Source: Cytophagales bacterium (GTDB lineage Bacteria > Bacteroidota > Bacteroidia > Cytophagales > Cyclobacteriaceae). Taken from it: 32,960 nucleotides of DNA. Positions 1 through 32,960 of the stretch are shown piece by piece (within the stretch, counting starts at the first letter, position 1; each line of letters opens with the position of its first letter). A program made the position numbers and the translations under genes. Where the stretch lies: positions 1-32,960 of the forward strand of contig JAKSDO010000013.1 of assembly GCA_022360055.1 (NCBI GenBank). Direction: 5' to 3'. The notes beneath the pieces were generated by a model, which was not told the DNA's origin, ran no database searches, and worked only from the letters and a program-made list of their open reading frames with translations.

Positions 1-20
1 AACGACGTTTATGTTATTTC

Positions 21-132
21 GAGGCTCCTATCTTGTCATCTCGACGTCAGGAGAGACCTGGCTTATTCGTGGTGGGCCGGTGTTGATTGAACCGGATTTC
101 TCACTCCGTTCGAAATGATACTTTTTACTTCA
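21..132 (-). repeat. dispersed palindromic repeat, copy 1
   Basis: The reverse complement of this stretch matches 15288-15401 over about 110 bases, including the segments TTTCGAACGNAGTGAGAAAT, GGTTCAATCAACACCGG and TCTCCTGACGTCGAGATGAC. The two ends are themselves imperfect inverted repeats of each other, so a single strand could fold back. It lies outside any gene. It resembles the non-coding REP-like palindromes scattered through Bacteroidota intergenic regions; that family placement is inference. Confidence 0.8.
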
Positions 133-202
133 CACTGGAAAAAATATTTAGGTATGATTTCCCAAATCCCACAGAAATACCGATTGATCCCTGATTACTA
201 GA

Positions 203-267
203 GGACCGGCAGCTTCTATATAGCAGGCTTTTGGTCGAACAATGAGATTTTTAATCCCAGCCGGTCC
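203..267. other. long-loop hairpin with GGACCGGC/GCCGGTCC arms
   Basis: GGACCGGC at 203-210 is perfectly complementary to GCCGGTCC at 260-267, and the pairing extends imperfectly outward (CTAGA against CTGG). The 49-base spacer is AT-rich. It has no adjacent U-tract on either strand, so it is not a standard terminator. The function is unknown. Confidence 0.4.
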
Positions 268-569
268 CTGGTAACGGAGTGTTCTCTTAAAAGTGACTAT
301 TAATCTAATACACTTTCAAAAATTTTAATTTCTATTATAATTTCCGATCATCGAGATTTTCAAAAACAGACCGATTTTATTTTTTTATCTCGTACCAACA
401 CGTATGTTTTTTGGGGATTCCCCTCAGGGTTTTGAAGAGATCCCAATGCCGCTCAAAAAGATGGCATAACCCCCGGGACAAAAAACGTTGCTCCGGTGAC
501 AGGAAGAGGATACGATATCAACCGGAATGAAGTTTTTATCGAATCTCCGGGATCATGAAATTTGGCGGA

Positions 570-1712
570 TCAGGGTATTTTAATGAAGTTTGTCTTATAC
601 GCAAGAGAATGATTCCGCACATTGACAAAATAAATTCCACTTTTCAGGCTTGTGATATCAAATTCAATTTTATTGAAATACCTCTTAACCGGCAGATCAA
701 ATTGTTGTCCAAAACTATTGAAAATAAGCACCTCCAGATTTTGGATGTTGCCCGATTTCAAAGTAAAACTGTCGAATGCAGGATTGGGATAACTATTAAT
801 TGCATCTTTAGTTAAAAAAGAATTTACAACGATTATGTCGGAATATGAAAATGTACCATCATAATCGGTTTGTTTCAATCTGTAATACACCGTTCCGATG
901 GGCGGATTGGAATCCGTATAACTATACTTCAAAACAATTGAGCTATTCCCGGCACCTTTGGTTTCGTGAATAATTTCCCATTGAATGCCATTTGAGGACC
1001 GCTCAATGGTAAAAAAATCGTTATTGATCTCAGAGGCCGTACTCCAATAAATGTCGATACCATTCCTGACAGGAACTCCATAAAAACTGATGAGCTCTAT
1101 CGGCAGAAGACAACCCGAACCTGCACAGCAATCGGCCCCTGAATCGGTACATCCAAAAATACTGCCTCCGTCATTATTAAGCGTACCGCCAACTTCAATA
1201 TTGCCGGAACCGGAAATTGTCACCTTATTAGACATATCTCCATCAATGCTGACCAAGCCATTGATCGTGATGGTTGCGGGGTTATCATCGCTCGTCCAAT
1301 AACCTGCCCAATTTAGTGCACCCCCGGAATTAACGGTAAAAGTCCCTTTCTCGATCTTAAACTCCTTCCCGGAATCGGTTCCGGTTATGGTGCCGTTAAC
1401 TATGAGCGTACCGCCCTCCTTTATGGTAATTACTTCATTGGTTGTTAAAGTAACTCCACTATTAATCGTTAGTGTGAGTCCATTATTAATTATCAAAGGA
1501 TCTGTTATGGTAGAGTTATGCGCCAATATTGCGGATTGATTCATATCATAATCCGGAGCAGTTCCCGTCCAGTCGGAATCGCTTGTCCAATCAGGATTTG
1601 TTGTAGTTGAAGTGGTCTGGGCAAATGAACTTATGGAAACAATACACCATATAGCAAATACCAATATCCCGGTATTAAGATTATTAATCTTTACGATTGA
1701 ATGGGTTGACAT
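570..1712 (-). CDS. secreted protein with T9SS type A sorting domain
   Basis: This 380-residue protein starts with a signal peptide (charged n-region, hydrophobic stretch around residues 14-30, likely cleavage after SSFA). Residues about 45-190 are rich in short Thr/Asn/Gly-rich beta repeats (TITIN, LTINSG, GGTLIVNG), as in right-handed beta-helix cargo. A short Cys-rich patch (about 187-202) precedes a LLPIELISFYG segment and a fibronectin-like domain of the sort common in Bacteroidota secreted proteins. The last ~75 residues, beginning YPNPAFDSF and ending in GIYFVNVRN and FIKIP, match the Por/type IX secretion C-terminal sorting domain. It is probably exported across the outer membrane and attached at or released from the surface. 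The passenger function cannot be read from sequence, and no catalytic motif is visible. It appears monocistronic. Confidence 0.85.
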   Translation of the reverse strand: MSTHSIVKINNLNTGILVFAIWCIVSISSFAQTTSTTTNPDWTSDSDWTGTAPDYDMNQSAILAHNSTITDPLIINNGLTLTINSGVTLTTNEVITIKEGGTLIVNGTITGTDSGKEFKIEKGTFTVNSGGALNWAGYWTSDDNPATITINGLVSIDGDMSNKVTISGSGNIEVGGTLNNDGGSIFGCTDSGADCCAGSGCLLPIELISFYGVPVRNGIDIYWSTASEINNDFFTIERSSNGIQWEIIHETKGAGNSSIVLKYSYTDSNPPIGTVYYRLKQTDYDGTFSYSDIIVVNSFLTKDAINSYPNPAFDSFTLKSGNIQNLEVLIFNSFGQQFDLPVKRYFNKIEFDITSLKSGIYFVNVRNHSLAYKTNFIKIP

Positions 1713-1853
1713 AAGACAATTTGTGGTTGGATTTATTTATCTCATTTTAACTTGGCTCATAAATATATAGAAAATTTCTAATAAATGTAACACGCATTAC
1801 ATAGTTCAGGAATTGAATGAACTGGTGATGAGAACCATCTCATCCGGCCTTCC

Positions 1854-2039
1854 CTACTTAAATAAATCCGCTTTTTTGTTCGGCTCGCACAGATTGATGA
1901 AGCCTCCAACTTTATCAACTGCATCGGGACCGTTTGTATCGATCATTTTTGCAGCTTGCTCAGGCTTTAGAGGTTGCTCGATGTGATGCCTCCTCGGCAC
2001 AACAATAATGTATTCTTTGGCGCTTTTTGAAAATGGTTT
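1854..2039 (-). pseudogene. remnant of a small gene, or a GTG-started ORF of 48 aa
   Basis: The minus strand is open for 61 codons between a TGA (2040-2042) and a TAG (1854-1856). The reading is protein-like, with pieces such as KEYIIVVPRRHHIEQPLKPE and AAKMIDTNGPDAVDKVGGFI followed by a Cys-containing, Lys-rich end. There is no ATG before the middle of the frame (1944-1946); a GTG in the IIVV stretch would give about 48 residues. The 5' end abuts the map promoter on the other strand. I read it as a truncated gene that lost its start, or a small gene with a non-ATG start. I do not recognise the family. Confidence 0.45.
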
Positions 2040-2056
2040 TCAAGGTATTAACTTTG
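2027..2056 (+). promoter_or_regulatory. Bacteroidota-type promoter of map
   Basis: TTG at 2027-2029 is followed after 19 bases by TAACTTTG at 2049-2056. This matches the Bacteroidota sigma-A consensus TTG-N19-21-TAnnTTTG. Transcription would start near 2062, giving a leader of about 30 nt before the map start codon. Confidence 0.6.
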
Positions 2057-2093
2057 CACCTGTTTTTCGAATTACGAACCAAGGATAATATTT

Positions 2094-2876
2094 ATGATAA
2101 AGCTGAAATCCAGGGAGGAAATAGAATTAATGAGGGAGAGCGCACAACTGGTATCTAAAACTCTCGGAATGCTGACACCGGAAATCAGACCGGGTGTTAC
2201 GACGCTTTATCTCGATCAGCTCGCGGAAACATTCATCAAAGACCACCGGGCAGTTCCCGGGTTTTTAGGCCTTTATGATTTCCCAAATTCCCTGTGCATC
2301 AGTGTAAATGAACAGGTTGTTCACGGCATACCAAACGATAAGCCCTTGCGGGAAGGCGACATTGTTTCCATAGATTGCGGCGTTTTAAAAAACGGGTATT
2401 ACGGTGATCACGCATACACGTTTCCCGTAGGGGAAATTTCAACGGAAACTAACCGGTTGCTGGAAGTTACCAAGGAAAGTCTTTATCTGGGGATCGAGCA
2501 GATTTCTGCCGGCAAGCGCATAGGAGATGTCAGTTATGCCATCCAGCGACATACCGAAAAATATGGATATGGCGTAGTTCGCGAATTGGTCGGTCACGGA
2601 TTAGGAAAAGAGATGCACGAATCACCGGAAGTTCCGAACTACGGAAAACGAGGGAGAGGGCCCGTAATAAAAAACGGACTTGTGCTGGCAGTTGAGCCTA
2701 TGATAAATATGGGTACAAGAAAGGTAAAACAGCTAAACGACGGTTGGACAATCGTAACTGCCGACGGAAGACCATCGGCTCATTTCGAGCATAACGTAGC
2801 TGTGGTCGATGGGAAGGCCGATATATTATCCACCTTCGATTATATTGAAGAAGCATTGGAAAAAGTAAATAATTAA
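2094..2876 (+). CDS. map: type I methionine aminopeptidase
   Basis: This 260-residue enzyme removes the initiator methionine from nascent cytoplasmic proteins. The dinuclear metal site of the pita-bread fold is complete: Asp in SIDCGVL, Asp in GDHAYTF, His in VGHGLGKEMHE, Glu in AVEPMIN and Glu in HFEHNVAV. The length fits the bacterial type I enzyme without N-terminal extension. The start ATG at 2094 sits about 38 bases after a good promoter element and follows an A-rich leader with no Shine-Dalgarno, as usual in this phylum. In many Bacteroidota map lies within the ribosomal protein cluster; here it stands apart and is followed after 11 bases by a NUDIX hydrolase with which it is probably cotranscribed. 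A second map copy elsewhere in the genome is possible. Confidence 0.96.
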   Translation: MIKLKSREEIELMRESAQLVSKTLGMLTPEIRPGVTTLYLDQLAETFIKDHRAVPGFLGLYDFPNSLCISVNEQVVHGIPNDKPLREGDIVSIDCGVLKNGYYGDHAYTFPVGEISTETNRLLEVTKESLYLGIEQISAGKRIGDVSYAIQRHTEKYGYGVVRELVGHGLGKEMHESPEVPNYGKRGRGPVIKNGLVLAVEPMINMGTRKVKQLNDGWTIVTADGRPSAHFEHNVAVVDGKADILSTFDYIEEALEKVNN

Positions 2877-2887
2877 AACGACCATTC

Positions 2888-3436
2888 TTGAATTTTTGCA
2901 GTAATTGCGGCAGCAATCATATTCAATTTACAATTCCCGAGGGCGATAGCTTTCACCGGCACGTTTGCAGTAAATGCGGCAAGGTTTTTTATGATAATCC
3001 TCGAATAATCGTAGGATGCTTGCCGGTACACGAATCCAAAATAATGCTGTGTAAAAGGGCAATTCAACCGCAGTACGGATTGTGGAATCTACCGGCAGGG
3101 TTCCTGGAAAATAATGAAAAACCGGAAGAAGGGGCAATAAGGGAAACCCTGGAAGAGTCCCTGGCAAACGTGGAAATAATAAAACTTCACTGCGTGTTTA
3201 GCTTGCCGAAAGTAAACCAGGTATACCTTCATTTTTTGGCCAAACTGCAAGAAAAGCGCTTTGGTCCTACAGGCGAAAGCCTGGATGTAAAACTGTTCGG
3301 AGCAGATGAGATCCCGTGGAAAAGCATTGCATTTCATTCATCGACTTACGCACTTGAGAAGTATCTCGAGCATGGAGCTCAATACGAAGGAGTGCATATC
3401 GGAAGCTATGACGGAAAGCAAAAATGGGAACAATAA
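2888..3436 (+). CDS. NUDIX hydrolase with N-terminal zinc ribbon
   Basis: This 182-residue protein starts at TTG (2888). No ATG lies upstream in frame, and the zinc ribbon begins at once (NFCSNCG, then CSKCGKVF), so the start looks right. The NUDIX box runs from GFLENNEKPEEG through the catalytic core RETLEES and fits GX5EX7REXXEE. The zinc ribbon plus NUDIX layout is that of the NADH pyrophosphatase/ADP-ribose pyrophosphatase branch. The SQPWPFP motif of true NudC enzymes is absent, so the substrate is open; a nucleoside diphosphate derivative is likely. It follows map by 11 bases and ends directly against the convergent rhodanese gene, with no base between the two stop codons. Confidence 0.88.
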   Translation: MNFCSNCGSNHIQFTIPEGDSFHRHVCSKCGKVFYDNPRIIVGCLPVHESKIMLCKRAIQPQYGLWNLPAGFLENNEKPEEGAIRETLEESLANVEIIKLHCVFSLPKVNQVYLHFLAKLQEKRFGPTGESLDVKLFGADEIPWKSIAFHSSTYALEKYLEHGAQYEGVHIGSYDGKQKWEQ

Positions 3437-3859
3437 TCACCTGACAAGTTTCACTCCTGCCCCGGTTAAATAATTGATCCCCCCTTCCAGATTACAAACT
3501 TTTTTGAACCCGCTTTGCAACATATAATTAACTGCCTTTCTACTGCGGATGCCGGTCTTACAATACACGAAATATGATTTGTTCTTATCCAACTCATTGA
3601 TTCTCTTCTTGAAATCCTTTTGATACACATCGATGATGATGGCATTTTCCAGATGGCCGCGATCAAATTCTCGCTGCGTACGGACATCAATAATTATCGC
3701 CTGCCGGGTATCGGTTTCTAAATATTCCTTTGCACTCATATTGCAACCGGAAGCGGTTTCCACAGCGCCACCGCTTCTATAAATTCTCGATGCCATGAAT
3801 ATCAATAAAACGGGCGCTATAAAGATTAAAACGTTTTTCAAAACAACGGTCTTCATCAA
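3437..3859 (-). CDS. membrane-anchored single-domain rhodanese
   Basis: This 140-residue protein has an N-terminal hydrophobic segment (about residues 8-25), a signal anchor or cleaved signal, followed by one rhodanese domain. The active-site loop is CKTGIRSR, with the catalytic Cys in VYCKTG, preceded by the IIDVRTQREFDRGHL motif. It would accept and pass sulfane sulfur outside the inner membrane. Its start overlaps the stop of the upstream YeeE-type gene (ATGA), so the two are translationally coupled. That suggests it hands sulfur to, or takes it from, the transporter. It is the last gene of the sulfur island. Confidence 0.9.
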   Translation of the reverse strand: MMKTVVLKNVLIFIAPVLLIFMASRIYRSGGAVETASGCNMSAKEYLETDTRQAIIIDVRTQREFDRGHLENAIIIDVYQKDFKKRINELDKNKSYFVYCKTGIRSRKAVNYMLQSGFKKVCNLEGGINYLTGAGVKLVR

Positions 3860-4266
3860 TGTGGTAATCGATCTCTTAACAGTCCATAGGTCCAGGCACC
3901 TAACAAGGCAAATATCAGCGTAACTACAAATACGCTATATCCATTTCCAATAATCGCGAAAATCGGCCCCGGGCACGCTCCGGTCAGGGCCCAGCCAAGA
4001 CCAAACATAGCCCCTCCGATCAGTATCCCCTTGTTGTACGGTTTGGTCGGAAAGATGATATCTTCGCCGTTTACAGACTTCAGCTTTAACTTTTTAACTA
4101 ACATGATGGAAGCCGCCCCGACGATTACAGCCGATCCGATTATGCCGTACATATGAAAGGACTGAAAACGGAACATTTCCTGAATTCTAAACCATGAAAT
4201 CACTTCGGCCTTTGTAAGAATAATTCCAAATACGATTCCATAGACGACAAACTTAATATTTTTCAT
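3856..4266 (-). CDS. YeeE/YedE-type transporter subunit (DUF6691-like half)
   Basis: This 136-residue integral membrane protein has about four hydrophobic segments and the signature GLGWALTGACPGP (about residues 90-102), with a conserved Cys. It corresponds to the C-terminal half of the fused YeeE/YedE (TsuA-like) thiosulfate/sulfur-compound transporters. The other half is encoded just upstream at 4456-5013. The start codon lies exactly at the end of a 90-nt-class dispersed repeat (4267-4355). The 3' end overlaps the rhodanese gene by four bases. Moving sulfur-containing anions or persulfide sulfur into the cell is the family role; the exact substrate is not shown by sequence. Confidence 0.88.
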   Translation of the reverse strand: MKNIKFVVYGIVFGIILTKAEVISWFRIQEMFRFQSFHMYGIIGSAVIVGAASIMLVKKLKLKSVNGEDIIFPTKPYNKGILIGGAMFGLGWALTGACPGPIFAIIGNGYSVFVVTLIFALLGAWTYGLLRDRLPH

Positions 4267-4355
4267 ATGTTTATATTTTTTTAGATTGCGACACGCAGAG
4301 ATATATAGTCATGCTCTTGTGTGTCCCAAAATCGCTCCGGCCGTGCCGGTTTCAT
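4267..4355 (-). repeat. start-codon-linked repeat, copy B (89 nt)
   Basis: Read in gene direction, this begins ATGAAACCGG and ends AAAAATATAAACAT directly before the ATG of the YeeE-type gene. It aligns with 13791-13880, 32769-32858 and 32859-32948. The first hairpin is CCGGC-ACG-GCCGG; in the other copies it is CCGGT-NNG-ACCGG, which is a compensatory T-A to C-G change. The second hairpin has outer arms GACAC/GTGTC. The 13-base sequence TAAACATATGAAA occurs at both borders (4350-4362 and 4261-4273), as if the start-codon region had been duplicated. This is the most diverged copy, with one base missing near its end. Confidence 0.8.
4281..4355 (-). CDS. possible 24-residue peptide encoded in repeat copy B
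   Basis: The ATG that opens the repeat starts a 24-codon frame ending at TAA (4281-4283), 14 bases before the YeeE-type start codon. The peptide opens MKPARPERFWDTQEHDYISL and parallels the frames in the other repeat copies (pattern MxPxxPEx, then a short linker, then D-Y/C-I-A/S-L). It could be a leader peptide or an accident of a conserved RNA/DNA element. Differences between copies are often amino-acid-changing, so protein-level selection is not proven. Confidence 0.35.
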   Translation of the reverse strand: MKPARPERFWDTQEHDYISLRVAI

Positions 4356-4455
4356 ATGTTTAAAATTTGCAGAAACCTCGCCATGCGCCGTTGATCATCG
4401 TTATCCAGTGTATTTCAATAATTATCCCGGGCATCGCCTGTTTCATAGGTGCTTC

Positions 4456-5013
4456 TCAGAATATAAGAGGTAAAAGAAAATGGGTCATAATCAATCCTCC
4501 TACGAAAAAAGAAACGGTAGCTGCCAGGGAGGCAAATTGCAAATTTGATAATCCTGATATGGAATGCCCGGACGTACATCCATTGGCATACCGCGTTCCA
4601 AAACCAACCAAAAAACCTCCTAATACCATAAATATAAATCCCCGGGGGCTCAACAATACATCCCAGCTAAATATATCTCCGGGCAAATACGAGCTGAAAT
4701 CTTCCACACCCAACAACGACAAATCCTCAACCGTTTGAATGGAAAGATCAACCTTTCCGGTCTCCATCATAAAATGACTTGCCAGGAATCCGCCAATAAC
4801 TATTCCGGCGACATAAAACAAGTTCCATTTTTCACTTTTCCAGTCATACTTGAAATAATTAATTTTCATGGGCATGCACATAGCGCATATATGTCTCAGG
4901 GAAGATGAGATTCCAAAGTTCTTATTTCCAAATATCAATAAAAGCGGCACAAACAATCCGATCAAGGGGCCGGCTACATACCAGGGCCATGGTTCTTTCA
5001 GAAAATCAATCAT
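4456..5013 (-). CDS. YeeE/YedE family sulfur transporter subunit
   Basis: This 185-residue membrane protein has about four to five hydrophobic segments. The family signature RYANGCTSGHSISG (about residues 142-155) contains the conserved Cys thought to relay sulfur in YeeE/TsuA proteins. A second Cys pair lies in the loop HICAMCMP (about 42-49). It corresponds to the N-terminal half of fused YeeE; its partner half is the next gene downstream, separated by 189 bases holding the dispersed repeat and a 28-codon ORF (4360-4446). A terminator lies upstream (5081-5120), so the pair is probably transcribed separately from the dioxygenase genes. A 10-base palindrome CGTTTAAACG (5022-5031) sits just upstream of the start. 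Confidence 0.9.
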   Translation of the reverse strand: MIDFLKEPWPWYVAGPLIGLFVPLLLIFGNKNFGISSSLRHICAMCMPMKINYFKYDWKSEKWNLFYVAGIVIGGFLASHFMMETGKVDLSIQTVEDLSLLGVEDFSSYLPGDIFSWDVLLSPRGFIFMVLGGFLVGFGTRYANGCTSGHSISGLSNLQFASLAATVSFFVGGLIMTHFLLPLIF

Positions 5014-5080
5014 TGCTGTTTCGTTTAAACGCGCATAATTAGAATAAAAAACCGAATTATGAAAGATTTGTTAACCGGAT

Positions 5081-5120
5081 TGCAAAATATAAGGGTATAA
5101 GATCATCTCCCATACCCTTA
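5081..5120 (-). terminator. rho-independent terminator after the cytoplasmic rhodanese
   Basis: On the minus strand a perfect 9-bp stem (ATACCCTTA at 5112-5120 with TAAGGGTAT at 5090-5098) is followed by a T-rich run (TTATATTTT). It lies 26 bases after the stop codon of the rhodanese gene at 5146-5511. Confidence 0.7.
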
Positions 5121-5145
5121 CAGTTAAAGGTCAGTTATTGGATAA

Positions 5146-5511
5146 CTATTCAACTTCACCCGTCCATCCCATCATACCCATCTGTACATTATGCACATTT
5201 TTAAAGCCCATGTTCATCATCTGACTACAGGCAGTGCGACTTCTGTTGCCGCTTGCGCAGTAAACATAGTAGGCTTTTTCCTTGTCGAAGAATTCCAATT
5301 TGCTCACAAAGTCCGGTCCCATCAGGTTGATGTTTTCCGAATTCGGAATGTGCCCGCTGGCATGCTCCCCTTCTGTGCGTACGTCGATGAGTCCGATATT
5401 GTCGCCTTCCCGGGCAATGATTTGCTCCAGTTCTCCACATTCTACGGTATTGTAAGTCGCTTTCGTTTTTGCGAATAAATTCATAAATGCATTCATTTTA
5501 ATTTGTTTCAA
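5146..5511 (-). CDS. cytoplasmic rhodanese-like sulfurtransferase
   Basis: This 121-residue single rhodanese domain has no signal peptide. The motif GLIDVRTEGEHASGHIP leads to the active-site loop CASGNRSRTA with the catalytic Cys in YYVYC. It would shuttle sulfane sulfur in the cytoplasm, for instance between persulfides and thiosulfate. It begins 6 bases after the stop of the persulfide dioxygenase/rhodanese gene and is followed by a clear terminator, so these two form one transcription unit, possibly with the arsR-type gene. In-frame ATGs at codons 6 and 10 are alternative starts. Confidence 0.9.
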   Translation of the reverse strand: MKQIKMNAFMNLFAKTKATYNTVECGELEQIIAREGDNIGLIDVRTEGEHASGHIPNSENINLMGPDFVSKLEFFDKEKAYYVYCASGNRSRTACSQMMNMGFKNVHNVQMGMMGWTGEVE

Positions 5512-5517
5512 GTTATG

Positions 5518-6945
5518 TTAAAGTTTCAAAGACGCTAGTTTTTCCTTTCTTAAAGCGGTCGGACATTTGCCGGCAATTAATTCCACGCCCTCCACGTTTT
5601 TGATTTTTTCAAAACCACCGCGGATATTGATAATGTTCTTGAATCCATTGTTTAACAGAATCGAAGATGCAATCATAGAGCGGTAGCCCCCGGCACAGTG
5701 AATGACGTATTTTTGATTTTTATCCAGCTCATCCAGACGATCTCCCAGTTCGACAAGTGATATATTTATGGCCCCGGAAACATGCTCAGTCTCCGCTTCA
5801 GTGCTTCTTCTGACATCCAGTACCCCGTAGCCATTATCTATATAATTCAATAGTTCTTCAGGTGCAATAGAAGTCACTTTTCTGACAGCTTTTTCCGATT
5901 TCTTCCAGGTTTCCACGCCTCCCTCCAAATATCCGGCAACATTTTCAAATCCTACTCTGGCCAGTCTTAATACAGACTCATATTCCTTGTCGGGTTCGGT
6001 GATCAAAACCAACTGCCGGTCGATTGGAATCAATGATCCGACCCAAACGGCATACTGACCATTCAGTGGAATATTCAGGGAATATCTTAACGATGATTTT
6101 TCAAAAAGGTCTTCGTGTCGGGTATCCAGGACGAGTGCTCCGTTGTTTATGGCCGATTCAAACTGTTTCAGGCTTAACGGATTCAGGTTCCTCTCCAAGA
6201 CCTCGTCGATGTTTTGATACCCCTCCCGGTTTATCCGCGCATTTTCAGGGAAATAGGCCGGCGGAGCTGCGATCCCATCCGTGACTACTTCGATAAATTG
6301 CTCTTTAGTCATTGGCTGAAGGGCATAGTTAAATTTACGCTGATCACCAACGGTCGATACGGTTTCTTTGCTCAGATTCTTGCCACATTGCGATCCGGCG
6401 CCATGCCCCGGATAAACAATAACTTCATCGTCCAATGGCAGAATCTTTGTTTGCAGCGAATCATATAATAAACCCGCAAGATCTTCTTTGGTTAAATCGC
6501 TTTTTACAGCCAGATCCGGTCTTCCCACGTCACCTATGAAAAGTGTGTCGCCGGTAAAAACCGCACGATCGTTTCCCTGCTCATCTTTCAACAGGAACGT
6601 ACTGGACTCCATGGTGTGTCCCGGTGTATGCAAGACCTGGACCTCAACATCTCCCAAACCAAACCGCTCACCGTCCTCTGCGATATAGCTTGAGTAATTG
6701 GGCCTGGCTGTCGGACCAAAAATCAGTTTTGCTCCCGTATGTTTCGCCAAATCAAGATGACCGGAAACAAAGTCGGCATGAAAGTGCGTTTCCATCACAT
6801 ACTTCAGCTTCGCTCCGCGTTTTTTTAAAATCTCCAGATAAGGCTCCGTTTCTCTCATGGGATCAATAATAGCCGCTTCACCTTTTGATTCAATATAATA
6901 GGCAGCTTCTGCCAAACATCCTGTATACAATTGTTCTACGTACAT
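5518..6945 (-). CDS. CstB-like persulfide dioxygenase with two rhodanese domains
   Basis: This 475-residue cytoplasmic protein carries three domains. Residues about 1-230 form a metallo-beta-lactamase fold with THFHADFVSGH (53-63), HTPGHTMES, the Asp in FTGDTLFIGDVGRPDL and YPGHGAGS, typical of ETHE1/PDO iron dioxygenases that oxidise glutathione or low-molecular-weight persulfide to sulfite. Residues about 260-360 form a rhodanese fold whose active-site loop lacks Cys (ITEPDKEYES), a pseudo-rhodanese. Residues about 370-470 form an intact rhodanese with the active loop CAGGYRS. This MBL/pseudo-rhodanese/rhodanese order is that of staphylococcal CstB, which converts persulfide to thiosulfate. 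The His of the second metal position (HADH in human ETHE1) is Phe here (HADF), also as in CstB-like enzymes. The flanking sulfur genes support the role in sulfide detoxification. Confidence 0.92.
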   Translation of the reverse strand: MYVEQLYTGCLAEAAYYIESKGEAAIIDPMRETEPYLEILKKRGAKLKYVMETHFHADFVSGHLDLAKHTGAKLIFGPTARPNYSSYIAEDGERFGLGDVEVQVLHTPGHTMESSTFLLKDEQGNDRAVFTGDTLFIGDVGRPDLAVKSDLTKEDLAGLLYDSLQTKILPLDDEVIVYPGHGAGSQCGKNLSKETVSTVGDQRKFNYALQPMTKEQFIEVVTDGIAAPPAYFPENARINREGYQNIDEVLERNLNPLSLKQFESAINNGALVLDTRHEDLFEKSSLRYSLNIPLNGQYAVWVGSLIPIDRQLVLITEPDKEYESVLRLARVGFENVAGYLEGGVETWKKSEKAVRKVTSIAPEELLNYIDNGYGVLDVRRSTEAETEHVSGAINISLVELGDRLDELDKNQKYVIHCAGGYRSMIASSILLNNGFKNIINIRGGFEKIKNVEGVELIAGKCPTALRKEKLASLKL

Positions 6946-6970
6946 ATTTAAAGCGTTTTTAGTTACATAT

Positions 6971-6986
6971 ATGAAGATTTATTCAT
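6971..6986. promoter_or_regulatory. candidate operator between arsR-type gene and dioxygenase gene
   Basis: ATGAA-gattta-TTCAT is a perfect 5-bp inverted repeat in the 58-base gap upstream of the dioxygenase start, flanked by the looser symmetric pair ACA/TGT. ArsR-family dimers bind dyads of this size. The assignment rests on position and symmetry only. Confidence 0.3.
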
Positions 6987-7003
6987 GTGTTTGGGTAAAA
7001 ATT

Positions 7004-7336
7004 TTACAAAAGTTCACACTTATTCATGCAAGTGATCACTGTAACTACTTCTTTCAGCTTGAGGAAATAATATATGTTTTTACCTTCACGAACACTACCA
7101 AGAATTCCGGACAATTTCATGTTTGAAAGATGATGAGACGTCAGGGACTGCTCGGACCCCAAAAGGTCGCAAATATCATTGACACATAATTTCTCATTGG
7201 CCACTAACAGACTGATGATACTTATCCTCAACGGATGCGCAATGGTCTTGAGAATGAAAGCTACCTGCTCAAGTTTCTTTGAATCCAGGTTTTTCATGAT
7301 CTCTCGCTCACTTATTTGAATTTCGTCTACTTTCAT
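7004..7336 (-). CDS. ArsR-family winged-helix regulator, likely sulfide/persulfide-responsive
   Basis: A compact helix-turn-helix repressor with the ArsR pattern LKTIAHPLRISIISLL and recognition helix QSLTSHHLSNMKLSGIL, followed by the wing GSVREGKNIYYFLK. I chose the ATG at 7336 (110 residues) because it follows AGGAAAG and gives the usual family length. The frame is open up to an ATG at 7381 (125 residues), but that extension is basic and lies in the likely control region. Cysteines occur at KLCVNDICDLL and in the C-terminal CMNKCEL. Sulfide sensors SqrR and BigR use one Cys near each of these places, so persulfide sensing through a disulfide or tetrasulfide bridge is a reasonable inference. 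It precedes the persulfide dioxygenase by 58 bases and presumably represses it. Confidence 0.88.
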   Translation of the reverse strand: MKVDEIQISEREIMKNLDSKKLEQVAFILKTIAHPLRISIISLLVANEKLCVNDICDLLGSEQSLTSHHLSNMKLSGILGSVREGKNIYYFLKLKEVVTVITCMNKCELL

Positions 7337-7371
7337 TTCTTTCCTATGTCGTTTTGATTTTATACGCAAAC

Positions 7372-7391
7372 ATATAAACATATGTTCATAT
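7372..7391. promoter_or_regulatory. candidate autoregulatory palindrome upstream of arsR-type gene
   Basis: ATATAAACATATGTTCATAT is a near-perfect 20-base palindrome (one mismatch per half) centred at 7381/7382. It lies 36-55 bases before the preferred start codon. On the minus strand it directly follows TACTTTTA, which is close to the -7 element TAnnTTTG, so a bound repressor would block transcription. This is inferred from position and symmetry. Confidence 0.35.
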
Positions 7392-7641
7392 ATAAAAGTA
7401 TTATTTTACTTTTTTTCAGAAAAATAAAAACAGAACAAACTGATTATATGATCTTTACATGATATTTTTTTCTTCAAAAAAATTACGATTATCGGACATC
7501 TCATCCGCTGGACGCCTATATTTGAAGCGTTCGCATCGCCAAAATGCTTAAAATTAAATTAGTCTTAACAAAAAAATATTCTACTTGTAACACTTTTTAT
7601 ATTTCAAAGGTTAATATTACCGCTTTTAAACTAGTACATAC
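7382..7641. other. AT-rich divergent intergenic region
   Basis: No gene is visible. It separates the arsR-type gene from the plus-strand small gene. A TATATTTG at 7517-7524 matches the Bacteroidota -7 element on the plus strand but lacks a well-placed TTG upstream, so it is only a weak promoter candidate for the small gene at 7642. Confidence 0.35.
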
Positions 7642-7860
7642 ATGTCCGGTACAAGCAAAAAGATTATGTCTATTGATAACATGAGAGTGGGTAAGAATTA
7701 CTTCATCAAAAATCATGGTGAAACGACAAGTTTTTCGGTTCTGGCGACCAGTGGTGTAAACGATTTTAAGATCAAGGATTTGCTTTCCCTGGAAATCTAT
7801 CAATTCGGCCGTCTCATTGAATTTGGGATTGGTGAGGATTTTGAACTTTACGAAATTTGA
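7642..7860 (+). CDS. small conserved-type protein of unknown function
   Basis: The 72-residue product has no signal peptide, membrane segment or Cys. It reads as a small globular protein with the pattern MRVGKNYFIKNHGETTSFSV, then LKxKDLLSLE-like and a closing FGIGEDFELYEI. The general shape, a short beta-rich protein beginning with an M-x-x-GK-x-Y motif and ending in DFEL-x-EI, is one I associate with Bacteroidota hypothetical proteins. I cannot name a function. An internal ATG (7669) would give a 63-residue product that starts at the more conserved-looking part. It is followed after 129 bases by another small gene on the same strand. Confidence 0.7.
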   Translation: MSGTSKKIMSIDNMRVGKNYFIKNHGETTSFSVLATSGVNDFKIKDLLSLEIYQFGRLIEFGIGEDFELYEI

Positions 7861-7989
7861 TCACAAAGAAAAGTATCAGACATTCTATTTGGATTCGTTT
7901 TCGTATCCTACTGGTTCAAATAAAATTAACACCCTACAAGGGTTACATTCATTTTAAAGTTGATATCTAATGTCAGATTAAATTAAAAT

Positions 7990-8346
7990 GTGATGAAGAC
8001 CAAACCTAGAGTTCTTAAAGATTATGAGAAGCTGGATGATTCGATACTGGCTCAGATCAAGGTTTCTTATCCATATGGATTTTCCGGATACCTGATTACG
8101 TATGTCGATAGGGATGGAAAAACCAGAACCGCCTTGCCCTTTGAAACGGATGATAAATTTTATCTTGTCCGTATGACGGAGTCCGAAGCCCTTCAGATCA
8201 TTGAAGAGGATGAGGATTTTATCGAGGACGGCATGATAAAAAATGAGCTGGAAGAAGAATTCGAACAGGGCCCTACCGATGTCGATGTTAGCAAAGAAAG
8301 CAAACCGGAGGAAACATTGGATAATAAAGAAGAATTCATCGGTTAA
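7990..8346 (+). CDS. Bacteroidota-type acidic-tailed small protein, function unknown
   Basis: The 118-residue product has a structured N-terminal part of about 75 residues (KPRVLKDYEKLDDSILAQIK, then YPYGFSGYLITY, LPFETDDKFYLVRMTESEA) and a strongly acidic, probably disordered tail rich in Glu and Asp. I associate this LPFET-D-K-Y/F-YLVRMT pattern with a conserved but uncharacterised protein of the phylum, sometimes mislabelled as a DNA primase; that memory is not a search result. There is no catalytic motif. The start is ATG-ATG at 7990/7993. The downstream gene is convergent. Confidence 0.78.
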   Translation: MMKTKPRVLKDYEKLDDSILAQIKVSYPYGFSGYLITYVDRDGKTRTALPFETDDKFYLVRMTESEALQIIEEDEDFIEDGMIKNELEEEFEQGPTDVDVSKESKPEETLDNKEEFIG

Positions 8347-8553
8347 CTCTTAAGTCTGCAGAACGATCATCCAACTTGTGTAAAAATCAAAATTCCTTTG
8401 CAGGTAAAGGTTCCCAATATCCTCGATCTTGTTATCTATTCATATATTCATTGCCCAAATCAATTCATAGATTCTTCATGTCGAACCAATCCAAACTTAC
8501 GGAAACATCCATTCTCTAGGGCATCGTTCCGGCAAGATTACTTGTACGACAAG

Positions 8554-8576
8554 ATCCGGGTCAACAAAACCCGGAT
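8554..8576. terminator. terminator-like hairpin between convergent genes
   Basis: ATCCGGGT (8554-8561) pairs perfectly with ACCCGGAT (8569-8576) across a 7-base A-rich loop. It lies 24 bases beyond the response regulator stop. Neither strand shows a strong T-run directly after the stem, so efficiency is doubtful. The rest of 8347-8599 shows nothing I can assign. Confidence 0.35.
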
Positions 8577-8599
8577 ATTCCGGACTGTTCTCCCGGTTT

Positions 8600-9247
8600 T
8601 TAAAGCTGTACGAGCCCATTTTTAATTGCAAAAAGCACCAATCCGATGGAATTCTTTGAATCGGTTTTAGCGATAAGGTTCTCCCGGTGTTTATCCACCG
8701 TCTTTTCACTTATAAATAGTTTTTCCGCAATTTCATGCCTGTTAAACCCCTGACATAATAGCTTAAGCACTTCCTCTTCTCGTTTTGTGATCTCAGACAT
8801 GCTTATATGTCCGTTATTACCGTTGGGATGGAAAACTCTTTTTGAAAGCTTCGACAGGATTCTCGGAGAAAAATAATTCACCCCGGCAATTGTTTTATCA
8901 ATTGCCTGCGAAATTTCTTCGTAACCAGCGTCTTTTAAAATATATCCATCTACACCAGCCTGAAGCATCTTATCAATGTATTCCAGGTTTTCATATGATG
9001 AAATAGCTACAATTTTAGCTGCTGGTTTTAATTTTTTGATCTCTCTCGTCGCTTCAATTCCATCCTTTATCGGCATATTGACATCCATGAATACAAGATG
9101 TATTGGCCGCTCTTTTAATAGCTCTACGATTTCGACTCCATTGTTACAGGCAAATGCCTCCTTTACAATTTCCAAACTATCTAAAAATGTCTTAAAGCCA
9201 TCTCTATAAATCGGATGATCATCAGCAATTGCAATATTTAATTTCAT
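8600..9247 (-). CDS. NarL/LuxR-family response regulator
   Basis: This 215-residue two-domain regulator has a receiver domain (residues 1-120) with acidic pocket ADDH, phospho-acceptor Asp55 in MDVNMP, the switch Ser in AISSYE and Lys in ILKDAG. A LuxR-type helix-turn-helix follows (about 148-210), with ITKREEEVLKLLCQGFNRHEIAEKLFISEKTVDKHRENL. It is a cytoplasmic transcription factor activated by phosphorylation. The expected cognate kinase is of HisKA_3 type, and the gene directly upstream (9281-9778) is a broken remnant of exactly that type. The regulator may therefore be orphaned, or served by the divergent TPR kinase or a distant one. Confidence 0.93.
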   Translation of the reverse strand: MKLNIAIADDHPIYRDGFKTFLDSLEIVKEAFACNNGVEIVELLKERPIHLVFMDVNMPIKDGIEATREIKKLKPAAKIVAISSYENLEYIDKMLQAGVDGYILKDAGYEEISQAIDKTIAGVNYFSPRILSKLSKRVFHPNGNNGHISMSEITKREEEVLKLLCQGFNRHEIAEKLFISEKTVDKHRENLIAKTDSKNSIGLVLFAIKNGLVQL

Positions 9248-9280
9248 CTATAAATCTTTAATTATTAATAAAAATCATGC

Positions 9281-9778
9281 TCATTCCACATGTACAAAAA
9301 TTCTCTTATTGTTCCCGGCCGCAATTATCATTAATTCTGTCTTGGAGTCGTACCGATACATATGTTTTTCGGCCCCATATCTGCAATTGATGCACCAAAG
9401 CTTTTTCAAGGTCGGAGCCTCGAATATCAGCACTACATCCGACGATTGTTTTCCTGTTTTCAGCATATGGTTGAACGCTCAGCTCATTTGCTCCGCATGT
9501 CTAGAAGTATTGTCTAACAATTCCGTAATTATCTTAAAAATAACAAGCTCGATATCTTTATCAAGCGCCGCAGTGAAATTTGATGAATCCAAACAAACAG
9601 ATAAGTTATCAGCATGCTCCGGGTTTTCCCACAAAGCAGAATTCAAATCCGTATTCCGAATAAATTCATTCGGAAAGAGCCTTTCATCATTACCACTGAT
9701 GCAATAGGCATGCCTGCCTGACAATTCCGTCTTTTTCAGTTGTTCCGGGTTATTCTCCTTCAAAGCAGTAGAATTCAT
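9281..9778 (-). pseudogene. degenerate histidine kinase fragment with in-frame TGA
   Basis: Two pieces lie in one frame: codons from ATG at 9778 to a TGA at 9479-9481, and a continuation to 9281. The first piece holds LDKDIELVIFKIITELLDNTSRHAE, split here as the pre-N-box LDKDIELVIFKI and the N-box region ELLDNTSRHAE typical of NarX/DesK-like kinases. No phospho-accepting His domain lies upstream. After the TGA the frame (61 codons after the next ATG) shows no DxGxG ATP-binding loop. It sits 33 bases upstream of the LuxR-type regulator, where the partner kinase gene would be expected. I read it as a decayed kinase; a short non-kinase gene plus a second small gene is the alternative. Confidence 0.6.
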
Positions 9779-10162
9779 TTTGCCTAATTATGTACTTTTA
9801 ATGCTGTAGAGTTACAGGTTTTATTTGGAATAAATCTTCAATTTGTAAAAATGGAATTGATAGCTCTCCGTATTTTTAAAAATAAACAAAATAAGAATTT
9901 CATTATTTTTATAACATTTGAATCCTAACAGAATAGGTATTTTACTTATAAACCATAAGCATTTTGCTTACAATAAAATTACTATCTCTTTTTAATAGCT
10001 TACTCATAAAATTAATATGGCTCCACTTATTAGAGGTTATTAAATTAGAATTTTACTAATAAATTTTCCAATTATTATGACTTAGTTTGCTTCATAATCT
10101 AACACATCTGCACATTGTGGTTTTAAATTGATCGGGGGATCATAAAATAAAACTCACACTGG
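9779..10162. other. AT-rich divergent control region
   Basis: This 384-base region has no convincing ORF and strong A+T bias. It contains a small hairpin TAAGCA-TTT-TGCTTA at 9956-9970 and a TGATC-GGGGG-GATCA dyad just before the TPR kinase gene. It presumably holds promoters for the genes on both sides, but I cannot place a full TTG/TAnnTTTG pair with confidence. Confidence 0.4.
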
Positions 10163-11908
10163 ATGAACACAGAGACTAATGAAAAAAAAAGAATCGTCGA
10201 ATTGATCGATGAGGCATTTCGAATAAGATCCTTCGATGTTCAGTCAAGCATCAAGACGACCAAGGAAGCATTAAATCTTAGCAAGAAGATAAAGGCAAAC
10301 CACCTTGTAGCGGACTGTCAATGCAGGCTTGGTTACTATCATATGATCATTACCGAATACGACAAGGCCAAAAGATTTACGAATAAAGCCTTAAAGTATT
10401 ATCAAAATTCCGAAAACTTTGAAGGGATTGCCAAGTCAAAACTTACGCTTGCCAGTATCTTGTACAAAACTGACAAATTCCATGACGGTTTTTTACTGCT
10501 ATTGGAATGCAATAGACTTTTTAGACAAAACTCGGACCAGGAATACGAAGCTATTTCTTTAAAAGCGTTGGGAACAATATTTGAGTTTTTTGGAGATACC
10601 AAAAACGCCATAGCCTACTATAAAAAATCAATATCCGTAAGCAAATCCATAAAAAGGCCTGAGCTGCGATCCAATGCGCTCAATCCTTTATCCGGCATTT
10701 ACCTGAACCAGGGGAAAATTGAAAAAGCGACAAAAATCATAAATGAAAGCATACTCCTGAAGAAAAAAAGTAACGATATCCGAGGGCTTGGATTTGCTTT
10801 ATACGGAAAAGGAAAAATTGATATAAGAACTAAAAATTACGATCAGGCACAAAATCACCTCATGAAAGCCTTGGAAATAAACAAAACGTATTGTGACCGG
10901 GTGGGTGAAAGCATGTGTTATAATAAACTTGGAGAGCTATTCATTAAAAAATCCGAATTCAAAAAAGCCAGGCAATACTTGTTGAATAGTGTAGGTATTT
11001 CGGAAAAATACAACATCAGATTATCCAAATTCAAGGCCTACAGATCGCTTTATGAGATCGAAAAACAAGAAAATCAATTTGAACACGCCCTGAAATACCT
11101 GGAAAAATATAGTTTTTCGAGGGACCCCCTCCTTAAAACCCGAACTGTGGATCTGGTGAATAGTTACAAGAATGTAGCCTCCCTGGAAAAAATGGAGAAA
11201 GAGGTAATGATTAAGCAGCAGAAATTTGAAATTATAAAAGAAAAAAACGAAGAGTTGGATTCTTTCTTTTACATGGTTTCTCACGACCTTAAAGGGCCGC
11301 TTAATTCTCTCATCGGCTTAAATAATATCTTCCCAAAAGATGTAACGGATGCCGTAGGATTGAGATATCTCAAAAAATATAAAGAACAAATAGAAAAAAT
11401 AAATAAAATCGTAAGCGAACTGATCAATCTGACGATCGTCTCCAAGAACAAAAGTGATAAAAATCTTATTCAGTTCGAACGTATCATTGAGGATTGCAAA
11501 ACTTCTTTCAGGCATCTTGAAAATTACTGCAAAATAACCTTTCGCACTTCGATCGACAAGAACTTAGCTTTTTTCTCAGAGTGGGCGATGGTCAATACCA
11601 TTATTTCGAACTTGCTTGAAAACAGTATAAAATATGTTGACTGTAAAAAGCCTGAGCCTGAGATCTCAATCTCGATCAAAGAAGAGAACGGCAAAATACT
11701 CATAAAAGTCAAGGACAATGGCATTGGTATCGAAGAAAAATACATCAAAAGAGTTTTTGACATGTTTTACCGGGCAAATGATGAAGTGGAAGGTACGGGT
11801 TTGGGGCTCTATATTCTAAGAAAAGCCGTGCATCGACTAAACGGTAAAATCCACCTTAAGAGCAAAATCAATTTGGGTACTGAAGTGACGATTACGCTTC
11901 CCAATTGA
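10163..11908 (+). CDS. cytoplasmic TPR sensor histidine kinase
   Basis: The 581-residue product has no membrane segment. Residues about 15-330 are tandem tetratricopeptide repeats (recognisable as repeated A-x-x-Y/L-x-x-A-L cores such as YDQAQNHLMKALEINK). A coiled-coil linker (about 335-365) follows. The dimerisation domain carries His374 in MVSHDLKGPLNSL. The catalytic domain shows N-box NLLENSIKYV, G1 DNGIGI, F-box FDMFYRA and G2 GTGLGLY. TPR repeats usually sense a protein or peptide partner. There is no fused receiver and no adjacent OmpR-type regulator. It is transcribed away from the LuxR-type regulator, so pairing with it is possible but not shown. Confidence 0.93.
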   Translation: MNTETNEKKRIVELIDEAFRIRSFDVQSSIKTTKEALNLSKKIKANHLVADCQCRLGYYHMIITEYDKAKRFTNKALKYYQNSENFEGIAKSKLTLASILYKTDKFHDGFLLLLECNRLFRQNSDQEYEAISLKALGTIFEFFGDTKNAIAYYKKSISVSKSIKRPELRSNALNPLSGIYLNQGKIEKATKIINESILLKKKSNDIRGLGFALYGKGKIDIRTKNYDQAQNHLMKALEINKTYCDRVGESMCYNKLGELFIKKSEFKKARQYLLNSVGISEKYNIRLSKFKAYRSLYEIEKQENQFEHALKYLEKYSFSRDPLLKTRTVDLVNSYKNVASLEKMEKEVMIKQQKFEIIKEKNEELDSFFYMVSHDLKGPLNSLIGLNNIFPKDVTDAVGLRYLKKYKEQIEKINKIVSELINLTIVSKNKSDKNLIQFERIIEDCKTSFRHLENYCKITFRTSIDKNLAFFSEWAMVNTIISNLLENSIKYVDCKKPEPEISISIKEENGKILIKVKDNGIGIEEKYIKRVFDMFYRANDEVEGTGLGLYILRKAVHRLNGKIHLKSKINLGTEVTITLPN

Positions 11909-11959
11909 CTGTATAAAAGATCGTGCAATACGGAGATCCTGTCCGACTTTGTACAACCT

Positions 11960-13657
11960 TCAATACCCTGCGGCCATACCGTCCTTCCTGGATTCTGAAG
12001 CTCCGTAATACACTTTATTTGCATCATCCCGCATGATCCCCTGATATCCGCCGTAAGGCCCCACACTATACACAACATTATGTCCTTTTTCTCTCAATGC
12101 TCTTATGACTTCATAATCAAACCCGGATTCAAGCTGAACAATTCCCCCATTCGTCATTTCGGATCCCGTAGGTTGTGACGAACCTTTGTGGTTTATTCTC
12201 GGAGCGTCTCCCGCCTCTTGTATATTCATCCCGAAATCAATTATGTTTACCAATACCTGTACCTGGCCCTGGGGTTGCATGGCTCCCCCCATTACTCCGA
12301 AGCTAAAGAACGGTTTCCCATCTTTTGTAACAAAACCGGGGATAATGGTATGAAAGGGGCGCTTGCCGGGCTCATACACATTCATATGATTTTTATCCAA
12401 AGCAAATAAACTCCCTCTATCTTGTAAAACAAATCCGAGTCCCGGGGGTGTCATCCCGGAACCAATACCCAGAAAATTGCTTTGGATTAATGAAACCATA
12501 TTTCCCTCTTTATCGGCCACAGTGAGGTATATGGTATCTCCGTGTCCCAATTTCCCGGCCGGATAACTTCGGGCAGCCTTCTTTGGATCTATAAGCTTTC
12601 TTCTTTCGTTCGCATAATCTTTGGAAATGAGTACATCGACCGGAATTTTATTAAAGTTCATATCGGAGTAGTATTTGGCCCGGTCTTCGTATGCAAGTTT
12701 TTTTGCCTCAATAAATGTGTGCATATATGCTTCACTTCCAAATCCCATGGATTCAATATCATACGCTTCGAGCAGATTGAGTATTTGTAAAACGGCTATA
12801 CCCTGCCCGTTGGGCGGAAGCTCCCAAACATCATATCCACGATAATTTGTCGATACAGGCTCCACCCATTCGGAGGTGTGCGATGCCAGATCTTCGTAGC
12901 TTAAAAACCCATCCTGTTCCTTCATATATCCGGCAATGGTTTTGGCAATACTTCCTTTATAGAAGGCATCCCTCCCCTCTGCTGCAATTTTCTCAAGCGT
13001 ATTGGCCAAAAACGGATTTTTGAAGATCTCTCCTTTTTTAGGTGTTTCTCCTTCCGGCATAAATACTTCCTTGAATCCCGGATACTTCACATACCTTGGA
13101 GCACTTCCTTCCAAATAATAGGCGATCAGTTCGGTTACAGGAAAGCCATTTCTCCCATAATCGATCGCGGGTCGAAGAATTTCCCTCATCGACAATTTGC
13201 CAAACTTCCCGTGCAACTCAAACCAACCGTCTACACACCCGGGAACCGAAACAGACAACGGTCCGTAGTAGGGGATCGATTTGTATCCGTTTTTTATAAA
13301 GTATTCCAAAGTCAGTGATTTTGGAGATTTTCCGCTGCCATTCAATCCGTAGAGTTTTTGAGTTTCGGCATCCCATATTATGGCATATATATCACCGCCA
13401 ACGCCACAGCTCACTGGCTCCATAAGTCCAAGGCAGGCATTTGACGCAATTGCCGCATCAACCGCCGATCCGCCTTTTTTCAGAATATCTATTGCAACCT
13501 GAGTGGCTAAAGGGTGGCTGGTGGCGGCCATACCAGACTGAGCAATAACTTCCGACCGGGTCGCAAAATTCTTACCGGTGATCCTGTCTTGTGCAATTAC
13601 ATTTATACCGAATAGTAAAAACAAAAAAAAGATGATTGTCCTCTTCATGACTTGCAT
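11960..13657 (-). CDS. ggt: gamma-glutamyltransferase precursor
   Basis: This 565-residue secreted N-terminal nucleophile hydrolase cleaves the gamma-glutamyl bond of glutathione and its conjugates. A signal peptide occupies residues 1-22 (TIIFFLFLLFGINVIAQ). The second in-frame ATG (codon 4, MKRTII) is an equally good start. The autoprocessing and catalytic Thr is Thr375 in GHGDTIYLTVADKEGNMVS, splitting the chain into large and small subunits. Downstream substrate-binding features include the RGSLFALD, KRPFHTIIPG and FGVMGG segments. Upstream, ATSHPLATQVAIDILKKGGS and GVGGD are typical of the large subunit. The length is normal. It is convergent with the TPR kinase and divergent from the FAD oxidoreductase. 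It may recover Cys/Glu from extracellular thiols, which would fit the sulfur theme, but nothing links it directly. Confidence 0.95.
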   Translation of the reverse strand: MQVMKRTIIFFLFLLFGINVIAQDRITGKNFATRSEVIAQSGMAATSHPLATQVAIDILKKGGSAVDAAIASNACLGLMEPVSCGVGGDIYAIIWDAETQKLYGLNGSGKSPKSLTLEYFIKNGYKSIPYYGPLSVSVPGCVDGWFELHGKFGKLSMREILRPAIDYGRNGFPVTELIAYYLEGSAPRYVKYPGFKEVFMPEGETPKKGEIFKNPFLANTLEKIAAEGRDAFYKGSIAKTIAGYMKEQDGFLSYEDLASHTSEWVEPVSTNYRGYDVWELPPNGQGIAVLQILNLLEAYDIESMGFGSEAYMHTFIEAKKLAYEDRAKYYSDMNFNKIPVDVLISKDYANERRKLIDPKKAARSYPAGKLGHGDTIYLTVADKEGNMVSLIQSNFLGIGSGMTPPGLGFVLQDRGSLFALDKNHMNVYEPGKRPFHTIIPGFVTKDGKPFFSFGVMGGAMQPQGQVQVLVNIIDFGMNIQEAGDAPRINHKGSSQPTGSEMTNGGIVQLESGFDYEVIRALREKGHNVVYSVGPYGGYQGIMRDDANKVYYGASESRKDGMAAGY

Positions 13658-13790
13658 TGATTATTTGAATTGGATAATTGCATTTGTATAAAACCAACAT
13701 GCGTTTAAATATAAAGTTCATTTAGCCGAAGAGAAAATTACTCATGGATTTTATCGCAATATTTACCTGTATTCATAATTTGCCTATACC

Positions 13791-13820
13791 ATGAAACCGG
13801 TAGGACCGGAGCAATTTTAG
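13791..13820 (+). CDS. possible 9-residue leader peptide in repeat copy A (TAG-truncated)
   Basis: The repeat ATG starts MKPVGPEQF and stops at TAG (13818-13820). In the other three copies the codon at this place is TAT, CAG or TGG, and the frame runs on to a stop just before the host gene. Beyond the TAG the same frame continues to the TAA at 13866-13868 with related residues (HDCIAL). Either this copy is a broken small gene, or the frame is not what selection preserves. Confidence 0.3.
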   Translation: MKPVGPEQF

Positions 13821-13880
13821 GACGCACTAGAGCATGATTGTATTGCTCTGGGCGTCAGCAGACTATAAAAATATAAACAG
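13791..13880 (+). repeat. start-codon-linked repeat, copy A (90 nt)
   Basis: It begins ATGAAACCGG and ends AAAAATATAAACAG directly before the oxidoreductase start codon. By hand count it differs from the copy at 32859-32948 at about 13 of 90 positions. Hairpin 1 is CCGGT-AGG-ACCGG (13797-13809). Hairpin 2 has outer arms GACGC/GCGTC and inner arms AGAGCA/TGCTCT. The outer arms are GACAC/GTGTC in other copies, a compensatory G-C to A-T change. A GAGCAAT near the first hairpin can alternatively pair with ATTGCTC in the second, an interleaved (pseudoknot-like or switch-like) option. Confidence 0.85.
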
Positions 13881-15212
13881 ATGAAGAAAATTGTCATCAT
13901 AGGAAACGGGATATCCGGAATTACAGCAGCCAGACATATACGAAAACTGAGTGCGGATCAAATTACTGTTATTTCATCGGAGACAGATCACTTCTTTTCC
14001 AGAACTGCCCTTATGTACATTTACATGGGGCATTTGAAATATGAACACACCAAGCCCTACGAGGATTGGTTCTGGAAGAAAAACAAAATCGACCTTGTCC
14101 GCGGTTTTGTGATAAATATAGATATTGATAAAAAAGTTCTCAGACTCAAAAAAGGCCGGGAAATAGGATATGATGTGCTCATTCTGGCAACCGGATCGAA
14201 ATCCAATAAATTTGGCTGGCCGGGTCAGGATCTGCCCGGTGTGCAAGGGCTGTACGCTTACCAGGATCTGGAAACAATGGAAGTTCATACCAGGAAGATC
14301 GACAGAGCGGTAATTGTAGGCGGAGGGTTGATTGGAATAGAAATGGCCGAAATGCTTTTATCAAGAAAGATTCCTGTGACTTTTTTAGTTCGGGAAACAA
14401 GTTTCTGGAATGTCGTTCTTCCGCCTGAAGAATCCGAAATGATCAATCGCCATATTCTGGAGCATCATGTCGACCTGAGGTTGGAAACCGAGTTGAAAGA
14501 AATCCTTTCCGATGAAAATGGAAGAGCAAGCGCTGCGGTTACCAATCATGGGGAAGAAATCTCCTGTCAGTTTGTCGGATTAACTGCCGGAGTAAATCCG
14601 AATATCGAATTCTTGAAAGCTTCAAAAATCCGCACCGATCGCGGTATTATCGTAAATAAATATTTTGAGACCAATATACAGGATGTCTACGCCATAGGAG
14701 ACTGTGCGCAGTTTGAAGTGCCTTTGCCCGGAAGAAGGCCGATAGAACAGGTCTGGTATACGGGCCGCATGCATGGAGAAACAGTCGCAAGAACCATTTG
14801 TGGGAAAAGAACGGCTTACCAGCCGGGGCCGTGGTTTAACTCCGCCAAGTTTTTCGATATCGAATACCAGGTTTATGGCGATATTAAAGGTAAAATTCCG
14901 GAAAATGAAGCGCATATCTACTGGGAACATCCGAATGGCAGGCAAGCCATACGAATTGCTTATGACCGGTCTACAACAAAGCTGCTTGGAATCAATCTGA
15001 TGGGGATCCGGTACAGACACGAAGTTTGCGATCGGTGGCTGAAAGCAGGCGCGAAACTATACGAAGTTATTTCAAACCTGAAGCATGCCAATTTCGATCC
15101 GGAATTTTATAAAGAATATGAAGACGAAATACTGGAAATTTATAATTCCAGATTCCCGGACCGCACCGTAAGGTCAACTTCCGGAAGAGGGCTCCTGGCT
15201 GTTTTTAATTAA
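13881..15212 (+). CDS. FAD/NAD(P)-dependent pyridine nucleotide-disulfide-type oxidoreductase
   Basis: The 443-residue flavoprotein shows an N-terminal FAD-binding dinucleotide fold (VIIGNGISGITAARHI), the ATG motif LILATGSKSN, a central NAD(P)H fold (AVIVGGGLIGIEMAEML) and the C-terminal FAD motif VYAIGDCAQF. No redox-active CxxC or CxxxxC pair is present, so it is not a disulfide reductase. It resembles rubredoxin/ferredoxin reductases and the FAD part of NirB-like nitrite reductases, and would pass electrons from NAD(P)H to a small iron-sulfur or rubredoxin-type partner. The next gene, 349 bases on, is a membrane 4Fe-4S protein and a plausible partner. Its start codon lies directly at the end of repeat copy A. 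Confidence 0.88.
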   Translation: MKKIVIIGNGISGITAARHIRKLSADQITVISSETDHFFSRTALMYIYMGHLKYEHTKPYEDWFWKKNKIDLVRGFVINIDIDKKVLRLKKGREIGYDVLILATGSKSNKFGWPGQDLPGVQGLYAYQDLETMEVHTRKIDRAVIVGGGLIGIEMAEMLLSRKIPVTFLVRETSFWNVVLPPEESEMINRHILEHHVDLRLETELKEILSDENGRASAAVTNHGEEISCQFVGLTAGVNPNIEFLKASKIRTDRGIIVNKYFETNIQDVYAIGDCAQFEVPLPGRRPIEQVWYTGRMHGETVARTICGKRTAYQPGPWFNSAKFFDIEYQVYGDIKGKIPENEAHIYWEHPNGRQAIRIAYDRSTTKLLGINLMGIRYRHEVCDRWLKAGAKLYEVISNLKHANFDPEFYKEYEDEILEIYNSRFPDRTVRSTSGRGLLAVFN

Positions 15213-15561
15213 CAATAATACCGTGCTGAGCTTTGCAAATCTCCGGGAGTATCACAAAATAATCTGTTACATAAAAGAATTCTAATGTCAAGTAAAAAAT
15301 ATTATTTCGAACGAAGTGAGAAATCTGGTTCAATCAACACCGGGCCACCACGAATAAGCCCGATCTCTCCTGACGTCGAGATGACAAGGTAGGCGCCTAC
15401 CGATGACGTGTTTTTATAATAATCTGTAAATCAAATAAATACACAAGATTACGTCATTCGAATTTGTGCGTTTTGTATAAAAAGTTAGGTCTCGAAAGGA
15501 CAAAAACGGCGTTTTATGATTAATTTAAGACTAGATAGACACTACGAATCCAGCTGAAAAG
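15213..15561. other. intergenic stretch with dispersed repeat
   Basis: No gene is visible. The centre is the second copy of the dispersed palindromic repeat (15288-15401). The remainder is AT-rich DNA leading to the membrane 4Fe-4S gene, without a promoter I can place confidently. Confidence 0.5.
15288..15401 (+). repeat. dispersed palindromic repeat, copy 2
   Basis: This is the reverse complement of 21-132, with a few substitutions. The two ends (TTTCGAACGAAGTGAGAAAT and GATCTCTCCTGACGTCGAGA) are imperfect inverted repeats. The 3' border is a perfect 14-base palindrome, GGTAGGCGCCTACC (15388-15401), which is degraded in copy 1. Confidence 0.8.
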
Positions 15562-17355
15562 ATGAATAATTACCTAAAGAAAACCGGTCTCTGGACATTT
15601 ATCCTTGGTTTTGGAGCTTTCATTGTCTCCCTGACCTTAAGCGACTACAGGTTAAGTAAAGAAATCATAAGCGAGCAGGGTACGGATGAAAAATATCAGC
15701 AATTGTCAATTGCCTCAACTGAAATGCACGATGTGGTTTATGACACAAATATCAGGTTCATAAGAGATCTGAAAAAAGCCATTGAAAAAGCCAATCATGC
15801 CATTATCGAAAAATATGCCATAGACCTTAAAATTGGAGATCAGCTCGCTGAAGCCTCGGGAAGCGGAGATCAATATATTTTCAAACAGGAGGTTATCGAT
15901 GAAATACTCCCGGCATCCGATGAGATTTTATCCGTGCAAAACAAAAGCTTAAAGGACTATACCGGATGGTTGGCGGGAAGGAGTTTTACAACCAAGAGCA
16001 AACTTGCCGATGAGTTAAAAACGGCTATTACGAGTATAAACCATGGTCTATCCTACCAGCGGGCTTTTGACAGCTACAGCGCTAAAAACCTGGTATTTGC
16101 AATTACTAAAGCTTCAAGCTCAGGAATGTTGAAGGGAAATCTGAACGCGTGGTTCTTCCTGAGCTTCGGGCTCGTGATCATCGGGGCTTTCGCCTATTTT
16201 TATGGGACTTATTCCAAAGTTCCGGCGGGCATCAAGAACAACCATATTTTTCTCGATGCCCTTACGAATAAAGGCTGGTTGGGTATTGCTTTGGGTACGT
16301 TTATGATTGCCTTCTACATTGTTCTTTATTTTTATCCCGAATATTTAACCAACTGGGTTTTGCTGGTTGACCCGGTCAGTTACAAACTCAACGGAGGGCC
16401 GGCAAGTCACTGGTTTTTATACGGTTTTATGTATACGACGGCAGTGTTTGTTATGGGGATCCGGATGATTCTTAAATACCGCCACAACGTGTATCAGATT
16501 ATTCGCACTGTTTCCGTTATTTTTTTTCAAACCGCCATTGCATTTATCCTTCCGGAAATTTTGGTAGCGCTCCATAAGCCGGGTTACGATTTCAAAAATA
16601 TCTGGCCACTCGATTATGATTTTTTCTATAGTTATAATTTAACTGCCCTGACGGAAAGCGGGATGCTTGGTTGGTTTATGTTGTTCTGGGGTATAGCGCT
16701 GATATTGATAGCGGTTCCCGTGATCACCTACTTCTATGGGAAAAGATGGTATTGCTCCTGGGTTTGCGGATGCGGGGGCCTGGCAGAGACTTTGGGGGAT
16801 CCGTTCAGACAACTATCCGATAAATCATTAAAAGCCTGGAAAATAGAACGCTGGATGATTCATGCAGTTTTGGTATATGCCGTAATCAATACATGTGCCG
16901 TGCTGTACACCTTCTTTACCGGAAGTTACTCGCTGCTGGGTATCGGCACCGAAAGCATAAAAACAAGCTACGGATTCTTGATAAGTTCCATGTTTGCCGG
17001 CGTAATCGGTACGGGATTCTATCCTCTGATGGGCAATCGTGTCTGGTGCCGGTTCGGATGCCCGCTGGCAGCGTATCTGGGTTTGGTCCAGCGCTTCAAA
17101 TCGCGATTCAGAATCACAACGAACGGCGGCCAGTGCATCTCTTGTGGCAACTGCTCCACCTATTGTGAAATGGGCATTGATGTACGATGGTACGCGCAGC
17201 GGGGTCAGAATATTGTCCGGTCTTCCTGCGTTGGATGCGGCATTTGCTCGGCTGTTTGCCCCAGGGGAGTGTTGAGGTTGGAGAATGGGCCGGAAAAGGA
17301 TCGGCTCAATGTCGCCAAACTTATTGGGAATGAGCGTATTCCCACCTCCAATTAA
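15562..17355 (+). CDS. polytopic membrane 4Fe-4S protein, NosR/NapH-like
   Basis: The 597-residue product begins with a membrane segment (about 10-27), followed by a soluble, probably periplasmic segment of about 160 residues. Then come about six to seven membrane helices (from about 195 to 495). Between helices lie the paired Cys motifs WYCSWVCGCGG and WCRFGCPLA that mark the NapH/NosR/CcoG group. The C-terminus carries two ferredoxin-type clusters, starting at Cys525 (CISCGNCSTYC) and Cys556 (CVGCGICSAVC followed by P). The family moves electrons between the quinone pool or cytoplasmic donors and periplasmic enzymes. No nos, nap or nir structural genes are nearby. The preceding flavoprotein could be its electron donor. 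The true acceptor is unknown. Confidence 0.85.
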   Translation: MNNYLKKTGLWTFILGFGAFIVSLTLSDYRLSKEIISEQGTDEKYQQLSIASTEMHDVVYDTNIRFIRDLKKAIEKANHAIIEKYAIDLKIGDQLAEASGSGDQYIFKQEVIDEILPASDEILSVQNKSLKDYTGWLAGRSFTTKSKLADELKTAITSINHGLSYQRAFDSYSAKNLVFAITKASSSGMLKGNLNAWFFLSFGLVIIGAFAYFYGTYSKVPAGIKNNHIFLDALTNKGWLGIALGTFMIAFYIVLYFYPEYLTNWVLLVDPVSYKLNGGPASHWFLYGFMYTTAVFVMGIRMILKYRHNVYQIIRTVSVIFFQTAIAFILPEILVALHKPGYDFKNIWPLDYDFFYSYNLTALTESGMLGWFMLFWGIALILIAVPVITYFYGKRWYCSWVCGCGGLAETLGDPFRQLSDKSLKAWKIERWMIHAVLVYAVINTCAVLYTFFTGSYSLLGIGTESIKTSYGFLISSMFAGVIGTGFYPLMGNRVWCRFGCPLAAYLGLVQRFKSRFRITTNGGQCISCGNCSTYCEMGIDVRWYAQRGQNIVRSSCVGCGICSAVCPRGVLRLENGPEKDRLNVAKLIGNERIPTSN

Positions 17356-17431
17356 TCTCCTCTGATTTTTGAAAAGGATCCCATTTTTCACGTATACCGG
17401 ACGGTGGCCTGCAAATGGAGCTAAAACCGGA

Positions 17432-20080
17432 TTATACACCGATAGCCTCGGCGATCATCGATTTGGCTTTTGAAATCACATTTGATAATCCGCGAATGTC
17501 TTTCCCCCCTGCCGTGGCAAAAAACGGCTGGCCACCTCCGCCGCCTTTGATTTCTTTAGCTAATTCACGAACCATTGCTCCGGCATTAAGACCGTATTTT
17601 GAAACAAGGGCATCCGAGATCATGATAGCGATCTGCGGCTTATCCCCGATCTCTGCGGCCAATACCATAAATAGATCATCGACTTCGTTTTTCAATTCAA
17701 AGGCGATCTTCTTCAATGTGTCGGCATTGGGCAATTTAACCAAATCAACAATCTCGGTAATTCCATTGCTTTTGTTTGCCCCTTGGATCAATCCTATTTT
17801 TACATTCCCTGCCTGTTCCAACTGCATCTTGTCGATTTGCCTGGAAAGCTCGGCCTTTTCATCCAGCGTTCCTTCAACGATCTTCAACAAATCTTTGGGA
17901 TTATTAAACAAGGCCTTTATCTGATGAAGGACTTTTAGATTTGAGCTCACATATGCTTCGGCCTCATCGGCCGTAATAGCTTCAATCCTTCGAACTCCGG
18001 CAGCAATCGAACTTTCGGAGATAATCTTAAAAAGTCCGATTTTCCCGGTCATCGGCACATGAGTCCCACCGCACAACTCCACGGAATACTCCGGGTCGAA
18101 CGTAATCACCCGGACAAAATCTCCATATTTTTCTCCAAAAAGAGCCATCGCTCCAATTGATTTGGCCCGATCAATCGGAATGTTCCTTTTTTCATCCAGG
18201 GGAATATTCTCCCTTATTCTGCGATTTACAATTTGCTCGATCTGTTCCATTTCTTCGTCGGTAACTTTCGAGAAATGAGAAAAATCGAACCGCAGAATTT
18301 TGGCATTCACCAGGGATCCGCGTTGTTGTACATGATCCCCAAGTACTTCTCGCAGCGCAGCCTGTAAAAGATGGGTGGCACTATGGTTGTTTTCAGTTAA
18401 TCTCCTTTTCTTCTCATCTACGACACAACGGTAAACGGCATGTATATCGGAAGGTAATTTTTCCGCATATTGAATTATAAGGTCATTTTCTTTTTGAGTA
18501 TCCAGGATGAATACCTTTTCGCCTCCCGCTTCAATGTACCCTGTATCTCCGACCTGTCCCCCGCTTTCCGCATAAAAAGGCGTCTTTTCCAATACGATCT
18601 GGTAGATGTTTTTTTTCTTCTCTTTTATTTGGCGGTACCTAAGAATCCTGGAATCGGTTACAAGCGTTTCATAACCCGTAAAAACTACTTCTGCGGAATC
18701 ATCCAAAACAATCCAATCTCCTTTCTCCTGCGCCGCGTCGGACTTTGATCTGTTTTTCTGCTCGGCCATTCGCGCATCAAATTGTTCCATGTTGACGTCG
18801 GCATTGCGCTCTCGCGCCAAAAGCTGAGTTAAATCAATAGGGAAGCCATAGGTATCTAACAGCTTAAACGCGACATCTCCGGAAATAATTGGTGTATTTC
18901 CATTGGATTCTTTTCGAGCTGCATCAAATGTCTCATTAAATATCTTAAGTCCATTTTCCAGCGTTCTCAGAAAAGACGTCTCCTCCTCTTTTATCACTTT
19001 GGAGATGAATTCAAGTTGTTCCCGCAGTTCCGGAAATACGCGATCAAATTGTTTTGCCAGGACGGGCAACAATTTGTACATAAACGGTTCGGTAAAATTG
19101 AGATAATTGAATCCGTATCTTACCGCTCTTCGCAAAATCCTTCTTATCACATAACCGGCTCCCGTATTTGAGGGAAGCTGGCCGTCGGCAATGGTAAATG
19201 CTACCGCCCGTATATGGTCTACAATCACACGTATCGCCACATCGGTATCTTCATGCCGGCCATATTTTATTCCGGACATGTCGGCAATAAAATCGATCAG
19301 AGGCGTAAATACATCCGTATCGTAATTTGACATTTTGCCCTGTATCGCCATCACCAGTCTCTCAAAACCCATTCCTGTGTCCACATGCTTTTCAGGAAGA
19401 TTTTCTAATGCGCCGTTAGCCTTACGGTTAAACTGAATAAAGACCAGGTTCCAGATCTCGATGACCTGCGGGTGATCCGCATTCACCAATTCCTTTCCGG
19501 GTTTTTTAGCTACTTCAGAATCGGGTCGCAAATCGATATGAAGCTCTGAACAGGGACCGCAGGGGCCCGTATCCCCCATCTCCCAGAAATTGTCCTTCTT
19601 GGAACCATAAAGAATTTTATCTTCGGGCAATATTTCCTTCCAGAAGCCGTAAGCTTCATCATCTGTTTCAAGTCCTTCACTTTTATCACCGCCAAATACC
19701 GTGGCATAAAGTCGATCCCCGGGCAGCCCGTACACTTCGGTCAACAGTTCCCATGCCCATGCAATTGCTTCCTTTTTGAAATAATCTCCAAAAGACCAAT
19801 TGCCCAACATCTCAAACATGGTATGATGATAGGTATCAATACCTACTTCCTCCAAATCATTGTGTTTTCCGGATACGCGCAAGCATTTTTGAGTATCCGC
19901 AATTCTTTTAATTTTCGCCCTTTTATTACCTAAAAAAAAGTCCTTAAATTGATTCATACCGGCATTGGTAAACATTAATGTCGGATCATCCTTTACCACC
20001 AAAGGTGCTGAAACCACAATTTGGTGGTCTTTTTCTTTAAAAAATGATAAAAATTTCGCTCTAATCTCTCCTGCGTCCAT
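17432..20080 (-). CDS. alaS: alanyl-tRNA synthetase
   Basis: The 882-residue class II synthetase is full length (E. coli 876). The N-terminal catalytic core includes FTNAGMNQFKDFFLG, the HTMFEMLGNWSFGDYF segment and GDTGPCGPCSE. The middle editing domain holds the zinc and catalytic HxxxH as HSATH, plus CGGTH. The C-terminal C-Ala domain ends with the glycine-rich GGGGGQPFFATAGG. It charges tRNA-Ala and clears mischarged Ser/Gly. It is divergent from the M23 peptidase gene, an arrangement I have seen repeatedly in Bacteroidota, and its promoter appears to overlap the peptidase leader. Confidence 0.98.
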   Translation of the reverse strand: MDAGEIRAKFLSFFKEKDHQIVVSAPLVVKDDPTLMFTNAGMNQFKDFFLGNKRAKIKRIADTQKCLRVSGKHNDLEEVGIDTYHHTMFEMLGNWSFGDYFKKEAIAWAWELLTEVYGLPGDRLYATVFGGDKSEGLETDDEAYGFWKEILPEDKILYGSKKDNFWEMGDTGPCGPCSELHIDLRPDSEVAKKPGKELVNADHPQVIEIWNLVFIQFNRKANGALENLPEKHVDTGMGFERLVMAIQGKMSNYDTDVFTPLIDFIADMSGIKYGRHEDTDVAIRVIVDHIRAVAFTIADGQLPSNTGAGYVIRRILRRAVRYGFNYLNFTEPFMYKLLPVLAKQFDRVFPELREQLEFISKVIKEEETSFLRTLENGLKIFNETFDAARKESNGNTPIISGDVAFKLLDTYGFPIDLTQLLARERNADVNMEQFDARMAEQKNRSKSDAAQEKGDWIVLDDSAEVVFTGYETLVTDSRILRYRQIKEKKKNIYQIVLEKTPFYAESGGQVGDTGYIEAGGEKVFILDTQKENDLIIQYAEKLPSDIHAVYRCVVDEKKRRLTENNHSATHLLQAALREVLGDHVQQRGSLVNAKILRFDFSHFSKVTDEEMEQIEQIVNRRIRENIPLDEKRNIPIDRAKSIGAMALFGEKYGDFVRVITFDPEYSVELCGGTHVPMTGKIGLFKIISESSIAAGVRRIEAITADEAEAYVSSNLKVLHQIKALFNNPKDLLKIVEGTLDEKAELSRQIDKMQLEQAGNVKIGLIQGANKSNGITEIVDLVKLPNADTLKKIAFELKNEVDDLFMVLAAEIGDKPQIAIMISDALVSKYGLNAGAMVRELAKEIKGGGGGQPFFATAGGKDIRGLSNVISKAKSMIAEAIGV

Positions 20081-20184
20081 CGATGAATTAATTAGTATTT
20101 AAGGGCTGTTTTTGTCATTTTCATCAAAATATTTATAACTTGCGTTCTGCTAGAACCTAACTTTTTAGCGGTTAATTCTTTATT

Positions 20185-20214
20185 TTGAAAAAACACCGCA
20201 AAATTATAAGTTTT
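20185..20214 (+). promoter_or_regulatory. candidate promoter of M23 peptidase gene
   Basis: TTG (20185-20187), 19 bases, then TAAGTTTT (20207-20214), one base off TAnnTTTG. It would yield a leader of only about 10 nt. It is interleaved with the alaS promoter, so the two may compete for polymerase. Confidence 0.35.
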
Positions 20215-20231
20215 TACCACAGTATATACAA
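20199..20231 (-). promoter_or_regulatory. candidate alaS promoter
   Basis: On the minus strand TTG (20229-20231) is followed by TAATTTTG (20199-20206), matching TAnnTTTG. The 22-base spacing is slightly long. It would give a leader of about 110 nt for alaS. It overlaps the divergent promoter candidate for the M23 gene. Confidence 0.4.
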
Positions 20232-21205
20232 TGGCCAGAATAAAATATTATTACGATACAGAAACATGTAAATACGAGCGGATTAAGGTATCCAAATGGG
20301 ATATTTTTCTTAATTCGTTGGGAATATTTACATTATCTTTGGTATTGGCTATCGTCATTCTGTTTATATCCTCAACTTATTTCGAAAGTCCGCAGGTATC
20401 CCTGTTGAAAAAAGAGAATGAGGAACTTCTTATCTATTACGATGAAATGCAAAAAGATCTCTCGCAGATGGAAAGTATGCTGGGAGCGTTGCAGGAACGA
20501 GACGACAATATCTATCGCGTGATATTTGAAGCGGACCCCATACCTTCGACCATCCGCCAGGCCGGGGTGGGCGGCACAGACCGTTACAGAGCCCTGAGGG
20601 AGGAAAAGCTGGAAAGAGAAGATCTTGTGATCAGTACCTTTGAGCATATCGATAAGCTGAGAAAGCAAATGTATATCCAGACCAAGTCGTACGATGATAT
20701 TCTTCAAATGGCCAAAAACAAAACCGATATGCTGGCCTGCATTCCATCGATCCAACCCATTCCAAATAAGGACTTAAAGCGATTGGCTTCCGGATATGGT
20801 ATGAGAATGCACCCGATTTTGAAATATAGAAGAATGCATGCGGGCTGTGATTTCTCTGCGCCTCAGGGGACACCAATTTTCGCTACGGGAAACGGCAAAG
20901 TGATTCGGGCGAGGTACGATAAAACTTCCGGCAATATGGTTAAAATTGATCATGGGTACGGATATGTCACAAAATATCTTCACATGAGTAAATTTGCCGT
21001 AAAAGAAGGCCAAAAAGTAAAAAGAGGCGAAGTTATAGGCTATGTTGGGAATACTGGTCTTTCCAAAGCTCCTCATTGTCATTATGAAGTTTGGAAAGAT
21101 AATAAACATATTAATCCGGTCAATTATTTTTATAATGATGTAACTGATGAAGAATTTGACAAGCTGCTTGAATTGGCATCTCGTGAAAATGAATCATTAG
21201 GTTAG
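20231..21205 (+). CDS. M23 (LytM-type) membrane-anchored peptidoglycan endopeptidase
   Basis: The 324-residue product has a short basic N-terminus, one membrane anchor (about residues 27-49) and a coiled-coil region (about 55-100, LLKKENEELLIYYDEMQKDL). The C-terminal LytM/M23 domain covers about 185-300. Zinc-binding residues are visible: His and Asp in MHAGCDFS, and the catalytic and ligand His pair in PHCHYEV. GYVTKYLHMS is also typical. The active domain would be periplasmic and either cut peptide cross-links or, like EnvC/NlpD, regulate an amidase. Because the zinc ligands are intact, direct hydrolysis is likely. It heads a run of plus-strand genes reaching dprA. Confidence 0.93.
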   Translation: MARIKYYYDTETCKYERIKVSKWDIFLNSLGIFTLSLVLAIVILFISSTYFESPQVSLLKKENEELLIYYDEMQKDLSQMESMLGALQERDDNIYRVIFEADPIPSTIRQAGVGGTDRYRALREEKLEREDLVISTFEHIDKLRKQMYIQTKSYDDILQMAKNKTDMLACIPSIQPIPNKDLKRLASGYGMRMHPILKYRRMHAGCDFSAPQGTPIFATGNGKVIRARYDKTSGNMVKIDHGYGYVTKYLHMSKFAVKEGQKVKRGEVIGYVGNTGLSKAPHCHYEVWKDNKHINPVNYFYNDVTDEEFDKLLELASRENESLG

Positions 21206-21221
21206 CATATTTTTTAATCGG

Positions 21222-21239
21222 GAGCCGCTAAGCCGGCTC
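21222..21239. other. small GC-rich hairpin between genes
   Basis: GAGCCG (21222-21227) pairs with CGGCTC (21234-21239) over a 6-base loop, 17 bases after the M23 stop codon. It has no following T-run on the plus strand, so it is more likely an mRNA-stability or attenuation hairpin than a terminator. Confidence 0.3.
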
Positions 21240-21266
21240 GGCATAACTAAGCATTAAAACCTATTC

Positions 21267-21638
21267 ATGAATAGCTGGTCAAAACATGTATTTACGACTG
21301 TACTTGCGATGCCATTTTTAACTTGCAATGTGCCTCAAAATTCCGGCCGTATACATCACAAGAAACACCGGCTCGATTCTTTGCCTACTACCATAATCAA
21401 ACCCTCCATTTATCGGCGGGATTCTGTTCTATCGATTGATACGACATCCGGGATTCCCGAGAATAACCCGGTACCTTTTAACGGAAATCTTGAATTCAAG
21501 GGGAAAGGATCTGCTAATTTTAACGCAGTTTCCAACAGTTTCTTAAATATTCGGCATTTACCTGACATGAATTTTCCGGATAAAGAATTAGCTGTTGTCG
21601 ACTTTGGAAATATTAATTATCTTAACCAAGAATTTTAA
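21267..21638 (+). CDS. hypothetical exported protein
   Basis: The 123-residue product starts with a short hydrophobic segment (VFTTVLAMPFLTCNV), a weak signal peptide; the Cys at about residue 20 could be a lipoprotein site, but the lipobox is poor. The remainder is polar, Pro/Asn/Ser-rich and probably unstructured, with no motif I recognise. It lies 61 bases after the M23 gene and only 3 bases before merR, so it belongs to the same operon. Low-complexity composition and lack of a known family make its boundaries less certain than those of its neighbours. Confidence 0.6.
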   Translation: MNSWSKHVFTTVLAMPFLTCNVPQNSGRIHHKKHRLDSLPTTIIKPSIYRRDSVLSIDTTSGIPENNPVPFNGNLEFKGKGSANFNAVSNSFLNIRHLPDMNFPDKELAVVDFGNINYLNQEF

Positions 21639-21641
21639 GCT

Positions 21642-21980
21642 ATGCCATACAAAGAAAAAGTCATAGAGAAAAAGTATTTTTCGATCGGCGAGGTAGCCGA
21701 AATGCTTGATGTAGCCACTTCCTTAATTAGATTCTGGGAAAGCGAATTTGATATAATAAAGCCCAAAAAAAACCGAAAAGGCAACAGACAATTTACCAAG
21801 GAAGACATCGACCACGTAAAACTCATATATCACCTGGTAAAAGAGAAAGGATATACGCTTCAGGGCGCAAAAGATCTTCTGAAAAACGGCAACGATACCT
21901 TAAAAGAGAAAATCGAGATCATAGATAGCTTAAAAAAAATCAAAAACTTCCTCAAAGAGATCCGTGCAAAGTTTGCATAA
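21642..21980 (+). CDS. short MerR-family transcriptional regulator
   Basis: The 112-residue product has an N-terminal winged helix-turn-helix of MerR type (KYFSIGEVAEMLDVATSLIRFWESEF, read here as YFSIGEVAEMLDV plus SLIRFWESEF). A NRKGNRQFTKEDIDHVKLI wing follows, then a short dimerisation helix. It lacks an effector domain and any Cys cluster, so it is not a metal sensor. It starts 3 bases after the preceding stop codon. Many Bacteroidota carry this short MerR protein next to an M23 peptidase, which suggests a shared envelope-related role; the target genes are unknown. Confidence 0.9.
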   Translation: MPYKEKVIEKKYFSIGEVAEMLDVATSLIRFWESEFDIIKPKKNRKGNRQFTKEDIDHVKLIYHLVKEKGYTLQGAKDLLKNGNDTLKEKIEIIDSLKKIKNFLKEIRAKFA

Positions 21981-21996
21981 TTAACCAATCCATTAC

Positions 21997-23106
21997 ATGG
22001 ATGATGAAAAATTATATCAGGTAGCCTTAAGTATGGTTCCCGGGATTGGAGATGTTACCGCCAAAACCCTTCTAAGTCACTGTGGATCTGTGAAAGAAAT
22101 CTTTACAAAAAATAAGAACAATCTCGCCAAAATACCTGGGATCGGACCGGTCAACTCAGACAAAATCAAATCTTTCAAGAACTTCTCCGCCGCTGAACAA
22201 GAGATCGACAAATGTCAAAAACACGATATCGAAATATTATTCTTCACAGATAAAAAATACCCGAAAAAACTAAAACACGCCCCCGATTCTCCTGCGGTAT
22301 TATATTACAAAGGGGCTTCTGATTTAAATAATTACAAAACCGTAGCAATTGTCGGCACCCGAAAATCTACGGGATATGGCCGAAAATTTACAGAACAAAT
22401 TGTCGAACAACTGGCGGCTCACAATGCGCTCATCGTAAGCGGGTTGGCCTACGGCATCGACGTCAAAGCTCATAAAGCGGCCTTGAAATACGGGCTGGAA
22501 ACGATCGGTGTTATGGCGAGCGGCTTGGACATTATATACCCAAGCATGCACAGATCTATTGCCCTTGAAATGGTTCATCAAGGTGGATTGCTGACGGAAT
22601 TTAGAATCGGAGAGAAACCGGATGCGCATAATTTCCCTTCGAGAAACCGGATTATCGCTGGTATGAGCGATGTCACGATCGTTGTAGAAGCCGCTGCAAA
22701 GGGAGGCGCTCTAATTACCGCGGAAATTGCAAATTCCTATAACCGGGATGTATTCGCCCTGCCCGGCGATATTGGCAAAAACTTTTCCAACGGTTGCAAC
22801 AATTTAATAAAAAGCAATAAAGCGCATCTTCTCACCTCGGTTGAGGACATCGAATACATAATGAATTGGGAACCCATGTCTGATCCAATACCTGCAGACG
22901 ATCCGTCTTACGACTGTTCCAAATTTTCCCGTGAGGAGAAATCGGTCATTGACACGTTGAGGTCATCATCCCTTGACGGCATCTTGTTGGATGAATTGAG
23001 CTGGAGATCCCAAATCCCACTGAATAAACTTGCATCCGTTCTCTTAAATCTTGAATTTAACGGGATTGTAAAAACTATACCTGGGAAGAAATACAAACTT
23101 GCCTAG
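21997..23106 (+). CDS. dprA: DNA-processing protein DprA
   Basis: The 369-residue product has a helix-hairpin-helix N-terminus ([15 protein letters not shown] and [12 protein letters not shown]). The Rossmann-like DprA/Smf core carries [30 protein letters not shown], the [10 protein letters not shown] segment, [12 protein letters not shown] and ALPGDI. A winged-helix C-terminus (about 305-369) follows. DprA binds incoming single-stranded DNA in the cytoplasm and loads RecA during natural transformation. It follows merR by 16 bases and precedes the DnaJ-domain gene by 26 bases. The length is normal. Confidence 0.96.
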
Positions 23107-23132
23107 ACCGTTTTACAGGAAAACAATATCGG

Positions 23133-24218
23133 ATGCCGGATTACTATGCGATTCTTGGAATTCATCAAAATGCCACCAGCGGGCAAATAAAAGTGGCGTA
23201 TCGCAGACTGGCCCTGCAATATCACCCGGATAAAAATCCGGAAAATCAACTGGCCGAAAAGCAATTTATCGAAATTACCGAAGCCTATGAAGTTCTATCC
23301 GATCCGATTAAAAGAGACAGGTATGACCTCGGCCTGGATTTTGACCTCAACGATGATTTCGATCTATACAGGGAAAGAAGAAGACCTCCGCCTCCCCACT
23401 TTTATTATAAATATAAACCGGAAAAAAAGGTCTACAGCCGACGGGATTACATGTACGCTACTGCAGCCGTTACGGCAATCCTAATCACTGCGGTCATATT
23501 TCCCATATATCTTTTGCAGATTACATCCGAAAAATACTTCAACAAAGCCGTCTCCCTGTATCTGGCCGGGAAGTATTATTCAGCTTTACACCATGTCGAT
23601 TTATCAATCAAAGACCTGAGCAGTACGAATGATGAGGCTTGTGCTCTGGCATCGGTAATACTCGTTCATAAGCTAAATAAATATGACTACGCCATTAAGT
23701 ATATCGACAAAGGGTTGGATTATGCTTCGGGAGATTCCCTTGAATCGGAATTTCATTACCTCAAGGGCATATGCTATGCCAAAACAGAAAAGCCTCAACT
23801 GGCTTTACTGGAATTCCGGCAGGTTCGGGAATCAAGTATTAATTACGACAGCAGTTTGTTCCGATCTGCCCTGATACTTACGTACCAGTCATCCGACCTC
23901 GATAGTGCGGAGCACTTACTGGATCAATTGATTACACGCAACGGGGAGAATTACGCCGCTCAATATTTCAAAGGGATTATCTTTGAAAAGAAAGAAGAAC
24001 ACCATAAAGCCTTTGAGATGTTTTCATACCTGGTGGGCAAATCTTTCAACCAGGCGGCCATCTACTATCATTTGGCGCGGTCCGAAATTAAACTCGATCT
24101 TTCCGATTCGGCGTGCGCTCACCTGAAAATAGCAAGTGATTTTAATTTAATGGAAGCCAAACAGCTTATGAATCTATACTGTAAGCAAGAATCGATTTTT
24201 ATGTCTCCCTACGACTAA
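23133..24218 (+). CDS. membrane DnaJ-domain protein with TPR repeats
   Basis: The 361-residue product starts with a complete J domain (residues 3-68) including the essential HPD in QYHPDKNP. A basic, Pro-rich linker is followed by one membrane helix (about 107-129, [20 protein letters not shown]) and tetratricopeptide-like repeats to the end (for example [15 protein letters not shown] and [15 protein letters not shown]). The J domain would sit in the cytoplasm to recruit DnaK, and the TPR part on the other face of the membrane. There is no Gly/Phe or zinc-finger region, so it is a specialised type III co-chaperone and not DnaJ itself. Its stop overlaps the metH stop by four bases (convergent). 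Confidence 0.9.
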
Positions 24219-27200
24219 ATGTCGTATGCAAGATTTTGGGATAACCACTTTTCAATTTCCTTTACGGCCATCCCTTTTCTTTCTGCGTAATCCTCTACCT
24301 GATCTTTTTGAATTTTTCCCAAGCCAAAATATCTTGATTCTTTATGGGCTAAGTACCAACCGCTTACCGAAGCGGCGGGATGCATGGCATAACTTTCGGT
24401 CAATTTGACGCCAATCTCTTTTTCCACTGCCAACAAATCAAAGAGCTTTCTTTTTTCCAGGTGATCGGGGCACGCGGGGTAGCCGGGCGCCGGGCGTATT
24501 CCCGTATATTTTTCCCGAATCAGGTCATCGCCTGACAATTTCTCAGATTTGGCATATCCCCAGTAATCTGTCCTTACTTTTTGATGCAGGTATTCGGCAA
24601 ATGCCTCAGCCAACCGGTCTGCCAAGGCCTTTGTCATTATGCTGTTATAATCATCAAGGTCTGCTTCAAACTTCGCCGCTAATTCTTCAGCGCCGAAACC
24701 GCAACTGACAACAAAAGCGCCGATATAATCATCTTTCGCACTTCGCTTCGGAGCGACAAAATCACTTAACGAATAATTCGGGAGGCTGGCAGCTTTTTTA
24801 TTTTGCTGACGCAAAAAATTAAGGGTCGTGATCACTTCCCGACCGTTTTCATGGTTGTAGACCTCTACATCGTCCTCAACTGCACTCGCTTTGTAGAATC
24901 CGAAAGCAGCCCTGGCAACAAGTAATTCATCCTCAACTATTTTATCTAACAACTGCAGGGCATCCTTATGAAGTTTCCTGGCGGTTTCTCCAACGACTTC
25001 ATCATCCAGAATTGCAGGATATTTACCGGATAATTCCCAGGAAATAAAAAACGGGGTCCAATCAATATATGGGACCAATTCTGCAAGCGGTATGTTTTCA
25101 ATGACCTTTCTCCCGAGGAACGATGGTCTTTGAGCGCTGTACTCATCCCAGTCAATAGCTACTTTCCTGGCGCGGGCCTCGACCAACGAAATATATTTTT
25201 TTGTTCCTCTTCTCAATTCGTAGTCTTGCCTCAGTTTCCGATATTCCTCATGCACTTCAGCTATGAGACTTTCCCTGAGCGCCGGGTCCGACGAAGTGAG
25301 TTTGCTTGCGACAGGCACACTTTTGGAAGCATCGATCACATGCATAACCGGGCCGCTGTAATTCGGATCAATTTTGATGCACGTATGAATTCTGGAGGTG
25401 GTCGCCCCACCGATCAGCAGCGGGATCTTAAAATTCCTTCGTTCCATTTCCCGGGCAACGTATACCATTTCGTCGAGCGACGGGGTAATTAATCCGCTTA
25501 ATCCGATAATGTCTGCCTTTTCCTTCTCGGCAGTATCCATGATTTTTTCCAGTGGCACCATCACTCCGAGATCTATAATCTCGAAGTTGTTACAGGCCAG
25601 CACAACACCGACAATGTTCTTCCCTATATCATGAACATCGCCTTTCACAGTGGCCAATAGAATTTTCCCGGCAGAATTAGAGCCTTTTACGTCACCCTGA
25701 TCAGCCTGTGCCCGCTCTATAAACGGAATTAAATAGGCTACCGCCTTTTTCATGACCCTGGCACTTTTCACCACCTGGGGCAAGAACATTTTGCCTTCGC
25801 CGAACAAGTCGCCGACTATGCTCATCCCATCCATAAGCGGGCCTTCGATCACTTTCAAAGGGTGATCATACATTTGTCTGGCTTCCTCCGTATCTTCCTC
25901 GATATAATCGAGCATTCCTTTTACAAGTGCATGGCTTAATCTTTTCCCTACGGGCCATTTTCTCCAAAGGTCGTCCTTTTCAATCTTTTTGCCCTCCCCT
26001 TTTACCTTTTCGGCAAACTCAATTAATCGCTCGGTAGCATCCGCCCGTCGATTGAGCAAGACATCCTCCACTCGCTCCAAAAGATCTGCCGGGATTTCTT
26101 CATACACTTCAATCATACCGGCATTTACAATGCCCATGTCCAGGCCGGCCTTGACTGCGTGAAACAAAAATGCCGAATGCATGGCCTCCCGAACCACATT
26201 ATTGCCGCGAAATGAAAAGGATATATTGCTGATACCCCCGCTCACTTTGGCGCCAGGGAGGTTTTCTTTTATCCATCTTACGGCATTTATGAAATCGACG
26301 GCATAGTTATTATGTTCTTCAATACCTGTGGCTACGGTAAGTATGTTCGGGTCAAAAATGATATCCTGAGGTTTGAACTTCACTTCATTTACCAGGACAT
26401 CATAGGATCGTTTGCAAATCTCAATTCTCCTTTGGAATGTGTCGGCCTGACCTTGCTCATCAAAAGCCATTACGATGGTTGCCGCTCCATACTTTTTAAT
26501 GAGCTTTGCGTGCTTTTTAAATGTTTCTTCCCCTTCTTTAAGTGATATGGAGTTTACGACGCTTTTGCCCTGAGTACATTGCAATCCGGCCTCGATCACC
26601 GACCACTTAGACGAATCGATCATGATCGGTAGTTTTGCAATTTCAGGCTCGGAGGCGACAAGATTCAAGAATTTGGTCATGGCCGCTTCGGAGTCCAACA
26701 TCCCTTCATCCATGTTTACATCGATGATCTGGGCGCCTCCTTCCACCTGGCTCATGGCTACGGCGAGCGCTTCGTCATATTTATCTTCTTTGATCAGTCT
26801 GGCAAATTTTCTGGATCCGGTCACATTGGTCCGCTCGCCAATATTTACAAATACCGAATCGGGCTTGACGGTTAGTGGTTCCAATCCACTGAGATGCAGA
26901 TAAGCGTCAGGTTGAGGTAATTCTCTCGGTTTATACCCGGCTACTTCATCGGCAATTGCCCTGATGTGATCCGGGGTCGTACCGCAGCATCCCCCGACAA
27001 TATTTACCAGACCTTCGGCCGCAAATTCGCCAAGCACCCTTGCAGTATGCGCCGGCGTTTCATCGTATTGTCCGAATTCGTTGGGCAATCCTGCATTGGG
27101 ATGGACAGTCACCGGCACGTGAGCGATTCTGGATAATTCCTGAATGTAGGTTCGCATCATATCTGCTCCCAAAGCACAATTCAATCCAACACTCAGGATA

Positions 27201-27952
27201 TCCATGTGGGAAATGGAATTCCAGAAAGCCTCGGTCACCTGCCCCGACAAGGTTCTGCCGGAGGCATCCGTAATCGTTCCCGAAACCATTACAGGTATTT
27301 TCTCCCGCCGCGCTTCAAATATATCCGATATCGCAAAAAGCGCCGCCTTGGCATTTAAGGTATCAAAGATGGTTTCTACGATTAACAAATCCACACCACC
27401 GTCCATCAAGGCGCCGGCCTGTTGCCGGTATACTTCGACCAATTGACTGAAGGTAATTGCCCGAAATGCCGGATCATTTACATCCGGGGACAACGAGGCA
27501 GTTTTATTCGTCGGACCGAGCGAACCTGCAACAAAGCGTGGTTTCCCCGGATCGTACGCAGTAACCTCTTCCGCAACCTCCCTGGCGATCTTTGCGGCAC
27601 GGTAATTTAAATCATGTACCGCAAATTCCGTATGGTATTCCGCCTGCGCCAGCGAGGAGCCGCTAAAGGTATTTGTGAGTATTATATCCGCGCCTGCATC
27701 CAGGTACTTACGTTCTATTTCCTTAACAATTTCAGGCTTTGTAATTGATAAAATATCGTTGTTGCCCTTTAATGGATAATCATGATCTTTGAAATATGCT
27801 CCCCTGAAATCCTCTTCGGTGAGATTATACTTTTGGATCATGGTACCCATGGCGCCATCCATCACCAGAATTCGTTCGGTCAATAGTGCTTTGATATCTT
27901 TCAAATCGATGCTTTTTAGTGTATTATCAGGAAAGTCTTGGAGATGAGTCAT
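24215..27952 (-). CDS. metH: cobalamin-dependent methionine synthase
   Basis: The 1245-residue enzyme methylates homocysteine using methyl-tetrahydrofolate and B12. The homocysteine domain (about 1-330) has zinc Cys residues in GLNCALG and [10 protein letters not shown]. The pterin domain follows (about 345-620; [24 protein letters not shown]). The B12 cap and binding region has the cobalt His in [11 protein letters not shown]. The C-terminal SAM-binding activation domain includes [12 protein letters not shown]. The start is the ATG at 27952. The open frame continues 16 codons further to a GTG at 28000, but that stretch lies inside a SAM-I riboswitch and is not coding. Expression should therefore fall when SAM is plentiful. 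Confidence 0.97.
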
Positions 27953-27961
27953 AACGGCCAA

Positions 27962-28055
27962 CTTATCTACCCGCAAACACTGTGCGGCGGGAATTGGCAC
28001 CGCTCACGGTTGCCAAGACATCATAGGGCCCGATCCCTCCGTCTTTCTTGATAAG
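27962..28055 (-). ncRNA. SAM-I (S-box) riboswitch controlling metH
   Basis: In mRNA sense the element opens with CTTATCAAGA and GGAGGGATCGGGCCC, continues with TATGATGTCTTGGCAACC and closes with GATAAG. P1 is formed by CTTATC (28050-28055) with GATAAG (27962-27967). The CTTATCAAGA...GGAGGGA...GGCCC...GGCAACC core is the S-box signature. It ends 9 bases before the metH ATG. With no terminator stem visible in that gap, control of translation initiation (P1 close to the start site) seems more likely than attenuation. Confidence 0.92.
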
Positions 28056-28060
28056 AACCG

Positions 28061-28092
28061 CAAAGATAAATGATTTATGCGAATTAGTTCAA
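28061..28092 (-). promoter_or_regulatory. promoter of the metH riboswitch transcript
   Basis: On the minus strand TTG (28090-28092), 21 bases, then TATCTTTG (28061-28068): a full match to TTG-N19-21-TAnnTTTG. Transcription would start at or just before the 5' end of the riboswitch. Confidence 0.65.
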
Positions 28093-28121
28093 CATAGAAA
28101 TGATTTAAGTTTCAAAGATGC

Positions 28122-30236
28122 CTAAATCAATTCTACTTTTTCTATTTCCTCTCTTGTCAACTTAAAGAATTCCTTGTGTACATTGAATACCTTTTCATCG
28201 CCGGCACTTTTAGGTTCATAAGTACCGTCTTCTTTCATGATGTAGGTATTCACATTATCCTTTAGGTTATACTTCAGAATGGTCATCACCTGTTTTTTAA
28301 GCAATGGATCCACCACCATAAATAAAGACTCAATACGTCTGTCAAAACTTCTGACCATAACATCGGCGCTTCCCCCATAGATTTTTGGTTCTCCGCCATT
28401 ATGGAAATAATATATCCTTGAATGCTCCAGATACTCCCCAACGATCGAATATACTTCAATATTTTCACTCAATCCTTTCCTGCCGGGGCGCAGACTGCAG
28501 ATCCCTCTTATAATCAATTTAATTGGAACGCCGGCCTGGGAAGCTTTATATAATTCGCCAATTGTTTCTTTATCCTGCAATGAATTCAGTTTTATGATTA
28601 TACCGCTGGGCAGGCCCTTTTTGGCATTTGTAGCTTCATTTTTAGCCAAATCTACAATCTGTTGACGCATATCCTTCGGAGCCGTTAACAGGTACTTGTA
28701 GATTCTGGGTATGGAATGACCGGTGATCGCATTGAAAAACTCGGATACATCATGCGCATATATCTCATTGGAAGTGAGTATTCCCCAATCCGTATACAGT
28801 TTTGAAGTGGATTCGTTGTAATTGCCACTTGACATGTGCACGTATCTGGTTACCCGGTCGGCTTCTTTTCGTACGATAAGCAACAGCTTGGTATGTGTCT
28901 TAACCTCCTGGATCCCATAGATCACAAAACATCCGGCATTTTGCAGCCGCTTTGCTTCCTTGAGATTATTTTCTTCATCAAATCTTGCTTTTACCTCAAA
29001 AAGGACCGAAACATGCTTGCCATTTTCAGCGGCCTTCAAAAGCGCCGCCGTAACCCTTGAATCTTTTGCAAGCCGGTATATGGTCAGTTTGACCGAAAGT
29101 ACATTTGGATCTTCGGCCGATTTCTCCAGCAATTCGAGTAATGGATCGATGTTATTATATGGATGATGCAATAGAATATCCCGCTGCTTAAGGATCTCAA
29201 AAATTGTTTCTTCGGCCCCAATATCAAGCATGGATACCGGCTTTACCGGAGGGTGAAACTTCGGCACTTTGTTCTTAAATTCGTTGTGACCGATGATTTG
29301 CCAAAATGTCGTATAATCAAACAGATTTTCGTCTGAAACTTCAAAAATATTATCGTCATCAATATCCCAGCGATTTTTTAAAATGCGGATCATCCATTTG
29401 TTTGCCTGTTCTTCGACTTCCAACCTCACTACCCTACCGGTTTTCCTGGTCTTGAGCTTTCGCCTTAATTCTTCCAGAAAATTGGCTTCGATATCGTCGC
29501 TTTCGTCAAGGGTAAAATCTCCGTTTCTTGTAATCCTGAACAGGTTTACCGATTCGATTGTAATATTTCTGAACAGCTTTTGAATGAAAGTTCTTATGAT
29601 CTCCTCGATGGGCACAAAAACCAAATAATCCTCCCGGTATATTTCGAAAAGTCTGGGCAGGTTTGTCGGGATCTGGATGAACGATAACCTTTTCTTTTCA
29701 CTTTCATCCCGGTGATCGATTGTTACAACTCCAAAGATCAATAATTTATTCACCAAGGAGGGAAATGTATGATAGCTGTCAAACACCATTGGGGTGAGCA
29801 TCGGGAAGATCGTCTTTTTGAAATAATCCTTGACGATTTCCTTTTCGCGCTCATCGAGCTGGCTTACTTTGAGAATATTAAATCCGTGTTTTTTAAAATA
29901 CGGACGTATATTTTTTATAAAGTGATTTGACTGGGCCTTGAAAAATTCTTGAATTTCACCCAGCAATTTTTGCTTAAAGGGGATCTCCCGTAAGGAGGAA
30001 TAGTCAATACGCTCTTTATTTGAGTCCAGATAATGGTAAAGGCTGCCCACACGAATCATGAAAAATTCATCGAGATTGGATGACGTAATCGCCATAAATT
30101 TGAGCTTATCAAAAAAGTTACGGCTGACCTTTTTTGCCTGATCAAGAACTCTGTGATTAAATTTTAGCCAGCTCAGGTCCCGGCTTATAAATTTGCTCTT
30201 TTCAATTTGAGTAGTAGTGCGATCTGTTACAACCAT
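28122..30236 (-). CDS. ppk1: polyphosphate kinase 1
   Basis: The 704-residue enzyme reversibly transfers the terminal ATP phosphate onto polyphosphate. The N-terminal domain has the typical FISRDLSWLKFNHRVL and SNLDEFFMIRVGSL segments. The head domain follows. Two phospholipase D-like C-terminal domains hold the phospho-accepting His in THTKLLLI and YVHMSSGNYN, FEVKARFDEENN and GSADVMVRSFDRRIESL. The length is normal for the family (about 690). It sits between metH and gyrB on the same strand but is set off from gyrB by a terminator. Polyphosphate metabolism would link to stress and phosphate storage. Confidence 0.96.
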   Translation of the reverse strand: MVVTDRTTTQIEKSKFISRDLSWLKFNHRVLDQAKKVSRNFFDKLKFMAITSSNLDEFFMIRVGSLYHYLDSNKERIDYSSLREIPFKQKLLGEIQEFFKAQSNHFIKNIRPYFKKHGFNILKVSQLDEREKEIVKDYFKKTIFPMLTPMVFDSYHTFPSLVNKLLIFGVVTIDHRDESEKKRLSFIQIPTNLPRLFEIYREDYLVFVPIEEIIRTFIQKLFRNITIESVNLFRITRNGDFTLDESDDIEANFLEELRRKLKTRKTGRVVRLEVEEQANKWMIRILKNRWDIDDDNIFEVSDENLFDYTTFWQIIGHNEFKNKVPKFHPPVKPVSMLDIGAEETIFEILKQRDILLHHPYNNIDPLLELLEKSAEDPNVLSVKLTIYRLAKDSRVTAALLKAAENGKHVSVLFEVKARFDEENNLKEAKRLQNAGCFVIYGIQEVKTHTKLLLIVRKEADRVTRYVHMSSGNYNESTSKLYTDWGILTSNEIYAHDVSEFFNAITGHSIPRIYKYLLTAPKDMRQQIVDLAKNEATNAKKGLPSGIIIKLNSLQDKETIGELYKASQAGVPIKLIIRGICSLRPGRKGLSENIEVYSIVGEYLEHSRIYYFHNGGEPKIYGGSADVMVRSFDRRIESLFMVVDPLLKKQVMTILKYNLKDNVNTYIMKEDGTYEPKSAGDEKVFNVHKEFFKLTREEIEKVELI

Positions 30237-30247
30237 CTGTAATCCTT

Positions 30248-30283
30248 TAAAAATAAAGTAGGGTTCATCAAAATAAACCCTAC
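30248..30283 (-). terminator. rho-independent terminator of gyrB
   Basis: On the minus strand GTAGGGTT (30276-30283) pairs with AACCCTAC (30258-30265) through a 10-base loop and is followed by TTTATTTTTA. It lies 22 bases after the gyrB stop codon and 12 bases before the ppk1 start, so the ppk1 promoter must overlap it or ppk1 depends on readthrough. Confidence 0.75.
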
Positions 30284-30305
30284 CAAAATATATGTTATTT
30301 GCAGT

Positions 30306-32309
<2,004 letters not shown>

Positions 32310-32402
32310 TCATGCATAGATTTGTGAAATAAATCGAAAAATAATCCCTTCCCTGGCTGCACAAGCCGAATAATCAAACGTATTATAAATATATGGTTAA
32401 AA

Positions 32403-32768
32403 CTAAAATTGTCCGGTTTGGATTAAAACCAAATTACAGGCATTTTCCGTTTCAATACCGCGTAGATTCGCCAATTTGGCAAGCTCGGGATTTTCCGTTC
32501 CGGGATTAAAAATTATCCGTTTCGGCTTTAAATCCAGGATATAACAATACCATTCTTTCTGGTTCGAAGGACTAAGATATATGGTGACGGTATGAACATC
32601 TTCAACGGCGGGCTTTTCTTTTAAATTCAGGATTCTTTTCCCAAGAATCTTCCCCTCGCGAATTCCGACCGGAACAAATTCGAAGCCTGCATTGTCAAGC
32701 ATTCTGCCGGCAAGATTGGAATATCTTGAAGATTCCGGGCTGGCTCCGATCACAACCGTCTTTTTCAT
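32403..32768 (-). CDS. CoA-binding-domain (CoA_binding_2) protein
   Basis: The 121-residue single Rossmann-like domain has the nucleotide-binding start KKTVVIGASPESSRYSNLA, then VTIYLSP and RIIFNPGTENPELAKLA (given in parts: RIIFNPGTENP, ELAKLA). It matches the small YccU-like proteins that bind coenzyme A or a related nucleotide. There are no catalytic residues, and the physiological role is unknown. The ATG lies exactly at the end of a tandem pair of the 90-nt repeat, so its mRNA leader, if transcribed from upstream, contains both copies. It is 135 bases from gyrB, same strand, and probably a separate unit. Confidence 0.88.
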   Translation of the reverse strand: MKKTVVIGASPESSRYSNLAGRMLDNAGFEFVPVGIREGKILGKRILNLKEKPAVEDVHTVTIYLSPSNQKEWYCYILDLKPKRIIFNPGTENPELAKLANLRGIETENACNLVLIQTGQF

Positions 32769-32858
32769 CCGTTAATATTTTTATAGTTTGCCGACAATCA
32801 GAGCAATATAATCATACTCGTATGTGCCCTGAATTTGCTCCGGTCCCACCGGGTTCAT
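32769..32858 (-). repeat. start-codon-linked repeat, copy D (90 nt, tandem)
   Basis: This is the copy nearest the CoA-binding gene; in gene direction it runs from ATGAACCCGG to TATAAAAATATTAACGG directly before the host ATG. It differs from the adjacent copy C at about 14 of 90 positions by hand count. Hairpin 1 (CCGGT-GGG-ACCGG) is intact. The outer arms of hairpin 2 are reduced to GGCA/TGTC with one G-T wobble. Confidence 0.85.
32781..32858 (-). CDS. possible 25-residue peptide encoded in repeat copy D
   Basis: The ATG at 32856-32858 opens 25 codons ending TAA (32781-32783), 12 bases before the CoA-binding protein ATG. The peptide starts MNPVGPEQIQGTYEYDYIAL and ends IVGKL. It is the frame least disturbed by odd residues and would be the best candidate for a translated product, if any copy is translated. 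Confidence 0.4.
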   Translation of the reverse strand: MNPVGPEQIQGTYEYDYIALIVGKL

Positions 32859-32948
32859 CCGTTAATATTTTTATAGTTTACTGACACACAGAGCAATACA
32901 ATCTTGCTTGTATGTGTCATAAAATTGCTCCGGTCCTACCGGTTTCAT
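32859..32948 (-). repeat. start-codon-linked repeat, copy C (90 nt, tandem)
   Basis: This is the outer copy of the tandem pair. It begins ATGAAACCGG, ends TATAAAAATATTAACGG and is followed at once by the ATG of copy D. Hairpin 1 is CCGGT-AGG-ACCGG. Hairpin 2 has outer arms GACACA/TGTGTC and inner AGCAA/TTGCT. GAGCAAT/ATTGCTC offers an alternative, interleaved pairing. Confidence 0.85.
32871..32948 (-). CDS. possible 25-residue peptide encoded in repeat copy C
   Basis: The ATG at 32946-32948 opens 25 codons ending TAA (32871-32873). The peptide starts MKPVGPEQFYDTYKQDCIAL and ends CVSKL, parallel to copy D (identical at about 14 of 25 positions). The spacing from its TAA to the next ATG (12 bases) is the same as in copy D, so the two frames and the host gene form an evenly spaced ATG series. 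Confidence 0.38.
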   Translation of the reverse strand: MKPVGPEQFYDTYKQDCIALCVSKL

Positions 32949-32960
32949 CTTAAGATATTA

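Follow-up and report, generated by a model that had tools for sequence, protein, structure and literature searches.

A small, probably mobile repeat that mostly abuts ATGAA start codons of unrelated genes in a Cytophagales bacterium

Several described kinds of small bacterial repeat invite comparison with the family reported here. The palindromic elements of Rickettsia lie within reading frames and are translated. Miniature elements derived from IS200/IS605 are known as PATEs. A study of REP sequences places them predominantly downstream of coding regions (PMC3733652), and another study describes Bacteroidetes Y1 genes of subclass 2.6 with atypical structures on their flanks that recur in the genome (PMC6006769). 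Our search of the open-licence literature turned up no account of a repeat with start codons as its target and a start codon still present after insertion. Here we describe a repeat family whose copies mostly end at start codons, in the draft genome (7.5 Mb, 300 contigs) of a Cytophagales bacterium (GCA_022360055.1). The window, by which we mean the whole stretch of DNA that was analysed, is the entire contig C108 (JAKSDO010000013.1, 32,960 nt).

All four copies that a preliminary description had reported in the window are present with their borders, and the tail of each abuts an ATG: that of a YeeE-like gene, of an FAD oxidoreductase gene, of the next copy and of a CoA-binding gene, with the genes assigned by Pfam (Table 1). 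A fifth, diverged copy had been overlooked; it is of a second subtype, type II, and sits directly upstream of the copy at the YeeE-like gene. A search with the FAD protein gave metagenome bins of Bacteroidia and Cytophagales as its nearest named records. One end of contig C94 (L400) nearly repeats the left flank and first copy found at window positions 32859–32960, and because of this the two contigs may adjoin, with the assembly broken at the repeat.

Table 1. Repeat copies in the window, with the genes that follow them
Feature	Position	Strand	Remarks
Type I copy, 89 nt	4267..4355	-	Last in two-element array; host ATG begins at base 4266
Type II copy, 91 nt, ATGAAACAGG...TTTTAAACAT	4356..4446	-	First in array, head-to-tail with the copy at 4267
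Host gene 1, DUF6691/sulphur-transport (YeeE-like) protein	3856..4266	-	Begins ATGAAAAAT; Pfam; no repeat at this site in four relatives
Type I copy, 90 nt, single	13791..13880	+	
Left-end hairpin of the copy at 13791, 5-bp stem, 3-nt loop	13797..13809	+	Stem covaries across the family
Host gene 2, pyridine-nucleotide-disulphide/FAD oxidoreductase	13881..15212	+	Begins ATGAAGAAA; Pfam; repeat-free starts in five relatives
Type I copy, 90 nt, second in tandem doublet	32769..32858	-	
Type I copy, 90 nt, first in tandem doublet	32859..32948	-	Contig ends 12 nt further on
Host gene 3, CoA-binding protein	32403..32768	-	Begins ATGAAAAAG; Pfam

Other features of the window and the genome were met along the way. 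Positions 15290–15502 and 22–130 belong to another high-copy, palindromic and apparently intergenic repeat family with many matches in the genome (stretches of about 50–320 nt, GTCATTTCGA... and ...CGTCGAGATGACA), which is unrelated to the start-codon repeat. A SAM riboswitch at 27960–28057 on the minus strand scored above the gathering score and overlaps the predicted 5′ end of a 1261-aa ORF (24215–28000). The genome also holds a large expansion of sulfatase-like genes (for example L293 and L300–L309), and most of the 110 matches that a joined protein query gave in it fell on the sulfatase-like segment of that query.

The exact left end of the repeat, ATGAAACMGGYNNNRCCKGAG, has 214 matches in the genome and its reversed pattern has none; with up to two mismatches allowed the counts are 327 and 7. 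Since matches to the left end far exceed those to its reversal, the family is not a product of chance. ATGAA follows 62–74 nt past the 21-nt left end in 185 of the 214 exact matches. Nine of the 100 left ends listed had no ATGAA at the expected distance, and all nine (out of the 29 exact left ends that lack it) were traced: one is a contig end, one a shortened copy, one an internal duplication and six have altered right borders (ATGAG, ATAAA twice, GTGAA, GTGGA and one run of A). Elements in this genome mostly measure 88–91 nt. Neither the copies in 1.46 Mb of contigs nor the nine traced left ends included a long, autonomous copy. One unit, L042 (C12:46985–47081), joins a type II left part to a type I right part, apparently a sign of recombination between the two subtypes.

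Placement was assessed on contig stretches in two samples, of 810 kb (sample 1, window included) and 649 kb (sample 2), together 1.46 Mb. The contigs were long ones met in earlier results, many of them for holding a copy, and every copy on them was counted, so that placement is unselected while density is unrepresentative. A profile search of sample 1 gave 44 matches, one of which, at 11.7 bits, was left out, leaving 43 copies in 31 arrays. ATG followed directly after all 43 copies and ATGAA after 41. With gene starts predicted by simple ORF rules, 38 of the 47 arrays in both samples ended at, or no more than 5 nt from, an ATG that opens a frame of 80 codons or more (sample 1, 26 of 31 arrays, one of them via an ATG 5 nt further on; sample 2, 12 of 16). 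The other nine lay away from a recognised start; in the five from sample 1 the abutting ATG opens no frame of at least 80 codons, and one of those from sample 2 is cut by a contig end. These counts speak against random placement relative to starts, the outcome that the preliminary description had set against its own reading.

ATGAA is the commonest gene beginning in this genome. Outside genes and the repeat, ATGAA in sample 1 occurs at 198 gene starts and 393 non-starts, so that about a third of such sites are starts; for ATGAAA the counts are 104 and 152, and for ATGAAAA 57 and 57. Against these three baselines, the probability that at least 25 of 31 arrays lie at starts is 9.6e-8, 6.3e-6 and 4.4e-4, respectively, and start use was about 2.5 times the expectation from ATGAA sites outside genes. 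The first base past the junction ATGAA was A in 94% and the next base A in 71% of the 63 arrays (of 76) used for this count, whereas other ATGAA starts continue with A in 104 of 198 cases. ATGAA(A) is therefore the better notation for the target. Because a minority of arrays lie at an ATGAA without an 80-codon frame, this sequence describes it better than the term start codon does. The earlier proposal of a mobile or amplifying module that targets start codons is thus kept as regards amplification, evident mobility and a position mostly at starts, and is amended as regards the target. The genes concerned had been called unrelated, and the insertions do lie mostly at the starts of genes whose proteins are mostly unrelated to one another. 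A position inside an operon is no rarer for host genes than for other genes; a same-strand gene lies no more than 30 nt upstream of 11 of 25 host genes, compared to 58 of 198 in the background.

We compared the occupied sites with the orthologous sites of relatives. At the YeeE locus of G001, G002, G004 and G006 the upstream gene is followed by a few bases and then by ATGAAAAA, with no repeat, and here 180 extra bases stand between the matching spacer and ATGAAAAAT. The FAD gene has a repeat-free start in G001–G004 and G006 (in G002, 36 nt upstream were compared). With 15 host proteins as queries, 62 matches were obtained in four relatives, and 30 of them, covering 9 of the 15 genes, were examined. 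All 30 orthologous starts are without a detectable element, counting among them a PccB gene in G001 that may be a paralogue and a PII gene in G001 that is preceded by a stretch like a worn right end, below profile detection. Alignment by eye at PII, PccB, STAS and S41 matched both the upstream gene end and the spacer in most of the relatives shown; OsmC L372 and S41 L355, which gave no alignment or matched another place, are left out of it. In the PII case 8 nt lie between the stop codon and the junction in this genome, and in G006 the stop codon and the ATG are likewise 8 nt apart. The aligned upstream flanks at YeeE, PII, PccB, STAS and S41 place the insert at the start codon. Because same-genus relatives have orthologous genes without the repeat before them, the copies were evidently inserted rather than inherited.

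Copy numbers by pattern in seven same-genus genomes are 302 (this genome), 27, 9, 7, 4, 0 and 0, with no detectable copy in G002 and G006. The pattern undercounts diverged copies, since a cross-species model gave at least 10 matches in each of four genomes, G003 and G005 included. Within the family, this model had matches in 10 of the 390 genomes, spread over 5 of the 84 genera. Most of the genomes compared, like this one, are drafts. The elements of relatives have the same borders, a very different middle and a length of roughly 80–112 nt. Among 44 pattern matches in relatives, some of which are chance matches, 37 have ATGAA within 60–134 nt and 30 are followed by a frame of 60 aa or more. 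Of the 12 cross-species-model matches, 9 were examined for a frame, and 8 of these 9 are followed by one of 139 aa or more, the exception being L322 in G015.

The converse comparison took the host genes of relatives as its starting point. The best matches here to 13 such genes carry the element at the start in two cases, PfkB and a peptidyl-prolyl isomerase, and the PfkB start is occupied in three genomes. A third shared site, before a gene beginning MKI(I/S)CFIAG in this genome and in G001, was met during the host-protein comparison. Further host pairs (sulfatases at 51%; the L008 host and L280 at 37%) are family members that we take as homologues only. The shared sites exceed the number expected from independent random insertion and may be old insertions or repeated use of good targets. 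Vertical descent of the leader in all relatives, which the preliminary description had weighed, is contradicted by the 30 empty starts and two further empty loci, but some sites are indeed shared across species.

The survey of relatives yielded some further observations. A lone, distant copy in another genus (L327, G195) abuts the start codon of MKLYLDSDVLLDLL..., which is PIN-domain-like by eye. Two elements in G003 (L338 and L343) contain an extra G/C-rich inverted repeat within the hairpin loop and one in G005 (L269) contains one further in, seemingly one small repeat nested inside another. In G001, similar stretches (AAAAGC...AAATCC or ...TTTTCC) stand before the left ends L253, L257, L258 and L261; they may belong to a different repeat or form the end of an element of a third type.

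The first 24 nt of the element consist of ATGAAA, a hairpin with a 5-bp stem and a 3-nt loop, one base from the junction, and AGCAA. The right end is A/T-rich, TATAAAAATATAAAC-NN, with two or three variable bases before the ATG. Conservation was profiled on 28 of the 38 type I copies, those in sample 1 that lie exactly 90 nt before ATG. Differences per site from the consensus were 0.011 at positions 1–10 and 0.012 at 16–24, compared to 0.25 in the loop and closing pair (11–15), 0.128 in the middle (25–76) and 0.055 at 77–87. The left-end hairpin is kept by paired changes. Among 72 copies from both samples, pair 8–18 is C-G in 55, A-T in 11, T-A in 2 and broken in 4, and pair 11–15 is C-G in 31, T-A in 28, T-G in 1 and broken in 12, mostly as C-A; across 30 chosen sequences from several species, 10 double-change cells were counted against 2.5 in shuffles. 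A second predicted hairpin (31–66) showed no excess pairing (606 observed, 603 shuffled). The conserved left 24 nt fits a requirement for mobility. Conserved ends could also reflect selection on standing copies; a comparison of recent doublets addressing selection on the left end gave small counts that are partly alignment artefacts.

Altogether 76 distinct arrays (121 copies) were tallied, comprising 38 single type I copies, 20 type I doublets and, for the rest, mostly mixtures of types I and II; included in the tally are arrays truncated at contig ends, loci taken from the left-end pattern and one artefact of zero length (L008). All arrays found run head-to-tail on one strand, with no inverted pairs among them, and the PfkB array here has four units, I-II-I-II. 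Units are more alike within a doublet (0.87) than between loci (0.80–0.82), and the last four bases are common to both units in 15 of 20 doublets, against 5.7 expected, which argues that local duplication contributes to the arrays. Two loci on contig C223 carry the same damaged inner border, and this suggests that a doublet was also copied as one unit. A wider target duplication was considered and rejected: the 3 nt before ATGAA agree between left and right in 9 of 76 arrays.

Taking together the points that are directly supported (the family itself, its placement, the empty sites, the covarying left-end hairpin, the non-coding character and the arrays), we consider that the repeat is probably a miniature, non-autonomous mobile element that targets ATGAA(A) in one fixed orientation. 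A small element without an enzyme of its own would insert at ATGAA(A) in a single orientation and would then have ATGAA on either side, the upstream one retaining its former spacing to the upstream gene. The downstream ATGAA, whether derived from the host or from the element, would act as the host start codon, preceded by the A/T-rich end of the element; on its origin, orthologues of hosts with ATGAG or ATGAC did not separate the two alternatives. As a start codon and an A/T-rich, initiation-like region would remain, insertions at starts, even inside operons, would be tolerated and would accumulate. Head-to-tail arrays of up to four units would grow at the same border, because the flanking ATGAA is itself a target and because local duplication occurs. 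Such a mechanism would explain the exact placement, the tolerance within operons, the tandem growth and the conserved ends with a free middle. From genome comparison we infer mobility, and active transposition, neutrality of the insertions and initiation at the abutting ATG are likewise presumed. Judged by its position and composition, the repeat might also supply translation initiation or regulation to its host gene.

A further suggestion is that the repeat represents a new class of mobile DNA and that its insertion machinery, perhaps unlike known transposases, recognises start sites as such, beyond the sequence ATGAA(A), which could run through single-stranded, transcript-bound or ribosome-exposed start regions. 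Starts in sample 1 are indeed overused relative to the ATGAAA or ATGAAAA expectation as well. Selection against other insertions could likewise cause this overuse, and we regard such recognition as rather doubtful.

A narrower version of the reading as a non-autonomous mobile element, which we hold only tentatively, is that the repeat is REP/RAYT-like or derived from IS200/IS605 and that a Y1 (HUH) transposase mobilises it in trans. The hairpin adjoins a short fixed 5′ tag, orientation is fixed, no wider target duplication was seen, and Y1 genes were found in all seven genomes of the genus. A single-strand HUH/Y1 route is weakly favoured by the shortness of the target, by the single orientation and by a hairpin that lies one base from the junction, and the Y1 genes with atypical repeated flanks described in PMC6006769 leave room for it. 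Against it, the element occurs at none of 29 Y1/RAYT loci in these seven genomes (up to 1.5 kb scanned on each side, less at contig ends), where profiles from this genome gave one chance-level match (E 0.91) and the cross-species profile gave none. The palindromes flanking two Y1 genes of this genome read differently from the element by eye, Y1 genes are also present in the element-free G002 and G006, and the tag is not GT[AG]G. No mobilising enzyme for the repeat was found among the Y1/RAYT loci of this genome and genus. Phage and plasmid records gave no repeat match, and viral contigs none to the exact pattern.

Two other readings see the repeat as a functional part of its host genes or as a gene itself. 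A conserved cis-regulatory RNA leader, riboswitch- or attenuator-like, could mark a regulon, with functional placement and selected spread. The strong left-end conservation and hairpin covariation would suit a leader, as would the three sites occupied in more than one species (PfkB in three genomes) and an RNA fold that at one site reached z = -2.3, with 6 of 200 shuffles equally good. The host proteins are mostly unrelated, however, operon-internal placement is as frequent as for other genes, and copy numbers range from 0 to 302 among genomes of one genus. The orthologues are empty in relatives, both at the 30 starts of 9 host genes and at the YeeE and FAD loci; moreover, the second hairpin lacks excess pairing (606 against 603) and three copy-bearing loci had no Rfam match up to E = 1. 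Such a leader is in our view unlikely. Alternatively, each unit could be a small upstream peptide gene (MKPxxPEQIQDTHEHDYIALCVSKL) duplicated before other genes, as 90 nt make 30 codons in frame with the host ATG, which 25 of 63 units reach without a stop. The other 38 units are interrupted by in-frame stops, which fall at seven different codons; changes are distributed over the codon positions as 242/171/220, the synonymous share is 0.25 against 0.27 expected, and many copies have lengths that are not multiples of three. The stops, the codon-position spread and the synonymous counts led us to reject this peptide-coding reading, which can scarcely be right.

If the reading as a non-autonomous mobile element is true, one small repeat has given probably more than 100 genes of this genome (an extrapolated figure) a new upstream border, exactly at the start codon, and has not destroyed them. 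It would illustrate an element exploiting the sole position of a gene where insertion can be harmless, and the uniform leader segments on unrelated genes would be raw material for regulation. Bacteroidota mostly do without Shine-Dalgarno pairing, and the family would provide a natural experiment on translation initiation in this phylum.

Among described systems, REP/REPIN sequences with their RAYT (TnpAREP) proteins resemble the repeat in being short, extragenic and high in copy number, in the hairpin next to a short fixed 5′ tag and in their lineage-specific expansion. They differ in the tag, which is ATGAAA here (family alignment) and GT[AG]G in REPs, and in arrangement, since the arrays found here are direct and head-to-tail whereas REPINs are inverted pairs. 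They differ, too, in that no Y1 gene was found beside the repeat (29 Y1 loci, 7 genomes) and in that the repeat lies at gene starts while REPs, according to the study mentioned above, lie mostly downstream of coding regions (PMC3733652). Miniatures derived from IS200/IS605 share the short target, the fixed orientation and a hairpin near the left end. In contrast to them, the repeat showed no autonomous partner with the same ends in 1.46 Mb and nine odd left ends, its second hairpin is without covariation support, and its target coincides with translation starts. Like classical MITEs, it is small, non-coding, high in copy number and mobile as judged by empty sites, but a direct reading of the consensus shows no inverted repetition between its two ends, ATGAAACCGG and AAACGG-ATGAA. 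The Rickettsia palindromic elements are likewise small and tolerated although they invade the boundaries of coding regions, whereas the present repeat precedes the start codon and has no coding signature. Of these nearest kinds, REP/REPIN sequences and classical MITEs each fail a defining feature that was tested, and the IS200/IS605 miniatures may be related. We found no named mobile element that matches, and the family is probably best described as a small, non-autonomous mobile repeat with an unusual target.
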